From: Curtobacterium sp. TC1 | GTDB taxonomy: Bacteria; Actinomycetota; Actinomycetes; Actinomycetales; Microbacteriaceae | Reading direction: 5' to 3' | Assembly: GCF_019844075.1 (NCBI RefSeq) | Contig: NZ_CP081964.1 | Location: 3,286,001-3,350,000 of the forward strand | DNA: 64,000 bases | In this document: one piece after another, positions 1 to 64,000 of the stretch | Numbering within the stretch: position 1 is the first letter of the stretch | Layout: each line of letters starts with the position of its first letter | Notes under the pieces: generated by a model | Told to the model about the DNA's origin: nothing | The model's input: only the letters and a program-made list of their open reading frames with translations | Databases searched by the model: none | Translations under genes and position numbers: made by a program

Positions 1-53
1 ACGGCGTACTCGCCGGCGACGAACAGCTTGCCGTGGGCGCGGAACTCGATCAC
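1..53 (-). CDS. mvaK2: Phosphomevalonate kinase, N-terminus only (runs off window)
   Basis: Only the first 17 codons are present, from a GTG at 53-51 that overlaps the mvaD stop in a GTGA junction. The translation (MIEFRAHGKLFVAGEYA) carries the GKLFVAGEY motif that opens GHMP-family phosphomevalonate kinases. It would phosphorylate mevalonate 5-phosphate before the decarboxylase acts. Position as third gene after the mevalonate kinase and decarboxylase supports the call. The gene continues beyond the left edge, so length and catalytic residues cannot be checked. Confidence 0.85.
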   Translation of the reverse strand, partial: MIEFRAHGKLFVAGEYA

Positions 54-1090
54 TGCACGGACTCCTTCTGGTCGGGGCTGTCGCTCGCTGGAGCGGCGAC
101 CCCGATCTCTTCGGAGCGGAGCACCCGAGCGGCAGGTCCGGTGCCGGACTCGATCACGTCGCCGAACGACGCCAGCGCGGTGGCCACGGCGGAGCGGTCC
201 GCGGGCTGGCAGAGCACCACCACGTTCGGGCCGGCGTCGGCCGTGGCGTAGGCCTCGAGCCCCGCGGCGCGGAGTTCGCCCACGGCGTCGAACACGGCGA
301 CGCTGCGCGCGTTGAGGTAGCGGATCGGCGGGAAGGCGCCCTCGATCGTGGCGTGCATGCGCAGCGCGTTGCTCTCGGTGATCTCGCCGATGCGGGTGAA
401 GTCGCCGGCTGCGCAGGCGTCGAGCATGTCGCCGACGGTCTCGGTGGTCGAGGTGACCCACGCCGGGTAGAACGGCGAGGTCGCGATGGTGCGGCGCATC
501 GCCTCGCGCGAACCGATGGGCTTCGGGCCGGCGTCGATCGTCACGACCACCATGGCCATCGGCGGTGCCGGGATCGGCTCGGCGAAGGACCCCTGGTCGT
601 CGCCGGCGTGCCAGACGGCGACGCCCCCGGGGATCGACCGGGTGGCCGACCCCGAGCCGCGGCGAGCGAGGCGGGAGAGGTCGCGCGCGGACACGTCGAG
701 ACCGTACGCCGCCGACGCGGCGGTCGCGAGCGCCGCGAACCCCGAGGCGCTCGACGCCAGCCCGGCACCGGTCGGCACGGTGTTCTCGGACACGACGGAC
801 GCGCGGGTGTCGCTGCCGGCGAGCTCCCGCACGAGGTCGAGGAACTGCTGCACGCGCACCAGGGCACCGTCCTCGACGACGTGGCCGTTCAGCGTGAAGG
901 CGTCCCGGCCCTCCGCACCGGCACCGGCACCGGCACCGGCACCACCATCCAGCGTGACGGTCGTCGTCGTCGGGAACACGTCGAGGCCCATGGAGACGCT
1001 GCCCGTGGCGGGCAACGCCAGCTGCGCGTCCGCCTTGCCCCAGTACTTGACGAGGGCGATGTTGGGGTGCGCGACGGCGGTGGCGGTCAT
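50..1090 (-). CDS. mvaD: Diphosphomevalonate decarboxylase
   Basis: Makes isopentenyl diphosphate from mevalonate 5-diphosphate by ATP-dependent decarboxylation. The 346-residue product opens with NIALVKYWGK, the signature of this GHMP subfamily, followed by the phosphate-binding GLASSASGFAAL segment and a late TADAGPNVVVL segment. The ATG at 1090 is chosen because it overlaps the stop of the upstream mevalonate kinase by one base (TGATG); longer in-frame upstream codons are Arg-rich and lie inside that gene. The last bases overlap the next gene, so the three are translationally coupled. Confidence 0.95.
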   Translation of the reverse strand: MTATAVAHPNIALVKYWGKADAQLALPATGSVSMGLDVFPTTTTVTLDGGAGAGAGAGAEGRDAFTLNGHVVEDGALVRVQQFLDLVRELAGSDTRASVVSENTVPTGAGLASSASGFAALATAASAAYGLDVSARDLSRLARRGSGSATRSIPGGVAVWHAGDDQGSFAEPIPAPPMAMVVVTIDAGPKPIGSREAMRRTIATSPFYPAWVTSTTETVGDMLDACAAGDFTRIGEITESNALRMHATIEGAFPPIRYLNARSVAVFDAVGELRAAGLEAYATADAGPNVVVLCQPADRSAVATALASFGDVIESGTGPAARVLRSEEIGVAAPASDSPDQKESVQ

Positions 1091-2085
1091 CAAGCGCGGG
1101 CTCCGATCGTGGTGGTCCAGGTGGCTGCGGCACCTGCGCCGCGGAGTGCGGCCGCGATGCGGTCCGCGTGGTCGTCGTCCGCGGCGAGTGCGAGCACGCA
1201 CCCGCCCTGCCCGCCGCCGGTCAGCTTCGCGCCGAGGGCGTCCGCAGCACGTGCGGCGACGACGAGCCGGTCCAGGTCAGCACTCGACACGTCGAGTGCG
1301 CTGAGCAGGTCGTGCGCGGCGTCCATGGTGACACCGAGCCCCTGTGCGTCGCCAGCCTCGAGTGTCCCCCGCGCCTGCCGTGCGAGTTCGCCGATCCGGT
1401 CGATGACGCCGTCGACCGCCGCCGGGTCCTGGTCGCGCCGTTCCCGCACGGCCGCGACGGCCTGCCGGGTGTGGCCGGGGACGCCGGTGTCGGCGACGAC
1501 GAAGGTGAAGCGCGCCCCGAGCGCGACGGGCTCGATGCGGCCCCCCTCGAACCAGACCGGCACCGCGGCGACGACCCCGCGGGCGTCGAGGCCCGACGGT
1601 CGGCCGTGGGCGACGCGCTCGCACTCCTGGATGAGGTCGTGGTGGGTCTCGGCGTCGAGGGTCTCGCCCAGCGCGTCCGCGACGGCTGCCGTGACGGCCG
1701 CGGCGACCGCTGCGCTCGAGCCCATGCCGCGGGCCGTGGGGACCTCGCTGTCGACCCGGACGTGGAAGTGCCGATCGGCCACGCCGAAGTGCCGCAGTGT
1801 CGCCGTGTCGGCGGTGACTGTCGGCATCACGGCCGCGGGTGCGAGGTCGAGCGGGCCGGTGTGCACCGTGGACTCGAGGGTGTGCCCGACGGTCGTGCCG
1901 GCGGCTTCGTCCGCCCCGGCGGTGACCGGGCTCACCGTCGCGACGACCCGTGCGTCGAGCACCGGCAGGACGAGAGCGGGTGCGCCGTAGACCACGGCGT
2001 GCTCACCGATCAGGATCGTCTTGCCGTGGGACGACGCCGATCCGTTGCCGGGGGTCGTGGTGGTGTCGAGGTGGGTGCTGGTCAT
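1090..2085 (-). CDS. mvk: Mevalonate kinase
   Basis: Phosphorylates mevalonate to mevalonate 5-phosphate. The 331-residue protein has the GHMP layout: N-terminal GKTILIGEHAVVYG, central ATP-binding segment PTARGMGSSAAVAAA, and C-terminal TGGGQGGC. It is the first gene of a left-running unit followed by mvaD and mvaK2. A -10-like TAGGCT (2104-2099, minus strand) lies 13 nt before the start. Most Microbacteriaceae relatives are expected to use the MEP route, so this mevalonate set is worth noting; that expectation comes from general knowledge and was not checked here. Confidence 0.93.
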   Translation of the reverse strand: MTSTHLDTTTTPGNGSASSHGKTILIGEHAVVYGAPALVLPVLDARVVATVSPVTAGADEAAGTTVGHTLESTVHTGPLDLAPAAVMPTVTADTATLRHFGVADRHFHVRVDSEVPTARGMGSSAAVAAAVTAAVADALGETLDAETHHDLIQECERVAHGRPSGLDARGVVAAVPVWFEGGRIEPVALGARFTFVVADTGVPGHTRQAVAAVRERRDQDPAAVDGVIDRIGELARQARGTLEAGDAQGLGVTMDAAHDLLSALDVSSADLDRLVVAARAADALGAKLTGGGQGGCVLALAADDDHADRIAAALRGAGAAATWTTTIGARA

Positions 2086-2156
2086 CGTGGGTCACGTCAG
2101 CCTAACCGTCCGGGCCGTCGGCGTGTTCGTCGTGACCTGAGCATCCACTGCGATGA

Positions 2157-2168
2157 GTTGTGCACAAC
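2157..2168. promoter_or_regulatory. Candidate OhrR operator over the ohrR -35 box
   Basis: GTTGTGCACAAC is a perfect 12-bp palindrome in the mvk/ohrR gap. It covers a plausible -35 (TTGTGC, 2158-2163), followed by a 17-bp spacer and a -10 CAGGCT (2181-2186) six bases before the ohrR ATG. A repressor bound here would block the promoter, which fits autoregulation by OhrR. Inference from position and symmetry. Confidence 0.5.
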
Positions 2169-2192
2169 CGGGTTGCGTGACAGGCTGAAGCC

Positions 2193-2651
2193 ATGCCCGT
2201 GACCGACGAGATGGTGTGCTTCTCCCTCTACGCAGCGAGCCGCGCGACCACGCAGGCGTACCGCACGATGCTCGAGCCCTGGGGCCTGACCTACCCGCAG
2301 TACCTGGTGCTCGTCACCCTGTGGGTCGAGGGCGACCAGACCGTCTCGAGCCTCGGGGAACACCTGCAGCTCGACTCCGGCACCCTCTCGCCACTGCTCC
2401 GCCGCATGGAGCAGAGCGACCTGGTCCGCCGTGAGCGCCGCAGCACCGACGAGCGCGTCGTCACCGTGACCGTGGGTGACCGCGGGCGCGAACTCCGGTC
2501 CGAGCTGAGCGGCATCCCCGCACGCATCGCCGCCGGCATGGGCCTGGCCGACGAGCGGGCCGCCGCCGAACTCATCGCGACCCTGCACCGGCTGACCGAG
2601 ACGATGCACGCCGCGGCGGACGCGCCCGATCGCGCCGTCACGGACCACTGA
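2193..2651 (+). CDS. ohrR: OhrR-type MarR family organic-peroxide sensor/repressor
   Basis: Winged-helix repressor that releases DNA when its peroxidatic cysteine is oxidised by organic hydroperoxides. The 152-residue protein matches OhrR closely: EMVCFSLYAASR with the reactive cysteine at Cys9, then TYPQYLVLVTLW, then the recognition region LQLDSGTLSPLLRRME and the wing RRSTDERVV. No other cysteine is seen, which suggests the one-Cys mechanism using small thiols. It sits 21 nt upstream of ohr on the same strand. The ATG at 2193 lies six bases after a -10 box, so the mRNA is probably leaderless. Confidence 0.92.
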   Translation: MPVTDEMVCFSLYAASRATTQAYRTMLEPWGLTYPQYLVLVTLWVEGDQTVSSLGEHLQLDSGTLSPLLRRMEQSDLVRRERRSTDERVVTVTVGDRGRELRSELSGIPARIAAGMGLADERAAAELIATLHRLTETMHAAADAPDRAVTDH

Positions 2652-2672
2652 CCCCACGAAGGAAGGAACACC

Positions 2673-3095
2673 ATGGAAACCCTCTACACCGCCGAGGCCC
2701 TGGCCACCGGCGAAGGCCGCAACGGCCACGTCGCCACGAGCGACGGCACGGTCGAGTTCGACCTCGCCATCCCGAAGGAGATGGGTGGCTCCGGCAACGG
2801 CGCCAACCCCGAGCAGCTGTTCGCCGCCGGCTACGCCGCCTGCTTCCACTCCGCACTGCAGGGCGTCGCCCGCAGCCAGAAGGTGAAGATCACCGACTCG
2901 TCCGTCGGCGGTCGCGTGTCGATCGGCCCGAACGGCAACGGCGGCTACCAGCTCGCCGTCATGCTCGAGGTCGTCATCCCCGGCCTGGAGCACGACCAGG
3001 CCCAGGCCCTCGCCGACGCAGCCCACCAGGTCTGCCCGTACTCGAACGCGACCCGCGGCAACATCGACGTCACCATCGTCGTCTCGGAGGACTGA
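2673..3095 (+). CDS. ohr: Organic hydroperoxide resistance protein (OsmC/Ohr family)
   Basis: Thiol peroxidase that reduces organic hydroperoxides in the cytoplasm. The 140-residue protein has both catalytic cysteines in family context: Cys57 in AAGYAACFHSAL and Cys121 in HQVCPYSNATRGN, with conserved Arg16 near the N-terminus. A GAAGGAAGGA ribosome site lies just before the ATG. It is the direct target gene paired with ohrR, so induction by peroxide stress is expected. Confidence 0.95.
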   Translation: METLYTAEALATGEGRNGHVATSDGTVEFDLAIPKEMGGSGNGANPEQLFAAGYAACFHSALQGVARSQKVKITDSSVGGRVSIGPNGNGGYQLAVMLEVVIPGLEHDQAQALADAAHQVCPYSNATRGNIDVTIVVSED

Positions 3096-3098
3096 CCC

Positions 3099-4094
3099 AT
3101 GAGCACCACCCCCACCACCATGCGCGCCGTCGTCCACGAGACCTTCGCCGAGCCCGCCGACGTCCTCGAGGTGCAGGAGCGCCCCGTGCCGACACCCGGC
3201 GCCGGCGAGGTCCTCGTCCGCACGGTCCTCTCCCCCATCCACAACCACGACCTGTGGACCGTCCGCGGCACCTACGGCTTCAAGCCCGAGCTGCCCGCAG
3301 CATCCGGCACCGAGGCGCTCGGTGTCGTCGAGGCCCTGGGCGAGGGCGTCACGAACCTGACGGTCGGCCAGCGCGTCGCCGGCGGCGCCTTCGGCGTCTG
3401 GGCCGAGTACTACACCGCGAACGCCGCCGGACTCGTCCCGGTCCCGGACGCGATGTCCGACGAGGCCGCCGCACAGCTCGTCTCGATGCCGTTCAGCGCG
3501 ATCAGCCTGCTGCACTCGCTCGACCTGCACGAGGGGGACTGGCTGATCCAGAACGCCGCGAACGGCGCGGTCGGCCGCATGGTCGCCCAGCTCGGCGCAG
3601 CCCGCGGCATCAACGTCATCGGCCTGGTGCGTCGCGCCGCCGGTGTCGAGGAGCTGCGCGAGCAGGGCATCGAGCGCATCGTCGCCACCGACGCGGACGA
3701 CTGGAAGGACCAGGTCGCCGCGATCACCGGAGGCGCTCCGATCGTCGCCGGCGTCGAGTCCGTGGGCGGCAAGGCCGCCGGCGACATCGCATCGGTGCTC
3801 GGCGAGGACGCCACCCTCGTCGTCTTCGGCGCGATGGCGTCGCCCACGCTCGAGATCCCGTCGGGCAAGGTCATCTTCGGCCAGCTCACCGTGAAGGGCT
3901 TCTGGGGCTCCGTCGTCAGCAAGACGATGCCGGCCGAGACGAAGGGGCAGCTCTTCGGTGAGCTCATCACCCGCGTGCTCGACGGCTCGCTGACGCTCCC
4001 CGTCGCCGAGACCTTCACCTTCGAGCAGGTCCGCGACGCCGTCCGCGCCTCGGACACCGCCGGCCGCGTCGGCAAGGTGCTCCTGCGCCCGTGA
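3099..4094 (+). CDS. MDR-superfamily zinc-free oxidoreductase (quinone/enoyl reductase-like)
   Basis: NAD(P)H-dependent reductase of the medium-chain dehydrogenase superfamily, 331 residues. The N-terminal GroES-like domain includes VPTPGAGEVLVRTVLSP and HNHDLW, and the Rossmann part has NAANGAVGRMVAQLGAARG, closest in style to mitochondrial trans-2-enoyl-CoA reductase-like proteins. Catalytic zinc ligands are not evident. It starts 3 nt after the ohr stop, so it is the third gene of the ohrR operon; a role in clearing aldehydes or enones formed by lipid peroxidation is an inference. Confidence 0.8.
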   Translation: MSTTPTTMRAVVHETFAEPADVLEVQERPVPTPGAGEVLVRTVLSPIHNHDLWTVRGTYGFKPELPAASGTEALGVVEALGEGVTNLTVGQRVAGGAFGVWAEYYTANAAGLVPVPDAMSDEAAAQLVSMPFSAISLLHSLDLHEGDWLIQNAANGAVGRMVAQLGAARGINVIGLVRRAAGVEELREQGIERIVATDADDWKDQVAAITGGAPIVAGVESVGGKAAGDIASVLGEDATLVVFGAMASPTLEIPSGKVIFGQLTVKGFWGSVVSKTMPAETKGQLFGELITRVLDGSLTLPVAETFTFEQVRDAVRASDTAGRVGKVLLRP

Positions 4095-4104
4095 CGCGAC
4101 CACA

Positions 4105-4154
4105 GGACGGACGGGAGGCCCGGTGCCAGCTGGCACCGGGCCTCCCGTCCGTCC
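4105..4154. terminator. Perfect 50-bp palindrome, bidirectional terminator (family member 1)
   Basis: Two 25-base arms meet with no spacer at AGCT (4128-4131), and all pairs match. The core GACGGGAGGCCCGG and its complement recur at other gene ends in this window. It lies exactly between two converging genes (stops at 4094 and 4165), so it can terminate both transcripts. No U tract follows, as is common for high-GC actinobacterial hairpins. Confidence 0.85.
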
Positions 4155-4164
4155 GTCGTCGTGT

Positions 4165-5622
4165 CTAGCGGCGCGACGCCTTGTCGGGGACGGTGAAGAT
4201 GTTGCCGGTGGTGACGCCCTCTTCCACTTCCTCGAGGGTGCGACCGCGGCTCTCCGGCACGAACTTCCAGATGAAGAGCAGCGCGAGCAGACCGACGATG
4301 CCGAACCCGAAGAACGTGCCGGTGATGCCGGTCGCGGCGACGATCGTCGGGAAGTACAGCCCGAGGAACGCGTTCGCGATCCAGAGGCAGAACACCGAGA
4401 TGCCCATGCCGAGCGCGCGGATCTGCGTCGGGAAGATCTCCGACAGCACCACCCACACGGCGATGTTGAGGAAGGTCTGCATCGAGCCGACGAACGCGAC
4501 GACGAGGAACAGGATCACCCACGGGCGGGCCGGGTTGCCCTCGGGCAGCGCGACCGAGGCGATGCCGATCAGGAAGTGGCAGACCGTCGTGAGCGAGAAC
4601 CCGATGATCAGGGTCGTCCGGCGGTTGATCTTCTCCATGTTGTACAGCGCGATGACGCCACCGACCACGGCGATCACGCCGGGCGCGATGTTCGCGATGA
4701 GGGCCGCCGACGCCTGGAACCCGGACTCGATGAGGACGGTCTGGCCGTAGTACATGATCGAGTTGATGCCGGTGAGCTGCTGGGCCACGCCCAGCCCGGC
4801 ACCGATGAGCACGATGCGGATGAGCCACTTGTTCCCGCGCAGCGTCTGCCATCCGCTGACGCGGTCTTCCTTCGCCTCGAGGTCGTTGCTCCGCTTGATG
4901 TCGTCGAGCTCGGCGGTCGCACGCTCCGTGGTCCGGACCTGCTGGAGGACGGACAGCGCTTCGTCGTACCGCCCCTTCGACGCGAGCCAACGCGGCGACT
5001 CCGGCACCCGGAGCATGCCGACGAAGAGTGCGATGGCGGGGAGCGCGCAGACGGCGAGCATGACGCGCCAGACACCGTCGCCCTCACCCCAGAGGTTGCC
5101 GATGACGGCGTTGACCACGAACGCGGCGAGCTGCCCGATCACGATCATGAGCTCGTTGCGGCCGGACAACGAACCGCGGATCTCGTACGGCGCGAGTTCG
5201 GCGAGGAACACCGGGACGACGGTCGATGCACCACCCACCGCGAGGCCGAGGAGCACGCGGCCGACGACGATCACACCGAACGTCGGGGCGACGACGCAGA
5301 TGAGCGTGCCGAGGAAGAACGTCACGGCGAGGGCGATGATCGTCTTGCGGCGCCCCCACCCGTCGGCGATGCGGCCGCCGAGCATGGCGCCGATCGCGGC
5401 ACCGAACAACAGGGAGCTGGTGACGACGCCCTCGGTGAAGTTCGTGAGTCCGAGCTCGGCCTTCATCGGGTTCAGGGCGCCGTTGATGACACCGGTGTCG
5501 TACCCGAAGAGCAGTCCGCCGAACGTGGCGACCAGGGCCAGCACGCCGAGGCGTCGGCGGTGCGGTCCGGTCCCGATCGGGGGCAGTGCGACAGTCGGGG
5601 CTGTCGGCTTGATGTCGACCAT
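4165..5622 (-). CDS. MFS sugar:proton symporter (SP family)
   Basis: Twelve-helix sugar importer of the XylE/GalP type, 485 residues. Family marks are GGLLFGYDTGVINGAL in helix 1, GRIADGWGRRK between helices 2 and 3, VPESPRWLASKGR before the central loop, QQLTGINSIMYYG in helix 7 and VPESRGRTLEEVE at the C-terminus. The ATG at 5622 has a GAAGGAG ribosome site 7 nt upstream; longer frames add an atypical basic leader. A consensus-like promoter (TTGACA at 5694-5689, 16-bp spacer, TACCAT at 5672-5667, minus strand) precedes it. The sugar is not determinable from sequence. Confidence 0.9.
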   Translation of the reverse strand: MVDIKPTAPTVALPPIGTGPHRRRLGVLALVATFGGLLFGYDTGVINGALNPMKAELGLTNFTEGVVTSSLLFGAAIGAMLGGRIADGWGRRKTIIALAVTFFLGTLICVVAPTFGVIVVGRVLLGLAVGGASTVVPVFLAELAPYEIRGSLSGRNELMIVIGQLAAFVVNAVIGNLWGEGDGVWRVMLAVCALPAIALFVGMLRVPESPRWLASKGRYDEALSVLQQVRTTERATAELDDIKRSNDLEAKEDRVSGWQTLRGNKWLIRIVLIGAGLGVAQQLTGINSIMYYGQTVLIESGFQASAALIANIAPGVIAVVGGVIALYNMEKINRRTTLIIGFSLTTVCHFLIGIASVALPEGNPARPWVILFLVVAFVGSMQTFLNIAVWVVLSEIFPTQIRALGMGISVFCLWIANAFLGLYFPTIVAATGITGTFFGFGIVGLLALLFIWKFVPESRGRTLEEVEEGVTTGNIFTVPDKASRR

Positions 5623-5780
5623 TCGGTGACTCCTTCGTCGGTGATCGCGCTTCAGTGCGTGCACCGATGGTAACCCGAATCCATGTCCTGTCAATTGGAC
5701 ATTCTGTCGTCAGGACGATTGGATCGGTCCACATAACACCTGATCAGAACGGGAGCGCTCCAACGCACTCCGAGCGGGCG

Positions 5781-6314
5781 TCAGGACTCGTCGGGCTCCG
5801 GGCTGTCCCCCAGCACGTCGCCGAGCGAGGCCATGTCCGCACCGTGGTCCGTGTACCGCCGGACCGTCCGCCGGGCCGCTGCGCTGGCGGCACCGGAGAG
5901 CGCCGGGTTGCGTCGCGCGGCATCGGCGACGCGACCCGCGTGCCCCGCGGTCGAGAGCAGGACGTTCGCCAGCGCCCGGGCGTCGCCGCGCTCGGGCACC
6001 CCGGTCACGGTCCACGCCGTGCGCACCTGGGCGTCGGGCGTCACACCGCGTCGCGTGCCCATCCGGTGCCAGTCGGACAGCACGCCCTCGGTCCGGGAGG
6101 CCGCACGGTCGGCCTCGGCCGCACGCCGACGTGCGGCGTCGCGCGCGTCGGACTCGCTCGCGCCCTCGACCGTGTCGTACCGGTCGGTGAGGCCGTCGGC
6201 CCGGCGCCGGACACTCTCCGCCCGTTCACGAGCGGCGCCGTCGTCACCGCCTTCTTCGGCGATGCGGGCGGCGTGCGCGGCGGCAGCCGCGGCGAGGATC
6301 TCCGAACGCTCCAT
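5781..6314 (-). CDS. Hypothetical Ala/Arg-rich protein
   Basis: 177 residues, no recognised domain. Residues 1-85 are rich in Ala, Glu, Asp and Arg and look helical or coiled; the C-terminus ends acidic (DSPEPDES). No signal peptide or membrane segment is visible. The ATG at 6314 gives MERSEILAAAAAAHAAR; the frame extends 21 codons upstream but without a better start. It runs divergently from the LysM lipoprotein. It may be a small structural or adaptor protein; no function is proposed. Confidence 0.6.
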   Translation of the reverse strand: MERSEILAAAAAAHAARIAEEGGDDGAARERAESVRRRADGLTDRYDTVEGASESDARDAARRRAAEADRAASRTEGVLSDWHRMGTRRGVTPDAQVRTAWTVTGVPERGDARALANVLLSTAGHAGRVADAARRNPALSGAASAAARRTVRRYTDHGADMASLGDVLGDSPEPDES

Positions 6315-6394
6315 GGCCTCGACCGTAGCCGCTCCGACCGACACCGAGCTGCCACCGGGTTGCCACCGGGTTAGCATCGACCTGAGGGGGAATC

Positions 6395-7294
6395 ATGAAC
6401 CGGATCAGCGCCGTCGCTGTCGTCCTGGCCGCGACGGTGGCGGTGTCGGGGTGCTCCCTGCTGCGCGGGCCGGATGCTCTGCCGGCCCCCTCGACGCCGT
6501 CGGCGACCACGACCCCGAGCGACACCCCGTCCGCGACACCCGACGGCGAGTCCGCATCCGACCTGCTCGAGGCCTCGGCGAACCCGCGCACGCCGACCCC
6601 GGAGCCGACCGAGTCCGCCGCGCCCGCGCCGACACTCACGCCGATCCCGGCGGGCACCGTCCTCGCGCAGGGCGACGTCGCATCGCCGAAGGGCAGCATC
6701 CACTTCCACTTCCGGGTGGTCGCGAACGGCGACGACACCTTCACCGCGCAGTACTCCGGCTTCACCTCGACGCTGCCGGTGCCGGTCGGCGTCGGGCTGT
6801 TCGACCTGCCTCGCGCGGTCGGCGACGGCCTGACCTACCCCGGTGTCGGCGACCGGGTCCTCGGCGGGCCGACCAGTGCGGCGACCGCGGTGGACGTCCC
6901 CCTGAGCGGCTCCGGGGTCGACCCGTCGCACCTCGGCACCCTCGTCGTGTCCTCGGCGGCAGCACCGGGACAGGACGTCCCCGTGGAGATCGCGGCCGGC
7001 AAGGTCCTCGCGGTGTCGACCGTGCGGTGGTCGGTGCCCGCACGGCAGACGAACGTGCACCCGAAGGACGCCGGAACCCGGGCGAACGCGGCCGGGGCCG
7101 TCGCGGGGACGACCGCCGCCGGGGCTCCGGCGGCGTACACCGTCGCACCGGACGACCTCATCGGTGACGTCGCCGCGCGGTTCGGCATCACCGTCCGGGA
7201 CCTCGTGTGGCTGAACGAGGGCGTGCAGGTCTTCGGGCAGGTCCAGCACCTGTACGAGGGCACGACGCTCAACCTCGACCCGCTCGGCCGCTGA
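6395..7294 (+). CDS. LysM-domain lipoprotein
   Basis: 299-residue lipoprotein: signal peptide with lipobox VSGC (Cys20), a Pro/Thr/Ser linker to about residue 90, a central beta-rich region, and a C-terminal LysM-like module (YTVAPDDLIGDVAARFGITVRDLVWLN) likely to bind peptidoglycan. A TAGCAT -10 (6372-6377) and a GAGGGGG ribosome site precede the ATG. It is probably an envelope protein tethered to the membrane while gripping the wall. The central region was not matched to a family. Confidence 0.8.
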   Translation: MNRISAVAVVLAATVAVSGCSLLRGPDALPAPSTPSATTTPSDTPSATPDGESASDLLEASANPRTPTPEPTESAAPAPTLTPIPAGTVLAQGDVASPKGSIHFHFRVVANGDDTFTAQYSGFTSTLPVPVGVGLFDLPRAVGDGLTYPGVGDRVLGGPTSAATAVDVPLSGSGVDPSHLGTLVVSSAAAPGQDVPVEIAAGKVLAVSTVRWSVPARQTNVHPKDAGTRANAAGAVAGTTAAGAPAAYTVAPDDLIGDVAARFGITVRDLVWLNEGVQVFGQVQHLYEGTTLNLDPLGR

Positions 7295-7295
7295 C

Positions 7296-7388
7296 CGCGA
7301 GTCTCGGAGCGCTGGGCCCGAGACTCGCGCTCAGCGACAGTTCTCGGCGCGCGCGTTCCGTGAACTGTCGCTCACCCCGAGTCTCGGG
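7296..7388. repeat. Mosaic of three inverted repeats after the LysM gene
   Basis: Arms of 12 bp (7296-7307 and 7318-7329) carry GCGAGTCTCGG; a second hairpin pairs 7333-7343 with 7362-7372 (AGCGACAGTTC and complement); a third, CCCGAGTCTCGGG at 7376-7388, is a 13-bp palindrome reusing the GAGTCTCGG word of the first. The set lies between converging genes and just before a separate terminator hairpin, so it is more than a simple terminator. It looks like an intergenic repeat element. Confidence 0.6.
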
Positions 7389-7424
7389 CCGCGTCCGCCC
7401 CGCGGCCAGCGCGACCGGCAGACG

Positions 7425-7464
7425 GACGGGAGGCCCGTGGCGGATCCGCCACGGGCCTCCCGTC
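7425..7464. terminator. Perfect 40-bp palindrome, bidirectional terminator (family member 2)
   Basis: Arms of 20 bases meet at GGATCC (7442-7447). Carries the same GACGGGAGGCCCG core as the element at 4105. It sits between the LysM gene (stop 7294) and pgi (stop 7484), which converge. Confidence 0.85.
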
Positions 7465-7483
7465 TCGCAGGTGGGGACGTGCG

Positions 7484-9205
7484 CTACTTGCGCAGCTCCA
7501 GGTACTTCGCGATGAGCGCCTTGGTCGAGGCGTCCTGCGCGTCGAGCGCGGCCTGGTCGCCCTCGACGGCCGGCGTGACCTGCAGCGCCAGCTGCTTGCC
7601 GAGCTCCACACCCCACTGGTCGAACGAGTCGATGCCCCAGATGGTGCCCTCGGTGAACACGATGTGCTCGTAGAGCGCGATGAGCTGGCCGAGCACGCTC
7701 GGGGTGAGCTCCGGCGCCAGGATCGACGTCGTCGGCTTGTTGCCCGGGAAGGTGCGCGCCGCGACGATGCCCTCGTCGGTGGTGCCCTCGGCGCGGACCT
7801 CGTCGGCGCTCTTGCCGAACGCCAGCGCCTTCGTCTGCGCGAAGAAGTTCGCCAGGAACAGCGTGTGCACGTCGGTACCGGGCGCGACGCCCTTGCCGTC
7901 ACCGGTCTCGTCCTTGAGCGGACGGGCCGGGTTCGCGACCGTGATGAAGTCGGCCGGGATCAGGCGGGTGCCCTGGTGGATGAGCTGGTAGAACGCGTGC
8001 TGGCCGTTCGTGCCGGGCTCTCCCCAGAAGACCTCGCCGGTCTCGGTGGTGACGGGCGAGCCGTCCCAGCGGACGCGCTTGCCGTTCGACTCCATGGTGA
8101 GCTGCTGCAGGTACGCAGCGAAGCGGTGCAGGTACTGCGTGTACGGCAGGACCGCGTGGCTCTGGGCGCCGAGGAAGTTCGTGTACCAGACGTTGAGCAG
8201 GCCCATCAGGACGGGGACGTTCTGCTCGAGCGGCGTGGTGCGGACGTGCTCGTCGATGGCGTGGAAGCCGGCGAGGAACTGCTCCCAGTTCTCCTGACCG
8301 ATCGCGACGATGACGCTCGTGCCGATGGCCGAGTCGACCGAGTAGCGGCCGCCCACCCAGTCCCAGAACCCGAAGGCGTTCTCGGGGTCGATGCCGAAGG
8401 CCTCCACCTTGTCGAGGGCGGTGGAGACGGCGACGAAGTGCTTGGCGACGGCGTTCTTCTTCTCGTCGTCGGCGGCGTCGGTCAGGCCGAGCTCCTCCCA
8501 CAGCCACTGGCGGGCGAGCCGCGCGTTGGTCAGGGTCTCGAGCGTGCCGAAGGTCTTCGACGCGACGATGAACAGCGTGGTCTCGGGGTCGAGGTCCGCG
8601 GTCTTCTCGTAGATGTCCGCCGGGTCGATGTTCGACACGAAGCGGGCTTCGAGGCCGGGCTGGACGTAGGGCTTGAGCGCCTCGTAGACCATGACCGGGC
8701 CGAGGTCCGATCCGCCGATGCCGATGTTGACGACGGTCTCGATGCGCTTGCCGGTGACACCGGTCCACGAGCCGTCGCGCACCTGCGACGCGAAGCCGTA
8801 GACCTTGTCGAGCGTGGCGTGCACGTCGGCGTCGACGTCCTGGCCGTCGACGGTCAGCGGGGCCGCCGGGACGAGGCCCTCGGTCGCCTTCGGACGGCGG
8901 AGCGCGGTGTGCAGGACGGCGCGGTCCTCGGTGACGTTGATGCGCTCACCGGCGATCATCGCCTGGAAGCGCTCGGCGACGCCGGTGTCCTTCGCCACCT
9001 GCAGCAGGGCGGCGAGGATCTCGTCGGTGACGAGGCCCTTCGACAGGTCCACGGTCAGGTCTGCTGCCTGGAACGTGTACTGCTCGGCACGGCCGGGGTC
9101 GCTGTCGAACCACCCGCGCAGGTCAGGGGTGAAGTCGGCGGCGATGCCGTCGAGCTTCTTCCAGCCTTCGGTCGATGTGGGGTCGACGGGAGCGGATTCG
9201 GTCAC
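7484..9205 (-). CDS. pgi: Glucose-6-phosphate isomerase
   Basis: Interconverts glucose 6-phosphate and fructose 6-phosphate in glycolysis and gluconeogenesis. The 573-residue protein has the family signatures [24 protein letters not shown], the [21 protein letters not shown] region and [13 protein letters not shown] near the C-terminus. The GTG at 9205 is supported by a strong AGGAGG site in the preceding bases. Expressed alone, with hairpins at both ends of the gene. Confidence 0.97.
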
Positions 9206-9312
9206 TTCGGTCCTCCTGGGATCACGTTCGAGACGTACAGCCCGCAGGTCACCGCACCAGTGCGTCGCGGACCGTCTTCGAGCGTAGTGCCGTCGGCACC
9301 GTGGTGCGCACC

Positions 9313-9360
9313 GCCGGACGGGAGGCGCGGGCTGCGTTCGCTGCGCGCGTCACGTCCGGC
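9313..9360. terminator. Degenerate hairpin of the GACGGGAGGC family
   Basis: GCCGGACG (9313-9320) pairs with CGTCCGGC (9353-9360), and the left arm continues as GGAGGCGCG, but the right arm lacks the matching CGCGCCTCC. It lies just after the copA stop (9373, minus strand) and before pgi. Probably a decayed member of the repeat family serving copA. Confidence 0.55.
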
Positions 9361-9372
9361 GGGTGGTCGGCC

Positions 9373-11613
9373 TCAGGGCCGGGGTGCGAAACGACGCAGC
9401 CGCAGGCTGTTCGTCACGACGAAGACCGACGAGAACGCCATGGCGGCGCCGGCGAGCACCGGGTTGAGCAGCCCCGCCATCGCGAGCGGGATCGCCGCCA
9501 CGTTGTACGCGAACGCCCAGAACAGGTTGCCCTTGATGATGCCGAGCGTGGCCCGCGACAGCCGAACGGCGTCGGCGACGACGGTGAGCCGACCGCTCAC
9601 GACCGTGATGTCGCTGGCCGCGATCGCCGCGTCGGTGCCGGCGCCCATCGCGATGCCGAGGTCGGCCGCGGCGAGCGCCGCGGCGTCGTTGACACCGTCG
9701 CCGACCATGGCGACGCTCCGTCCCCGGGCCTGCATGCCCCGGACGGTGTCGAGCTTGCCGGCCGGGGTCGCGCGGGCGTGCACCTCGTCGATGCCGACCT
9801 GCGCGGCGACGGCTCGGGCTGCTCCGTCGTTGTCGCCGGTGAGCAGGACGGGGTGGAGGCCGAGGGCCACGAACCGCGCGACGGCGTCGGCCGCCTCGGG
9901 CTTCACGGTGTCACCGACGACCACGACGCCCAGCACACTGCCGTTCCGGGCCACGACGACCGCGGTCCCGCCGTCGGTCTCGGCGGCGGTGATCGCCGCG
10001 GTCACCGCGTCGGGGACGGGGATCGCCCACGACGAGGTCAGCCAGCGGGTACCGCCGACGAGGACGACGTCGCCGTCCACGACGGCCTGCACGCCGGCGC
10101 CGGGGGTCGACTCGAACTGCTCGGCGGTCGGGACGTCGAGGTGCCGGGCCACTGCCGCACGGACGACCGCACGGGCCACCGGGTGCTCGGACCCGTGTTC
10201 GACGGCCGCAGCGAGGCGGAGCACGGCGTCCTCGTCGAGGGCGGCGTCGGCGGAGGTCACCGCGCGCATGGTCATCTCGCCGGTGGTGACGGTGCCGGTC
10301 TTGTCGAGCACGATCGTGTCGACGCCACGGGTCTGCTCGAGCACCTGCGGGCCGCCGATCAGGATGCCGAGCTGCGATCCACGGCCGGTGCCGACGAGCA
10401 GCGCGGTCGGGGTCGCGAGCCCGAGGGCGCACGGGCAGGCGATGATGAGCGTGGCGACGGCTGCGGTGAACGCCGCCGTGACCGAACCGCCGAGCACGAG
10501 CCAGCCGACGAACGCCAGCACGGCGAGCGCGATGACGATCGGCACGAAGACGCCGGACACCCGGTCGGCCAAGCGTTGCACGTCGGCCTTGCCGGTCTGC
10601 GCGTCCTCGATGAGTCGCCCCATCCGGGCGAGTTCGGTGTCGGCGCCGACGCGGGTGACGTCGACCACGAGCCGGCCGCCGACGTTGATCGTCGCACCGG
10701 TCACCCGGTCGCCCGGTCCGACCTCGACGGGGACGGACTCGCCGGTGACCATGCTGCGGTCGACGGCCGACGACCCGTCCTGCACGAGGCCGTCGCTCGG
10801 GATCCGCTCCCCCGGCCGCACGACGACGACGTCCCCGACGACGAGGGCCGACGTCGGGACGCGCTGCTCGACGCCGTCCCGCAGCACCGTGGCCTCCTTC
10901 GCGCCGAGTTCGAGCAGGGCGCGGAGGGCTGCTCCGGACTGCCGCTTGGCGCGGGCCTCCATGTACCGGCCGGCCAGGATGAACACCGTCACGGCCGCGG
11001 CGACCTCGAGGTACAGGTCGGTCGCCTCGGGGTCGGTCGCGATCCACGAGAAGGTCATGTGCATGCCGGTCGTGCCGGCGTCGCCGAAGAAGAGGGCGTA
11101 CAGGGACCAGCCGAAGGCCGCGAGCACGCCCACGCTCACCAGGGTGTCCATGGTCGCCGCGCCGTGTCGGGCGTTCACCCAGGCCGCACGGTGGATCGGG
11201 AGCGCGCCCCACACCGCGACGGGGGCCGCCAGCGTCAGGGCGAGCCACTGCCAGTTCGGGAACTGCAGGACCGGCACCATGGAGAGTAGGACGACCGGGA
11301 CGGCCAGGACCGCGGACACGACGAGTCGACGGCGCAGCGCGGCAGCCGGGTCGTCGGCGTCGGTGTCCGCGTCGGCCGTGGTGTCGGCCGGCGGGGTGGG
11401 CACGGTCGCGCCGTACCCGGCGGACTCGACGGCGGCGATGAGGGTCGCGGGGTCGGCGGTGCCGTCGGCCGCGACCTGCACCTGCGCCTTCTCGGTGGCG
11501 TAGTTGACGGTGGCGGTGACCCCGGGCAGCTTGCCCAGCTTCCGTTCGATGCGGTTCGCGCACGAGGCGCAGGTCATGCCCGTGATGTCGAGTTCGACGA
11601 TGCCCTCCGTCAC
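9373..11613 (-). CDS. copA: Copper-exporting P1B-type ATPase
   Basis: Pumps Cu(I) out of the cytoplasm. The 746-residue protein has an N-terminal heavy-metal domain with GMTCASC, the transmembrane CPC metal site ([10 protein letters not shown], about residues 390-400), the phosphorylation motif [10 protein letters not shown] (about 437), the HP motif (SEHPVARA) and [20 protein letters not shown]. The GTG at 11613 overlaps the copZ stop (GTGA), which fixes the start. The frame stays open far upstream through copZ and csoR, but those codons are Arg-rich noise. Operon csoR-copZ-copA. Confidence 0.95.
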
Positions 11614-11828
11614 GACGGCACGACCTCGTACCCCGCCTCGGCGACCGCGCCGCGGAGCGCCTCGGGGTCGACGGGTGCGTCCGAGGTCACGGTCACCGAT
11701 GAGGCACCGCCGGGGACGAGCGCCACGGCGACGTCGGACACCCCCTCGAGTCCGGTGAGTTCCTCGGTCACGCTCATCACGCAGTGTTCGCAGGTCATGC
11801 CCTCGACGAGCAGCAGTTCGGTGGTCAC
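11610..11828 (-). CDS. copZ: CopZ-like copper chaperone
   Basis: 72-residue single heavy-metal-associated domain that hands Cu(I) to CopA and CsoR. The metal-binding motif is GMTCEHC, followed by the usual beta-alpha-beta layout. The GTG at 11828 is chosen because AGGAGGA lies 6 nt upstream; a second GTG at 11867 overlapping the csoR stop would add 13 residues but lacks such a site. Its stop overlaps the copA start. Confidence 0.92.
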
Positions 11829-11863
11829 GGTGTCTCCTCCTGTGGTTCCGGTGTGGGCGGGGG

Positions 11864-12154
11864 TCACGAGCGCACGAGCCGGGCGATGGCCTGGCTCGCT
11901 TCGCGGACCTTCTCGTCCGCGGCGTCGCCGCCCTCGGCCACGGCCTCGGCGACGCAGTGCTTGAGGTGGTCCTCCAGCAGCGAGAGCGCCACACGTTCGA
12001 GCGCCCGGTTCGCCGCCGAGATCTGGGTGAGGACGTCGATGCAGTACGTCTCGTCCTCGACCATCCGGGCGATGCCGCGCACCTGCCCCTCGGCGCGACG
12101 GAGCCGCTTGAGCAGGTCGTCCTTGTCGCCGATGTACCCGACGTGTTCGTGCAT
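11864..12154 (-). CDS. csoR: CsoR copper-sensing repressor
   Basis: All-helical Cu(I)-responsive repressor, 96 residues. The Cu-binding C-H-C set is present as Cys38 (TYCIDV), His63 and Cys67 (EDHLKHC). The ATG at 12154 follows a GGAGG ribosome site; a start 7 codons earlier has none. First gene of csoR-copZ-copA and expected to repress it through the operator at 12181-12195. Confidence 0.93.
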
Positions 12155-12180
12155 GGTGGCCTCCACGGTCCTCAATACGG

Positions 12181-12195
12181 TACCCCCCTAGGGTA
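12181..12195. promoter_or_regulatory. CsoR operator
   Basis: TACCCCCCTAGGGTA is an inverted repeat of TACCC/GGGTA around C-rich bases, the typical look of CsoR sites, 27 nt upstream of csoR. Copper loading should release CsoR and induce the operon. It also lies about 75 nt upstream of the divergent AraC gene. Confidence 0.75.
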
Positions 12196-12269
12196 TTCCC
12201 TCGGAGCGACGGACGGTGCGCGAACGCGGGTATTCACCTCGCCGCGCGGTCGGTGTCATGATTTCGACC

Positions 12270-13478
12270 ATGACCGATCCGACGACGAACGGCTTCCGCA
12301 AGCTGCGGTTCGCCGACGGCGACGGCTCGGACTACTCCGACATCTTCGAGGCGGAGTACCACGGGTCCGGCTTCGCCTCCGAGACGTACGCGACCCACGA
12401 CACCCGCTACGAGTACACGGTGGTCGGCGACGACGACCTCACGCTACGGACCATGCGTGCCGAGGGCGGGCGCCGCGGCGGGGTCATCGGGGCGCGGGAG
12501 GACCACGTGGTCTTCTGGCTCACCAAGGGCCGGCTCGAGATGCACTTCCCCGACCGCACGCGGGTGGTCGAGCCGGGCAGCCCCTACATCGCCAGCGCGT
12601 CCGAGGCGTACCGCTTCGAGTCGGACGGCACGGTCTACAACGGGGTGCACATCGCGGACTCGTTCCTGCGGACCGTGGGGCGCGACCTCGGCTACCGGCT
12701 GCCGGACGGCCCGCTCCTCTTCGAGCAGCAGGACGAGGTCATCGCCCGCCGCGAACCGCTGCGCCACCTGATCGGGGAGCTCGGCCCGGCACTCGTCGAC
12801 GACCGCGTGGTCGGTCCGATGCGGACCGCGCTGAACCGCCGGTTGGCGATCGTCGTGCTCGACACCTTCCCGATCCGCAACCGCGGTGACGACGTCCCCG
12901 TCGCGAACCGCCTGCGCGACGCGATCCGGTACGTCGAGCGGCACGCGGCCGAGCGTCCGGCGGTGTCGGAGATCGCCGCGGCGTGCGGACTCAGCCAGCG
13001 CGGCCTGCAGGACGTGTTCGCCCGCACGCTGGACTCGACGCCGCACCAGTTCCTGCGCGAGCACCGGCTCGACCGGGTCCGGAGCGAGCTCCTGCGTGCC
13101 GGCGACGACCGATCCCCCAACGCCGACAGCGTCGCCGTGGTCGCGCGCCGGTGGGGCTTCACCAACCCTGGTCGGTTCGCCACCGCCTACCGCGAGCGGT
13201 TCGGCGAGGACTCTGCCGCCACCCGCCGCGCCTCCCTGTCCGCACGACCGGACAGCGGCCGGTCCTCGTGGCGCGTCCGCCGCGCCGTCTCCTTCATCGA
13301 GCAGCACGCCACCGAGGACCTCTCCCTGCAGGAGATCGCCGACGCCGCCGGGGTCCTGCCGCGACGGCTGCAGCAGCTCTTCCGGGCCGAGCGAGGCGAG
13401 TCCCCGATGGCGTGCGCCCGGGCGATCCGCGCCGCTGCAGAACGCAACGCGGTGGACGGAACGCGCGAAACCGCCTGA
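12270..13478 (+). CDS. AraC family regulator with a second, partial HTH
   Basis: 402 residues. Residues about 1-200 form a sensor domain like those of AraC-binding-like proteins. The AraC DNA-binding domain follows (AVSEIAAACGLSQRGLQDVF, PHQFLREHRLDRVRSELL, VARRWGFTNPGRFATAYRERFG). After it comes another AraC-type first helix-turn-helix (LSLQEIADAAGVLPRRLQQLF, SPMACARAIR) with no second half. The ATG at 12270 and one at 12258 are both possible; neither has a clear ribosome site. Target unknown; divergent from the copper operon but not obviously connected to it. Confidence 0.8.
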   Translation: MTDPTTNGFRKLRFADGDGSDYSDIFEAEYHGSGFASETYATHDTRYEYTVVGDDDLTLRTMRAEGGRRGGVIGAREDHVVFWLTKGRLEMHFPDRTRVVEPGSPYIASASEAYRFESDGTVYNGVHIADSFLRTVGRDLGYRLPDGPLLFEQQDEVIARREPLRHLIGELGPALVDDRVVGPMRTALNRRLAIVVLDTFPIRNRGDDVPVANRLRDAIRYVERHAAERPAVSEIAAACGLSQRGLQDVFARTLDSTPHQFLREHRLDRVRSELLRAGDDRSPNADSVAVVARRWGFTNPGRFATAYRERFGEDSAATRRASLSARPDSGRSSWRVRRAVSFIEQHATEDLSLQEIADAAGVLPRRLQQLFRAERGESPMACARAIRAAAERNAVDGTRETA

Positions 13479-13518
13479 GTGGACGGCCAGGGGGTACAGC
13501 CACATCCCCGTGTCCCCG

Positions 13519-13545
13519 CGGATTCCTGGATTTCTGCCGAATCCG
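13519..13545. other. Small inverted repeat upstream of the Asp23 cluster
   Basis: CGGATTC (13519-13525) and GAATCCG (13539-13545) are separated by 13 bases in the 162-bp gap between the AraC gene and asp23. It could be a terminator for the AraC gene or part of the cluster's leader. I found no clear sigma-factor promoter in this gap. Confidence 0.35.
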
Positions 13546-13640
13546 GAAAGTCATGTGTGACGAATCTCTGGTGCAGCCCGTCTCATCCGTGAACAGCAAC
13601 CGCTGGGAACGCCCGGCGGGTCAATCGGAAGGAACGAACC

Positions 13641-14105
13641 ATGGCTGACACCACCACCACCCCGGCCACCACCGCCGCGGCCCGGACCACCTCGCACGCC
13701 GGCTCGAACAGCGGCGTCACCGGCAAGACCGTCATCGACGACACCGTCGTGTCGAAGGTCGCCGGCATCGCCGCCCGCGAGGTCAACGGCGTGCACTCGC
13801 TCGGTGGCGGCGCCGCCCGTGCGATCGGTGCGCTCCGCGACGCGATCGGCCAGCGCGACTTCGGTCAGGGCGTCAAGGTCGAGGTCGGCGAGAAGCAGGT
13901 CGCCGCGGACATCGTCATCGTCGCCGAGTACCCGGTGTCGCTCCAGCAGGTCGCCGACGGCGTCCGCAGCAGCGTCGCACGTGCCCTCGAGCAGATCGTC
14001 GGCATGGAGGTCGCCGAGGTCAACGTGACCGTCCAGGACGTCTTCATCCCGGGCGACGACGACGACAACGACAACGACGAGAAGAAGGAAGCGCGAGTCG
14101 CATGA
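13641..14105 (+). CDS. Asp23/Gls24 family envelope stress protein
   Basis: 154 residues. After a Thr/Ala-rich leader the Asp23 domain runs from VTGKTVIDDTVVSKVAGIAAREVNG to EVNVTVQDVFIPG, ending in an acidic Asp/Asn tail. In staphylococci Asp23 coats the membrane via AmaP; here the partners are encoded next door. A GGAAGGAAC ribosome site lies before the ATG. First gene of a tightly packed nine-gene series, whose next start overlaps this stop (ATGA). Confidence 0.9.
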   Translation: MADTTTTPATTAAARTTSHAGSNSGVTGKTVIDDTVVSKVAGIAAREVNGVHSLGGGAARAIGALRDAIGQRDFGQGVKVEVGEKQVAADIVIVAEYPVSLQQVADGVRSSVARALEQIVGMEVAEVNVTVQDVFIPGDDDDNDNDEKKEARVA

Positions 14106-14293
14106 GCAACACACTGATCGGTGCCCTCATCGGTGCCGTCCTCGCAGTCGTCGCACTGCAGTTCGGGTTCTGGGGCTTCGTCCTCGTCATCGTCTTCGGT
14201 GCGATCGGGGCCCTCGTGGCCGCCCTCGCCACCGGCAAGATCGACCGTGGCGCCCTGACCGACGTGCTCACCGGGCGCCGGAGCTCCCGGTGA
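14102..14293 (+). CDS. DUF2273-like small membrane protein
   Basis: 63 residues with two hydrophobic helices (about 4-22 and 25-45) and a basic tail. DUF2273 proteins accompany Asp23/AmaP genes and are thought to help form the membrane anchor. It overlaps both neighbours by 4 bases, so it is translationally coupled to both Asp23-type genes. Confidence 0.8.
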   Translation: MSNTLIGALIGAVLAVVALQFGFWGFVLVIVFGAIGALVAALATGKIDRGALTDVLTGRRSSR

Positions 14294-14607
14294 ACGCCGG
14301 CCCGGACGTCGTCCCGGGCCGCGTCGAGATCACCGCTCGTGCACTGACCTCGCTGGCGCGGGCCGTCGCAGCCGAACGGCTCGGCGCGCCCGCCAAGCGG
14401 GTCAGGGTCGGTCTCGGAGACGCGGCCGGTGCGATGGCCCTCGACGTCACCGGCCCCATCGCCGCGGGCGACGACCTCGTCGCCCGTTCGGCCCAGGTCG
14501 CCGACGAGGTCAAGCGCCGCGTGAGCGAACTCACCGGCCGCCGCGTCGGCAGTGCCCACATCGAACTCACCGGGATCGTGCGCGAGCGCGAGTCCCGAAC
14601 CCGGTAG
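14290..14607 (+). CDS. Second Asp23-like protein
   Basis: 105 residues starting at a GTG in the stop overlap of the preceding gene. Shows the Asp23-type pattern of VEITARALTSLARAVAAERLG followed by strands and a helix (VKRRVSELTGRR), ending HIELTGIVRE. It lacks the acidic tail of the first copy. Likely a soluble partner in the same envelope-stress assembly; the family match is by pattern and is weaker than for the first copy. Confidence 0.7.
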   Translation: MNAGPDVVPGRVEITARALTSLARAVAAERLGAPAKRVRVGLGDAAGAMALDVTGPIAAGDDLVARSAQVADEVKRRVSELTGRRVGSAHIELTGIVRERESRTR

Positions 14608-14616
14608 GAGACCATC

Positions 14617-15192
14617 ATGAGCAACGGTTCCGTCGAACGACGCATCCGTCGTCGGAGCGTGCACCGCTCCCGCTCGACCGCAGTGGCGGTGGCGCTGGTG
14701 GTCCTCGCACTGGTCGCCGCGTGGATCGGCACGGAGTCGGTCCTGCGGGCGATCGGGCGGCCTCCGCTCCTCGCCGACCCGCAGACCGCCGTCGACGCCG
14801 CGCTGCAGCCCGACGCCGCGTTCGTCACGATCGCCGAGGTCATCGCCGTCGTGCTCGTGGTCCTCGGCATCGTGCTGATCGTCCTGGCCCTCAAGCCGGG
14901 CCGCCAGCACCGCTCCGTCGTCCAGCACGACCGCGGCGCCGTCGTCATCGACACCCGCATCGTCGCCTCGACCGCGGCCAACGCCGCCGGGACGGCAGCG
15001 GGGGTCCCCGAGGGCAACGCCTCGGCAACCGCACGCGGTCGCCGCACCGACGTCCGGATCGTGCCCGTCACCGGCATCCCGGTCGACGAGCAGGCCGTGC
15101 AGGCGGCCGTCCGCGACCGCCTCAGTGGTCTCGACGAACGCTTCGGCCAGAACATCCGCGTCCGCATCGACGAGAAGGGGACCCTCGCATGA
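14617..15192 (+). CDS. AmaP-like/DUF6286 membrane protein
   Basis: 191 residues: basic N-terminus, membrane helix at about 22-40, a second at about 70-92, then a soluble domain ending in RDRLSGLDERFGQNIRVRID that resembles the Asp23-like fold of AmaP C-termini. AmaP anchors Asp23 at the membrane. An AGGAG site precedes the ATG. Its stop overlaps the next start. Confidence 0.72.
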   Translation: MSNGSVERRIRRRSVHRSRSTAVAVALVVLALVAAWIGTESVLRAIGRPPLLADPQTAVDAALQPDAAFVTIAEVIAVVLVVLGIVLIVLALKPGRQHRSVVQHDRGAVVIDTRIVASTAANAAGTAAGVPEGNASATARGRRTDVRIVPVTGIPVDEQAVQAAVRDRLSGLDERFGQNIRVRIDEKGTLA

Positions 15193-15752
15193 CCAAGAGC
15201 AACCGGACCATGAACCGGATCATCCTCTTCGTCCTCGGCCTCGTCGCCGTCGTCGTCGGCCTCACCATCGGCGCGGGTGTGCTGCCCGCCGTGCAGGACG
15301 CGATCAAGCCCTACGTCGACCTGCCGAGCAACCTGGACGTCCCCGCGTCCTCGCTCTGGATCGTCGCCGTCGCCTGCGCCGTCGTGATCGTGCTCGCCCT
15401 CGTCTGGGTGTTCACCCGCGGTGGGGGCGGCACGTCCGTCGCCGTCCGCGAACGCTCGGGTGAGGACGCCGTCACGGTGAACGTCGCCCTCGTCCGCGAC
15501 GTCGTCGAGCACGAGCTCGCCGGGGTCCGCGACGTCGTCGGCTCCCGCGTCGACACCTACCTGGTGCGCAAGCAGCGTGCCGCTCGCATCCGCGTCGCGG
15601 TCCGCCGCGGCGGGGACGCCGTCTCGGTGCTCGACGCCGTCGACCGCGCCGTCGCGGTCCTCGACCGCACGCTCGGCCGCCAGGTGCCCGTCCTGGTCCA
15701 CCTCACCGGTGGAACCCGTTCGGCGCTCGCGAAGTCGACCCGCGTCCACTGA
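15189..15752 (+). CDS. Alkaline-shock membrane anchor AmaP-like protein
   Basis: 187 residues with two membrane helices (about 10-30 and 55-75), a Gly-rich turn (RGGGGTS) and a C-terminal domain with VNVALVRDVVEHELAGV and RIRVAVRRGG, ending LVHLTGG. This is the typical AmaP layout. The ATG at 15189 overlaps the previous stop. Followed by a 98-bp gap that holds one half of the GGGCCTCCCGG repeat, without a partner arm. Confidence 0.75.
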   Translation: MTKSNRTMNRIILFVLGLVAVVVGLTIGAGVLPAVQDAIKPYVDLPSNLDVPASSLWIVAVACAVVIVLALVWVFTRGGGGTSVAVRERSGEDAVTVNVALVRDVVEHELAGVRDVVGSRVDTYLVRKQRAARIRVAVRRGGDAVSVLDAVDRAVAVLDRTLGRQVPVLVHLTGGTRSALAKSTRVH

Positions 15753-15850
15753 CACCCGTCAGCCGGACGCGACCCCGGGCCTCCCGGCCCACCGAAGACC
15801 GACGCAACACCCACCATCGGGCGCACGCCCGACCGATGAAAGGACCCGTC

Positions 15851-16024
15851 ATGGGACTCGACGACAAGATCAAGAACGCTGCACAGGACCTCGCCGGCAA
15901 GGCGAAGGAGGCCGTGGGCAAGGCCCAGAACGACGACTCCAAGGTCGCCGAGGGCCAGAAGGACCAGGCCTCCGCGAGCGTCAAGAAGACCGGCGAGGAC
16001 GTCAAGGACGTCTTCAAGAACTAG
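15851..16024 (+). CDS. CsbD family stress protein
   Basis: 57-residue hydrophilic protein (MGLDDKIKNAAQDLAGKAKE...) typical of CsbD, a general-stress family of unknown biochemical role. The ATG at 15851 follows an AAAGGA ribosome site; an upstream in-frame ATG at 15836 would put that site inside the gene. Its Lys/Ala-rich amphipathic repeats resemble the tail of the next gene. Confidence 0.9.
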   Translation: MGLDDKIKNAAQDLAGKAKEAVGKAQNDDSKVAEGQKDQASASVKKTGEDVKDVFKN

Positions 16025-16100
16025 GACGCTCGATGCGCCTCGGGGCACTCGCGACGTCGAGTGCCCCGATGCGTTCCGCGGACCCGAACGAGGAGGAACC

Positions 16101-17186
16101 ATGCAGCACGACCCCCATGCGCACACGCAGGTCACCGAGGTGGCCCTGCCCGCAGAACTGACGGAGCCGCTGCCCGACGACGCGACCCCCGCGATGCTGA
16201 TCGCGCGGACCGCGGCGGAGACGGCGCTCGGTGTGCCCGGCGTGCACCACCTCGGCGGGACCGTCTCCCGAGCCGCCGACGAACTGCGGAAGCGGCTCGG
16301 CCGCTCCGCCGGCACCGCCGGTGTCCAGGTCGACGACGAGGACGGCACCTTCGCGGTGCACGTCTCCGTGATCGTCACCTACCCGCGGAACGTCCGCGAG
16401 GTCGCCGACGAGGTCCGCCGACAGGTGGCCGCTGCCGCCGGTCAGGTCTCGACCAAGCCGACGACGGTGGACGTCCGCGTCCTCGACGTGCACGGACCGT
16501 TCGACGACGAACCCTCGCCCGTCGAGCGTGCCGCCTCTGCCGTCGGCGACGCGATGCAGGACGCCGCGAAGGCGACCAGCGACACCACCAAGCGCGTGGC
16601 ATCCGCCACCGTCGATGCCACGAAGCAGGCAGCGGACGCCACCGCCGAGGCGACGAAGCGCGCCGCGGACGCCACGGCCGACGTGACCAAGCAGGCTGCG
16701 GAGGCCACCGCGGACGCGACCAAGCGTGCCGCCGACGCGACGGTCGACACCGCTCGACGCGCAGCCGACGCCACCGCGGACACGACGAAGCGTGCCGCTG
16801 CCGCGAGCGCCGACGCCACGAAGCGTGCCGCCGACGCGACCGCGGACGCAGCGGAGCGGGCCGTCGACGCGACGACCGACACGGCAGGCCGTGTGCACGA
16901 CGCCGCATCGGACGCACTCGACCGGGCGTCGGAGGACGCCCGGGACGCCGCGGACACCGCCCGCGACGCAGCCGACCGCGCACGGACGGCCGCTGCGGCC
17001 GACGACACCGCTGCGACCTCCGGCCCGGCCGGTGAGACCGCCGCCGACGCAGCGGTGCGTGCCGCAGACTCCGCCGAGGACGCCGCGCAGGACGCTGCCG
17101 ACGCTGCGGCCGACGCCAGCGAGGCAGCGCGGGCAGCCGCCCGCGACGCCGACCAGCCGACGACGCCGGCCGCGGACCGCCCGTGA
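16101..17186 (+). CDS. Asp23-domain protein with long LEA-like repeat tail
   Basis: 361 residues. Residues 1-140 form an Asp23 domain (MLIARTAAETALGVPGVHHLGG, VSVIVTYPRNVREVADEVRRQV, VDVRVLDVHGPF). From about 145 to 350 the protein is an Ala/Asp/Thr/Lys repeat with units such as ATADATKRAAD, close to the 11-residue repeats of group 3 LEA proteins, which form amphipathic helices when dry or on membranes. An AGGAGG site precedes the ATG. Its stop overlaps the next start. The domain fusion suggests a membrane-surface protectant recruited to the Asp23 layer; that role is inferred. Confidence 0.85.
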   Translation: MQHDPHAHTQVTEVALPAELTEPLPDDATPAMLIARTAAETALGVPGVHHLGGTVSRAADELRKRLGRSAGTAGVQVDDEDGTFAVHVSVIVTYPRNVREVADEVRRQVAAAAGQVSTKPTTVDVRVLDVHGPFDDEPSPVERAASAVGDAMQDAAKATSDTTKRVASATVDATKQAADATAEATKRAADATADVTKQAAEATADATKRAADATVDTARRAADATADTTKRAAAASADATKRAADATADAAERAVDATTDTAGRVHDAASDALDRASEDARDAADTARDAADRARTAAAADDTAATSGPAGETAADAAVRAADSAEDAAQDAADAAADASEAARAAARDADQPTTPAADRP

Positions 17187-17599
17187 CCACCGCCTGGTCC
17201 GGCGGTCGTCGGCCCCGCGACCGACGGCCCCGGCCACGCGGCGTGTGGATCGCGGGTGGCATCGGCGTGGTCCTGGTCGCCGGGGTCCTGCTCGGGGCGT
17301 TCCTGCCCCTGGTCGGCTTCCTCGGCGGCGTCACGGCCACCACCGCGGGCCTCGTCCCGTTCCCGTTCATCCGGGTCACGGTGATCGCGGTGCTCGGCCT
17401 GGTCGTCGTGTTGGCGCTCCTCGCGCTCGCGCTCACCCGGCGGCACACCACCACGGCGACGATCGCCGTCGTGCTCGCTGTGCTGGTGAGCATCGCCGTC
17501 ACGATCGTCCCCGTGGTCCTGGTCGCCGTCGGCTCCGCTGACCGCGCCGGCGACGTGTGGCCCATCGTCACCGAGCTCTGGCAACGCTTCACCGGCTGA
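17183..17599 (+). CDS. Hypothetical membrane protein of the Asp23 cluster
   Basis: 138 residues: Arg/Pro-rich cytoplasmic start, then three or four membrane helices (about 21-48, 62-82, 90-115). The GTG at 17183 overlaps the stop of the Asp23-LEA gene. No family recognised; position implies a role in the same envelope-stress assembly. Confidence 0.7.
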   Translation: MTTAWSGGRRPRDRRPRPRGVWIAGGIGVVLVAGVLLGAFLPLVGFLGGVTATTAGLVPFPFIRVTVIAVLGLVVVLALLALALTRRHTTTATIAVVLAVLVSIAVTIVPVVLVAVGSADRAGDVWPIVTELWQRFTG

Positions 17600-17637
17600 A
17601 CCGCCGGCACCTGCACCACCGACCAAGGAGTCCCACA

Positions 17638-17829
17638 ATGCGCAACCGCATCATCGTCATCGGCCTGATCGTCCTCGTCGGGTTCTGGTTCGGCTCGCGC
17701 GCGAACCGTCCGGTGATCAAGACGTCCAAGGGCGAGACCGTCCGCAAGGCGTGGAACGATCCGCACGCCCGCAAGGCCCGCAAGAAGCTGGGCAAGAAGA
17801 TCGCCAAGGCCGCCAAACGGCACAGCTGA
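17638..17829 (+). CDS. Small membrane protein with basic tail
   Basis: 63 residues: one membrane helix (about 4-19) followed by a Lys/Arg-rich cytoplasmic tail (ARKARKKLGKKIAKAAKRHS). The ATG at 17638 has AAGGAG 9 nt upstream. Last gene of the Asp23 cluster, directly followed by a terminator hairpin. The basic tail could bind acidic partners such as the Asp-rich tail of the first Asp23 protein or nucleic acid. Confidence 0.75.
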   Translation: MRNRIIVIGLIVLVGFWFGSRANRPVIKTSKGETVRKAWNDPHARKARKKLGKKIAKAAKRHS

Positions 17830-17830
17830 C

Positions 17831-17887
17831 GACCGGGAGGCCCGGATCACGTCCGCCGACCGGCGCGCGTGCTCCGGGCCTCCGGTC
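17831..17887. terminator. Hairpin terminator (family member 3)
   Basis: GACCGGGAGGCCCGG (17831-17845) pairs with CCGGGCCTCCGGTC (17874-17887) with one base bulged; the stem continues loosely inside. It ends the Asp23 cluster. A TAGCCT -10 for the next gene begins 4 bases after it. Confidence 0.8.
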
Positions 17888-17902
17888 CGCTAGCCTCTCG
17901 AC

Positions 17903-18478
17903 GTGAAGCGTCTCTCCCACGGCCAGCGCTGGGTCATCGGTCTCGGCGCGTTCGCGCTCGTCTGTCTCGTCGTCGGCATCATCGCGATCGCCGTCGGCGT
18001 CGGTTGGGGGATCCTCCTCGTCGTCGTCGGACTGCTCCACCTCGGACTGACCGGGGTCGCGGGCGCACTCGTCTGGACCTCGACCCCGACGATCGCTCCC
18101 CGGCCCGTCAAGCGCCCGACGCCGCGTCCGGGTGAGACGCACCGGGTGTTCTCGTACGGCACGCTGCGGCAGCCGCTCGTGCAGGAGTCGCTGTTCGGCG
18201 ACCACGTCCCGACCACACCGGACACGCTGCCCGGGTGGCGGCTCGACTGGGTGGCGATAACCGACCCCGAGGTGGTCCGGACCAGCGGCTCGGACCTGCA
18301 CCCGATCCTCCGCCGCGGCTCTGCGGACGACGTCGTCGAGGGGTCGACCCTGACCCTCGGCTACGAGTGGCAGCTCCGCGCGGTCGACGACTACGAGGTC
18401 GCGGACTACCAGCGCATCCGGGTCGAACTCGCCTCGGGTCTGTCGGCCTGGGTCTACGTGGCGGCCGACGAGGTCTGA
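17903..18478 (+). CDS. Membrane-anchored gamma-glutamylcyclotransferase-fold protein
   Basis: 191 residues: two membrane helices (about 9-32 and 35-55) and a C-terminal GGCT/AIG2-like domain opening with VFSYGTLRQPLVQESLFG. The family YGTLR motif and a possible catalytic Glu in AVDDYE are present. Such enzymes release 5-oxoproline from gamma-glutamyl amines or peptides; the substrate here is unknown. The GTG start lies 6 nt after TAGCCT (17891-17896), so the mRNA is probably leaderless. The 3' end overlaps the end of converging oleD by 25 bp. Confidence 0.78.
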   Translation: MKRLSHGQRWVIGLGAFALVCLVVGIIAIAVGVGWGILLVVVGLLHLGLTGVAGALVWTSTPTIAPRPVKRPTPRPGETHRVFSYGTLRQPLVQESLFGDHVPTTPDTLPGWRLDWVAITDPEVVRTSGSDLHPILRRGSADDVVEGSTLTLGYEWQLRAVDDYEVADYQRIRVELASGLSAWVYVAADEV

Positions 18479-19440
18479 GCCGCCGCCAAGCGCGCGAGGC
18501 CCTCGTCGATCGACACCGAGGGCGCCCACTGCAGGTCGGCCCGGGTGCGGCGCTGGTCGAACCAGTGCGCCGTCGAGAGCTGCTCGGCGAGGAACCGGGT
18601 CATCGGTGGCTCGTCCTGCCCCGGACGCACCCGCCACACGGCCTCGACCAGGGACCCCGCAACCCGTGCCACAGACGCCGGCACGTGCCACCGGGGTGCT
18701 GCGACGCCCGAGGCCGCGCAGATCCCGGTGAGCAGGTCCGCGACGGGCCGGGGCTCGCCGTTCGTGACGACGTAGGCGTTGCCGTGCACGTCGTCGTCCG
18801 CCGCGTGCTCGAGCGCCGCGACCATGGCCGAGGCGGCGTTGTCGACGTAGAGGGTGTCGATCAGGGCGGCCCCGGAGTCGAGCAGCGGGAGCCGTCCGGC
18901 CCGTGCCCGCTCGACGATGCGGCCGATCAGCTGGGTGTCCCCCGGTCCCCACACCAGGTGCGGCCGGACGGCGACGACGGCGAACCCCGGAGCATCGGCG
19001 TCGAGCGCGAGCAGTTCGGCCGCGGCCTTCGTGCGGGCGTAGTCACCACGAGCGTGCTGCGGTTCGGCGACGCCCGCTCCGGCGCCGACCAGCGACGATC
19101 CGGTGTGCGCGACCGACGGCGACGACACGAACACGAAGCGCCGGGCACCGGCACGACGTGCGGCGTCGACGAGCGCTCGGGTGCCGTCGACGTTCACGCG
19201 AGCGAAGTCGGCAGGGTCACCCGCCAGGGAGACCTTCGCGGCGAGGTGCACGACGGCGTCGACCCCGTCGACCGCGCGTACCACTGCGGCGTCGTCGGTC
19301 ATCGTGCCGGCGACGTCCTGCACGCCCGCGACCCCCGAGGGCCGCCGCTGGAACGTGCGGACCTCGTGCCCGGCGTCGCGCACGGCTGCGGCGGTGGCCT
19401 GCCCGAGGAACCCGCTGGCCCCGGTCACCAGGACCGTCAC
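18454..19440 (-). CDS. oleD: OleD, NADPH-dependent 2-alkyl-3-ketoacid reductase
   Basis: Extended SDR, 328 residues, of the 3-beta-HSD/epimerase type: VLVTGASGFLGQATAAAV nucleotide site, catalytic YARTK, and AVRPHLVWGPGD. In olefin synthesis OleD reduces the 2-alkyl-3-ketoacid made by OleA to the beta-hydroxy acid that OleC converts to a beta-lactone. The GTG at 19440 overlaps the oleBC stop (GTGA). Identification rests on the SDR subtype together with its place after oleA and oleBC. Confidence 0.88.
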   Translation of the reverse strand: MTVLVTGASGFLGQATAAAVRDAGHEVRTFQRRPSGVAGVQDVAGTMTDDAAVVRAVDGVDAVVHLAAKVSLAGDPADFARVNVDGTRALVDAARRAGARRFVFVSSPSVAHTGSSLVGAGAGVAEPQHARGDYARTKAAAELLALDADAPGFAVVAVRPHLVWGPGDTQLIGRIVERARAGRLPLLDSGAALIDTLYVDNAASAMVAALEHAADDDVHGNAYVVTNGEPRPVADLLTGICAASGVAAPRWHVPASVARVAGSLVEAVWRVRPGQDEPPMTRFLAEQLSTAHWFDQRRTRADLQWAPSVSIDEGLARLAAAQTSSAAT

Positions 19441-22226
19441 GGCCGGGTCATCCGTCCGCCGGACAGCACCGCGGTCGCCCAGCGGGACAGCCGGGTGCGG
19501 TCGACCTTCGAGTTGTGCCGGATGTCCGTCGGCAGCACCGGCACGGTCAGCACGGCGGCGATCGGGACCCCGGCAGCCGCCCGGACCGACGCGGCCAACG
19601 CCGGCGACGCCAGGGCGGGACGCCGGGCACGTCGTCCGCTCGTGGTCTCGACCACCGCGACGACCTGCTGCGTCCCGCGCGGGCCGATCCCCGCGACACC
19701 GGCACGACCGACCCCGGGGACGCCCTCGATGCGCTGTTCCGGTCCGACCGGGGTGACGACGCCGTCGGGGGTGGTGAGCACGTGCTGCATCCGCCCCTCG
19801 ACCCAGAGGCGCCCGGAGGCGTCCAGGTGTCCGACGTCGCCGGTGCGGTGTCCGCGCGGGTCCTCGACGCCGAGTCGCGCGACCCGGTTCGTCCGCCACA
19901 GTCGGTCGTAGTGGTCGCGCACGTGCGGTGCTGCGACGACGATCTCGCCGGTGACGCCCGCCGTGTCGGTCAGCGCCCCGGTCGCGGCGCCCGAGGCGTC
20001 GAGCGGCGCGATCCGCACCCGGACGTTCGCCGCCGGAGCGCCGACGCAGATGCCCTCGTCGTCCGAGGCCGCAGCGGAACGGACGCCGTCCAGGTCGACG
20101 TCGGTCATGAGCAGTCCCTCGGTCATGCCGTAGGGGGTGTGCGCGCTCGCGTTCGGCATCAGCTCCGTCGCCGCGGTGAGCAGCGCGGCGGACACCGGGG
20201 CACCCGCCGACAGGAACAGCCGGACGCGTGCGAGCGCCGCACGGTCGGCACCGTCCAGCGCCGACGCCGTCGCCGTCGCCACGACGTTCGCCAGCGCCGC
20301 CGGCGACAGGAACACCACGGTCGCGTCCGCCGCGGCCACCGAGGCCGCCACGGCACGGGCCGTCAGGGTGCGGGGCGCGGTGACGTCCATGTCCGGGGCC
20401 ACCGACCGCGCCCCGAGGGCGGGACCGAGCAGGGCGAAGGGTGCGAAGCCCGCGACGAGCCCGGTGCCGACCCCGATGTCGTACTGGGTCGCCAGGACGT
20501 CGCGGACGGCTCCGAGCTGTCCGTGCGTGTACACGACGCCCTTCGCCGGACCGGTCGACCCGGAGGTGAACAGGATCGCTGCCGGAGCGTCGGACGTCGG
20601 CACCGTGGGGAGCGCGGAGCCGTGGGCGAGTCGACGGGCGCCGCGCCGGGCGACGTCGACCAGCGTGTGCTCCACGCGCAGGGCACGCCGAGCGGGGGCG
20701 GGCAGCGGGACGGTCGCGATGCGGCGACCCGGCCAGCCGAGCGCACGGGCGGCTCCGAGTCCGGGCAACGCGCCGATGATCCAGTCGGGCCGGGCTCCGC
20801 GCACCGCACGGGTCAGGCCGCGCAGGCCCAGCCCGGCATCCGCCACGACCACGACCGCGCCGATCCGCACGCAGGCGTACAGGACGGCCGTCAGGTCGGC
20901 TCCGGGGGTGACGAGGAGCGAGACCCGGTCGCCGCTCCGGACACCGAGGTCGTCCAGCCCGGCGGCGATCTCGTCCACCCGACGTGCGAGCAGGCGCCAC
21001 GTGATCGTGCGGGGACCGCCGGCAGCAGCCATCTCGACCAGGGCGGGTTCGTCGCTGTCGCGCAGGTCCTCGAGCGCGGCGCCGAGCGGGCGGCTCACGT
21101 CGGTCGACTGGTGGTCGTCGACCGGGAGGCCCGTGGGGACCGTCTCGGGCACGTGTCCGTCCGGCAGGCGGTCGCCGATCCAGTCGAACACCGCGCCCGC
21201 CACGTCGGCGTCGTCCGGCAACAGGTGGCCCGCGCCCTCGAAGCGGTGCACGTCGGCGTGCGGCAGCCGCTCGGACAGGTCGTCGAGGTAGCGCTCCAGG
21301 AACACCGGGTCGCGGGGACCCCAGAGCAGCAGCGCCGGGACCTCGAGCGCCGCGACCCCGGCGGCGATGCGGTCGAGTTCGGGCGCGCTCCGGTGCCGGG
21401 CGTCGACGGGGATGTCCGCGACGAAGCCCCCGATGCCGCCGCGTCGGGCGGCACCGCGGTAGGGCGCACGGTAGCCGTCGGCCACGGCACGCTCGAGCCT
21501 CGGGTGCGCGATGCCGAGCGTCGTCTCGAGGAACGCCGGCGTCACCACGGTCGCTCGGCCGAGCAGCCCCGGGCCCAGGGCGAGCCGCAGCGGCGCGGGG
21601 ATCGGGGCGTCGTCGGGCTGGTGCACGGCGGTGTTGCACGTCATCACCGCGGCGAGGACGTCGGGGTGGTCGACGGCCCAGCCGAGCGACACCACGCCGC
21701 CCCAGTCGTGGCCGAGGGTGACGACCGGGCCGGTCAGTCCGAGTTCGTCGGTCAGGGCGCCGAGGTCCGCGACGCGCTGCGGCAGCCCCCGTTCGACGCC
21801 GGTGCGCTCCGAGAAGCCCATGTCGAGCTGGTCGACGGCGACCACGCGCCACGCCGGACCACCGGCGCGGGCGACCTCGAGCGAGGTGCGGAGCACCGAC
21901 CGCCACAGGTACGACCACGTCGGGTTGCCGTGCACGCACAGGATGGTGCCGACCGGTTCCACGCCGAGCGCGGCCAGGGACCCGGCCGTGTCGAGGAGGT
22001 GCCAGGTGCGCGCGGCGCGATCCGTCCCCACGGGCTCGGCCGGAACGTCGCTCCGCAAGCTCCGCGACGCCCCGGAACCGGCCCGCGTGGGCCCACCTCC
22101 CGAGCGGCTCTCGGACCACTCCGGAACCGTCACCAGGCGTGACCACGCCGGGTCGAGACCGGGCAGGGAGGGCGGCTGCGTCGCCGGAGCCGTGCTCGCG
22201 GCGACGCGGGGCAGCCGGGACCTCAC
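19437..22226 (-). CDS. oleBC: OleBC fusion: beta-lactone decarboxylase and beta-lactone synthetase
   Basis: 929 residues. The N-terminal OleB part (about 60-330) is an alpha/beta hydrolase of the haloalkane dehalogenase type: HGNPTWSY (about 96), nucleophile Asp in GHDWGG (about 172) and GAGHLL. The C-terminal OleC part (about 370-920) is an AMP-forming ligase: LFTSGSTGPAKGVVYTH, YGMTEG (about 697), HRTGDVGHLD and a terminal Lys region (RHNSKVDRTRL). OleC closes the beta-lactone and OleB removes CO2 to give the cis-olefin. Fusion of the two is typical of actinobacteria. The GTG at 22226 overlaps the oleA stop. Confidence 0.92.
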   Translation of the reverse strand: MRSRLPRVAASTAPATQPPSLPGLDPAWSRLVTVPEWSESRSGGGPTRAGSGASRSLRSDVPAEPVGTDRAARTWHLLDTAGSLAALGVEPVGTILCVHGNPTWSYLWRSVLRTSLEVARAGGPAWRVVAVDQLDMGFSERTGVERGLPQRVADLGALTDELGLTGPVVTLGHDWGGVVSLGWAVDHPDVLAAVMTCNTAVHQPDDAPIPAPLRLALGPGLLGRATVVTPAFLETTLGIAHPRLERAVADGYRAPYRGAARRGGIGGFVADIPVDARHRSAPELDRIAAGVAALEVPALLLWGPRDPVFLERYLDDLSERLPHADVHRFEGAGHLLPDDADVAGAVFDWIGDRLPDGHVPETVPTGLPVDDHQSTDVSRPLGAALEDLRDSDEPALVEMAAAGGPRTITWRLLARRVDEIAAGLDDLGVRSGDRVSLLVTPGADLTAVLYACVRIGAVVVVADAGLGLRGLTRAVRGARPDWIIGALPGLGAARALGWPGRRIATVPLPAPARRALRVEHTLVDVARRGARRLAHGSALPTVPTSDAPAAILFTSGSTGPAKGVVYTHGQLGAVRDVLATQYDIGVGTGLVAGFAPFALLGPALGARSVAPDMDVTAPRTLTARAVAASVAAADATVVFLSPAALANVVATATASALDGADRAALARVRLFLSAGAPVSAALLTAATELMPNASAHTPYGMTEGLLMTDVDLDGVRSAAASDDEGICVGAPAANVRVRIAPLDASGAATGALTDTAGVTGEIVVAAPHVRDHYDRLWRTNRVARLGVEDPRGHRTGDVGHLDASGRLWVEGRMQHVLTTPDGVVTPVGPEQRIEGVPGVGRAGVAGIGPRGTQQVVAVVETTSGRRARRPALASPALAASVRAAAGVPIAAVLTVPVLPTDIRHNSKVDRTRLSRWATAVLSGGRMTRP

Positions 22227-23341
22227 CAGTGCAGTTCCATCATCGCCGTGTTGATGCCGGAGCCCACGCCACCCAGGAACACGCGGTCGCCGCGGCGGAT
22301 GCCGCCGGACTCGACCTCGTCGGCCAGGGTGATCGGGATGGACGCCGGACCGACGTTGCCGAACCGCTGGTAGGTGGTGGGGACCTTGTCGCGCGGGATG
22401 CCGATGGCCTCGACGAACGCGTTGGTGTGCACGTCGGAGACCTGGTGCAGGACGTAGCGGTCCATGTTCGCCCAGTCGAAGTGGGCGCGGGCCTCGGTCC
22501 ACGCGGCGACGACGAGCTCCATGCCGCCCTTGAGCAGCATCTTGGCGTCCGTGAACATGCCGTCCACGCTGCCGACGCACAGGTCGTACCACTGGGTCGC
22601 CGCGCGGGTGACGCCGCCGACGATCCGGTGGCCCTCGGGGTGCAGGTCCGCCGGGCCGAGCACGGCGGCCGCGGCGCCGGACCCGAGGGTCAGGCTGGCG
22701 AACTCGCTCATGAAGTCCTTGCGGTTCCGGCCGCCCTGGTTCAGACGGTCGATGGTGTTGAGCTGCACCTGGTCGGCGTCCTCGCCGTCGACGACGAGCG
22801 CGTACTTGATCTGACCGGAGTCGATCATGCCCGCCGCGACGCTCATGGCGTTGACGAAGCCCAGGCACGCGTTCGCGATGTCGAAGTTGATCGCCGACGA
22901 CGGCAGGCCGAGCCCGTGGTGCAGGCGCACGGCGACCGACGGCTCGAGGTGCGGACGGGTCACCGAGGTGTTGATGAGCAGCCCGATCTCGTCGGGACGC
23001 ACACCCGCCTCGGCCATGGCGCGACGACCGGCGTCGATGGCGGCGTCCTGGAAGGTCTGGCCCTCGCCCCAGTTGCGACGCTCGATCACACCGGCGACGC
23101 GCTCGAGCAGGCCCATCGGCAGACGGAGTCGACGGAGCACGCCGCGGAGCCGGGCCTCGATGTCAGCAGAGGTCGTCACGCGTTCGGCGGTGGTCGTCGC
23201 CACGGACAGCAGCGAGACGTTGTGGTGCTTCGCCGTGGCGTTGCCGGGCTGCTCGGGTTCACTGCTCGCCGCCCGCTGCCCGTTCGCTGCCTGGTCGACC
23301 GGCCGTTCCGTCATGATCGTCACCGACACATACTTCCTCAT
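22223..23341 (-). CDS. oleA: OleA, thiolase-fold acyl-CoA head-to-head condensing enzyme
   Basis: Condenses two fatty acyl-CoAs to a 2-alkyl-3-ketoacid, the first step to long-chain olefins. The 372-residue protein is KAS III-like: catalytic Cys159 in DIANACLGFVNAM, His in YVLHQVSDVHTNAF, Asn in RFGNVGPASIP; HLEPSVA may hold the glutamate that OleA uses from the partner subunit. An ATG at 23314 (MTERPVD) is an alternative start, as the extra N-terminus is poorly conserved in style. Directly followed by oleBC and oleD; rimK-like gene upstream on the same strand. Confidence 0.9.
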   Translation of the reverse strand: MRKYVSVTIMTERPVDQAANGQRAASSEPEQPGNATAKHHNVSLLSVATTTAERVTTSADIEARLRGVLRRLRLPMGLLERVAGVIERRNWGEGQTFQDAAIDAGRRAMAEAGVRPDEIGLLINTSVTRPHLEPSVAVRLHHGLGLPSSAINFDIANACLGFVNAMSVAAGMIDSGQIKYALVVDGEDADQVQLNTIDRLNQGGRNRKDFMSEFASLTLGSGAAAAVLGPADLHPEGHRIVGGVTRAATQWYDLCVGSVDGMFTDAKMLLKGGMELVVAAWTEARAHFDWANMDRYVLHQVSDVHTNAFVEAIGIPRDKVPTTYQRFGNVGPASIPITLADEVESGGIRRGDRVFLGGVGSGINTAMMELHW

Positions 23342-23382
23342 TTCGCCTGTGTGTGCAGTCCGGCTCGGCTGGACGCGCGGTG

Positions 23383-24561
23383 TCAGGCGTCCTTCGGGAG
23401 CTTCCGGATCGTGCTCCGACGGCGTCGACGGTCCGGCACCATCGAGCGCATCTCCTCGAGCTTGCCGAAGCAGAGCAGCCGGTCACTTGCCTGCAGCGTC
23501 ACCCCACTGCGCGGGTTCGGGATGACGGTCGCGCCCCGGTGCAGGGTCAGCACGGTGATGTCCCGGTCCCAGAGCCCGGACTCCTTGATCGTCTTCCCGA
23601 CCAGGTCGGCGTTGGTGTGCACGAGCAGCTCGGCGACGCCGTAGCCCGTCGAGACGCTGAGCCGCTGGCGCACGTCGATCTCCGGGAAGGCGACCTGGTT
23701 GCCGATGAAGTCGATGATCGCGCCGGCGACGTCGAGGCCCGTCGCACGCTCGACGCCCTCGAGCCCCGGTGACGAGTTGACCTCCATCACCAGTGGGCCG
23801 TCGTTGCCCTCGAACATGTCGACGCCGGCGACCTTGAGGCCCATGATCTGCGCCGACCGGACAGCCACCGCTTCGTACTCGGGCGACAGCGTGACCTTCT
23901 CGACCGTGCCGCCGCGGTGCACGTTGGACCGGAACTCGTCCCCTGACGCCGTCCTGCGCATCGCGGCCACGACCCGGTCGCCGACGACGAGCGCACGGAT
24001 GTCGCGGCCACGGCTCTCCGAGATGAACGACTGGATCAGGACGTTCTGCTTCGTCGAGTGCAGGGTCTCGACGATGGACTCGGCGACCTTCTCCTCCGGT
24101 GCCAGGATCACCCCGATGCCCTGCGTGCCCTCGAGCAGTTTGATGACGACCGGAGCGCCGCCGACCCGCTCGATCGCGCCGCGGACGTCGGCCCGGCTGT
24201 TCACGAACGTCGTCGCGGGCATGCCGATGTGGTGCCGGGACAGGATCTGGTTCGCCCGGAGCTTGTCCCGTGAGTTCGTGATGCCCGTCGCGGTGTTCGG
24301 CGTGTAGACGTCCATCTGCTCGAACTGCCGCACGACCGCGGTGCCGTAGTAGGTGATCGAGTTGCCGATCCGGGGCAGGACGGCGTCGTAGTCGGACAGG
24401 AGCTTGCCGCGGTAGAGCAGGTCCGGGTCTTCGCCGGACAGGTCGATCGCGAAGCGCAGGGTGTTCAGCACCTTGACCTCGTGACCGCGGTCCAGCGCTG
24501 CCGCACGGAGGCGTTGGGTGGAGTACGCCTGCGGGGCGCGCGACAGGATGGCGAGTTTCAT
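23383..24561 (-). CDS. rimK: RimK-like ATP-grasp ligase with C-terminal RCK_C domain
   Basis: 392 residues. The N-terminal and ATP-grasp parts (about 1-290) follow RimK: MKLAILSRAPQAYSTQRL, RIGNSITYYGTAVVRQFE, PVVIKLLEGTQGIGVIL, and the Mg site VMEVNSSPGLEG. RimK enzymes add glutamate residues to a protein or small-molecule acceptor. Residues about 305-375 add an RCK_C/TrkA-C domain (LVGKTIKESGLWDRDITVLTLHRG... SDRLLCFG), which binds small ligands such as nucleotides. The ATG follows a GGAGA site. It stands upstream of oleA on the same strand (gap 41 bp) and divergent from its protease partner. Confidence 0.9.
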   Translation of the reverse strand: MKLAILSRAPQAYSTQRLRAAALDRGHEVKVLNTLRFAIDLSGEDPDLLYRGKLLSDYDAVLPRIGNSITYYGTAVVRQFEQMDVYTPNTATGITNSRDKLRANQILSRHHIGMPATTFVNSRADVRGAIERVGGAPVVIKLLEGTQGIGVILAPEEKVAESIVETLHSTKQNVLIQSFISESRGRDIRALVVGDRVVAAMRRTASGDEFRSNVHRGGTVEKVTLSPEYEAVAVRSAQIMGLKVAGVDMFEGNDGPLVMEVNSSPGLEGVERATGLDVAGAIIDFIGNQVAFPEIDVRQRLSVSTGYGVAELLVHTNADLVGKTIKESGLWDRDITVLTLHRGATVIPNPRSGVTLQASDRLLCFGKLEEMRSMVPDRRRRRSTIRKLPKDA

Positions 24562-24648
24562 CGAGGGGTTCTCCGCGGGGTCGGATCGACGGCGACGGTC
24601 CATCAAAGCACGCGGACACTGCCGTCGGGCGTACGACAAGATGGGGCC

Positions 24649-25131
24649 ATGGCGCGTGCTCCGAAGTCCCCCGACGGCGGGCTCGTCGTCGCCGGCTGGC
24701 GCGAGTGGGCCGGCCTGCCGGACCTCGGGCTGCCGTGGATCAAGGTCAAGCTCGACACCGGTGCGCGCAGCTCGGCACTGCACGCGTTCGACCTCGAGGA
24801 ACTGCCCGGTGACCGGGTGCGGTTCTCGGTGCACCCCTGGCAGGACACCGATGCCGATGCGGTCACGATCGAGTGCGCTGTACACGACCGGCGCGTCATC
24901 CGCAGCTCGACCGGGCACACCCAGGAACGCATCGTCGTGCTCACCACGATCACCCTGGCGGGGCGCGCCGTCGAGTCCGAGGTCACCCTGAGCAACCGCG
25001 ACCAGATGGGGTTCCGGATGCTCGTCGGCCGAGAGGCCCTGCGACAGGGGTTCCTCGTCGACCCTGCGAGGTCCTTCATGGCCGGACGGGCTCCGAAGGA
25101 GATCCGGCGCCGGAACCGCGGGCGCGCCTGA
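24649..25131 (+). CDS. RimK-associated retropepsin-like protease (ATP-dependent Zn protease family)
   Basis: 160 residues. Contains the family signature KVKLDTGARSSALHAFD (aspartic-protease-like DTGA) and NRDQMGFRMLVGREAL. Members of this family (PF05618 type) are regularly encoded beside RimK ligases, and are thought to act on the same glutamylated target. The ATG at 24649 comes 6 nt after a CAAGAT -10, so translation is probably leaderless. Divergent from rimK with an 87-bp shared promoter gap. Confidence 0.85.
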   Translation: MARAPKSPDGGLVVAGWREWAGLPDLGLPWIKVKLDTGARSSALHAFDLEELPGDRVRFSVHPWQDTDADAVTIECAVHDRRVIRSSTGHTQERIVVLTTITLAGRAVESEVTLSNRDQMGFRMLVGREALRQGFLVDPARSFMAGRAPKEIRRRNRGRA

Positions 25132-25173
25132 GCGCTCCTCGTCACGTTCCGCGTGCCGTGATCGCGACCGGTC

Positions 25174-25221
25174 GACGGACGGGAGGCCCGGTGCGGGCCC
25201 GCCACGGGCCTCCCGTCCGTC
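25174..25221. terminator. Hairpin, bidirectional terminator (family member 4)
   Basis: 17-base perfect outer arms (25174-25190 and 25205-25221) with the GACGGGAGGCCCG core, and an inner palindrome GCGGGCCCGC (25193-25202). Lies between converging genes with stops at 25131 and 25250. Confidence 0.85.
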
Positions 25222-25249
25222 TCGGCGCGCGTCCAGGGCGCGACTCGGG

Positions 25250-26143
25250 TCAGCGACCGAGGTGGCGAGCGAGGAACGCGAGCTGCTGCGGCGCAAGGCG
25301 CCGCCAGTAGCCGTGGGTGTGCGCGCCGGGTTCGAAGCCCCCTGCCGGTGGCGCGTCGAACCCGTCGAAGTAGGTGTGGACCGCCGGTGCGAACCCGTCG
25401 CCGTTGCCGCAGTCGACGCGCACCGCGACCCCGTCGAGCGCGCGCCGCCGACGCAGGACGGTGTTCGCGCGGAAGTCGGCCGCGTCGTCGAAGGCGCCGC
25501 GCGCGGTGTCCGCCGCTGACGTCCAGAGTGCGGGGCTGATCGCCGACACCGCGCGGACGCGGGATGCACCGAGCACCCCGCCGAGCCGGAGGGCACCGAA
25601 CCCGCCCATCGAGTACCCGGTCAGCGCGAGCCGGTCGGTGTCGAACCCGCGCCGTGCGATCCGGGGCAGGAACTCATCGACGACCATCGCTGCAGGGTCG
25701 TCCCCGTCCGAGCGGTGGTGCCAGTACCGGTTGCCGCCGTCGATCGAGGCGATCGCGAAGGGCGCCCCACCGTCCGCGATGTGCGCCGCGAGGAACCGGT
25801 CCCAGCCGAGCTCCCGCCCGAAGAACGACGCGTGGTCGTCGCCGTAGCCGTGCAGCGCGACGGCGACGGGCAACGGGGTGTCCGACGCCGGGGCGGCGAT
25901 GGTCCAGCCGACCGTGCGCCCCTTCCTGGACGCCGACACGAAGGTGCCGGAGACCGAGGGGACCGGATCGACATCGGGGATCGTGCCGTCGGCACCGTTC
26001 AGCCCGAGCACGCGGTACATCGTCGACCGACCCGGGAGCAGGTCGAGGTTGACCGCCTCCGCGGTTGCACCAGCGGCGACGACGCCGATGCCACCGATCA
26101 GCAGCGAGCGACGGGTGATCGTCGCCGCACGCGAACGGGTCAT
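25250..26143 (-). CDS. Exported alpha/beta hydrolase (esterase D/mycolyltransferase-like)
   Basis: 297 residues. The N-terminus TRRSLLIGGIGVVAAGATAEA looks like a Tat signal. The mature part is an esterase with nucleophile Ser in GYSMGGFGAL, ALHGYGDDHASFFG near the oxyanion hole, and a late His in GAHTHGYWRRL. This matches secreted esterase-D-type enzymes. Substrate unknown. The ATG overlaps (ATGA) the stop of a decayed Lrp-family frame, so the gene was once translationally coupled to a regulator. Confidence 0.82.
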   Translation of the reverse strand: MTRSRAATITRRSLLIGGIGVVAAGATAEAVNLDLLPGRSTMYRVLGLNGADGTIPDVDPVPSVSGTFVSASRKGRTVGWTIAAPASDTPLPVAVALHGYGDDHASFFGRELGWDRFLAAHIADGGAPFAIASIDGGNRYWHHRSDGDDPAAMVVDEFLPRIARRGFDTDRLALTGYSMGGFGALRLGGVLGASRVRAVSAISPALWTSAADTARGAFDDAADFRANTVLRRRRALDGVAVRVDCGNGDGFAPAVHTYFDGFDAPPAGGFEPGAHTHGYWRRLAPQQLAFLARHLGR

Positions 26144-26244
26144 CCGAGGGGCACTGTTCCGTCAGAGGTCACGCGCTGCATCGCGAGGGTCGAGGAGAGT
26201 CGCTGCACACCGGGCAGGGTACCGAGCGTGGTGTCGGAGAACCC
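26140..26244 (-). pseudogene. C-terminal remnant of an Lrp/AsnC-family regulator
   Basis: In frame and ending in a TGA that overlaps the esterase ATG, the last 34 codons read GFSDTTLGTLPGVQRL followed by SSTLAMQRVTSDGTVPLG. This matches the end of Lrp/AsnC proteins (usual pattern: LPGV.R..TSL.M..V). Upstream codons in this frame are Arg/Ser-rich noise running into the TetR gene, so the regulator lost its DNA-binding part. It suggests that the TetR/MFS pair replaced the 5' part of an Lrp-esterase operon. Confidence 0.72.
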
Positions 26245-26260
26245 CGGGGCTGACGAGCGG

Positions 26261-26821
26261 TCAGGCGGCTCGGACGAGCGCTGCGGCGACCGCGCGCGCC
26301 GTCGACGTCCCGACCGACGGGTCGCGCAGGCGCATCGCGAGGTACCCCGAGACGACGAGCAGCAGCTGGTCGGCGAGGGCACCGGCACGATCGCCGACGA
26401 CGGGCGCGGCCCGCGCCGTCAGCCGGGTGCGGAGCGCGCCGGTCTCGCGGTCGAGCACCGCGTGCACCTCGGCAGGGGCGTCCGCGTACTCGGCAGCGGT
26501 CCCGAGGAAGGCGCACCAGCGTGAGCCGGCGGCGGTGGTCCGGTAGTCGTCGAGCGCGTCGAACACCGCGAGCAGGCGGCCACGGTCGTCCGGAGCGGCT
26601 TCGACCGCACGGTCCCACGTCGCGAGCCAGTCCTCGTGCCGGCGCTCGAGTGCTGCAGCGACCAGGGCTTCCTTGCTCGCGTACCCGCGGTAGAGCGTGG
26701 CGCTCGAGATCCCGGCGCGATCGAGCACGGCGTCGATCGGGGTCGCGGCGATGCCCTGCGTGAAGAAGAGTTCCTCGGCCGCGTCGAGCAGCTTCTGCTC
26801 GGTTCCTGGACGCATCGCCAT
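26261..26821 (-). CDS. TetR family repressor of the adjacent MFS pump
   Basis: 186 residues: N-terminal helix-turn-helix (KLLDAAEELFFTQGIAATPIDAVLDRAGISSATLYRGYASKE shortened here to its pattern: FTQGIAATPIDAVLDRAG, TLYRGYASKEALV) and a C-terminal ligand domain. The ATG at 26821 lies 6 nt after a TAGGGT -10 (26833-26828, minus strand), so the mRNA is probably leaderless. Divergent from an MFS transporter; the AAACGATCGTTT palindrome between them is the likely operator. Confidence 0.88.
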   Translation of the reverse strand: MAMRPGTEQKLLDAAEELFFTQGIAATPIDAVLDRAGISSATLYRGYASKEALVAAALERRHEDWLATWDRAVEAAPDDRGRLLAVFDALDDYRTTAAGSRWCAFLGTAAEYADAPAEVHAVLDRETGALRTRLTARAAPVVGDRAGALADQLLLVVSGYLAMRLRDPSVGTSTARAVAAALVRAA

Positions 26822-26844
26822 GGATGCACCCTAGGCTCTCAAAA

Positions 26845-28101
26845 GTGAAACGATCGTTTTCGTTACGACAGTGGGTGTTCCTCGGCAGCGGGGTGGCCCT
26901 GATCGCCGCGACGTACGGGCTGGTCCGCCTGGCGTTCGGTCTCTTCCTGCCCGACGTCGAACGTGACCTCGGGCTGCGTCCGGACGCCGCCGGGTGGGTC
27001 TCCTCGGGTGCCTCGGCGATGTACTGCGTCGGCGCGGTGGTCGGGTTCCTGGTCGCCGCACGGGCCCCCCGTGTGCTCGTCGCCGCGGCGTCTGGGTTCG
27101 CCGGGGTCGGCGCGCTCGCGATGGCGACGGCACCGGGGCCGTGGACCTTTGGGGTCGCCGCGGTGCTCGCCTCGACCGGAGCCGGACTCGCGTCACCGGC
27201 CCTCGTGCAGCTCGTGTCGCGCACGGTGCCGGAGTCCGTGCAGGGAACGGCGCAGGCGGTCGTCAACTCGGGGACCGGGCCGGGGCTGGTCGCCGCCGGC
27301 GTGCTCGCACTCGTGCTGCTGCCGGACTGGCGGACGACCTGGGCGTGGTCCGGGCTGTTCGCCCTCGTCGTCGGCGTCGTGCTGCTGCTTGTGTCGCGCG
27401 GGAGCGGGTCCGGCGCCGACCGGGCCGCCGCACCGGGGACCGCGTGGCTCGCGGCGCACCGTCGGGTCCTGACGCTCGCACTGCTCTTCGGCGCCGGGTC
27501 TGCGGTCGTGTGGACGTACGGCCGATCGGCGCTGGTCGACGCCGGCGCGCCAGCCGTGGTGTCCGTGTCGGCGTGGACCGCGCTCGGCGTCGGCGGCGCC
27601 GCGGTCGCCGTGACGGCACGGTGGACGAGCGGACTCCCCGCGCGGGTGCTCTGGGCGGCGACCGCGGGCGCCGTGGCAGTGGCCGTCGTCACACTCGGGC
27701 TCGCGCCGCAGGCCACGGTGGTGGCGATGCTGGCCTGCGCCGTGTTCGGCTGGGGCTACACGGCCGCGACCGGGGCGCTGATCGCTTGGACGACCGAACT
27801 CGACGCTGCGCGGTCGTCGGCAGGGACGTCGATGCTCTTCGTCGCACTCGTGCTCGGGCAGGCCGTCGGAGCGGCAGCAGCCGGGGCACTCGTCGGCACC
27901 GCGGGCTACGCGACGACGTTCGTGGTCGGGGCGCTCGTCACGGCGGCGAGCGCCGTACCCGCCGTGGTCAGCAGGCGCGGAGGCCCCCCGCACGGTGACG
28001 CCGCCGTCACAGGAGTGGACGCAGCTCGATCTTCCGGTTGCACGCCTGCGACGCCTCGTGCGCCACACGGAGCGCCGTCTCGGCATCCGGCAGCTCCATG
28101 A
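26845..28101 (+). CDS. MFS transporter (CynX/YcaD-like efflux or uptake)
   Basis: 418 residues with about 12 membrane helices; family hints are GLVRLAFGLFLPDVERDLGL, AGWVSSGASAMYCVGAVVGF and FGWGYTAATGALIAWT. The GTG at 26845 is chosen because it lies 7 nt after TAGGCT; an ATG at 26824 would precede the transcription start. The last ~40 residues are non-membrane, Pro/Arg-rich, and overlap the converging YCII-type gene by 95 bp. TetR control suggests export of a toxic compound. Confidence 0.85.
   Translation: MKRSFSLRQWVFLGSGVALIAATYGLVRLAFGLFLPDVERDLGLRPDAAGWVSSGASAMYCVGAVVGFLVAARAPRVLVAAASGFAGVGALAMATAPGPWTFGVAAVLASTGAGLASPALVQLVSRTVPESVQGTAQAVVNSGTGPGLVAAGVLALVLLPDWRTTWAWSGLFALVVGVVLLLVSRGSGSGADRAAAPGTAWLAAHRRVLTLALLFGAGSAVVWTYGRSALVDAGAPAVVSVSAWTALGVGGAAVAVTARWTSGLPARVLWAATAGAVAVAVVTLGLAPQATVVAMLACAVFGWGYTAATGALIAWTTELDAARSSAGTSMLFVALVLGQAVGAAAAGALVGTAGYATTFVVGALVTAASAVPAVVSRRGGPPHGDAAVTGVDAARSSGCTPATPRAPHGAPSRHPAAP
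26848..26859. promoter_or_regulatory. TetR operator in an interlocked divergent promoter
   Basis: AAACGATCGTTT is a perfect 12-bp palindrome. The two -10 boxes, TAGGCT for the MFS gene (26832-26837) and TAGGGT for tetR (26833-26828), share the bases CTAG's TA core. The operator lies 3-14 nt into the MFS transcript and at the -35 region of tetR, so one bound TetR dimer could block both. Confidence 0.7.
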
Positions 28102-28345
28102 CCCAGAAGCCCGCGACGAACCCGGGGGCGTCGGCCACCAGCCCGGGCGTCGTGTCCGAGTCACCGCCACGGGCGTCGACGACGGTGCCGTCAGCCGGAG
28201 CCGACACCCCGGCGGCGAACACGACGGCGTCGCCCAGGCGTTGGTTCAGCGCGTCGACCGCAGCGGCCTCGGCCTGGGTGGCGGACTCCGTGCGCCCGGC
28301 AGCCTCGGCCTGCCCGTCGTCGATGACGTTGACGAGGAACTGCAT
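28007..28345 (-). CDS. YCII/DGPF-related protein
   Basis: 112 residues with the ferredoxin-like YCII/DGPF pattern: MQFLVNVIDD start, VDALNQRLGDAVVFAAGVSAP, and GFWVMELPDAETALRVAHEAS. The biochemical role of this family is unknown; it is often linked to ECF sigma factors or small-molecule metabolism. The ATG at 28345 has AGGGGAGA upstream and a TAGCCT -10 about 25 nt further. Its 3' end overlaps the MFS gene by 95 bp tail to tail. Confidence 0.85.
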   Translation of the reverse strand: MQFLVNVIDDGQAEAAGRTESATQAEAAAVDALNQRLGDAVVFAAGVSAPADGTVVDARGGDSDTTPGLVADAPGFVAGFWVMELPDAETALRVAHEASQACNRKIELRPLL

Positions 28346-28458
28346 GACGTCTCCCCTGCTCGTTGGCCGGAGGCTACTCCCGCCCGGCGGAGCGGCGATC
28401 GACGCGTTCGCCGCGAAGCTGATGTTCCGCTGGGACATCTGCGACACGGCGGCGTGAC

Positions 28459-28475
28459 GTTTACAATCTGTGAAC
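28459..28475. promoter_or_regulatory. Inverted repeat over the -10 of the membrane protein/regulator pair
   Basis: GTTTACAATCTGTGAAC has 7-base arms with one mismatch around ATC, ends one base before the ATG at 28476 and contains the -10 TACAAT (28462-28467). The winged-helix gene two frames downstream is the obvious candidate repressor. Confidence 0.5.
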
Positions 28476-28886
28476 ATGAACACTTCCATCCGAGGAATCG
28501 AGGTCGGGACCCGGCTCAGGCAAGGGCGCGGCTGGCAGACACCGGTGTTCCTCTGCAGTGCCGCCGTGGTCGCGTCCTTCGTCTTCTTGGTGGAGGGACT
28601 GAACGCCCCTCGACTGCCCGTCCTCGCGGTCGTCGCGGTCCTCGTCATCGCGCTGTGGCTCGTCGCGAGTACCCGGCGGGTCGTCCCCCGCGGAGGCAAC
28701 CGACTGATGACCGTCGCCTGGGTTGCGACGGGCGTCCTCTACCTCCTCGCTGTCGCTCCGCTCGACGCCGCGCTGCTCCGAGGACTCGACGAGTCGGCGT
28801 CGCTGGTGGCCTGGGGAGCGATCTCGCTCCTCGTCGCGGCTCCGCTCGTCGTGGCGGCGACCGCGGCTCGGCCCCACCGTCGATGA
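28476..28886 (+). CDS. Four-helix membrane protein
   Basis: 136 residues with four hydrophobic helices (about 24-42, 47-64, 80-97, 108-128). No family recognised. The ATG at 28476 lies 8 nt after TACAAT and is the likely start; an in-frame GTG is 6 nt earlier. Its stop overlaps the start of a winged-helix regulator (ATGA), a common arrangement in which the regulator controls its own small membrane partner. Confidence 0.72.
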   Translation: MNTSIRGIEVGTRLRQGRGWQTPVFLCSAAVVASFVFLVEGLNAPRLPVLAVVAVLVIALWLVASTRRVVPRGGNRLMTVAWVATGVLYLLAVAPLDAALLRGLDESASLVAWGAISLLVAAPLVVAATAARPHRR

Positions 28887-29191
28887 CGGGCGGCACCCAT
28901 CCCCGGCACCAACTCGACGACCGCGTCCACTCGCCGGTGCGCTTCTCGCTGCTCGCCCTGCTCAGGACGGTGGACGAAGCGGAGTTCGGTGTCGTTCGGG
29001 ACGCACTCGAGGTCAGCGATTCAACGCTGTCCCAAGCGGCGGCCATCCTGGGAGAGGCCGGTTTCCTCCGCATCCGCAGACTCCGTGTGGGGAGGAGCAC
29101 GAGGAGCTGGCTTGCCGTCACCGACTCAGGACGGGATGCGTTCGAGCGGCACCTCGCCGTGATCCGCACGATCGCTGAACCCGACAGTTGA
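28883..29191 (+). CDS. Winged-helix transcriptional regulator
   Basis: 102 residues of the compact transcription-factor type: HSPVRFSLLALLRTVDEAEFGVVRDALEVSDSTLSQAAAILGEAG (helix-turn-helix about 22-68 with pattern SDSTLSQAAAIL), then the wing FLRIRRLRVGRSTRSWLAVTDSG. The ATG at 28883 overlaps the stop of the membrane protein. Probably autoregulates through the repeat at 28459-28475. Confidence 0.82.
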   Translation: MTGGTHPRHQLDDRVHSPVRFSLLALLRTVDEAEFGVVRDALEVSDSTLSQAAAILGEAGFLRIRRLRVGRSTRSWLAVTDSGRDAFERHLAVIRTIAEPDS

Positions 29192-29247
29192 CCTGAGCGC
29201 CACGAAGCCGATGCACGACGGACCGGGATTCCGCTAGCGTTTCGCGG

Positions 29248-30522
29248 ATGGGGACGACGGCGGAGTGGTCACGGCTGCCCGTGGGGCGCCGCGAGTACCG
29301 GCAGGACACCGTGCTCGCACTGGTGCTCGCCGCCGGTCTGGCCGTCACCACGGTCCTGTACGGGTCGGCCGGGACCTACGGCGACGACCAGGCTGCCTGG
29401 TGGGTGTCCGCCCTGATGATCGTCGCGAACGCGGTCCCGATCGCGTTCCGCCGTCGGTTCCCGATGTCGGCCGCCGTGGTGTCCGCGCTGGCGTTCGCGG
29501 CCACGCAGCTGTTGCACGTGCCCGAGGTGTTCCTGGTCAACTTCACCCTGTTCATCTCGCTGTACTCGGTCGGTGCGTGGTGCTCCGACCGGGTGCGGGC
29601 CGAGGCGGTCCGGTGGGTCGTCATCGGTGGGATGTTCGCGTGGCTGTTCATCGCGATCTCGTTCGGGTGGGCGGTGCCGAACGCGCTACCGAACGACGAG
29701 GGCGCCCTCATCCCGCCGTACATCGCGTACTCGCTGCTGAACATCGTGATCAACGTCATCTACTTCGGTGCCGCCTGGTACGCCGGCAACCGGGCGTGGG
29801 CCTCGGCCGTGGCGCGGCACCAGCTCGACGAACGCACCGCGGAGCTCGCGGCCGAACGGGAGCGCAGCGCAGCCCAGGCCGTCACCATCGAACGGGTCCG
29901 GATCGCCCGCGAACTGCACGACGTCGTCGCGCACCACGTGTCCCTGATGGGCGTGCAGGCCGGTGCCGCCCGACGCGTCATCGACCGCGATCCGGCACAG
30001 GCGACGGCGTCGCTCGGCGTGGTCGAGGAGAGTGCGCGCACCGCAGTCGAAGAGCTGCGGCGGATGCTCGGCACCCTGCGGTCGGTCGACGAACCGAGGG
30101 CCGGGGACCCCGGTGTCGGGGACGGTCCGAGCACCGAGGGCATCGCGCGCATCGGTGAGCTCGCCGAGTCGGCCCGGGTCGCCGGTCACCCGACCGAGTA
30201 CGTGGTCGTGGGCGACGAGCGTCCGGTGCCGCCGACGGTCGCCGCCGTCGCGTACCGAATCGTGCAGGAGGCCGTGACGAACGTCCTCAAGCACGCCGGC
30301 CCCACCGCCCGCGCCGACGTCCGGTTGCGGTACCTGGACGACGGTGTCGAGGTCGAGGTCACCGACGACGGCCACGGCGAACGCGCGGCGCGGAACCCGT
30401 CGGGCAGCGGCCTCGGGCACGTCGGCATGCGGGAGCGGGTCGCCGCCGTGGACGGACGGATCGAGATCGGGCCACGCGCCCGGGGAGGCTACCTGGTGCG
30501 GGCATGGCTGCCGACGACGTGA
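29248..30522 (+). CDS. Sensor histidine kinase (NarL-type, HisKA_3)
   Basis: 424 residues: five or six membrane helices (about 20-170), a coiled linker, HisKA_3 dimerisation helix with phospho-acceptor His224 in ARELHDVVAHHVS, and an ATPase domain with VQEAVTNVLKHA (N box) and GSGLGHVGMRERV (G2 box). The extracellular loops are short, so the stimulus is probably sensed within the membrane. The ATG lies 7 nt after TAGCGT (29235-29240), so it is probably leaderless. The response regulator overlaps by 19 bp. Confidence 0.93.
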   Translation: MGTTAEWSRLPVGRREYRQDTVLALVLAAGLAVTTVLYGSAGTYGDDQAAWWVSALMIVANAVPIAFRRRFPMSAAVVSALAFAATQLLHVPEVFLVNFTLFISLYSVGAWCSDRVRAEAVRWVVIGGMFAWLFIAISFGWAVPNALPNDEGALIPPYIAYSLLNIVINVIYFGAAWYAGNRAWASAVARHQLDERTAELAAERERSAAQAVTIERVRIARELHDVVAHHVSLMGVQAGAARRVIDRDPAQATASLGVVEESARTAVEELRRMLGTLRSVDEPRAGDPGVGDGPSTEGIARIGELAESARVAGHPTEYVVVGDERPVPPTVAAVAYRIVQEAVTNVLKHAGPTARADVRLRYLDDGVEVEVTDDGHGERAARNPSGSGLGHVGMRERVAAVDGRIEIGPRARGGYLVRAWLPTT

Positions 30523-31211
30523 ACGACGCGGTCGACACGACCGACCTGACGATCGTGCTCGCCGACGACCAGGAGCTGGTGCGGGCCGGGTTCCGCGTGA
30601 TCCTGGAGTCCGAGCCGGGGTTCCGGGTGGTCGGCGAGGCGCCCGACGGTGCCCGTGCGGTCGAGGCCGTCCGGGCCCTGCAGCCGGACGTGGTGTGCCT
30701 CGACGTGCAGATGCCCGGCGTCGACGGGCTCGAGGCGGCGCGGCGGATCGCAGCGTTGCCGGACCCGCCGGCGGTGCTCATCCTGACGACGTTCGACAGC
30801 GACGACGCGCTGTTCCAAGCGCTCGAGGCGGGTGCCAGTGGCTTCCTGCTGAAGAACGCCTCCCCCGAACGGCTGATCGACGCCGTCCGGACCGTCGCCG
30901 CCGGGGACGCCCTGCTCGCGCCCGACGTCACGCGGCGGGTGATCAGCCGGGCGACGGCGGCGCCGGTGGCGAGCGGTCGCGCCCCCGACCGGTCCGGCGA
31001 CGCCGCCCTCGCATCCGCCGGGCTCACCGAGCGGGAGACGGAGGTGCTGCGGCTCCTCGCCCGGGGCCTGAGCAATGCGGAGATCGCCGCCGAGCTGTAC
31101 GTCGGGGACGCCACCGTGAAGACGCACGTGTCGAACGTGCTGCAGAAGCTCGCGCTGCGGGATCGCATCCAGGCGGTCGTCTGGGCGTTCGAGCACGGCG
31201 TCGCCGGCTGA
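30504..31211 (+). CDS. NarL/LuxR-type response regulator
   Basis: 235 residues: receiver domain with phospho-acceptor Asp67 (VVCLDVQMPGVDG), acidic pair VLADDQ and Lys in FLLKNASPE, then a LuxR-type helix-turn-helix (LTERETEVLRLLARGLSNAEIAAEL, VKTHVSNVLQKL). Partner of the overlapping kinase. Followed by an ABC exporter, which is probably its target; repeated GCACCGTGC words lie in between. Confidence 0.94.
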   Translation: MAADDVNDAVDTTDLTIVLADDQELVRAGFRVILESEPGFRVVGEAPDGARAVEAVRALQPDVVCLDVQMPGVDGLEAARRIAALPDPPAVLILTTFDSDDALFQALEAGASGFLLKNASPERLIDAVRTVAAGDALLAPDVTRRVISRATAAPVASGRAPDRSGDAALASAGLTERETEVLRLLARGLSNAEIAAELYVGDATVKTHVSNVLQKLALRDRIQAVVWAFEHGVAG

Positions 31212-31532
31212 CCGAGGCCGATCGATCCGGCACCGGCCGGACAAGTCCGCACGGTGCCGCGCTCGCACTACGCCCGCACCGTGCACCCTCGCTCACCCCG
31301 TGCAGCCTTGACCGCACCGTGCCCCGCCACGACGACGCACCGAGCAACCGGAGCCCCACGGGCCGAACAACCCAGCACCGTGCCGACCCGGCCCACCGGA
31401 CCGACCCGCCCCCTCCCCCGTGCGGTGGAGCCGACCATCCGCCGAAGTCCCGCCGGACGGCGGAGGCGACCCGTGCCTCCCGGTCGGTAGCGTCGACGCA
31501 GGCGGCGCAGGCCGTCGCGAGAGGGGTACGAC
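31212..31532 (+). promoter_or_regulatory. Regulatory gap before the ABC exporter with four GCACCGTGC words
   Basis: A 321-bp gap without a gene. The 9-mer GCACCGTGC or its complement occurs at 31249-31257 (inverted), 31276-31284, 31314-31322 and 31375-31383. A TAGCGT -10-like box lies at about 31487-31492. The repeats are good candidates for binding by the NarL-type regulator encoded just upstream. No terminator is obvious after the regulator gene. Confidence 0.5.
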
Positions 31533-32414
31533 ATGCTCACCATCGAAGGGGTGACGAAGCACTTCGGCGGCCACCGGGTGCTCGACGACGTGGGGTTCAC
31601 GGTCGGCGACGGCCGCCTCACCGGGTTCGTCGGCGGCAACGGCGCCGGCAAGACGACCACCATGCGCATCATGCTCGGCGTGCTGCAGGCCGACGCTGGA
31701 TCCGTCTCGATCGACGGCACCGAGGTCCGGCCCGCCGACCGCCGCCGGTTCGGCTACATGCCCGAGGAACGCGGCCTCTACCCGAAGATGCCCGTGGCCG
31801 AGCAGATCACCTACCTGGCCCGGTTGCACGGCGTGGACCAGCGCGCAGCGACCACGCGCACCACCGAGCTGCTCGAACGGCTCGAACTGACCGGTCACGC
31901 CGACGACGCCGTCGAGAAGCTTTCGCTCGGCAACCAGCAGCGGGTGCAGATCGCCGCGGCCCTCGCGCACGACCCCGAGGTGCTGGTGCTCGACGAACCG
32001 TTCTCCGGCCTCGACCCGATGGCGGTCGACACGGTGCTCGGAGTCCTGCGCGAGACCGCGGCGCGCGGGGTCCCGGTGCTGTTCTCGAGCCACCAGCTGG
32101 ACGTCGTCGAACGGCTCTGCGACGACGTCGTCGTGATCGCGGGCGGCACCATCCGCGCCGCCGGCCCGCAGGACGAACTCCGCAAGCAGGCCGGCCCCGC
32201 CGCCTGGGAGCTGCTGGTCGACGGCGACGTCGCCTGGCTCCGCGACGAGCCCGGTGTGACGGTCCGCGAGTTCGACGGCGGCTACGCCGTCTTCGAGGCC
32301 GACCCGGCCACCGCCCAACACGTCCTGCAGCGGGCCGTGCAGCACGGCACCGTCGGCTCGTTCGCCCCGCGGGTCCCGCGGCTCAGCGAGGTCTTCCGGG
32401 AGGTCATCCGATGA
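31533..32414 (+). CDS. ABC transporter ATPase (NatA/bacitracin-type)
   Basis: 293 residues: Walker A GGNGAGKTT, signature LSLGNQQ, Walker B VLVLDEPFSGLD and switch His in SSHQLD. The C-terminal extension (about 215-293) is as in NatA-type ATPases. It energises the overlapping permease, exporting Na+ or a drug/peptide. The ATG follows a GAGAGGGG site. Placed directly after a two-component system, as in antibiotic-detoxification modules. Confidence 0.93.
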   Translation: MLTIEGVTKHFGGHRVLDDVGFTVGDGRLTGFVGGNGAGKTTTMRIMLGVLQADAGSVSIDGTEVRPADRRRFGYMPEERGLYPKMPVAEQITYLARLHGVDQRAATTRTTELLERLELTGHADDAVEKLSLGNQQRVQIAAALAHDPEVLVLDEPFSGLDPMAVDTVLGVLRETAARGVPVLFSSHQLDVVERLCDDVVVIAGGTIRAAGPQDELRKQAGPAAWELLVDGDVAWLRDEPGVTVREFDGGYAVFEADPATAQHVLQRAVQHGTVGSFAPRVPRLSEVFREVIR

Positions 32415-33487
32415 ACGACTCCTTCGTGCAGGCCGTGCGGCTCGTCTCCGCACGCGAGATCCAGGCACGCATCCGCAGCAAGGCCTTCGTGGTCTCCGCC
32501 CTCATCCTGATCGGCATGGTCGTCGCGTCCATCGTGGTCGGCGGCATCGTCGGGAAGGCCACCGCCGACGACACCACGCCGGTCGCGGTCGTCGACGGCG
32601 TCTCGCTGCCGACCACCACGGGCCTCGACGTCACGGACTCCACCTCGGTGGCGGACGCCGAACGGCTCGTGCAGAACGGCGACGTGGACGCCGCGATCGT
32701 GCCGTCCGACGACCCGCTCGGGTACAAGGTCGTCGGCCTCGACGAGGCACCGACCGACGTCGTCTCCGCGTTGAGCGTCACGCCGCGGATCGAGCTGCTC
32801 GACCCGGACGCGCTGCCCGGCGGACTCGTCTACCTCATCGCCATCGCGTTCGGCGTCGTGTACTTCGCCTCGGCCGTGACGTTCGGTCAGTCCATCGCGC
32901 AGAGCGTGGTCGAGGAGAAGTCGACCAGGGTCGTCGAGATCCTGATGTCCGCAATCTCGGCCAGGGCGCTGCTCGCCGGCAAGGTCCTCGGCAACAGCGT
33001 CATGGCGTTCGCGCAGATCGTCGCCGTGGCCGTCGCCGCGGTCGTCGCCCTGGCGGTCACCGGGCAGGACAACATGTTCTCGATGCTCGGCCCGAGCATC
33101 CTGTGGTTCGTCGGGTTCTTCGCCGTCGGCTTCGTGCTCATCGCGTCGCTGTTCGCCGCGGCGGCCGTGCTCGTGTCGCGTCAGGAGGACGTCGGCAGCG
33201 TCACCACCCCGGTGATGATGCTCGTGATGATCCCGTACATCCTGATCATCGTCGCGTACAACAACCCGACGGTGCTCGGCATCATGTCGTACGTCCCGTT
33301 CAGCGCTCCGATCGGCATGCCGATGCGGATCTTCCTGGGTACGGCCGAGTGGTGGGAGCCGATCCTGTCGCTCCTGATCGTGGTCGCCGCGGTGGTCTTG
33401 GTCGTCCTGGTGGGCGCCCGCGTCTACGAGAACGCGCTGCTGCGGACGGGCAGTCGCGTGAAGCTGACGGAGGCGCTGCGCGGCTGA
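32411..33487 (+). CDS. ABC transporter permease (NatB family)
   Basis: 358 residues. Helix 1 (about 28-48) precedes a large extracytoplasmic domain (about 55-140), then five helices; family marks include VEEKSTRVVEILMSAISARALLAGKVLGN and SRQEDVGSVTTPVMM. This is the ABC-2 NatB layout. The ATG overlaps the ATPase stop (ATGA). Substrate not determinable. Confidence 0.92.
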   Translation: MNDSFVQAVRLVSAREIQARIRSKAFVVSALILIGMVVASIVVGGIVGKATADDTTPVAVVDGVSLPTTTGLDVTDSTSVADAERLVQNGDVDAAIVPSDDPLGYKVVGLDEAPTDVVSALSVTPRIELLDPDALPGGLVYLIAIAFGVVYFASAVTFGQSIAQSVVEEKSTRVVEILMSAISARALLAGKVLGNSVMAFAQIVAVAVAAVVALAVTGQDNMFSMLGPSILWFVGFFAVGFVLIASLFAAAAVLVSRQEDVGSVTTPVMMLVMIPYILIIVAYNNPTVLGIMSYVPFSAPIGMPMRIFLGTAEWWEPILSLLIVVAAVVLVVLVGARVYENALLRTGSRVKLTEALRG

Positions 33488-33508
33488 CGCCGCCGACCCC
33501 GCAGATCG

Positions 33509-33564
33509 GACGGGAGGCCCGGATCACGTGAGCAGGTCGGCTCACGTGATCCGGGCCTCCTGTC
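33509..33564. terminator. Hairpin, bidirectional terminator (family member 5)
   Basis: 24-base arms (33509-33532 and 33541-33564) with a single mismatch and an 8-base loop; core GACGGGAGGCCCGG. Lies between converging genes (stops 33487 and 33566), ending two bases before the second stop. Confidence 0.87.
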
Positions 33565-33565
33565 A

Positions 33566-33763
33566 TCAGTCCGCGCGCACCGAGAAGACGTCGCCCGGCT
33601 GGCACCCGAGCTCCTGGCAGAGCCGGGTGAGCGTGGAGAAGCGGATCGCGCGTGCCCGGTTGTTCTTCAGCACCGACAGGTTCATCACGGTCACCCCGAC
33701 CCGGTCGGCGAGCTCGGTCAGCGTCATGCCGCGAGCGGCGAGCAGCTCGTCGAGGTGACAGAC
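33566..33763 (-). CDS. Small XRE-type HTH regulator without a normal start codon
   Basis: About 65 residues of the compact Xre family (VCHLDELLAARGMTLTELAD, VTVMNLSVLKNNRARAIRF, LCQELGCQPGDVFSV). Family members start just before the VCHL segment, but the codons there are GTC GTC TGT, and no ATG, GTG or TTG is in frame between that point and the upstream gene's stop at 33789. The first ATG inside the domain (33727) would remove helix 1. The coordinate given is a best guess; a rare start codon or a mutated start are both possible. It directly follows the YeiH gene. Confidence 0.6.
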   Translation of the reverse strand, partial: VCHLDELLAARGMTLTELADRVGVTVMNLSVLKNNRARAIRFSTLTRLCQELGCQPGDVFSVRAD

Positions 33764-33788
33764 GACCGCAGACCCTGCCCGCCCCGAC

Positions 33789-34820
33789 CTACAGCAGGCC
33801 GAACACCGCCTGCGCCCCGAGGCTCGTGCCCGCCACCAACACCCAGAGCGCGATGCCGAGCAGCATCGGACGGAACCCGGCACGGCGCAGTGCCGCGAAG
33901 TCCGTCGAGCAGCCGATCGCGGCGAGCGCCACCGTGATGAGGAACGACGCCGCGGTCGAGAACCCCGGGGCAGCCCCAGCCGGCAGCACCCCGACCGTCC
34001 GGAGCAGCACCACCACGAGGAACCCGATCAGGAACCACGGGACCAACCGGAACACGCGGAACCCGCTGCGCGACCCCGTGTCGGGCGTGAGCTGCTCACG
34101 GGAGGCGCGTCGGGCCTCCAGGCCGGCCAGCCCGATGACGATCGGGATGATCATCAGGGTCCGCACCAGCTTCACGACGACCGCGGTGTCGGTCGCCTGG
34201 CGACCGTAGACCGTCGCGGCGGCGACGACGGACGACGTGTCGTTCACCGCCGTCCCCGCGAAGACGCCGAAGGCGTGCTGGCTGAGCCCGAGGGCGTGGC
34301 CGAGCAGGGGGAAGGCGAACACCGCGGCGATGTTGCAGAGGAAGATCGTCGACATCGCGTAGGCGACGTCCGCGCTGACCGCACCGATGACGGGCGTGAC
34401 CGCCGCGATCGCGGACGCACCGCAGATCCCGGTCCCCACGCCGATCAGGGTGCGGAGGGCGCTCGACACCCGCAGCAGACGGCCGATCCCCCAGGCGGCA
34501 CCGAGGCACACCACAAGGGTCGTCAGCATGACCGGCAGGGTCGCGCCGCCGATGCGCAGGACCTCGCCGATCGACAGCTGCGCGCCGAGCAGGACCACCG
34601 CGAACTGCAGCACACGGCTCGACGAGAACTTGACGCCAGGAGCGAGCACGGCGAGGCTGCCACCGGTGCGCCGACGGACGAGCCAACCGAGCACCGCGCC
34701 GAGCAGGACGGCGGGGACGGGGCCGCCCACGACCGGGACGACCGTGCCGACCAGGGTGGCGACGAGGCCGATCGCGACGGCGACGGCGACACCTGGTGCG
34801 GCGGTGCGGGCGAACTGCAT
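33789..34820 (-). CDS. YeiH/UPF0324 family membrane transporter
   Basis: 343 residues with about ten helices. Family marks: VLLGAQLSIGEVLRIGG, GVGTGICGASAIAAVTPVIGA and FAGTAVNDTSSVVAAA. Members are putative sulfate or anion exporters; function not proven. The ATG at 34820 is the first methionine before helix 1. The small Xre gene follows on the same strand. Confidence 0.88.
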   Translation of the reverse strand: MQFARTAAPGVAVAVAIGLVATLVGTVVPVVGGPVPAVLLGAVLGWLVRRRTGGSLAVLAPGVKFSSSRVLQFAVVLLGAQLSIGEVLRIGGATLPVMLTTLVVCLGAAWGIGRLLRVSSALRTLIGVGTGICGASAIAAVTPVIGAVSADVAYAMSTIFLCNIAAVFAFPLLGHALGLSQHAFGVFAGTAVNDTSSVVAAATVYGRQATDTAVVVKLVRTLMIIPIVIGLAGLEARRASREQLTPDTGSRSGFRVFRLVPWFLIGFLVVVLLRTVGVLPAGAAPGFSTAASFLITVALAAIGCSTDFAALRRAGFRPMLLGIALWVLVAGTSLGAQAVFGLL

Positions 34821-34877
34821 GGGACCAGCATCTCGTGCCCGCGGCCGTCGTGCGGTGCAGCGGGGCAGGATGGTGCG

Positions 34878-35193
34878 GTGGAGTACGCGGGCGAGCGGTG
34901 GGTGCAGCGGCTGCGCGACGGCGAGGGCACCGTCCCGGGCGGAGCCGGTGTTCGACCTGCCCTGGACCCACATCCGGAAGTTCTCCGTCGCCACGAAGGA
35001 CGCACGCGGACAACGGGTCGACTTCGGCGTCTGGATCAGCACGACGGTCGGCGAGGACGTCGTGGTGGAGCCGCGACCAGCGCTCGGACGCGGGTTCGAA
35101 GGCGGCCCGGACAAGCTCGCGACGATCGTTCGAGTCCTCCGCGCCCTGCAGCGCGAACTCGGCTGTCGGGGTGCTGCCGCCGATCAGCCCTGA
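34878..35193 (+). pseudogene. Small conserved hypothetical gene, apparently frameshifted
   Basis: From a GTG at 34878 the frame reads VEYAGERWVQRLRDGEGTVPG, while the protein-like sequence that follows (EPVFDLPWTHIRKFSVATKD onwards) is in another frame. Removing one G from the GGG at about 34938-34940 would join them as TVPAEPVFDLPW. An ATG at 34870 opens the second frame directly but gives a Ser/Arg/Cys-rich start. So the gene has one extra G or the start lies elsewhere. No function recognised. Confidence 0.55.
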
Positions 35194-35834
35194 GCGGGCG
35201 GGACCTCGCCGGTCATGTCGACGCGTTCGGTGCCGTCGTTCCAGATGTAGGTCGCCGTGGTGCGACCGGATGCGTCCGCGTTCGCCTCGTTCGCCTTCGC
35301 GTAGGTGTAGGTCACGGAGATCGAGGCGTCGGACAACCGCTCGACCGCCGGCTCGAACGCGTACTGCTCGGACGTCGCGGTGCCGAGGTACCGGCCCTGG
35401 TGGAAGAGCAGGATCGCGTACGGCGAGCCGGCCGTGGCCATCTCGGGCGAGACCACCGACCAGGAGAGCGCCGCGCAGGCGTCGTAGCCGGAGGAGTCGG
35501 CGTTCGCGGCGTCCCACTTCGTGCCCTCGAGGCCGGCGGGCGACGGCAGCGCGGCGATCCCCGATGCCGCTGCCTCGGCGCCGCTCGCGGGTCCACACGT
35601 GGGGGTGGGCGTGGGGGTCGGCGTGGTCGCCGGCGTCGGGGCGGCCGCTGTTTCCGTCGGTGCCGCGGTCACGGTCTCGGTGACGGTCGGGGTCGCGTCA
35701 CCGCCCTCGCCGCCGCCTCCACCGCCCGAGCACCCGGTCAGCAGGGCCACCAGGGCGGCGCCGGTCAGGAACAGGGCACTCTTCGATCCACGCACCCCTC
35801 CACCGTGGACCGTCGACAGCTGCCTCGCTCGCAT
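35184..35834 (-). CDS. Lipoprotein of unknown function
   Basis: About 216 residues: signal peptide with lipobox LLTGC, a Gly run, a Pro/Thr linker (PTPATTPTPTPTPT), then a compact domain (about 85-210) with a strand-rich end (YTYAKANEANADASGRTTATYIW). Start uncertain: ATG at 35834 or GTG at 35795, the latter with GGAGG too close. It runs divergently from an esterase and its 3' end overlaps the frameshifted gene by 10 bp. Confidence 0.75.
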   Translation of the reverse strand: MRARQLSTVHGGGVRGSKSALFLTGAALVALLTGCSGGGGGGEGGDATPTVTETVTAAPTETAAAPTPATTPTPTPTPTCGPASGAEAAASGIAALPSPAGLEGTKWDAANADSSGYDACAALSWSVVSPEMATAGSPYAILLFHQGRYLGTATSEQYAFEPAVERLSDASISVTYTYAKANEANADASGRTTATYIWNDGTERVDMTGEVPPAQG

Positions 35835-35859
35835 CGTTACCGGCCCGTAGTCTGCTGGC

Positions 35860-36675
35860 ATGGGGGGAACAGCGGGGATGGTCGACGTCGTGGACGACGT
35901 GCTCGCGGGTCCCCACGGCCCGGTGCCGATCCGGCGGTACCGGGCTGCGGACGCCCGGACCGCGCCGACGCTGGTCTGGTTGCACGGCGGCGGGTTCTTC
36001 CGCGGCGACCTGGACCTGCCCGAGTCGGACGCCGTGGCTCGAGCGCTCGGTGCCCGCGGCGTCCCGGTCGTCACCGTCGACTACCGGCTCGGTCCACTGC
36101 CGGGCATGCCCTGGATCGGTCGGACGGGCACCCGAGCGCGCCGCCGTGCGCCGCATGCACGTGACGAGGTCGTGGCGGTGCTCCGCGGACTCGCGACGGA
36201 GTGTCCCGCCGGTCTGCTGCTGGGCGGCGCGAGCGCTGGAGCGTGTCTGGCGGCCACGGCGATCCCGGCCGCGCCCCCGCTCGCCGGTGCGGTGCTCGCC
36301 TACGGGTTCTTCCACGCGCGGACACCCCGCGACCGAGCAGTGCAGCGGCTCGTGCGCGGGCACCGGCGCATCACGCACGCTCCGCTGCTGCTCGACGCCG
36401 CGAACCGCACCTACGCCGGGCCGCTCGGAGCCGGAGCGTTCCCGGCACCACAGGAGCTCGACGCGTTCCCGCGCACGCTGGTGCTCGACGCCGAGCGGGA
36501 CACGATGCGCGCATCCGGCGACCTGTTCGCCGGGCAGCTGTGCGCAGCCGGGGTCGACCTCGAGCGCGAGGTGTTGCCCGACAGCCGGCACGCCTTCCTG
36601 AACCGTCCGGCCAGCAGCGACTTCGCGGCCGCCGTCGACCGGATCGCGTCCTGGATGGTCCGACGACCCGGCTGA
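35860..36675 (+). CDS. Alpha/beta hydrolase, hormone-sensitive lipase type
   Basis: 271 residues: oxyanion motif WLHGGGFFRGD, nucleophile Ser in LLGGASAGACLA, acid Asp in LVLDAERD and His in LPDSRHAFLNRP. This is the HSL/BioH-like esterase layout. The ATG is 6 nt after TAGTCT (35848-35853), so probably leaderless. Substrate unknown. Confidence 0.88.
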   Translation: MGGTAGMVDVVDDVLAGPHGPVPIRRYRAADARTAPTLVWLHGGGFFRGDLDLPESDAVARALGARGVPVVTVDYRLGPLPGMPWIGRTGTRARRRAPHARDEVVAVLRGLATECPAGLLLGGASAGACLAATAIPAAPPLAGAVLAYGFFHARTPRDRAVQRLVRGHRRITHAPLLLDAANRTYAGPLGAGAFPAPQELDAFPRTLVLDAERDTMRASGDLFAGQLCAAGVDLEREVLPDSRHAFLNRPASSDFAAAVDRIASWMVRRPG

Positions 36676-36821
36676 CCACGGAAGCGGATGCGACCGCTGG
36701 ACATTCCGGTGACGGCACGACGAAGCGGACGTATCCTGCTGTCGGAAGCAACGGCGGTTCCGAACACCCTTCGCCACGTTCACCGTCGTGGCGTCCCGCC
36801 TCTGCGACGAAGAGTCCCACC

Positions 36822-37166
36822 GTGACCGAACACCTGATCGAGTACGTCGCCCGTGACCGCACGGGCATCACCGCCGTCGTGACGACCACCAGCGTCATCG
36901 ACGTCGACACCGTGATCCAGCACATCAGCTCGGGCCACACCGGCTACTACGTCGCCGCCGACTCGTGGAAGCGGACACCGGTCCGGAGCATGTCGTTCAT
37001 CGGCGGCACCTACCTGTTCGCGAACTGGGACGGCTCGAAGCGGAACATGCTGCACGACCTGGCGTACCGGTCGCCGACGCGGGCGGTGCAGACCGCGGAG
37101 GTGCCGGAGTCCCGCTTCGCGCGGTTCCTGAGCGCAGTGTTCGGTCGCCGGCTGCCGCAGCCCTGA
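36822..37166 (+). CDS. DUF3892-like small protein
   Basis: 114 residues. ARDRTGITAVVTTTSVIDVDTVIQHI and GHTGYYVAADSWKRTPVRSM resemble DUF3892 proteins, whose role is unknown. The start is a GTG with a weak GAAGAG site. A possible -10 TATCCT lies in the 146-bp gap upstream. Convergent with a small acidic protein; a hairpin separates them. Confidence 0.65.
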   Translation: MTEHLIEYVARDRTGITAVVTTTSVIDVDTVIQHISSGHTGYYVAADSWKRTPVRSMSFIGGTYLFANWDGSKRNMLHDLAYRSPTRAVQTAEVPESRFARFLSAVFGRRLPQP

Positions 37167-37207
37167 CCCCCGAGCGCTGCTGGCGCTGGCGTCGGTGTCG
37201 GCGCGGT

Positions 37208-37267
37208 GTCGACGCGGAACGACGTCCTCGATGTCGTGCGACGACGAGGACGTCGTTCCGAGTCGAC
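37208..37267. terminator. Long bidirectional hairpin, separate from the GACGGGAGG family
   Basis: Arms of 23 bases (37208-37230 and 37245-37267) with one mismatch; the inner 16 bases (CGGAACGACGTCCTCG and complement) are perfect. The loop is 14 bases. Located between converging genes (stops at 37166 and 37277). Confidence 0.85.
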
Positions 37268-37276
37268 GAGCGCCCC

Positions 37277-37459
37277 CTACTGCTCCCCGTCCTCTTCCGG
37301 GTTGAAGTGCGAGTCGTCCCCGACGTGCCCAGCGGCCAGGCCGTCCGGGTCGTTGGGGATGGTGTTGTCGTCGCCGAGCCCGCCCGGCTTCTCGGTGCCC
37401 TCGGAGTCGTTCACGGGGGCCTTGGTGTCGTCGTCGTGCGTGTTGCTGCTGTCGGTCAT
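37277..37459 (-). CDS. Small acidic hydrophilic protein
   Basis: 60 residues, rich in Asp, Glu, Gly and Asn (MTDSSNTHDDDTK... HFNPEEDGEQ), no hydrophobic core, probably disordered. The ATG has a GGAGC site. Similar short acidic proteins are common in actinobacteria and have no known role. Confidence 0.7.
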   Translation of the reverse strand: MTDSSNTHDDDTKAPVNDSEGTEKPGGLGDDNTIPNDPDGLAAGHVGDDSHFNPEEDGEQ

Positions 37460-37573
37460 GGTCTGCTCCAGTGCAGTGGTCGAACCGAGGGCGACGCCCC
37501 CGGCAGGTGCTGACCTCGGACGCTACGTGTCGCTGCTCGGAATCAGGTGACACGGCGCCGCGCGCTCGGTAGA

Positions 37574-37584
37574 TTGTTCAACAA
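37574..37584. promoter_or_regulatory. GntR-type operator upstream of pxpA
   Basis: TTGTTCAACAA, an odd-centred palindrome, overlaps a -10-like TAGATT (37570-37575). The same word occurs at 44053-44063 before the DUF969 permease and next to a GntR gene. Likely the binding site of that GntR protein. Confidence 0.65.
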
Positions 37585-37606
37585 CCCGTGACGACAGGGA
37601 GTCCCC

Positions 37607-38377
37607 GTGACGACGATCGACCTGAACAGCGACCTCGGCGAGGGCTTCGGCGCCTGGACCATGGGCGACGACGCCGCGATGCTCGACGTCGTGTCGAGCG
37701 CGAACATCGCTTGCGGATTCCACGCCGGCGACCCGACGATCATGCTCGCCACCGCCCGCGCCGCCGCCGAGCGCGGTGTCGCCATCGGGGCGCACGTCGC
37801 CTACCGCGACCTCGCCGGCTTCGGTCGCCGACCGGTGCACGTCACCGCGGACGAACTCCACGCCGACGTCGTGCACCAGCTCGGCGCGATGGCCGCCACG
37901 GCACGGGTCGCCGGAACAGCGGTCACCTACGTCAAGCCCCACGGCGCCCTGTACAACACCGCGTGCGCCGACCCGGTCCAGGCCGAGGCCGTGGTCCGGG
38001 CGATCGCCGACGTGGACGGCTCGCTGGCGGTGCTCGCGCTGCCGGGTTCCGAACTCCTGCTCGCCGCCGAACGCCACGGGCTCCGTGCGGTGGCGGAGTC
38101 TTTCGCCGACCGCGCGTACGAACCCGACGGCTCCCTGGTGTCCCGCAGCAAGCCGGGCTCCGTGCTCCACGACCCGGACGAGGTCGCCGCCCGGGTCCTC
38201 CGCATGGTCACCGAGGGCGTCGCGACCGCCGTCGACGGCTCCGAGCTGCGGGTCCGCGCCGACTCCGTCTGCGTCCACGGCGACTCCCCCGGTGCCGTCG
38301 CGATGGCCCGTGCGATCCGAGCGACCCTGACCGAGCACGGTGTCACGATCGCGCCGTTCGCACCCGCCGCACCGTGA
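37607..38377 (+). CDS. pxpA: 5-oxoprolinase subunit A (LamB/YcsF family)
   Basis: 256 residues with the family signature [12 protein letters not shown], then [15 protein letters not shown] and VKPHGALYN. With PxpB and PxpC it forms the ATP-dependent 5-oxoprolinase that opens 5-oxoproline to glutamate. The GTG has an AGGGAG ribosome site. Its stop overlaps the pxpB start. Confidence 0.95.
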
Positions 38378-39006
38378 CCGGCGTGGACTTCCGGCCCGCC
38401 GGCCGCGCCGCCCTGCTCGCCACCTTCGACTCCCTGCAGCAGGTCGTCGCGTTCCGTACGGGGCTGGCCGAGGCTCGGCTGCGGGGCCTGACCGAGGTCG
38501 TGTCGGGCGCACGGACGCTGCTGCTCCGCTTCGACCCGGCGACGACCGACGCCACACGGCTCCGCAGCGCACTCGAACGGGTCGCACCCGCCACCGACGC
38601 CGATGCGGCGAGCGCCGCGGACCCCCTCGTCATCCCGGTGGTCTACGACGGCGAGGACCTCGACCAGGTCACCGCCCTGACGGGCATGGACCGCGACCGG
38701 TTGATCGCGTGGCACACCGGCCAGCTCTGGACGAGCGCGTTCTGTGGCTTCGCCCCGGGCTTCAGCTACCTCACCGGCACCGAACCGTCGCTCGACCTGC
38801 CACGCCGGAGCGCGTCGCGCACCGCTGTGCCGAGCGGCGCCGTGGCCCTCGCGGGCGAGTTCAGCGCCGTCTACCCTCGCGTCTCCCCCGGCGGCTGGCA
38901 GCTCATCGGCCGCACCGACGTGCCGATGTGGTCGCTCGACCACGAACCGCCGGCACGGGCACCGGCCGGCACACGGGTTCGGTTCGTCGACGCGGGTGCG
39001 GCATGA
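38374..39006 (+). CDS. pxpB: 5-oxoprolinase subunit B (KipI-like allophanate hydrolase fold)
   Basis: 210 residues with [32 protein letters not shown] and the [14 protein letters not shown] end typical of subunit B/KipI. The GTG start overlaps the pxpA stop (GTGA) and its own stop overlaps pxpC (ATGA), so the three subunits are coupled. Confidence 0.94.
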
Positions 39007-39887
39007 GTGCGCTGACCGTCCTGCAGGTCGGCTTCGGCGTGGCGACGCAGGACCTGGGACGGCCGGGCTTCAGCGACATGGGGCTCGGTGCAGCGGGCGC
39101 CGCCGACCGGGGGTCCGCAGCACTGGCCAACCGGCTGGTCGGCAACCGTCCGGATGCGGCTGTCCTGGAGGCCCTGCTCGGCTCCGTCACGCTGCGCGCC
39201 GACGCGTACGTGGTCGCCGCCACCGCCGGGGCCGCCTGCCCGGTCGAGATCGAGCGGGCAGACGGCCGGGTCCGCGGAGCGGCCTCGCACGAGGTCCTGA
39301 TGCTCACCCCGGGCGACACGCTCCGGATCGGTACCGCCACCACCGGGCTGCGCTCGTACATCGCGGTGCTCGGCGGGTTCGCGGTCGAGCCCGTGCTCGG
39401 CAGCCGCTCGTGGGACGCACTCGCACGCCTCGGGCCGCCCCCGTTGTCGTCGGGCGACGTCCTGCCGATCGGCGATGCCCGCGCCTCGTGGCCGATCGTC
39501 GACGCCGTCCCGCAACCCGACGAGCGCTGGCCGGACGACCCCGTGGTGCTCGAAGCGACCGCCGGACCCCGCGACGACTGGTTCGCACCGGGGTGGCGCG
39601 ACACCCTGACCGGCCAGGACTTCACCGTCGGGTCGGACAGCGACCGCGTGGGTGTCCGCACCACGGCCCCGCAGCCACTCGTCCGCGCCGTGACGGTCGA
39701 GTTGCCGAGCGAAGGGGTCGAGACCGGATCACTGCAGGTCCCGCCGGAGGGCTTCCCGGTGCTGTTCCTCGCCGACCACCCGGTGACGGGCGGCTACCCC
39801 GTCGTGGCGGTCCTCACAGCGGAGTCGGTCGACCGTGCGGCGCAGCTCCGTCCGGGCGACACCATCCGCTTCCGGCTCGTCGGGTGA
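39003..39887 (+). CDS. pxpC: 5-oxoprolinase subunit C (KipA-like)
   Basis: 294 residues with the subunit C pattern: VATQDLGRPGFSDMGLGAAGAAD start, RSYIAVLGGFAVEPVLGSRS, and LFLADHPVTGGYPVVAVL near the C-terminus. Completes the PxpABC complex. Possible sources of its substrate in this window are the gamma-glutamylcyclotransferase-like protein and the DUF969/DUF979 permease. Confidence 0.94.
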   Translation: MSALTVLQVGFGVATQDLGRPGFSDMGLGAAGAADRGSAALANRLVGNRPDAAVLEALLGSVTLRADAYVVAATAGAACPVEIERADGRVRGAASHEVLMLTPGDTLRIGTATTGLRSYIAVLGGFAVEPVLGSRSWDALARLGPPPLSSGDVLPIGDARASWPIVDAVPQPDERWPDDPVVLEATAGPRDDWFAPGWRDTLTGQDFTVGSDSDRVGVRTTAPQPLVRAVTVELPSEGVETGSLQVPPEGFPVLFLADHPVTGGYPVVAVLTAESVDRAAQLRPGDTIRFRLVG

Positions 39888-39937
39888 CGGCGGGCCTGCA
39901 CACCGATCCGGAACAGGTCGGCGCCGCCGCGGGTTGA

Positions 39938-39974
39938 GTCGGACACTGCCGACCAGTTGCGTCGGACTGCCGAC
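39938..39974. repeat. Two GTCGG/CCGAC inverted repeats before the monooxygenase gene
   Basis: GTCGGACACTGCCGAC (39938-39953) and GTCGGACTGCCGAC (39961-39974) are near copies, differing by two bases in the centre, ending 14 nt before the ATG at 39989. They could be a tandem operator or short hairpins in the leader. Confidence 0.4.
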
Positions 39975-39988
39975 GAAAGGTGCACCAC

Positions 39989-40291
39989 ATGTCGATCACC
40001 GTCCTGCTCGATGTCCAGTTCCGGAGCGACGTCCCCACCGACACCGTCGAGGCGGCGATCCGCGAGACGCTCGCGCAGACCCGCGCCTTCGACGGCTGCG
40101 AGTCCCTCGAGGTCCTGGTCGACGACGCCGACCCGACGCGCATGGTCGTCGTCGAGTCCTGGACGAGCGGGGCCGCCCACGACGCCTACGAGGCGTGGCG
40201 GGCGACCCCGGACGGTGCCGCAGCGATCGGGCCGATCGTCGCCGCTCCGCCCGTCGCGCGGACGTTCGAGCGGACGATCGCGCTCGGCTGA
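39989..40291 (+). CDS. ABM-domain (antibiotic biosynthesis monooxygenase-like) protein
   Basis: 100 residues with the dimeric ferredoxin-like ABM fold pattern: TVLLDVQFRSDV, AFDGCESLEVLVDDADP, MVVVESWTSGAAHDAYEAWR. Small cofactor-free oxygenases or heme/quinone-related proteins use this fold. The ATG has a GAAAGG site. Its end converges with GH16, 11 bp apart. Confidence 0.85.
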   Translation: MSITVLLDVQFRSDVPTDTVEAAIRETLAQTRAFDGCESLEVLVDDADPTRMVVVESWTSGAAHDAYEAWRATPDGAAAIGPIVAAPPVARTFERTIALG

Positions 40292-40302
40292 CCGGGTGTG
40301 GG

Positions 40303-41061
40303 TCAGCCCGTGTACTCGTACGTGCTGACCCAGTCGATGTTCAGGTGCCCGGCTGCACCCCAGTTGCCGACCTGGAACATGTACCGGTGCGCGGTCTTCG
40401 GCACGTTCGACGTGACCGTCTTGATCACCTTGCCGTCGAGCAGGTACTGCACCGACTTACCGGGGATCCACTCGACCGAGTAGACGTGCCAGCTGCGCCA
40501 GGTCACCCCGGTGCTCATGCTCGTCGAGTTCGCCTCCTGCCCGGCGACCATCGAGTGGTGGTGGAGCATCGGCGAGCCCTCGAAGTTCGCCTCCGGGTAG
40601 TCGATCTCGCCGTCCGACCAGACGTCGGACGACGGCCACAGCATGAACGCCGCACCGTTCCCGTCGCCGCCGGTGGCCTTCGCGCGGACGCTGAACTTGC
40701 CGCCCACGTGCGACCACGCGCCGTTCGGGGTCCCGAAGGTCCCGGCGGCGCCGTGCTTGCCGTCGAGCGTGACGTCCATGGAGCCGTCGCGGGCGCTGAC
40801 CTGCGAGCCCGAGTAGTACGTGCCGCCGGTCCCGTCCGGGTAGGGCTGCCACGAGTTCGCGTAGGTCTTCGCGAACGGTCCGTTCGCCGACGCCGCCTTG
40901 CTGAAGTTCTCGACGAAGGTCTGCTTGAACTTGCCGACGTTGCCGACCGGGGCGGTGACCCCCGCGTAGGCAACGGTTCCCGCTCCGAGCGGTGCCGCCA
41001 CGACGACGGCTCCGATGAGTGCGGCGATGAGTGCTGTCCGCCTGATCCTGCGGTGCTGCAT
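40303..41061 (-). CDS. Secreted glycoside hydrolase family 16 enzyme
   Basis: 252 residues. Signal peptide to about Ala33 (VAYA). The GH16 active-site motif is EIDYPE with nucleophile Glu152, Asp154 and acid/base Glu157. GH16 enzymes cut beta-1,3/1,4-glucans, galactans or xyloglucan. A single compact domain without a carbohydrate-binding module. A GGGAG site precedes the ATG, and a TAGCCT -10 (41138-41133, minus strand) gives a 70-nt leader. Confidence 0.9.
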   Translation of the reverse strand: MQHRRIRRTALIAALIGAVVVAAPLGAGTVAYAGVTAPVGNVGKFKQTFVENFSKAASANGPFAKTYANSWQPYPDGTGGTYYSGSQVSARDGSMDVTLDGKHGAAGTFGTPNGAWSHVGGKFSVRAKATGGDGNGAAFMLWPSSDVWSDGEIDYPEANFEGSPMLHHHSMVAGQEANSTSMSTGVTWRSWHVYSVEWIPGKSVQYLLDGKVIKTVTSNVPKTAHRYMFQVGNWGAAGHLNIDWVSTYEYTG

Positions 41062-41146
41062 GTGTCACTCCCTGCTGTGACTGGTGGCACCCGTTCCCCT
41101 CGGGTACCCAGCCGGATCTCGGCTGCGCACCGAGGCTAGGTGCGTT

Positions 41147-41161
41147 CTGCAACCGATGCAG
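41147..41161. promoter_or_regulatory. Candidate operator in the GH16 promoter
   Basis: CTGCAACCGATGCAG has perfect 5-base arms and lies between the -35 and -10 positions of the GH16 promoter. It could bind a LacI-type regulator; none is encoded nearby. Confidence 0.35.
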
Positions 41162-41211
41162 GGGGTTGACAGCAGCACGCCGAACCGGCGACCATGCGCC
41201 TCGTTCGAGGG

Positions 41212-42271
41212 TCAGCGTGCGGCGTGCTCGCGTGCTTCCATGGCGTCCCAGGCGAAGCTCGCGAGCCAGTGCGTGGAGTAGTACTCCTCGCCGACACTGG
41301 CGGCCAGACCCGAGGCCAGCAGCCGGTCCGCCGCCTCGTCGAGCAGGCTCGCGAGCCCGTCATCGTCGAGCTCACCGGCGCGCAGGGCGTCCGCGATGCG
41401 CCGGGCCGATCCCGCTCGCGACAGGTCGAGCCCGAACAGGTGCACCTACCTGCTGCGGGTCGTTCTCGTCGCGGACCACGGTCGACTGCAGGATCGCATC
41501 GCCCGACCGCACCTGGGCGAAGAAGCCGTCCGACCACGTCGCGAACTCGGCCGGGGTCAGCACTGCCCGCATCAGGTCGGCCTCGGCCAGCCCGGCCGAC
41601 AGGAAGTCGTGTCCGCTGCGCTCCCAGGCGAACGGCCAGCCGGCGTCCTCGCCGAACCACTCGCGCGCGGCACGCTCCACCGTCGCGGCGAGCTCGTCGC
41701 GCCCGAGCGACCGTGCGGCCTCGAGCACGAGCAGCAGCCCGAAGGCCGAGTTCGAGTGCACGCCGTGCCGGACGGGGTGGGCGGCGCCGTCGACCCAGCG
41801 GGTGACGAGGTCCTCGAGCACGTCGACGACGGGCACGAACCCCGGGGCGAGCTCCCGGATCGCCGGGACGTCCGACGCGGAGACCTCGGCGGCGAGCTTC
41901 GCGAGCCAGGCCCACCCGTAGGGGCGCTCGTAGTGCGGCGTCGTGTGGAAGTAGGCGGCTTCCGTCGCCAGGTGATCCGCGCTCAGGTGGGCCCGCAGGA
42001 TCGTGGTGAGCCGGGCCTCCAGGTCGGCCGACAGGCCGTGCGCGACCAGACGCGCTGCGAGCCAGTGCATGTGCACGGACGAGTGCCAGTCGTAGGACGT
42101 CGCGAAGGCGGGGTGCAGCTCGACCGGCAGTGCCCGGTCGTCCGGTCCGGACGTCGTGTGGTGCGCCGCGTACGGGTACTCGCGCGTGGTGTTCTCGGCA
42201 GCGACGGCCGCGAAGCGGTCGGCCCAGGCGGCCCGGGTCAGGTCGAGCGGGGCAGCATCAGAAAGCGACAA
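41212..42271 (-). pseudogene. DUF2891 family protein, broken by a 4-bp duplication
   Basis: The frame from 42271 reads a DUF2891 protein (PVELHPAFATSYDWHSSVHMHW, HSNSAFGLLLVLEAAR, GHDFLSAGLAEADLM) up to RDENDPQQ, then goes out of frame. The rest (VHLFGLDLSRAGSARRIAD ... YYSTHWLASFA) continues in another frame from 41445. At 41444-41451 the sequence ACCTACCT is a tandem duplication; one copy fewer restores DPQQVHLFGLDL. The start is probably TTG at 42271, overlapping the DUF979 end by 14 bp. DUF2891 function is unknown; the operon suggests a link to 5-oxoproline or peptide use. Confidence 0.82.
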
Positions 42272-43328
42272 GGTACATGACTCCCATGTTGACGACGAGC
42301 AGGATGGCGGCGGTCGGGATCTGCGCCTTGATCGGGCCGTACTTGTCCCGCATCTCGAGCAGGGCAGCCGGAACCAGGTTGAAGTTCGCGGCCATCGGCG
42401 TCACCAGCGTGCCGCAGAAGCCGGCGAGCATGCCGATGGCGAAGATCGCGGCGGGGTTGCCGTCGAAGCCCTGCACCAGGACGGGCCATCCGATCGCGGC
42501 CGTCATGATCGGGAAGGCGGCGAACGCGTTGCCCATGATGATCGTGAAGAGCGCCATGCCGAGGCAGTAGACGACCACCGCGGCGATCAGCGAGCCGCCG
42601 GGCAGGATCGACTTGATGATGGTGCCGACGGCATCGCCGACCCCGGCCTGGGTGAAGACGATGCCGAGGGTGGAGAGCATCTGCGGCAGCAGCGCTGCCC
42701 ACCCGATGGCCTGCAGCAGTCGACCGCCCTCCCGGATGGGCGTCGCGATCCTCGGCGGACGCAGGACGAACACCGCGACGACGACGGCGAGCACCGAACC
42801 GATGCCCAGGCCGGTCAGCGTCGCACTGCCCTCGGCGAGCAGGGGCGCACCGCCGATCGAGACGAGCGGCCCGAGCGTCGCGACGAGCACGGCGACCACG
42901 GGCACGACCAGGGCCGGGATGAAGAGCTTGTTGCTGAACCGGGTGGCGAACGCCGCGCGTTCGTCGGGGGTCGTGGTGGCGAGGACGCTCGTGCTGGCGG
43001 ACGGCTTCGTGGCGGCGGCGGTGGGTTCGGCCGGGCCGGTCTCCGCCCCTGTGCCGGCACCGGGGATGCTGGCGACCCGTGTGCGGCTGGTCGTCCCGGT
43101 GAACCCGAGTCCGGCGAGCGCGACCATCACCAGGACGGCGACGCCGAGCACCCACGACGGCGCGGTCTTCGCGGCGACGAACGTGCCGTAGAAGAACGAG
43201 ACCCCGAGGATCCCCCAGAACGCCGCGTTGCCGAGTCGCTTGGCGTGCGACGTGTCCGTGACGATGAGGACGGCCACCGCGATGAAGAACGCGCCGATGA
43301 GCCAGTAGAGCCATTCGCTGGTGATCAC
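42258..43328 (-). CDS. DUF979 permease subunit
   Basis: 356 residues with about nine helices, including a hydrophilic Thr/Ala-rich loop (about 85-125). Family marks: MGNAFAAFPIMTAAIGWPVLVQ and MLAGFCGTLVTPMAANFNLVPAALLEM. DUF979 and DUF969 are paired membrane proteins often found with 5-oxoprolinase or pyroglutamyl peptidase genes (from general knowledge). The GTG overlaps the DUF969 stop (GTGA). Confidence 0.85.
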   Translation of the reverse strand: MITSEWLYWLIGAFFIAVAVLIVTDTSHAKRLGNAAFWGILGVSFFYGTFVAAKTAPSWVLGVAVLVMVALAGLGFTGTTSRTRVASIPGAGTGAETGPAEPTAAATKPSASTSVLATTTPDERAAFATRFSNKLFIPALVVPVVAVLVATLGPLVSIGGAPLLAEGSATLTGLGIGSVLAVVVAVFVLRPPRIATPIREGGRLLQAIGWAALLPQMLSTLGIVFTQAGVGDAVGTIIKSILPGGSLIAAVVVYCLGMALFTIIMGNAFAAFPIMTAAIGWPVLVQGFDGNPAAIFAIGMLAGFCGTLVTPMAANFNLVPAALLEMRDKYGPIKAQIPTAAILLVVNMGVMYLVAF

Positions 43329-44032
43329 GCTGCAGCTCCCTGCGTCGGGGCGTCGACGCGGGCGTCGGCGGCCATCTTGTCGAGCGTGCGGTCGAACAGC
43401 AGCAGTCGCGTGCCGTGGACCAGGAGCGCGGCGATGCCCGTCGGGATCGCCCACAGCGCCAGGTCGATGGGCTCGAGCGACAGACCGTAGGTGGCATCGA
43501 CGAAGGTCGTGATGAGCAGGATCGAGCCGACGGCGACGAACACGTCCTCGCCGAAGAAGACCCCGACGGTGTCGGACGACGCCGAGTAGCCCTTGATCTT
43601 CTCGCGCATCCGCTCGTCGATCCGGCCGTACTTCTTGATCGCCGCACCTTCGGCCATCGGGTGCACGAGGGGCCGCACGGTCTGCGCCGGCCCGCCGATG
43701 CTGGTCAGGCCGACCGCGGCCGTGACCTGCCGGATGGCCAGGTAGCCCGCCAGCAGACGACCCGTCGTGAGCTTGTCGAGCTTCGCGATCAGGCGCTTGG
43801 CCTGGTCCTGCAGCCCGTAGCGCTCGATCAGGCCGATGACGGGCAGGACGAGCGCGAAGGTCGTGACGGACCGGCTCGACGCGAAACCGTCGCCGAACGC
43901 AGTGAGGATGCCGACGGGACCGATCCCGCCGATGGCCGCGGTGACGATGCCCGCGACGGTCACGACGAGCAGCGCGTTGATGCGCAACGCGAACCCGATG
44001 ATGACGACGGCGACGCCGATGAGGACGAACAT
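43325..44032 (-). CDS. DUF969 permease subunit
   Basis: About 235 residues with five or six helices: FVLIGVAVVIIGFALRINALLVV at the start, RQVTAAVGLTSIGGPAQTVRPLVHPMAEGAA in the middle. The ATG at 44032 (MFVLIG) suits the family; an ATG at 44053 lies inside the operator palindrome. Probably forms a carrier with DUF979, with 5-oxoproline as likely substrate given the shared operator with pxpABC. Confidence 0.83.
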   Translation of the reverse strand: MFVLIGVAVVIIGFALRINALLVVTVAGIVTAAIGGIGPVGILTAFGDGFASSRSVTTFALVLPVIGLIERYGLQDQAKRLIAKLDKLTTGRLLAGYLAIRQVTAAVGLTSIGGPAQTVRPLVHPMAEGAAIKKYGRIDERMREKIKGYSASSDTVGVFFGEDVFVAVGSILLITTFVDATYGLSLEPIDLALWAIPTGIAALLVHGTRLLLFDRTLDKMAADARVDAPTQGAAA

Positions 44033-44051
44033 GCGGGACAGTCTGGCCCGC

Positions 44052-44064
44052 ATTGTTCAACAAT
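44052..44064. promoter_or_regulatory. GntR-type operator upstream of the DUF969/DUF979 operon
   Basis: ATTGTTCAACAAT is a perfect 13-bp palindrome, 20 nt before the DUF969 start and 89 nt before the divergent GntR gene. Its 11-base core also precedes pxpA (37574-37584). Confidence 0.7.
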
Positions 44065-44103
44065 CGCAAGAGGCTGTTCTGCTCTGTAACACGACGGTCA
44101 CAC

Positions 44104-44120
44104 GGTGCGAGGTTCGCACC
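44104..44120. promoter_or_regulatory. Inverted repeat at the gntR -35 region
   Basis: GGTGCGAGGTTCGCACC has perfect 7-base arms around GGT. It reaches the -35 area of a promoter whose -10 (CAGGAT, 44141-44146) lies 6 nt before the gntR ATG. It differs from the TTGTTCAACAA site, so a second regulator may act here. Confidence 0.4.
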
Positions 44121-44152
44121 TGCGACGCCCGAGGCCGTGTCAGGATCGGGAC

Positions 44153-44797
44153 ATGACCCGAACCGTCAGTGGTGCCGACTCGACGGCCGATCGGCTGCGC
44201 ACCATGATCGCGTCGGGCGAGTTCTCCCCCGGGGCGCAGCTGTCCGAGGAGCGGCTGAGCGACCAGCTCGGGGTGTCGCGGAACACGCTGCGCGAGGCGT
44301 TCCGGCTGCTCGCGCGCGACCGGCTCGTCGAGCACGTCTTCAACCGCGGGGTCTTCGTGCGACGCCTCTCCGCCGAGGACGTCACCGACCTCTACGCCGC
44401 CCGGCGGGTACTGGAGGAAGCCGCGGTGCGGGCGTGCACGCCGACGTCACCGGCGCTCGACGCTGCGGCCGCCGCCGTCACGACTGCGCGGGACGCCGCC
44501 GCCGCGGGCGACTGGGGCACCGTCGGCACCGCAGACATCCGGTTCCACGCCGAGCTCGTGCGCGCGGTTCCGAGCACACGGATCCACGGGCTGATGGACG
44601 GACTCCTCGCCGAGATGCGGCTGGCGTTCCTGACGGCCGACGACCCGGCGTCGTTCCACGCCGAGTTCGTGGAGCGGAACGAGGCGATCGTCGTGGCGCT
44701 GCGCGCCGGCGACCAGTCCAGGGCCTCAGCACTGCTGGCGGACTACCTCGACGATGCGGAGCGGACGCTGCGGGTCGCCGCGGGCGCGGCAGGCTGA
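44153..44797 (+). CDS. GntR/FadR family regulator (FCD domain)
   Basis: 214 residues: winged-helix (STADRLRTMIASGEFSPG, LSEERLSDQLGVSRNTLREAFRLL, VEHVFNRGVFVRRL) and an FCD ligand domain with the metal-ligand pattern DIRFHAELV. FCD proteins sense small carboxylates, which suits 5-oxoproline. The ATG at 44153 lies 6 nt after CAGGAT. Divergent from the permease operon and the likely binder of TTGTTCAACAA. Half of the terminator repeat (GACGGGAGGCCCGG, 44796-44809) overlaps its stop. Confidence 0.88.
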   Translation: MTRTVSGADSTADRLRTMIASGEFSPGAQLSEERLSDQLGVSRNTLREAFRLLARDRLVEHVFNRGVFVRRLSAEDVTDLYAARRVLEEAAVRACTPTSPALDAAAAAVTTARDAAAAGDWGTVGTADIRFHAELVRAVPSTRIHGLMDGLLAEMRLAFLTADDPASFHAEFVERNEAIVVALRAGDQSRASALLADYLDDAERTLRVAAGAAG

Positions 44798-44843
44798 CGG
44801 GAGGCCCGGTGCGGGTCGTTCCTGCGGGCTCGCGCCGCCGCGA

Positions 44844-45065
44844 CTAGCGCTGGTACCGGCCGAGGCCGCGCTTCTTGTCGCGGAGCGCGACGGCGAGCAT
44901 GCTGCCGCCGAGCACGAGCCACAGGACAGCCATGATCGTGCGGAAGACACTCGGATCGATGACCGCCAAGACGCTCCAGAGCACCCCGACCGCGATCCAC
45001 ACGACGCCGACCCAGACGGGCGGCCGCCCGAAGGTCGCGCGGAGGAACCGGTTGTCGCTGCTCAT
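44844..45065 (-). CDS. Small two-helix membrane protein
   Basis: 73 residues with two helices (about 17-36 and 42-61) and a basic end (RDKKRGLGRYQR). No family recognised. Converges with gntR; only a degenerate copy of the terminator hairpin lies between them. 32 bp downstream of the TetR gene on the same strand. Confidence 0.65.
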   Translation of the reverse strand: MSSDNRFLRATFGRPPVWVGVVWIAVGVLWSVLAVIDPSVFRTIMAVLWLVLGGSMLAVALRDKKRGLGRYQR

Positions 45066-45097
45066 GGGCTGAACCCTACGCCCGGTCGTGCGATGAA

Positions 45098-45673
45098 TCA
45101 GCCCCCGACGAGCGCCTTCACCGCGTCGATCACGATCTGCCGGCGTCGCGCAGGTGCGACCGCCGCGACCAACGAGCCGTACTCGGGGGAGGTCGAGCTC
45201 CAGAACGCGGCGAGGTGCATCACCAGGCCCAGCAGCACCGCCGGCCGGTAGCTGCGCGGCAGGGCCCCGGCGCGCTGGGCGTGCTCGACCGCGGCGACGG
45301 CCTCGGCGTTGCTGGCGATGACGGCTTCGAGCGCACCGCCGCTCCCCCGCTCGAGGCGGTGCCACGTCGCGAGCCGCTCTGCCCAGGGCCGCCGGACGTA
45401 CGAATCGTGCAACCGTGCCGCCCACTCGGCGAGGTCGTCGGTGTCGACGGGGACCTCGTCGAACGTCTCTGCGACGGTCTGTGCGACGAGGGAGTCGAAC
45501 AGCCCCTCCTTGCTGCCGAAGTAGTGGAAGATCTGCGCCTTGTTGCTCGACGCCGCCGCGGCGATCCGTTCGATCTTGGCGCCGACGAGCCCAGCCGCTG
45601 CGAACTCGTCGCGTGCTGCGAGCAGGAGTCGTGCGCGCATCGCGTCGGCGGGTGGGGGCGTGAAGCGTGCCAT
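45098..45673 (-). CDS. TetR family regulator
   Basis: 191 residues with N-terminal helix-turn-helix (LLLAARDEFAAAGLVGAKIERIA, SNKAQIFHYFGSKEGLFDSLV) and a C-terminal domain rich in Trp and Ala. No divergent partner; the nearest same-strand gene is a membrane protein upstream. Target unknown. Confidence 0.85.
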   Translation of the reverse strand: MARFTPPPADAMRARLLLAARDEFAAAGLVGAKIERIAAAASSNKAQIFHYFGSKEGLFDSLVAQTVAETFDEVPVDTDDLAEWAARLHDSYVRRPWAERLATWHRLERGSGGALEAVIASNAEAVAAVEHAQRAGALPRSYRPAVLLGLVMHLAAFWSSTSPEYGSLVAAVAPARRRQIVIDAVKALVGG

Positions 45674-45734
45674 GCAGACAACCGTATCGACCGAGTCGGC
45701 ACCGCGGAGTCGGACGGCCGCGATGCTGTGCCGA

Positions 45735-46319
45735 TCAGGCGCGCTTTCCCTGAACGACCCCCCTCAGGACGAGCCCCACCGCCAGCAGGACGCCCGCGAC
45801 CACCGATCCCTGGACCAGGTCGGAGAAGCCCTGGCGCACGTCGGCGTTCCAGAAGAGGACCACAGCGATCAGAGCTGCGGCCAGGCCGAGCACGATCGAC
45901 CGGTCTCGCAGCCCCCCGCCGGAACGACTGACGACGGCATCGATCGCCACGAGCGGGACGGGGAGCAGCGCGGCGAGTGCAGTCGATCCTCCGAACACCG
46001 CGGTTCCCACGAGGGCGCCCGCGCCGAGCCCGATCGCCGCACGCACCCAGTTCACCCGGCGCACGCTGAGGGTCGGTGGAGCGCCCCTCCTGCCCGACGC
46101 GAGCAGGAGGGTGAGCAGACCGAACGCCCCCAGGACGAGCAACGTCGAGCCGACGTCCCACGAAGCAAGGTCCGGGCCGCCGACGATCGTGACTCCGAGG
46201 CCGAGGGCACCGAGGCACGCGGGTGGCACCCACGTTTCAGAGATCGTGCGGTCGCGCGATTCCTTCCGTTCCACCCGACGAACATACCGCCGAATCCGAC
46301 CCTTCGGTGTGTGAAACAT
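45735..46319 (-). CDS. Membrane protein with five or six helices
   Basis: About 194 residues: basic leader, then hydrophobic helices (about 33-52, 56-72, 85-120, 138-155, 165-185). No family recognised. Start uncertain: ATG at 46319 sits only 4 nt after a TACAGT box; GTG at 46274 is an alternative. The promoter overlaps head to head with that of the small gene at 46348 (TACTGT, 46323-46328). Confidence 0.6.
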   Translation of the reverse strand: MFHTPKGRIRRYVRRVERKESRDRTISETWVPPACLGALGLGVTIVGGPDLASWDVGSTLLVLGAFGLLTLLLASGRRGAPPTLSVRRVNWVRAAIGLGAGALVGTAVFGGSTALAALLPVPLVAIDAVVSRSGGGLRDRSIVLGLAAALIAVVLFWNADVRQGFSDLVQGSVVAGVLLAVGLVLRGVVQGKRA

Positions 46320-46347
46320 CAGTACTGTAGTGAGCGAGGGAGGCCCC

Positions 46348-46545
46348 GTGTCCATGCTCGCCACAACCTGCGTCGTACTCGTCGCTGGTGGCTGGCCACT
46401 TGCAGTCGCAGCCGGAGCGGCCGGACTTTCCGCTTCGGGGTTCGCGGGCACAGTCGACCCGAAGAGCAAGGCCGCCCCGGCCGCCTTCTTGATGTGCGTC
46501 GCAGCGATCGGCCTGGCGCTGCTCCTCCACCAGATCCGCGCCTGA
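46348..46545 (+). CDS. Small two-helix membrane protein
   Basis: 65 residues: helices at about 3-28 and 44-60. The GTG at 46348 has GAGGGAGG upstream, and TACTGT at 46323-46328 is a plausible -10. No family recognised. Followed by a 166-bp gap with a TAGGCT -10 (46647-46652) for the DUF6421 gene. Confidence 0.5.
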   Translation: MSMLATTCVVLVAGGWPLAVAAGAAGLSASGFAGTVDPKSKAAPAAFLMCVAAIGLALLLHQIRA

Positions 46546-46711
46546 GCGGTGATGCGTTGCGCAGGGGATCGACTTTCCCGCGCGGAGAACGGCGCCGCGC
46601 ACGAATCCCCCGCAAATGGGCAAGAATGCGTCCCGCGATCCTCCCTAGGCTCATGACAAGCGCACCACCACGCCGCAGATCCGCGGCTGACCCAATGACG
46701 GGAGGTTCGAC

Positions 46712-48193
46712 ATGTCACAGTTCGTCCAGGAGTTCACGCAGGGCGCCATCGTCGGAGAACCCGAGGTCGTCGAGGACAGCACGTCGGTGCGCGAGGTCGC
46801 CGAGCACCCCGCGTGGACGCGGCTGAAAGCCGCTGTCGTGTCGTTCCGTGCGTTGCAGACGGCCGACGGCTCGATACCCGACCACGCGGACCACACGACC
46901 GCTTCCGAGCACCTGGCCACGATCCTCCCGGCCATTGCCGAACTGGCCCCGTTCTTCCCGCACGATGCGGCGTACCTCGCTGCACTGCAGCGCGACTTCG
47001 CACGCTGGGAACGCGACGGTTTCGGCGTTCCCGACTTCCTCGACGCACTGAACGAATTCCAGCCGCAACAGCACCGCGTCGACGGACTCGGCCATCTGGT
47101 CGTCTTCCCGATGGTGACGCAGAACGGCAGTTCCTCGCGGCTCGTCGAAGCCGTCCTGGTCGAGGTCATCTGGCCGGAGTTCATCGCGGAACTCGAAGCG
47201 GGCGACTACAGCAACAAACTCTTCGTCGCACTGCGGTTCGTCGACTTCACGCCCGGGTACGACACGAACTCGGCGGTGCTGTTCCCCGAGACGGTCGCGA
47301 TGCGCGAGATCCCGACGTTCACGTGGGGTGCGATCTTCCAGGACCGCGAAGCCGCTCGCTACCGCAGAGTCGTCCGTGCCGCTGCGGAGATCACGAAACT
47401 GGCACTGCCTGACGACGCTGCAGCGATGCTCGACGACCAGGAGCTGACGGAACAGGTGTTCGTGATGTGGGACCTCATCCACGACCGATCGCACATGCGC
47501 GGGGACCTGCCGTTCGATCCGTTCATGATCAAGCAGCGGATGCCGTTCTTCCTCTACTCGCTGGAAGAACTGCGTTGCGACCTGACGGCGTTCCGGGAGT
47601 CCGTACGGCTCGAACGTGCACTCTCTGCATTGCCGGATGCAGATCTCGACGAAGCGCAACGCGCGATCCGCGACCACGCCCGCCTGGTGCAGTACGCCGT
47701 CGTCTTCGACCGCATCTTCCGGTTCGCGATCACCGGCAGCCGTGTCCGGAACTACGACGGACTCGGCGGGCAGTTGTTGTTCGCGTGGATGCACCAGCAC
47801 GATGTCCTGCACTGGACGGACACGCAGCTCACCATCGACTGGGATGCGGTGCCGGACGTGATCATCGCGCTCAGCGATCAGATCAACGAGCTGTACCGGC
47901 GGTCGATCGACCGACCGAAATCGGCGCACTGGCTCGCTGCCTACGAGATGCTCACCCGGACGCTCACGCCGCACCCGGCATCGAGATGGGCGCGGGGACT
48001 GCCGGAGGAAACGCTCGCCGGAACGCCCAAGGGGTACACCGACGCAGTGATGGACGACGAATTCCCGCTGTCGATGTTCTACGAAGCGCTGAACAAGAAG
48101 ATGGCTGCGGTCATCGCTTCGACCGCCGGCATCACCGGTTCGTCGTCGGATGCTCCGTCCGCTGATCCGTCCGTTCCGGACGTCGCCGCGTGA
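46712..48193 (+). CDS. DUF6421 family protein
   Basis: 493 residues, soluble, no signal. Pattern: VVFPMVTQNGSSSRLVEAVL, RFVDFTPGYDTNSAVLFPETVAMRE, ELTEQVFVMWDLIHDRSHMRGDLPFDPFMIKQRMPFF and GLGGQLLFAWMHQHDVLHWTD. The HDRSH and HQHDVLHW clusters look like metal ligands, suggesting a metalloenzyme, but no reaction is known. A GGGAGG site precedes the ATG. Overlaps an SDR gene (GTGA) and precedes a threonine aldolase, a set I recall as conserved in actinobacteria. Confidence 0.85.
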   Translation: MSQFVQEFTQGAIVGEPEVVEDSTSVREVAEHPAWTRLKAAVVSFRALQTADGSIPDHADHTTASEHLATILPAIAELAPFFPHDAAYLAALQRDFARWERDGFGVPDFLDALNEFQPQQHRVDGLGHLVVFPMVTQNGSSSRLVEAVLVEVIWPEFIAELEAGDYSNKLFVALRFVDFTPGYDTNSAVLFPETVAMREIPTFTWGAIFQDREAARYRRVVRAAAEITKLALPDDAAAMLDDQELTEQVFVMWDLIHDRSHMRGDLPFDPFMIKQRMPFFLYSLEELRCDLTAFRESVRLERALSALPDADLDEAQRAIRDHARLVQYAVVFDRIFRFAITGSRVRNYDGLGGQLLFAWMHQHDVLHWTDTQLTIDWDAVPDVIIALSDQINELYRRSIDRPKSAHWLAAYEMLTRTLTPHPASRWARGLPEETLAGTPKGYTDAVMDDEFPLSMFYEALNKKMAAVIASTAGITGSSSDAPSADPSVPDVAA

Positions 48194-48861
48194 GCGCTCG
48201 GCCCCTGTCCGGTCGCACGGTGCTGGTCGCGGGCGCGACCAGCACCAGCGGCGCGGCGGTCGCGCGCGCACTCACCTCCGCCGGGGCGGCCGTCGTCGCG
48301 GTCGGCACCAGACCCGACGCACTGGAGGCCCTGCACGCCTCCGTCCCGGGCGTCACGACCCACACGTGCGACCTCGCAGACCTCGGGGCGGTCACCGCGC
48401 TCGCGGCTGCGGTCCGCGAGGCGTCGGGACCGGTCGACGGGCTGGTCCACCTGGTCGGTGGGTGGCGCGGGGGCGGCGGCATCGCCGGCCAGTCAGACGA
48501 GGACTGGGACTTCTTCGACCGAGCGTTCCGCACCCTCCGGAACACCACGCGGGTGTTCTACGACGACCTGGTGGCGTCGCCGGCCGGACGGCTCGCGTTC
48601 GTCTCCTCCACCGCGGTCGACTCCCCCACCGCGGGTGCCGCGAACTACGCCGCCGCCAAGGCCGCTTCCGATACTTGGGTCCGTGCCGTCGCACAGGGCT
48701 TCCGGAAGGACGCACCGGACTCGGCGGCAGCCGCCGTGTTCGTCGTCGGCGCGCTGGCCGGTCTCGAAGAGCGCCTCGGCGACGAGGTCGTGCGGCTCTG
48801 GACGGCACCGCCGGCCGACGTGAACGGCGCCCGCCTCCCGCTCTCCCTTTCCTTAGGATGA
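48190..48861 (+). CDS. Short-chain dehydrogenase/reductase of the DUF6421 cluster
   Basis: 223 residues: cofactor site VLVAGATSTSGAAVARAL, acidic VTTHTCDLADL, and catalytic Ser plus YAAAK (VSSTAVDSPTAGAANYAAAK). The GTG overlaps the DUF6421 stop. Its final codons contain TAGGAT, the -10 of the next gene. Confidence 0.88.
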   Translation: MSARPLSGRTVLVAGATSTSGAAVARALTSAGAAVVAVGTRPDALEALHASVPGVTTHTCDLADLGAVTALAAAVREASGPVDGLVHLVGGWRGGGGIAGQSDEDWDFFDRAFRTLRNTTRVFYDDLVASPAGRLAFVSSTAVDSPTAGAANYAAAKAASDTWVRAVAQGFRKDAPDSAAAAVFVVGALAGLEERLGDEVVRLWTAPPADVNGARLPLSLSLG

Positions 48862-48865
48862 ACCA

Positions 48866-49939
48866 GTGACCCTTCGACTCCACGACCTGGACCTGCGGGG
48901 CTTCGCCTCGGACAACTACGCCGGCGTCCACCCCGAGGTCCTCGACGCGATCGCCGCGGCCAACGAGGGCCACCAGATCGCGTACGGCGAGGACGTCTAC
49001 ACGGCCCGTCTCAACGAGGTGATCGCCGACCACTTCGGTTCGCAGGCGCAGGCGTTCCCGGTGTTCAACGGGACCGGCGCCAACGTCGTCGGGCTGCAGT
49101 CGATGCTGCCGCGATGGGGTGCCGTCGTGTGCACGAGCACCGCGCACATCCACACCGACGAAGCGGGCGCTCCCGAGCGCATCGGCGGGATCAAGCTGCT
49201 GCCGGTCGAGACCCCGGACGGCAAGCTCACCCCCGAGCTCATCGACAAGGAGGCCTGGGGCTGGGGTGACGAGCACCGTGCCCAGCCGCTCGTGGTGTCC
49301 ATCACGCAGACCACCGAGCTCGGCACCGCCTACACGGTCGACGAGATCCGGGCGATCGCGGACCACATCCACCCGCTCGGCATGACGCTGCACATGGACG
49401 GTGCTCGGATCTCCAACGCCGCCGCGACCCTCGGGCTCCCCCTGCGTGACTTCACGACCGACGCCGGTGTGGACGTGCTGAGCTTCGGCGGCACGAAGAA
49501 CGGCATGCTCTACGGCGAGGCGATCGTCGTGCTCAACCCCGACGCGTCAGAGGGGCTGCACTACCTGCGCAAGATGAACATGCAGCTGTCGTCGAAGATG
49601 CGGTTCGTCTCGGCGCAGCTCATCGCGCTGCTGTCCGACGACCTGTACCTGCGCTCCGCCGGGCACGCCAACGCCATGGCCGCTCGACTCCGCGGAGCAC
49701 TCGAGGCCCGGATCGCCGACGGCAGCATCCAGGGCGTCGGGTTCAGCCAGGAGACCCAGGCGAACGGCGTCTTCGCGACGCTGCCCGCCGGGGTGGCCGA
49801 GCGGCTGCGCAAGCACTTCCGGTTCTACGACTGGGACGCCAGCCGCAACGAGGTGCGGTGGATGTGCGCGTACGACACATCCGAGCAGGACATCGACGAC
49901 TTCGTGACGGCATTGACGCGGGAGCTCGACGCGGCCTGA
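48866..49939 (+). CDS. Low-specificity L-threonine aldolase
   Basis: 357 residues, PLP enzyme that splits threonine-type beta-hydroxy amino acids into glycine and an aldehyde. Motifs: FASDNYAGVHPEVLDAI, FNGTGANVVG, HMDGARISNAA and PLP Lys211 in SFGGTKNGM. The GTG lies 6 nt after TAGGAT (48854-48859), inside the SDR stop, so a separate leaderless transcript is likely in addition to read-through. Its link with DUF6421 and the SDR is by position. Confidence 0.92.
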   Translation: MTLRLHDLDLRGFASDNYAGVHPEVLDAIAAANEGHQIAYGEDVYTARLNEVIADHFGSQAQAFPVFNGTGANVVGLQSMLPRWGAVVCTSTAHIHTDEAGAPERIGGIKLLPVETPDGKLTPELIDKEAWGWGDEHRAQPLVVSITQTTELGTAYTVDEIRAIADHIHPLGMTLHMDGARISNAAATLGLPLRDFTTDAGVDVLSFGGTKNGMLYGEAIVVLNPDASEGLHYLRKMNMQLSSKMRFVSAQLIALLSDDLYLRSAGHANAMAARLRGALEARIADGSIQGVGFSQETQANGVFATLPAGVAERLRKHFRFYDWDASRNEVRWMCAYDTSEQDIDDFVTALTRELDAA

Positions 49940-49953
49940 CCTGGGGCCGTTCG

Positions 49954-50397
49954 TCACGAGACGATGGTCAGGATCCGGTTCCCGAACAGGGCTGCGTAGC
50001 GGCTACGACTGCTGACGATGTCCATGAGCGCGGTGGCTGCGGTGTCGTCGACACTCCGGAAAGCGCTGAAGGACGTGAACAGCAGGACGATGCCGGTCTC
50101 CCCACCCGTCCAGCCGTACTCTCCCTCCGCGACATCACCGAGGCAGTCGTCGAGGGCGTCGAGGTTCATGCCGAAGGAGTCGGGAAACGTCAGAGCCTGC
50201 CCGATCTCGCGCAGCATCTCCCGCTTGCCGTCCCAGTTCGCCGCGTCGAAGCGGAGCACCCGGTATCCCGCTGCCTCAAGCCAACCGACGGTCTCGGCCC
50301 GACGCTCCGAATCGTCAGCTCGTCCCACGAACCCATCGCGGGCCATGTCGAAGTCGACGTGCCCCGCGATGATGTCGTGTGTCTTCCACACCGCCAC
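49954..50397 (-). CDS. Barstar-family protein
   Basis: 147 residues. The barstar motif is FPDSFGMNLDALDDCLGDV, preceded by VLRFDAANWDGKREMLREIG. Barstar proteins inhibit barnase-type RNases. No barnase-like gene is seen within the window, so it is an orphan immunity protein or a stand-alone inhibitor. The GTG at 50397 lies 6 nt after TACCGT (50409-50404), a leaderless arrangement; a GTG 11 codons upstream is also possible. Converges with the aldolase, 14 bp apart. Confidence 0.82.
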   Translation of the reverse strand: MAVWKTHDIIAGHVDFDMARDGFVGRADDSERRAETVGWLEAAGYRVLRFDAANWDGKREMLREIGQALTFPDSFGMNLDALDDCLGDVAEGEYGWTGGETGIVLLFTSFSAFRSVDDTAATALMDIVSSRSRYAALFGNRILTIVS

Positions 50398-50453
50398 GGC
50401 ATCACGGTAACCCAGTGCTGTGAGCACGCGAAAGCTGCTCCGCGGAGGCGTAC

Positions 50454-51017
50454 CTAGGAGCCGACGTAGGCGGCGAAGGCTTCCTGGTACGGCTTCGCCT
50501 GATCCGGAGTGAGCTTCCCCGTCACCCGGAGGAGCACGTTGCCGCCGACCGTGTCGTACTCGCTCCCGAGTTCCGGTGACTGCTTCAGGATCGATTGGAT
50601 GTAGTCCGAGCGCGCCTGCGCGTCTGACTGACTTCCCCACACTTCGATCGTTGCGCCGCAATCGGTCCCGGGGCCGTCCGGAGGGCAAGCACCGTGCGAA
50701 TCGGACAAGACCGTCGCCTGCGTGTAGCCGTTCGGCCGCCCGAGCAGCTGGTTCGAATCTGTCTCGGCGGTCAGCGCGACGACGTCGGTGATGGTCGCGA
50801 CCTTCGTACGCACCGCGGCAGCGATCGCGTTCGCGGAGAGGTCCTTCTCGAGTGTCGGCGTCGGCGTCGGCGTCGGCGTCGCCGTCGCCGAAGCGGCTGT
50901 CGATGAACCCGCGGGACTGGTCCCGTCGGGATGCGCCGCACCGTCCGACCCAGAGCAGCCCGTGAGCACGAGGGCGAGGCTGATGACCGCCGCACCAGTT
51001 CCAAGTCGCAACATCAT
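50454..51017 (-). CDS. Lipoprotein of unknown function
   Basis: 187 residues: signal with lipobox LVLTGC, Ser/Thr/Pro linker (ATATPTPTPTPT), then a globular domain (about 60-187) with two cysteines (GACPPDGPGTDCGA). No family recognised. Upstream of the barstar gene on the same strand, 57 bp apart, so the two may be co-transcribed. ATG at 51017 or 51014. Confidence 0.78.
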   Translation of the reverse strand: MMLRLGTGAAVISLALVLTGCSGSDGAAHPDGTSPAGSSTAASATATPTPTPTPTLEKDLSANAIAAAVRTKVATITDVVALTAETDSNQLLGRPNGYTQATVLSDSHGACPPDGPGTDCGATIEVWGSQSDAQARSDYIQSILKQSPELGSEYDTVGGNVLLRVTGKLTPDQAKPYQEAFAAYVGS

Positions 51018-51113
51018 GATTTCTCCTCACAGATACCCGTCGATACTACGGAGAAGGGGCATGCGCTCGAAACCGTCGAGCCGGGCTCGGCCTGATCCAA
51101 CGTAGAATCCCGT

Positions 51114-52580
51114 GTGATCTCCGAGCACCCCGAACCCAGCGGCATCCTCCCCGAGGACCTCGACGCCACGCTCCGGGTGCTCGGGCAGATGACCGAGATC
51201 GACGAGACGCACCCCGACTTCGTACGGGTGCGTCAGGCCACGGCGAAGATGTTCAAGGCCGTGAAGCGAGCGCACCGGCTCGAGAAGCGCGCGGTCATCG
51301 CCGAGGCCGACCGCCTCGTGATCGCCGCCACCGCGACCGGAGCAGCCGACCGGATCGACGACGAGACCCGCGGCGTCCCGATCAGCACCTCGACGACGGC
51401 GTCCACCGCCGGCACCCTGCTGAAGTCACGCCCCTGCTACATGTGCAAGCAGCAGTACACCGTCGTCGACGCGTTCTACCACCAGCTGTGCCCCTCGTGC
51501 GCGGCGATGAGCCACGCGAAGCGCGATGCCCGGACCGACCTGACGGGCAAGCGGGCCCTGCTGACCGGTGGCCGCGCGAAGATCGGCATGTACATCGCGC
51601 TCCGCCTGCTGCGTGACGGCGCCCACACGACCATCACGACGCGGTTCCCCCGCGACGCCGTCCGTCGGTTCACGAGCCTGCCCGACTCGGCCGACTGGAT
51701 CTCGCGCCTCAAGGTCGTCGGCATCGACCTGCGCGACCCTGCCCAGGTCATCGGGCTCGCTGAGGACGTCGCCGCGGCCGGCCCCCTCGACATCCTGATC
51801 AACAACGCCACGCAGACGGTCCGCAGGTCGCCCGGGGCGTACCAGCCCCTCGTCGACGCCGAACTCGCGCCGCTGCCGGACGGCCCGCTGCCCGAGCTGG
51901 TGACCTTCGGGCACACGAACGACCAGCACCCGCAGGCGCTCGCCCGCTCAGTGACGGCGCACCCGATCCTCGCGGCCGCCGCAGCCCGGGCCGACGAACT
52001 CACCGAGCAGGCGATGGCTCCGGGATCGAGCTCGCTCGAGCGCCTGGCCATGGGCACCGCCATCGACGCCGGTGGCCTCGTGCCCGACCTGCACGACGTG
52101 AACTCGTGGACGCAAGCCGTCGACGAGGTCGACCCGCTCGAGATGCTCGAGGTCCAGTTGGCCAACACCACGGCGCCGTTCATCCTCATCTCAAAGCTCC
52201 GTCCCGCGATGGCCGCGAGCGAGGCGCACCGCACCTACGTGGTGAACGTCAGCGCGATGGAAGGTGTGTTCGGCCGCGCCTACAAGGGACCGGGGCACCC
52301 GCACACGAACATGGCGAAGGCCGCCGTCAACATGCTCACCCGCACGAGCGCGCAGGAGATGTTCGAGACCGATCAGATCCTGATGACGAGCGTCGACACC
52401 GGGTGGATCACTGACGAGCGGCCGCACCCCACGAAGGTCCGGCTGGCCGAAGAGGGCTTCCACGCGCCGCTCGACCTCGTCGACGGGGCGGCTCGCGTGT
52501 ACGACCCGATCGTTCGGGGCGAGGCGGGCGAGGACGTGTTCGGCGTGTTCCTGAAGGACTACAAGCCGAGTTCCTGGTGA
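51114..52580 (+). CDS. SDR-family oxidoreductase with N-terminal zinc ribbon
   Basis: 488 residues. A helical region (1-95) precedes a CxxC...CxxC ribbon (CYMCKQQYTVVDAFYHQLCPSC), then a large SDR domain: ALLTGGRAKIGMYIALRLL, GIDLRDPAQV, ILINNATQT, catalytic Ser in VNVSAMEG and Lys in HTNMAKAAVNMLT (the usual Tyr is replaced by His or shifted). The domain has a long insertion (about 245-330). The GTG is 5 nt after TAGAAT (51103-51108). Function unknown. Confidence 0.82.
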   Translation: MISEHPEPSGILPEDLDATLRVLGQMTEIDETHPDFVRVRQATAKMFKAVKRAHRLEKRAVIAEADRLVIAATATGAADRIDDETRGVPISTSTTASTAGTLLKSRPCYMCKQQYTVVDAFYHQLCPSCAAMSHAKRDARTDLTGKRALLTGGRAKIGMYIALRLLRDGAHTTITTRFPRDAVRRFTSLPDSADWISRLKVVGIDLRDPAQVIGLAEDVAAAGPLDILINNATQTVRRSPGAYQPLVDAELAPLPDGPLPELVTFGHTNDQHPQALARSVTAHPILAAAAARADELTEQAMAPGSSSLERLAMGTAIDAGGLVPDLHDVNSWTQAVDEVDPLEMLEVQLANTTAPFILISKLRPAMAASEAHRTYVVNVSAMEGVFGRAYKGPGHPHTNMAKAAVNMLTRTSAQEMFETDQILMTSVDTGWITDERPHPTKVRLAEEGFHAPLDLVDGAARVYDPIVRGEAGEDVFGVFLKDYKPSSW

Positions 52581-52725
52581 GCTCGGTGCTGCCGTGACAG
52601 TGCGTCGCCCGACCGGCCCGACGTTCGAGACCAGCCGGACGTGTGGCCGACCACCTCTGCCCCACACCATTGATGTTTCAAGCCGCTCGAGGCTCGTGTA
52701 GATTCCAGGACGAGCAGGGGGGCTC

Positions 52726-54687
52726 ATGGGGACCATCCACTACGACGATGAAGCAGCCGGTCGACTCTCACGAGCGGCGACGACGGCGGCGCAGCGGCTA
52801 CGCGGCCAGGCGGCTGCACGACGCGCGGCTGCGGAGTCAGCCCGGGAAGACTTCGAAGGCGTGTACGCCAAGCGGTTCGACGAGTCAGCGCAGATCGAGG
52901 CTGAAGATCGTCCGAGACTCGTCCATGTCCTCGACCAACTCAGCGACCAGGTCGAGCAGGCAACTGCAGCCGCCGAACAGGAAAGTCTGCGACAGGCTGA
53001 TCTTGCGGCCTGGCAGCATCGTCAGGCGGCACGTGACGAAGCCGCCGCATCATCACCTCTCGGCGTGTTCGGCGTCCCCGGCAGTCAGCAGCTCGACCTG
53101 AAGCCGTCCGAGCAACCGGTAGCGCGGCCCGAAGTCTCTGCCTCGTTCGCTCCGAGGGCCAGAACCCGCACCGGGACCGGAACCGGGGCCGGTCGGACCG
53201 CAGCCGACCCCGCGGCGCTCCGAGGATTCGCGTCGGACGCCCGCGGACTCGATCTCGCCGCGGGATCCGAGCGCACTGCACTCCGGAATGCTTGGACGAA
53301 CTTCACATCGACGTGCAGCTGGGTACGCGTCGGCAGCGCGTCATTCCTAAGCGGTTTTGATCACCTCCTTGACGAGAACGGGGAGGACGCCGCCTGGCTC
53401 GACCGCATCGCCGACGCTTTCGACCGCGCAGGAGGTCAGGGGACGCTGTCCAACGCAACCCTGGACATCTGCGCTGCGGCCGAGCTGCCCCACAGCATGG
53501 CGGCGCTGTTCGACCCAGATCTCACGGCCACCCAAGTCGCCGCCCTGTGGGCGAAGGTCGGCCTCGCACAGGCAGACCGACATGAGCTCGAGGCTCTTCC
53601 AGTTGCCGTGCTTCGCCAACTCGGCAACCTTGAAGGCGTGGCGTACTGGGCTCGCGACGCAGCGAACCGGGTGGTCCTCGACGAGTTGATCGACCAGGCG
53701 GAACAGCGCTTGAAAGACCTTGGTCACTCGGCAACCTACGACCCGGGCGGGTCGACCTTCGCGACCGAGTTCGAGAACCTGACCGCACTCGAGAAAATCC
53801 GAACTGCGAGCAACGACGCGACCAACGAGGGCGAGCGATTCCTGATCTCGCTCCACGATGACGTCGTTCCACCGTTGGCGGCGATCTCGATCGGTGATCT
53901 GGACACCGCGAAGAACGTCACCTGGGCCATTCCGGGAATGGCTACCGACACCACCGGCATGACCGGTTGGTCTGACGCGGCACAGAACCTCTACACCCAG
54001 CAGGGTCTCACCGGCCCCACCGAGCGCGCCGTCGTCTCCTGGATCGGCTACACCACGCCGCCCCAGCCGGTGATCCAAGGGCAACTGGACTTCGGAGTCC
54101 TCGGTTCGAAGTATGCGAAGGACGGCAGCGAGAAGCTGACTGCTGCCCTCCGGGGGTTGGACGCCGCGCGCCAGGACGGCTCCTTCTCGAACAACGTTGT
54201 CGCACATTCCTACGGCTCGACGACCGCCGCCTACGCGCTCACGAAGACCGGGGTGCACGTGGACACGTTCACGACGATCGGGTCCGCAGGCATCCCAGAC
54301 TCCGTCAAGAACGTCAACTCCCTGCACGCGGAGCACGTGTACGCGGGTCAGGCCCAGAACATCTGGGTCCTCGAACCCGGGCGCGGGGATCGCTGGGCGC
54401 AGACGGGAAGGCTGAGTCCGACGCACGGTCAGGATCCCACCGCTCCTGCGTTCGGTGCGACCGCGTTCGGCACCGACGGCGTTCCCGGAGACCGCGAGAA
54501 GCACTCCGTCGACGATCACAACGTTCTGACGGATGACCACCGCGGCTACCTCGACGCCGACACAGAATCGCTGTACAACATCGGGCAGGCCACAACGGGA
54601 CACCCTGAGGCGATGACGGAGCAGGAGCCCAAAGGAATGACGTGGTACGAGAAGACCGTGATCGATCAGATGCAGGGGCAACCGTGA
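52726..54687 (+). CDS. DUF1023 alpha/beta hydrolase with WXG-like N-terminus
   Basis: 653 residues. Residues 1-110 are helical and Ala-rich (YDDEAAGRLSRAATTAAQRL), resembling WXG100/LXG-type export domains; a Pro/Thr linker follows; the C-terminal part has the DUF1023 hydrolase: WIGYTTPPQ, nucleophile Ser in VVAHSYGSTTAAYAL, TIGSAGIP and a late His (SVDDHNVLTDDHRGY). Such proteins are candidates for type VII secretion, but no secretion genes are nearby. Promoter TTTCAA (52676-52681), 17-bp spacer, TAGATT (52699-52704). GC content looks lower than in flanking genes. Confidence 0.82.
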   Translation: MGTIHYDDEAAGRLSRAATTAAQRLRGQAAARRAAAESAREDFEGVYAKRFDESAQIEAEDRPRLVHVLDQLSDQVEQATAAAEQESLRQADLAAWQHRQAARDEAAASSPLGVFGVPGSQQLDLKPSEQPVARPEVSASFAPRARTRTGTGTGAGRTAADPAALRGFASDARGLDLAAGSERTALRNAWTNFTSTCSWVRVGSASFLSGFDHLLDENGEDAAWLDRIADAFDRAGGQGTLSNATLDICAAAELPHSMAALFDPDLTATQVAALWAKVGLAQADRHELEALPVAVLRQLGNLEGVAYWARDAANRVVLDELIDQAEQRLKDLGHSATYDPGGSTFATEFENLTALEKIRTASNDATNEGERFLISLHDDVVPPLAAISIGDLDTAKNVTWAIPGMATDTTGMTGWSDAAQNLYTQQGLTGPTERAVVSWIGYTTPPQPVIQGQLDFGVLGSKYAKDGSEKLTAALRGLDAARQDGSFSNNVVAHSYGSTTAAYALTKTGVHVDTFTTIGSAGIPDSVKNVNSLHAEHVYAGQAQNIWVLEPGRGDRWAQTGRLSPTHGQDPTAPAFGATAFGTDGVPGDREKHSVDDHNVLTDDHRGYLDADTESLYNIGQATTGHPEAMTEQEPKGMTWYEKTVIDQMQGQP

Positions 54688-55190
54688 CGACGAAGCGCTC
54701 CCCGCTCAACAGGTCGATCGCGACCGCGGTGGTCCTCGGATGTTCCGCCCTCTTCCTGTCCGGCTGCAGCAACGATCCAGGAGAACCCACCGTGCAACCG
54801 TCAGAAGCGAAGCAGTCCGTTGTCGACTTCGTGGAACAGTCCTCGTCAGCAGCCGGCGGGAGCTGGGAGCACCTGAGCGGTCCGGGCGTTCGGGAGTGCG
54901 AGCAGCCGAGTGGTGCGACGGGGACGACGTTCGTGTACGTCATGAAGCGAGCGGACACAACGGGCGCCGACGCGAAGACCGACGTCCAGTCGGTGAGCAA
55001 GCACTGGCAGGGCCTCGGCATCCAGGTCGAGGAGTACCAGAGCGGAGGCGCGAATCCAGTACCCGGCGTCCGCGGTCGAGGCGGTCCGGTGACCTCGGCG
55101 AGCTTCAACGCCTACCCCGGCAATTACCAGATCTCTGCTACCTCCGCATGCTCCGACGGTGTGCCCGACAAGCTACGGTCGGAAAACTGA
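54684..55190 (+). CDS. Lipoprotein coupled to the DUF1023 gene
   Basis: 168 residues: signal peptide with lipobox LFLSGC, then a small domain ending SATSACSDGVPDKL. The GTG overlaps the DUF1023 stop (GTGA), so the two are translated together. It may be a surface partner or an immunity protein for the hydrolase; that is inference. No family recognised. Confidence 0.78.
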   Translation: MTTKRSPLNRSIATAVVLGCSALFLSGCSNDPGEPTVQPSEAKQSVVDFVEQSSSAAGGSWEHLSGPGVRECEQPSGATGTTFVYVMKRADTTGADAKTDVQSVSKHWQGLGIQVEEYQSGGANPVPGVRGRGGPVTSASFNAYPGNYQISATSACSDGVPDKLRSEN

Positions 55191-55198
55191 TCGACGCC

Positions 55199-55680
55199 CG
55201 GAAGCCACTGCCCAGACGAAGGTGCGCCGGATCGGCACGAGTCGCAGCCGCCGGGAGGGTACCGACATCTCGGTCTTCGACGGGTTCCGCCAGGCGCTCG
55301 CCGCCAACCGTGCCGAGTTCTTCCAGGCCGTCGCCTCCGGTCCGTTCTACGGCTTCAACCGTGACGGCGTGACCCCGTCGGAGCCGGTCATCGCCAACTG
55401 GTGACGTCAGGGCATGACGGGCAGTGCCATCGCCCACTACGAGGGAATCAAGGCGTTCTCGGAGACGGACCAGACCGAGGACCTCCGCGCCATCACCGTG
55501 CCCGTCCTCGTCCTGCAGGGCGACGACGACCAGGTCGTGCCGTACCAGGACGCCGCGCTGAAGCAGGCCGAACTGCTCAGTGACTCGACGCTCAAGATCT
55601 ACGAGGGCCACCCGCACGGCATGCTGACGACCCACGCGGACGTGATCAACCCCGACATCCTCGCGTTCATCCGCGGCTGA
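55199..55680 (+). pseudogene. Haloperoxidase-type alpha/beta hydrolase, truncated and with an internal stop
   Basis: Codons from about 55255 read ISVFDGFRQALAANRAEFF and ASGPFYGFNRDG, as in the middle of non-heme chloroperoxidases. At 55402-55404 a TGA stands where the family has a second Trp (NW*RQGMTGSA), after which MTGSAIAHYEGIKAFSETDQ to PHGMLTTHADVINPDILAFIRG completes the C-terminus in the same frame. The N-terminal ~120 residues with the nucleophile are missing. A decayed gene; the downstream half could still be translated from the ATG at 55414 but would be inactive. Confidence 0.85.
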
Positions 55681-55710
55681 CGCCGCTGACGCTGCGTTCG
55701 CAGCGATCCT

Positions 55711-55766
55711 GACTGGAGGCCCGGTGCAGGTGGGTCGATCGACTCACCTGCAGCGGGCCTCCAGTC
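55711..55766. terminator. Hairpin, bidirectional terminator (family member 6)
   Basis: 26-base arms (55711-55736 and 55741-55766) around GATC with two mismatches; core GACTGGAGGCCCG, a variant of GACGGGAGGCCCG in which both arms changed together. Between the decayed hydrolase and the converging TetR gene. Confidence 0.85.
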
Positions 55767-55786
55767 CGTTGCCCACCGTGCGCCGG

Positions 55787-56416
55787 TCAGGTCCAGGGGC
55801 CGTCAGCGGTGCCGAGGTGCTCGTGCCCCAGGGGCGTGATCGGCACGACGCCCAGACTGGTGAGACCGACTTGCAGGAGCGCGGCGCGGGACGTCCCGAC
55901 GCGGCCGATCGCACCCATCCCCTCGATGACGGCGCAGAAGTAGGTACCGAGCGCCTCCGCGTCGGTGTCGGCCTCGATCTCGCCGGCCTCCTGCGCGTCG
56001 ACGATGCACGCGGTGTAGTCGGCACGGATGGCGTCGAAGGCCTCGGTGACGGTCGCCGCGACCTCCGGATCACGAGCGGAGAGCTCGACCGCCGCGCGGA
56101 GCAGCAGTGATGGTGGACCTTGGGCTTCACCATGCTCGACCGCCGAGGACACGAGCTGCGTCCGGATCCGGGCGATCGGGTGCTCGGCCCCCTGCAGGAC
56201 GGTCTTCACCGCGTCGACGGCCTCCGCGGTGTCGCTGAGGAAGGCCCGCATGAAGAGTTCCTTCTTGCCACCGAACGCGTTGTACAGGCTCTGACGCCCG
56301 AGTCCGGTCGCCTCGAGCAGGTCGTCGAGCGACGTCCCCTCGAACCCGCTCTCGGCGAAGGTGCGTCGGGCGCGTTCGATCACGTCGGCCTCGTCGAACT
56401 TGCGTGGTCGCGGCAT
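55787..56416 (-). CDS. TetR family repressor of the adjacent SDR
   Basis: 209 residues: helix-turn-helix (ADVIERARRTFAESGFEGTSLDDLLEATG, RQSLYNAFGGKKELFMRAFL) and a C-terminal TetR_C domain. The ATG at 56416 has AGGAG upstream. Divergent from an SDR across an 86-bp gap with symmetric promoter elements, the classical TetR/SDR pair. Confidence 0.9.
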   Translation of the reverse strand: MPRPRKFDEADVIERARRTFAESGFEGTSLDDLLEATGLGRQSLYNAFGGKKELFMRAFLSDTAEAVDAVKTVLQGAEHPIARIRTQLVSSAVEHGEAQGPPSLLLRAAVELSARDPEVAATVTEAFDAIRADYTACIVDAQEAGEIEADTDAEALGTYFCAVIEGMGAIGRVGTSRAALLQVGLTSLGVVPITPLGHEHLGTADGPWT

Positions 56417-56438
56417 CGGAACTCCTGCAGGTCGGTTG

Positions 56439-56486
56439 TTGACTGATCCGTCCATTATGACGTACCGTTCTGGATCATTCAGTCAA
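56439..56486. promoter_or_regulatory. Symmetric divergent promoter between tetR and the SDR
   Basis: TTGACTGA (56439-56446) and its complement TCAGTCAA (56479-56486) supply -35 boxes pointing in both directions. For the SDR, TTGACT is followed 18 bp later by TACCGT (56463-56468). The bases between, including ACGTACCGT, probably hold the TetR operator. Confidence 0.55.
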
Positions 56487-56502
56487 GAACAAGGAGGACA
56501 CC

Positions 56503-57249
56503 ATGACCGGTGCACTGCAGGGCAAGACCGCGCTCGTCTCGGGCGGCACGTCGGGGATCGGCCTCGCCGTCGTCCACCGCTTCGTCGACGAGGGAGCGCA
56601 CGTCTTCGTCACCGGACGACGCCAGGAAGCACTCGACACCATCCGCGAGGAACTGGGCGACGCCGTCACGCCGATCCGCGCGGACACCACTGATCCGGAC
56701 GACATCGCGACCGTCTTCCGCGCCGTCGCCGAACGGGGGTCGGGCATCGACGCCGTGCACGTCAACGCCGGGATCGGCGAGCTCAAGCCCCTCGCCGACG
56801 TCACCGCGGAGGACTTCGAGGCGACCTTCGGTACGAACGTCCGCGGCACCACCCTCACCGTGCAGGGCGCACTGCCGTTCCTGCGCGAAGGATCCGCGAT
56901 CGTCGTCACCGGGTCGACGGCAGCCTCCGGCACGGAACCGTCGTTCGGGCTGTACGGCGCGTCGAAGGCCGCGATCGCGACCCTGACCCGCACCTGGGTC
57001 GCGGAGCTCGCACCGCGACGCATCCGGATCAACACGGTCGTCCCCGGGCCCACCGAGACGCCCGGGCTGAAGGGTCTCGCTCCGGACAACGGCGACGCGC
57101 TGTTGGAACAGATGGCCGACGGGATGCCCCTCGGTCGACTCCTGCGTCCGGAGGAGGTCGCCGCCGCAGTCCTCTTCCTCGTGTCCGACCAGAGCTCCGG
57201 CATGACCGGAAGCGAACTCCTGGTCGACGGTGGCAGCACCATCGCCTGA
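56503..57249 (+). CDS. Classical short-chain dehydrogenase/reductase
   Basis: 248 residues: ALVSGGTSGIGLAV cofactor site, HVNAGIG, catalytic Ser in VVTGSTAASG, YGASK, and the C-terminal GSELLVDGGSTI. The arginine in TGRR favours NADP(H). AAGGAGG lies before the ATG. Probably induced by an aldehyde or ketone through the divergent TetR protein. Confidence 0.93.
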   Translation: MTGALQGKTALVSGGTSGIGLAVVHRFVDEGAHVFVTGRRQEALDTIREELGDAVTPIRADTTDPDDIATVFRAVAERGSGIDAVHVNAGIGELKPLADVTAEDFEATFGTNVRGTTLTVQGALPFLREGSAIVVTGSTAASGTEPSFGLYGASKAAIATLTRTWVAELAPRRIRINTVVPGPTETPGLKGLAPDNGDALLEQMADGMPLGRLLRPEEVAAAVLFLVSDQSSGMTGSELLVDGGSTIA

Positions 57250-57261
57250 ACCGGGCCACAC

Positions 57262-57309
57262 GGCGGACGGGAGGCGCGGTGCCAGCTGACACCGCGCCTC
57301 CCGTCCGCC
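57262..57309. terminator. 48-bp palindrome, terminator (family member 7)
   Basis: 24-base arms meeting at CAGCTG (57283-57288) with one mismatch; core GGACGGGAGGCGCGG. It ends the SDR gene; the next gene (hsp20) runs in the same direction, so here it acts between tandem genes. Confidence 0.85.
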
Positions 57310-57441
57310 CCGCCAAGCGAAGTCCAAGCCGCTTTCCAGACCCTTTTGAGGATCTCGCCTCAGCCCGGATCTACGATGATCTCGTCTCCGGTGAACAGCC
57401 GGATCGACGACAACTCGACACCAGGAAGGGGACTCTTCAAG

Positions 57442-57870
57442 ATGGCTGTGACGTTTGATCCTTTCTCCGAGATGGACCGCCTGGCGGGCGCCCTCCTCGG
57501 CTCGCGACAGGGACCGAAGCCGATGCCGGTCGACCTGCACCGCGACGGGGACCGCTACGTGCTGAACGCCGACCTGCCCGGCATCGACCCGGGTTCCGTC
57601 GACATCGACGTGGACGGGCAGCTGCTCACCATCCGGGCCGAGCGCTCCGCTGCCCAGTCCGTCGGCTCGTGGATCATCCAAGAGCGCCCGCACGGGTCGT
57701 ACCTGCGCCAGTTCAGTCTCGGCGAGGGCATCGACTCGGCGAACATCTCCGCCCACTACGACAACGGCGTGCTCTCCCTCGTGATCCCGGTCAGCGAGCG
57801 CGCGAAGCCGCGCAAGATCGAGGTCGTGAGCGGCACCCCCGCCGGCCAGCAGACCGCGATCGCGAGCTGA
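57442..57870 (+). CDS. Hsp20/alpha-crystallin small heat-shock protein
   Basis: 142 residues: N-terminal MAVTFDPFSEMDRLAGALL, alpha-crystallin domain (PVDLHRDGDRYVLNADLPGIDPGSVDI, LTIRAER) with the A-x-x-x-n-GVL motif as AHYDNGVLSLVIP, and a short tail ending KIEVVSG. ATP-independent holdase. A -10 TACGAT lies at 57371-57376. A TGAGG-N6-CCTCA repeat (around 57346-57361) upstream resembles HspR sites only weakly. Confidence 0.93.
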   Translation: MAVTFDPFSEMDRLAGALLGSRQGPKPMPVDLHRDGDRYVLNADLPGIDPGSVDIDVDGQLLTIRAERSAAQSVGSWIIQERPHGSYLRQFSLGEGIDSANISAHYDNGVLSLVIPVSERAKPRKIEVVSGTPAGQQTAIAS

Positions 57871-57884
57871 ACCCGGAGGCGGCG

Positions 57885-58145
57885 ATGCAGCTGGTCGAGG
57901 AACTCGTCTTCTCGGACACCGACGCCGACGCGCTGGTCCGCGAAGCCGAGACGATCGTGCACGACGCGTTCGTCCGCGTCCGGGTGGGCACCAGGGTCGA
58001 AGTCTCGACCGCGGTCGGGCCGCACCACGGTCGACCGGGAGGAGCCGGGAACATCGAGGCTGCCAGGCCGATGGCCGGGCGTGATCGGTCGTCGGTTACC
58101 CCGTGGGCCCGATCGCCTCCGATGCGGCCGAGTCGGACCCGCTGA
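57885..58145 (+). CDS. Hypothetical small protein downstream of hsp20
   Basis: 86 residues starting 14 bp after the hsp20 stop, with a GGAGG site 8 nt upstream. The first ~45 residues (MQLVEELVFSDTDADALVREAE...) look coding; the rest is Pro/Arg-rich and may be shadow sequence. No family recognised. Confidence 0.45.
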   Translation: MQLVEELVFSDTDADALVREAETIVHDAFVRVRVGTRVEVSTAVGPHHGRPGGAGNIEAARPMAGRDRSSVTPWARSPPMRPSRTR

Positions 58146-58156
58146 ACTGCAGGACG

Positions 58157-58188
58157 AGAGCCCCGCTGCCGATGGGCAGCGGGGCTCT
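58157..58188. terminator. Strong hairpin between converging genes
   Basis: Perfect 14-base arms AGAGCCCCGCTGCC (58157-58170) and complement (58175-58188), loop GATG. Unrelated in sequence to the GACGGGAGG family. Between hsp20 and the GH42 operon end. Confidence 0.85.
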
Positions 58189-58205
58189 CTGCACGCGTCA
58201 GGTGG

Positions 58206-60305
58206 TCACCCGACGGCGACCACCCGGACGTCCCACGGCCCGAGCTCGAGCACGGCACCGGCCGCCAGCGGGGTACCGTCGAGCACGTCGTCCGCCGCCA
58301 CCGGCACCGTGAACGTGCTCGGCGTCCACGACCAGTTGTGGACGACGTGCACCGTCTCACCGCGGCCGTTGACCGAGCTCGCGACCGACTGTGTGTCGAC
58401 CTGCGGCTGCCAGCTCGTCGACCCGCTGCCCTGCGCGACCGCCCACCCGGCGATGGCTGCGGCGAGCGCCGGATCCGGAACCGTCCCGACGTAGGTGACA
58501 CGACCGGCACCGTGCGACCGTGTGGTCACGGCGGAGAACCGTCCGTGGTGCGGGTGGTCGTACCCGACGAGCACGTCGGCGTCGTCGACCAGCAGTCCGT
58601 CCGCCCACCGCGTGGCCGTCGCTCCGGCCGGCACGTCGAACCCGTGCGCTGCGGCATCGGCTCCGGCGGACACCGGGATGCGCCGTCCGAGGTTGCTGAA
58701 CTCGTCGTAGTGCACGCCCGCGGCGACGTCGAGGAAGGCGGGCTTCCGCTCGAGCCGAGCTCGGGCTTCCTCGTCCTCGTACCCGGTGCGGACGCCGACG
58801 ACCAGGTGCCCGCCGGCCTCGGCGTAGGCGGCGAGCCACTGCAGCTGGGCGTCCGTCGCGATGGTGAACGCAGCGGCGACGAGCACGGGGCGCTCGGCGG
58901 CGAAGGACGCCGGGTCACGGTCGAAGACCTGCGACGGGTGCACCGTGTTCGCCTGCAGTCCGGCGTCGAACACCCCACGGGCGAAGGCGTCGTGGACGGT
59001 CTGCCACGAGCGCCGGTCGGGCTCCATGCCGTCGCCGAGCGCCGGGTGCTCGTTGAGCGCCCACTTCGACTCGTTCGAGAACAGCAGGGCGACGTCGGCG
59101 TGCGGGCGGAGTCCGGCGACCCGGTCCCCCGCGTGCGCGAACTCAGCGCCGATCCGGGCGATCTCCTCGTAGGTGCGACCGGGCTGCTGCGAGTGCGGCA
59201 GCACGCCACCCCAGTACGTCTCGACGCCGTAGTGCAGCGTGTGCCAGTGCCAGTACTCGATCATCGAGGCACCGCGGGACACGAGGGCCCAGGCGGCCTG
59301 GCGCCACTGCCCCTCGTAGGCCGGTTCGTTCATCCACGAGAAGCCGATGGCCTGCGCGTTCGTCTCGGTGACCAGGAACGGCGCTTGCTTCGACCCGTAC
59401 ATGCGGTCGCCCGAGGCGACGATCGACCAGGCGCCGGACGAGGTCCAGAACTGTGCGGGCTCCTCGGTGCTGGGCAGCTCGAGGGCGTCCTGCATCCGGT
59501 AGTACGGGTTGCCGGCGGTGACGTCGAGGGTGCGGGTGAGCACCTCGTCCTCGACGGTCGGCCGCTCGTACGCGATGCACGTGGTCACGAACTGGTCCGG
59601 ACGCGAGTACTCCCGCACGACCGACGCCTGCCAGGCGATGAAGTCCGTCGTGATCGAAGCCTGGAACCGCCGCCACGCCAGGTCGTACTGCGGCTGCGCG
59701 TTGCCGTCCGGCGTCCACAGGTCGGCCCAGGTGGAAAGTCGGTGGGACCAGTACGTCAGTCCCCACTCCTCGTTGAGCCGCTCGACGCTGCCGTAGGTGT
59801 GGCGCAGGTGGTCGACGAAGCGCTGGAACACCTCGGGGTTCGCGATGAGCTCGTTGCCCGGTTCGTTGTCGACCTGGTACCCGATCACGGCGGGGTGCTC
59901 GGCGTACCGGGCGACGATCTTCCGGATGACCCGCTCGGCGTGGAACAGGAACGCCGGGTGGGCGTAGTCGATCTCCTGCCGAGCACCCCAGCCCATCGCC
60001 TCGCCGTCGGTGCGGCGGCGGACGTTGATCTCCGGCACGATGCGGGCGAGCCACATGGGCACGGCGTACGTGGGCGTGCCGAGGATCACCCGGATGCCGT
60101 GTTCGTGGGCGGCGTCGAGCACGGGCGCGAGCCACTCGAGGTCGAAGCGGCCGTTCTCCGGTTCCCAGGTGCTCCACACGGATTCGCCGACGCGGATGAC
60201 CGAGAACCCGGCCTCCTGCATCAGGCGCATGTCCTCGTCGAGCCGAGGGGTCGGCTGGTACTCGTGGTAGTAGGCGGCGCCGAAGAGGACGCGGTCGTGC
60301 TGCAT
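58206..60305 (-). CDS. Glycoside hydrolase family 42 beta-galactosidase
   Basis: 699 residues, cytoplasmic. TIM-barrel start FGAAYYHEYQPTPRLDEDMRLM, acid/base Glu about 147 in YQVDNEPGNE, nucleophile Glu about 313 in LVTETNAQAIG, then the trimerisation domain and a C-terminal beta domain. GH42 enzymes release galactose (or arabinose-like sugars) from imported oligosaccharides. Last gene of a LacI-controlled import operon: binding protein, two permeases, then this enzyme. Confidence 0.95.
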   Translation of the reverse strand: MQHDRVLFGAAYYHEYQPTPRLDEDMRLMQEAGFSVIRVGESVWSTWEPENGRFDLEWLAPVLDAAHEHGIRVILGTPTYAVPMWLARIVPEINVRRRTDGEAMGWGARQEIDYAHPAFLFHAERVIRKIVARYAEHPAVIGYQVDNEPGNELIANPEVFQRFVDHLRHTYGSVERLNEEWGLTYWSHRLSTWADLWTPDGNAQPQYDLAWRRFQASITTDFIAWQASVVREYSRPDQFVTTCIAYERPTVEDEVLTRTLDVTAGNPYYRMQDALELPSTEEPAQFWTSSGAWSIVASGDRMYGSKQAPFLVTETNAQAIGFSWMNEPAYEGQWRQAAWALVSRGASMIEYWHWHTLHYGVETYWGGVLPHSQQPGRTYEEIARIGAEFAHAGDRVAGLRPHADVALLFSNESKWALNEHPALGDGMEPDRRSWQTVHDAFARGVFDAGLQANTVHPSQVFDRDPASFAAERPVLVAAAFTIATDAQLQWLAAYAEAGGHLVVGVRTGYEDEEARARLERKPAFLDVAAGVHYDEFSNLGRRIPVSAGADAAAHGFDVPAGATATRWADGLLVDDADVLVGYDHPHHGRFSAVTTRSHGAGRVTYVGTVPDPALAAAIAGWAVAQGSGSTSWQPQVDTQSVASSVNGRGETVHVVHNWSWTPSTFTVPVAADDVLDGTPLAAGAVLELGPWDVRVVAVG

Positions 60306-60355
60306 GGTGCTGGGTGCTCCGTTCGAGAAGGTGTGGTGGTGGGCGGGCGCGCCGG

Positions 60356-61264
60356 TCATCCCTTGACCGCCCCCGCGGTCAGGCCGTCGAGCAGCTGCTT
60401 GCGGAGGAGCAGGAACACGAGGATCGTCGGCACGCTCGCCAGCACGGCGCCGGCGAGCACCAGGTCGTACGACCGGTTCTCCGACGCGAAGATCGCGTTG
60501 AGTCCGAGGGGCAGCGTGTACTGGCTCGAGTCGGACAGCAGGACCAGCGGCCACTGGAACGAGTTGTAGCTCTGCAGGAAGCTCCACACAGCGAGGGCGC
60601 CGAGCGAGGGCCGCAGCAGCGGGAGCACGACCCGGCGGAACGTGCCGAACTCGGAGTTGCCGTCGATGCGGGCCGCCTCGATGAGTTCGTCGGGGATCGC
60701 CTGCACGATGAACTGCTGCATCATGAAGATGCCGAACGCCGGCGCCACCCAGGGCACGACGAGTGAGAACCACGGGTTCGTGAGTCCCGACTTCACCACC
60801 AGGATGAAGAGCGGCACGAGGATCACCGCGAACGGCACCGAGAGCGACGAGAACATCACCGCGAACAGGATCCGCTTGCCCCGGAACCGGAACTTCGCGA
60901 ACCCGTACCCGGCCATCGCGCAGACGAACACGGACACGACGGTCGCGATCAGGGCGGTGCCGACGCTGATGCCGAACCAGGCCCAGAACGGCTGCGTCGC
61001 GAGCAGGTTCGTGTAGTTCTCCCCCGTCGCCGGACTCGGGATGAGCGTGGGCGGCGTCGCGAAGATGTCGCCACGCTGCTTGAACGAGCCGGACAGCGCC
61101 CAGAGCAGCGGGAACACGAACACCAGCAGCAGGGCCACGAGTGTGGCGTAGAGCAGACCGCGACGAGCGACCCACCCCTTGGTGCGTGGCGGGCCGGATC
61201 GCGGTGCCCGGCTGCCGGCGGTCGTGACGGCCCGGGTGTCCGGGCGGTCGGTGGTGGCGGTCAT
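60356..61264 (-). CDS. Carbohydrate ABC importer permease (MalG family)
   Basis: 302 residues with six helices and the EAA loop EAARIDGNSEFGTFRRVVLP. Forms the channel with the overlapping MalF-type subunit (ATGA). No ATPase gene is in the operon, so a shared MsiK-like ATPase elsewhere is likely, as is common in actinobacteria. Followed 50 bp later by GH42. Confidence 0.93.
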   Translation of the reverse strand: MTATTDRPDTRAVTTAGSRAPRSGPPRTKGWVARRGLLYATLVALLLVFVFPLLWALSGSFKQRGDIFATPPTLIPSPATGENYTNLLATQPFWAWFGISVGTALIATVVSVFVCAMAGYGFAKFRFRGKRILFAVMFSSLSVPFAVILVPLFILVVKSGLTNPWFSLVVPWVAPAFGIFMMQQFIVQAIPDELIEAARIDGNSEFGTFRRVVLPLLRPSLGALAVWSFLQSYNSFQWPLVLLSDSSQYTLPLGLNAIFASENRSYDLVLAGAVLASVPTILVFLLLRKQLLDGLTAGAVKG

Positions 61265-62208
61265 GCGTCCCTCCCGATGGCGAGTGCGCGGTTGAGGATC
61301 TGGCTGACGCCGAACACGATGACGAACAGCACGACACCGGCGGCTGCCGCGTACCCGAACTGCTGCCGTTCGAAGGCGGCGCGGTAGATGAACATGGCGA
61401 CGGAGAGGGTGGCCTCGCCCGGTCCGCCCTTGGTGAGCAGGTAGGGCTCGTCGAACAGCTGCGCGGCACTGATGAAGCTCGTGACCACGACGAACGCCGT
61501 GACCGGACGGATCGCCGGGAGCGTCACGTTGGTGAACTTCCGGAACGTGCCGGCCCCGTCGAGCGACGCGGCCTCGTACTGCTCGGGCGACACGTTCTGC
61601 AGTGCCGCCAGGAAGAAGATCGTCAGGTACCCGACCGTCCGCCACAGGAGCACGAAGCCGATGGCGACCTTCGCGAGCGTCGGGTCACCGAGCCAGTCGG
61701 TGTTCGGCACCCCGAACAGCGCCTTGAGCGTGGCGTTGAGCAGGCCGTAGTTCGTGTCGAACACCAGGCTGTAGATGAGCGCGATGACGATCGGTGACAG
61801 CACCATCGGGATGAAGAACGTCACCCGGAACAGGTCGCGGGCGCGGAGCCCCTTGGCGTTGAGTGCCTGCGCGACCAGCAGCGAGCACGGCACGATGACG
61901 AACACGGCGATGAGCGTGTAGATCAGCGAGTTGACCAGAGCGGTACCGAAGCTGGTGTCCCGGAACAGGTTCGCGTAGTTGGACAGGCCGATCCAGTTCG
62001 GTGTGCCGAGGCCGACCCACTCGGTGAGTGACAGGTACACGGCGGCGAGCACCGGCACGATCATGAACAGCCCGTACAGCACGTAGAACGGTGCGATGAA
62101 CAGGTAGGGCGCACTGCCCCCGTTCGTGTTCAGGCGTCGGCGCCGAACGGGCGGATCGGCCGTGGTGGTGGCGGAGACCGGGATGCCGGTGGCGGTTGAC
62201 GTGGACAT
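61261..62208 (-). CDS. Carbohydrate ABC importer permease (MalF family)
   Basis: 315 residues: basic N-terminus, six helices, EAA loop EQYEAASLDGAGTFRKFTNVTLP. The stop overlaps the MalG-type start. Starts 12 bp after the binding-protein gene ends, so co-transcribed; an AGGAGG-like site lies in that gap. Confidence 0.93.
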   Translation of the reverse strand: MSTSTATGIPVSATTTADPPVRRRRLNTNGGSAPYLFIAPFYVLYGLFMIVPVLAAVYLSLTEWVGLGTPNWIGLSNYANLFRDTSFGTALVNSLIYTLIAVFVIVPCSLLVAQALNAKGLRARDLFRVTFFIPMVLSPIVIALIYSLVFDTNYGLLNATLKALFGVPNTDWLGDPTLAKVAIGFVLLWRTVGYLTIFFLAALQNVSPEQYEAASLDGAGTFRKFTNVTLPAIRPVTAFVVVTSFISAAQLFDEPYLLTKGGPGEATLSVAMFIYRAAFERQQFGYAAAAGVVLFVIVFGVSQILNRALAIGRDA

Positions 62209-62220
62209 CGAGGGTCCTCC

Positions 62221-63606
62221 TCAGGCGCGGGTCTGGCCGCGGAAGTCGGCCGCAGCGGCGTCGAGCGCCTGCTTCGGGGAGATCTGGCCCTTGTAGGCCT
62301 TGATGAGGTAGCCGCTCAGGACGGTCTGCAGGATCGAGGCATCGGCGCTCTGGTGCTGCGAGGGCACGTCGTCGACGACCGACTTGTAGACGCCGAACAG
62401 CTGCTGCCCGCCGAAGTACGGGTCGCTCAGCGCCGCGAGCCGCGGGTCGTCGTAGACCGATCGGAGCGTCGGCAGGTACCCGAGGTCCTGGTAGCGCTTC
62501 ACCTGCTGGTCCGGGTCGAGGTACGCGGCGAGCACCAGGTCGATACCGGCCTTCGTGAGCGGCTTGTCACGGAGCACCGAGAACCCGGTGCCACCACCGA
62601 CGCTCGTGGTGCTGCCACCGCCGGCGAACCGGGGCAGGTTCCGCACCTTCCACTTGCCCTGCTGCTCGGGCACGTTCGGCTTGATGCCGTAGCTGGCGTA
62701 CCAGGACGGCATGTCGACGGCCAGGATGGTGCCGCCCTTCAGCCCGGACTGCAGGCTCGGTCCGTACATGTCGGCGACCGTCGCGATCGCACCGGACTGC
62801 ACGCCGTCGACCAGGAACTGCAGGGTGCGCTCGGCCTCCGGCGTCTGGATGTCGATGCCGCCGTCCTCGTCGTAGAGGTCGCCGCCGCGCTGGAGCAGCA
62901 GGATCTGGTAGCTCTGCAGCGTGCCGCCCGGGTCGGTGACCGCCACGGCGTGCAGCGAGACACCCTTGCGCTTGTTGAGCTTCGCGCCGACGTCCATGTA
63001 CTCCTCCCACGTCGTCAGGTCGTCGGGGATGCCGAGGGCCTCGAACTGGTCGGCGCGGTGGTAGTAGACGCACAAGGGGGTGTCCGAGTCGAGCGCGTAC
63101 AGGTGCCCGTCCTTCGAGAACGGCGTGAGTCGCGCGGCGATCAGGTCGTCCTTGCGCGACGCCACCGACGGCGACAGGTCGCTCAGCAGCTCGGATGCGA
63201 TGTCACCGCGGAGCATCCGGCAGAACGCCCCGATCTCGAGCCCGGCGACGTCCGGCGTGCCCGTGCCGGCGACGGCCTGCGCGATGAGCTTGGTCGGGAT
63301 GTCGGCCGCGGCGATGGTGGTGATGTCGAGCGCGAAGTCGAAGTCCGACTTCCGGTCGGCGACCGGCAGCGCCTCGGTGAAGAACTTCTCGTAGCCGGGG
63401 TCGTGCGTCCAGAAGGACAGGTCGGCGCGTCCGGAACGCACGGCGGCGGTGGACTGTGGAGAGCAGCCCGCGAGCAGCGCGCCGAGGGCGATGCTGCCGC
63501 CCGCGGCGGCGCCCCACCGGAGCAGGTCGCGTCGGCTCGGTCCGCGGTCTCTGCCGGGAGGCACGGGTGGCGCAGGTACGGAGAGTCGCCTGGGTACTGG
63601 GGTCAC
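62221..63606 (-). CDS. Sugar ABC importer substrate-binding lipoprotein (Tat-exported)
   Basis: 461 residues. The N-terminus has a twin-arginine motif (SRRDLLRWGAAAGG) and lipobox LLAGC, so it is exported folded and lipid-anchored. The mature part is a family 1 solute-binding protein (WTHDPGYEKFF, ALDSDTPLCVYYHRADQFEALG, FSVLRDKPLTKAG). The GTG at 63606 has AGGAG 10 nt upstream. Delivers galactosides to the permease pair; the substrate is inferred from GH42. Confidence 0.92.
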   Translation of the reverse strand: MTPVPRRLSVPAPPVPPGRDRGPSRRDLLRWGAAAGGSIALGALLAGCSPQSTAAVRSGRADLSFWTHDPGYEKFFTEALPVADRKSDFDFALDITTIAAADIPTKLIAQAVAGTGTPDVAGLEIGAFCRMLRGDIASELLSDLSPSVASRKDDLIAARLTPFSKDGHLYALDSDTPLCVYYHRADQFEALGIPDDLTTWEEYMDVGAKLNKRKGVSLHAVAVTDPGGTLQSYQILLLQRGGDLYDEDGGIDIQTPEAERTLQFLVDGVQSGAIATVADMYGPSLQSGLKGGTILAVDMPSWYASYGIKPNVPEQQGKWKVRNLPRFAGGGSTTSVGGGTGFSVLRDKPLTKAGIDLVLAAYLDPDQQVKRYQDLGYLPTLRSVYDDPRLAALSDPYFGGQQLFGVYKSVVDDVPSQHQSADASILQTVLSGYLIKAYKGQISPKQALDAAAADFRGQTRA

Positions 63607-63662
63607 GTTCAGGTCTCCTGACGTCGTCGTCGAGGTGATCGAGGAATTGGCGGTGCGCGCAT

Positions 63663-63674
63663 GTGAGCGCTCAC
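63663..63674. promoter_or_regulatory. LacI-family operator upstream of the GH42 import operon
   Basis: GTGAGCGCTCAC is a perfect 12-bp palindrome with the CG centre typical of LacI-family sites, 57 nt upstream of the binding-protein gene and just after the lacI gene end. The sugar-bound LacI protein would release it. Confidence 0.75.
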
Positions 63675-63679
63675 TCACG

Positions 63680-63707
63680 GGACGGACGCAAGCCGCGCCT
63701 CCCGTCC
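63680..63707. terminator. Weak hairpin at the end of lacI, degenerate GACGGGAGG copy
   Basis: GGACGG (63680-63685) pairs with CCGTCC (63702-63707); the right side retains GCGCCTCCCGTCC but the left arm lost GGAGGC. Between lacI and its target operon, possibly a partial terminator. Confidence 0.4.
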
Positions 63708-63713
63708 GGGGGT

Positions 63714-64000
63714 TCAGTCGGCGGGGCGGAGGTGACGCCGCGCAGGCGACGGCGGCGCGCTGGTGGCGCGCGTGATCAGCTGGCCGGGCAGCATCCGGTG
63801 GCGCTCGGCGGGCGGGTGGCCGTCGAGTGTGCGGAAGAGGCGGTGCATCGCGAGGCGGGTGGCCTCGTCGAAGTCCTGGCGGATGGTCGTGAGTGGTGTC
63901 GGCAGGTAGGCGGAGATCGGCATGTCGTCGAAGCCGACGATGCTGACGTCAGCCGGCACGGACAACCCGTGCTGCTGGATGGCGGACATCGCGCCGATCG
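63714..64000 (-). CDS. LacI-family repressor, C-terminal part (runs off window)
   Basis: The last 94 codons are present. IGAMSAIQQHGLSVPADVSIVGFDDMPI and PLTTIRQDFDEATRLAMHRLF are the signature end of LacI/PurR ligand domains. The DNA-binding part lies beyond the right edge. Upstream of and codirectional with the GH42 importer operon, with an operator between them. Confidence 0.92.
   Translation of the reverse strand, partial: IGAMSAIQQHGLSVPADVSIVGFDDMPISAYLPTPLTTIRQDFDEATRLAMHRLFRTLDGHPPAERHRMLPGQLITRATSAPPSPARRHLRPAD

Follow-up and report, generated by a model that had tools for sequence, protein, structure and literature searches.

A probable PxpR-type regulon joining the 5-oxoprolinase genes and a DUF969/DUF979 carrier in Curtobacterium

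Described regulators and carriers of 5-oxoproline

The control of 5-oxoproline use has been described in C. glutamicum, where the GntR repressor PxpR acts on pxpTABC; its target is an inverted repeat of 17 bp with ATTGTTCAACAAT as the central 13 bp, a site that had been predicted earlier by RegPrecise (PMC13274462). Mutation or deletion of this operator raised reporter expression 6.5-fold, the repressor bound 5-oxoproline with a KD of 726 nM, and the carrier PxpT was required for growth on 5-oxoproline (PMC13274462).

A separate line of work concerns two protein families without a proper name. DUF979 has been classified as a single-repeat member of an ion transporter clan, predicted to pair with DUF969, and 5-oxoproline transport has been proposed for both, with Niehaus et al. 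2017 cited there (PMC11467057). A model of B. megaterium also assigned 5-oxoproline transport to the DUF969/DUF979 pair (PMC6904757), and a list of clusters linked to halotolerance keeps DUF969, DUF979 and DUF2891 together with an oxoprolinase-family gene (PMC10040529). In C. jejuni, a mutant in cj0552-4 (DUF969-DUF979-DUF2891) lost the use of 5-oxoproline as a nitrogen source, a result that its authors call preliminary (PMC12795558). Both PxpR with its operator and DUF969/DUF979 as a 5-oxoproline carrier are already published, each separately; their union in one regulon, with the pair replacing PxpT, was not found in the open-licence literature.

The DNA analysed here is a stretch of 64,000 nucleotides from the genome of Curtobacterium sp. 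TC1 (the window). It shares with C. glutamicum the enzyme PxpABC, a divergent GntR/FCD regulator and the operator core, but it has DUF969, DUF979 and DUF2891 instead of PxpT, and two operators on two separate units where C. glutamicum has one operon (PMC13274462). With cj0552-cj0554 of C. jejuni it has the same three families together, whereas a PxpR operator is not described in the accessible text of that report (PMC12795558). The same two Pfam families are the subject of the transporter prediction for C. difficile proteins, in whose accessible text a regulator is not discussed (PMC11467057). We consider it very probable that the window holds a PxpR regulon with DUF969/DUF979 in place of PxpT, where the binding by the regulator, the induction of the units and the transport are inferred for this organism.

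Two transcription units and a shared palindrome

The three 5-oxoprolinase subunits PxpA, PxpB and PxpC are encoded on the forward strand in one operon of overlapping genes, according to Pfam and the list of open reading frames. These are pxpA (37607..38377; Pfam LamB_YcsF, 1.1e-101, and NCBIfam NF003814 PxpA above its cut-off), pxpB (38374..39006, overlapping pxpA; Pfam CT_C_D, 2e-58) and pxpC (39003..39887, overlapping pxpB; Pfam CT_A_B, 3.4e-75). The NCBIfam models for PxpB (TIGR00370; 106.3 bits against a cut-off of 145.55) and PxpC (NF045499 and TIGR00724; 145.9 against 500) stayed below cut-off. A consensus scan of positions 37400-44400 returned a single promoter, GTGACA-17-TAGATT, on the forward strand (37547..37575), and its TAGATT box (37570-37575), which had been remarked in the preliminary description, overlaps the first site, operator 1 (ATTGTTCAACAAC, 37573..37585, forward strand).

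The second unit runs on the reverse strand and starts with DUF969 (43325..44032, ATG at 44032; Pfam DUF969, 1.7e-84, residues 1-217), followed by DUF979 (42258..43328; Pfam DUF979, 1.1e-107), whose GTG start overlaps the DUF969 stop in the list of open reading frames, the two being the halves of a predicted carrier. The next gene on the same strand, overlooked in the preliminary description, is DUF2891 (about 41212..42271), the first part of which matches Pfam DUF2891 at 6e-77. An interruption of the reading frame near 41445 puts the second part in another frame; the gene is intact in all 36 genus relatives. The two units had been thought to be split by about 2.5 kb of unrelated genes. They are indeed apart, but DUF2891 belongs to the operon, which leaves some 1.3 kb between pxpC and DUF2891. 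DUF969 and DUF979 are paired beside 5-oxoprolinase genes in the window and in the genus loci alike. An alternative start of DUF969 at 44053, inside the operator, was rejected, the upstream ATG being unconserved (e.g., in L061 and L064).

A search of the window gave exact copies of the 11-bp palindrome TTGTTCAACAA at 37574-37584 and 44053-44063, the two places already reported, whereas 100 shuffles of the window yielded a mean of 0.02 matches and a maximum of 1, even with one mismatch allowed. These are also the only exact copies in the genome of 4,160,677 bases, where 11 more places match with one mismatch and the reversed control word has zero exact matches; the many unrelated sites that could have spoken against a regulon do not appear. 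The second site, as had been proposed, is perfect over 13 bp (ATTGTTCAACAAT; operator 2, 44052..44064, reverse strand) and the first keeps 12 of the 13, so that the C. glutamicum 13-mer is held exactly by one and with a single different base by the other (PMC13274462). When the published 17-mer was compared by eye with the two window sites, 15 and 14 positions were identical. By its sequence, the promoter of the pxp unit carries an operator of PxpR type. An expected link with pcp genes did not show up, pxpA and DUF969 being the genes preceded by the two exact sites; with no third exact site in the genome, a wider regulon including pcp or other genes was rejected.

The GntR/FCD gene that had been noticed beside the second site was located by Pfam at 44153..44797 on the forward strand, divergent from DUF969; the other genes named in the preliminary description (pxpA, pxpB, pxpC, DUF969 and DUF979) were recovered by Pfam as well. 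The domain layout of the regulator (GntR 10-69, FCD 79-200) is close to that of C. glutamicum PxpR (11-69 and 79-205; PMC13274462). Operator, domain layout and gene context point to an orthologue of PxpR, by sequence and place. When a profile of the 15 regulators of the family group described below was compared with the PDB, entry 2hs5 ('putative transcriptional regulator GntR', a depositor's name that gives no function) matched at 1.2e-65 and the next chain at 7.2e-21; 2hs5 is probably a solved PxpR orthologue.

Joint occurrence of site, regulator and carrier

Among 66 genomes of the genus, DUF969 was found in 37 and pxpA in 55, and 41 contained the exact word. Loci were fetched from each of the 36 DUF969 genomes besides that of the window, together with one pxpA locus (6.6-13 kb) from each of the 18 genomes having pxpA but lacking DUF969. 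In every one of the 37 DUF969 genomes, the exact word is kept 20 nt upstream of the DUF969 ATG, at operator 2, and again before pxpA, at operator 1 (18-24 nt in 36 of them, 89 nt in one), and the regulator and DUF2891 are present as well, the set of G182 being split over two contigs. In contrast, the 18 pxpA genomes without DUF969 showed neither a site with up to 2 mismatches nor a regulator at E<1e-15 within the one pxpA stretch fetched for each, and the 300 bp upstream of pxpA held no site even when 3 mismatches were allowed. Conservation of the word before pxpA orthologues, which had been suggested as a check, therefore follows the DUF969/GntR cassette: 37 of 37 with it, 0 of 18 without it in the fetched stretches. 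On a PxpABC tree (55 rows, G182 excluded) the state of the cassette changes at least 2 times, and 2-3 times in the bootstrap; with so few changes, the 37 genomes are not independent events. A PxpT-like NRAMP protein was found in none of the 66 genomes, in a run without positive control whose query detected 12 loci of the family, and no carrier of this NRAMP type, which is the C. glutamicum form of the regulon, occurs at the window locus.

A similar picture was obtained from 120 genomes of the family, with PxpA in 59 and DUF969 in 4. When the best candidates of each genome (25 at most) were scored, the window regulator had 14 close relatives, with E values from 3.0e-60 to 9.8e-38 and then a gap to 6.1e-25. 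Counting the regulator of the window, this group has 15 members among the candidates scored, none of them more than 6 kb from pxpA, and the 14 loci besides the window were fetched. In 14 of the 15 loci, ATTGTTSAACAAT is matched with up to 2 mismatches, ahead of pxpA or in the interval that separates regulator and carrier; the fifteenth (L024) has a 3-mismatch site in that interval. The 11-mer is exact in 7 loci, with variants in the others. Twelve of the 15 loci have an NRAMP-type carrier and three (the window, L014 and L015) have DUF969/DUF979/DUF2891. A close regulator is lacking in 44 of the pxpA genomes; in the six of these that were examined (L030-L035), no site with up to 2 mismatches was detected. 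As exceptions, G063 has DUF969/979 without pxpA, close regulator or site at that locus, and L016 also has the pair without regulator, site or pxpA.

Could a short AT-rich word simply recur by chance? Away from the pxp loci it does occur at a background rate: hand counts gave 55 exact words in the 120 family genomes, 11 of them at pxp loci, the other 44 comparing with 36 for the reversed word, and 83 in the genus, 74 at cassette sites and 9 elsewhere against 3 for the reversed control. Four of the nine genus strays, one each, are in genomes without DUF969 (G136, G140, G145 and G155), and tblastn was applied to four of the nine. Nevertheless, the window shuffles, the genome count, the genus co-occurrence and the fixed distance of 20 nt in 37 of 37 genus loci leave chance with a practically negligible probability, and this origin of the palindrome pair was ruled out.

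Alternatively, the palindrome might be the site of another regulator, with the neighbouring GntR protein acting elsewhere. Similar palindromes are used by other GntR/FCD regulators, and the binding of the GntR protein to those of the window is deduced from sequence. However, site and regulator are jointly present (37) or absent (18) in the genus loci, and among the family loci both occur in the 15 with a close regulator and both are missing from the six examined of the 44 others. In C. glutamicum, moreover, this very word has been proven to be the operator of a regulator with the same gene neighbourhood. Together, these observations make the alternative very improbable.

Beyond the family, DUF969 was present in 7 of 296 genomes of the phylum set, the genome of the window being one of the seven. 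Another one (L244, Streptomyces-like and of the same class) has pxpABC, an operator, the regulator, another operator and DUF969/979/2891, and a second one of the same genus (L246) has the same genes and operator-like sites, with the regulator on another contig (L247). The remaining four genomes are small and belong to a single family, and the three fetched (L248-L250) had no pxp or regulator match. A scan of a collection of 84,980 genomes with the published 17-mer retrieved 94 stretches, C. glutamicum itself not being among them. In 33 stretches a pxpA, NRAMP or regulator match lies up to 400 bp from the site (pxpA in 27), and for the other 61 the stored stretch shows no pxp-type neighbour, in some cases since it ends near the site. 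In Pseudarthrobacter enclensis (L161), the order is site-pxpABC, regulator, one-mismatch site and DUF969/979/2891.

Proposed control, transport and the place of DUF2891

According to the mechanism that we propose, the GntR/FCD protein would bind both TTGTTSAACAA palindromes and repress both units. At pxpA, repression would be due to an operator lying over the -10 box; a T...TT motif overlaps this operator in 37 of 37 genus loci, and TA..TT in 36. For DUF969 we propose a promoter at 44040..44069 on the reverse strand, formed by TTGCGA (44069-44064), 18 bp containing the operator, CAGACT (44045-44040) and 7 nt to the ATG. This promoter was not reported by the sigma-70 consensus scan of 37400-44400, but the pattern TTGnGA-18-N6-7-ATG precedes DUF969 in all 37 genus loci, with CAGACT as the hexamer in 35. 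Such a pattern would suit a transcript that is probably leaderless, and the operator would lie within the promoter, between the -35 and -10 boxes, from where it could repress DUF969. Binding of 5-oxoproline to the repressor would then open both units, so that DUF969 and DUF979, as two half-transporters of the ion-transporter fold, would import 5-oxoproline, and PxpABC would hydrolyse it to glutamate with ATP. In this way, the pair would substitute for the NRAMP-type PxpT used by most relatives having this regulator, with DUF2891, an alpha/alpha-barrel protein, encoded in the same operon. As two copies of the switch tie the 5-oxoproline enzyme to the carrier and the probable repressor, import and use would probably take place only when 5-oxoproline is present.

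A single 5-oxoproline regulon, as first proposed in the preliminary description, is supported by the shared word, its match with the PxpR operator and the co-occurrence in the genus, and the role of DUF969/DUF979 as its carrier would be in line with the replacement of PxpT and with the preliminary result on the C. jejuni mutant. A different possibility is that the regulon is real and the pair has as its substrate a related compound (D-5-oxoproline, a 5-oxoprolyl conjugate or glutamine) or works outward, with DUF2891 processing that compound and 5-oxoproline being mainly a signal. DUF2891, a barrel resembling lyases, glycosidases and an epimerase, accompanies the pair in 37 of 37 genus sets and in the C. 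jejuni cluster, whose mutant had all three genes removed and for this reason does not prove the carrier alone (PMC12795558). However, DUF969/979 replaces PxpT, which is needed for growth on 5-oxoproline (PMC13274462), and in the phylum set of 296 genomes DUF2891 is missing from 4 of the 7 DUF969 genomes and occurs in 9, 6 of them without DUF969, so that its tie with DUF969 is not universal. We therefore regard transport of a related compound as unlikely, and import of 5-oxoproline by the pair as the preferred reading. The fixed-distance operator (37 of 37) and the replacement of PxpT are independent arguments for such an import in actinobacteria, and they connect a 5-oxoproline repressor, whose operator is proven, with an orphan transporter of two genes for which the evidence was only preliminary.

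More tentatively, and with somewhat less than even confidence, pxpR-DUF969-DUF979-DUF2891 may be an exchangeable module of uptake and control, interchangeable with the NRAMP PxpT, and its acquisition or loss may be accompanied by an exchange of the pxpA promoter. Similarity to the DNA of the window starts at 37603-37612, where pxpA begins, in 16 of the 18 genus loci lacking the cassette; of the 35 cassette loci with pxpA on the same contig, 34 show it from 37570 or from further upstream. Ten of the 18 cassette-free loci have TAGGTT up to 14 nt from the start of the pxpA match, and eight have it 6 nt ahead of a GTG, which would suit a leaderless pxpA lacking a PxpR-type operator in these loci. 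If this is true, pxpA without the module would tend to have an operator-free, leaderless TAGGTT-6-GTG promoter, suited to metabolite repair, and with the module an operator-bearing promoter and a Shine-Dalgarno-like sequence, suited to inducible catabolism, and DUF2891 would be a new enzyme acting on a compound related to 5-oxoproline. In the PDB, the window DUF2891 matches 8ieu/8iev, which represent the C. jejuni protein CJ0554. This fold consists of helices throughout, and its similarity to alpha/alpha-barrel lyases, glycosidases and an epimerase is too general to assign a function. The DUF2891 family, whose structure is solved and for which we found no function, is now placed in a testable pathway.

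pxpABC and its neighbour in genus members without the cassette

Among the 66 genomes of the genus, 18 carry pxpA without DUF969, and in 10 of these loci (L030, L031, L095-L098, L100-L102 and L107) the motif TAGGTT lies close to the pxpA start while the operator is absent. Judged from sequence, pxpABC is possibly both leaderless and unregulated in these 10 loci. In the window, a small protein gene lies downstream of pxpC (39990-40289, + strand), for whose product searches of Pfam and NCBIfam returned no match. This gene may belong to the pxp neighbourhood, since six of the 18 cassette-free loci (L030, L031, L100, L102, L107 and L108) also have similar DNA near pxpC.

Relatives of the regulator beyond the genus

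Five Streptomyces-like loci (L251-L255) combine the regulator with a variant site, ATCGTTSAACGAT, and have pxpABC a few kb off. No DUF969 or NRAMP match occurs within their fetched stretches, and a different carrier may be present there. In three further loci, from a Clostridia MAG (L153), Azospirillum griseum (L162) and Pokkaliibacter (L206), the exact 17-mer, the published PxpR operator of Corynebacterium glutamicum, adjoins the gene for a GntR relative, with no pxp genes within the stored stretches. An unnamed GntR structure, PDB 2hs5, matched the PxpR-orthologue profile, built from 15 close relatives found near pxpA in family genomes, at 1.2e-65; by this likeness, it may represent an already solved PxpR orthologue without known function.

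The DUF2891 gene

The DUF2891 gene of the window (41212-42271, - strand) shows an apparent frameshift near 41445, either a real mutation or a sequencing error; the frame is unbroken in all 36 genus relatives. In the family genome G053, two DUF2891 genes (L014:7479-8519 and L014:10949-11941) flank the cassette of DUF969, DUF979 and the regulator.
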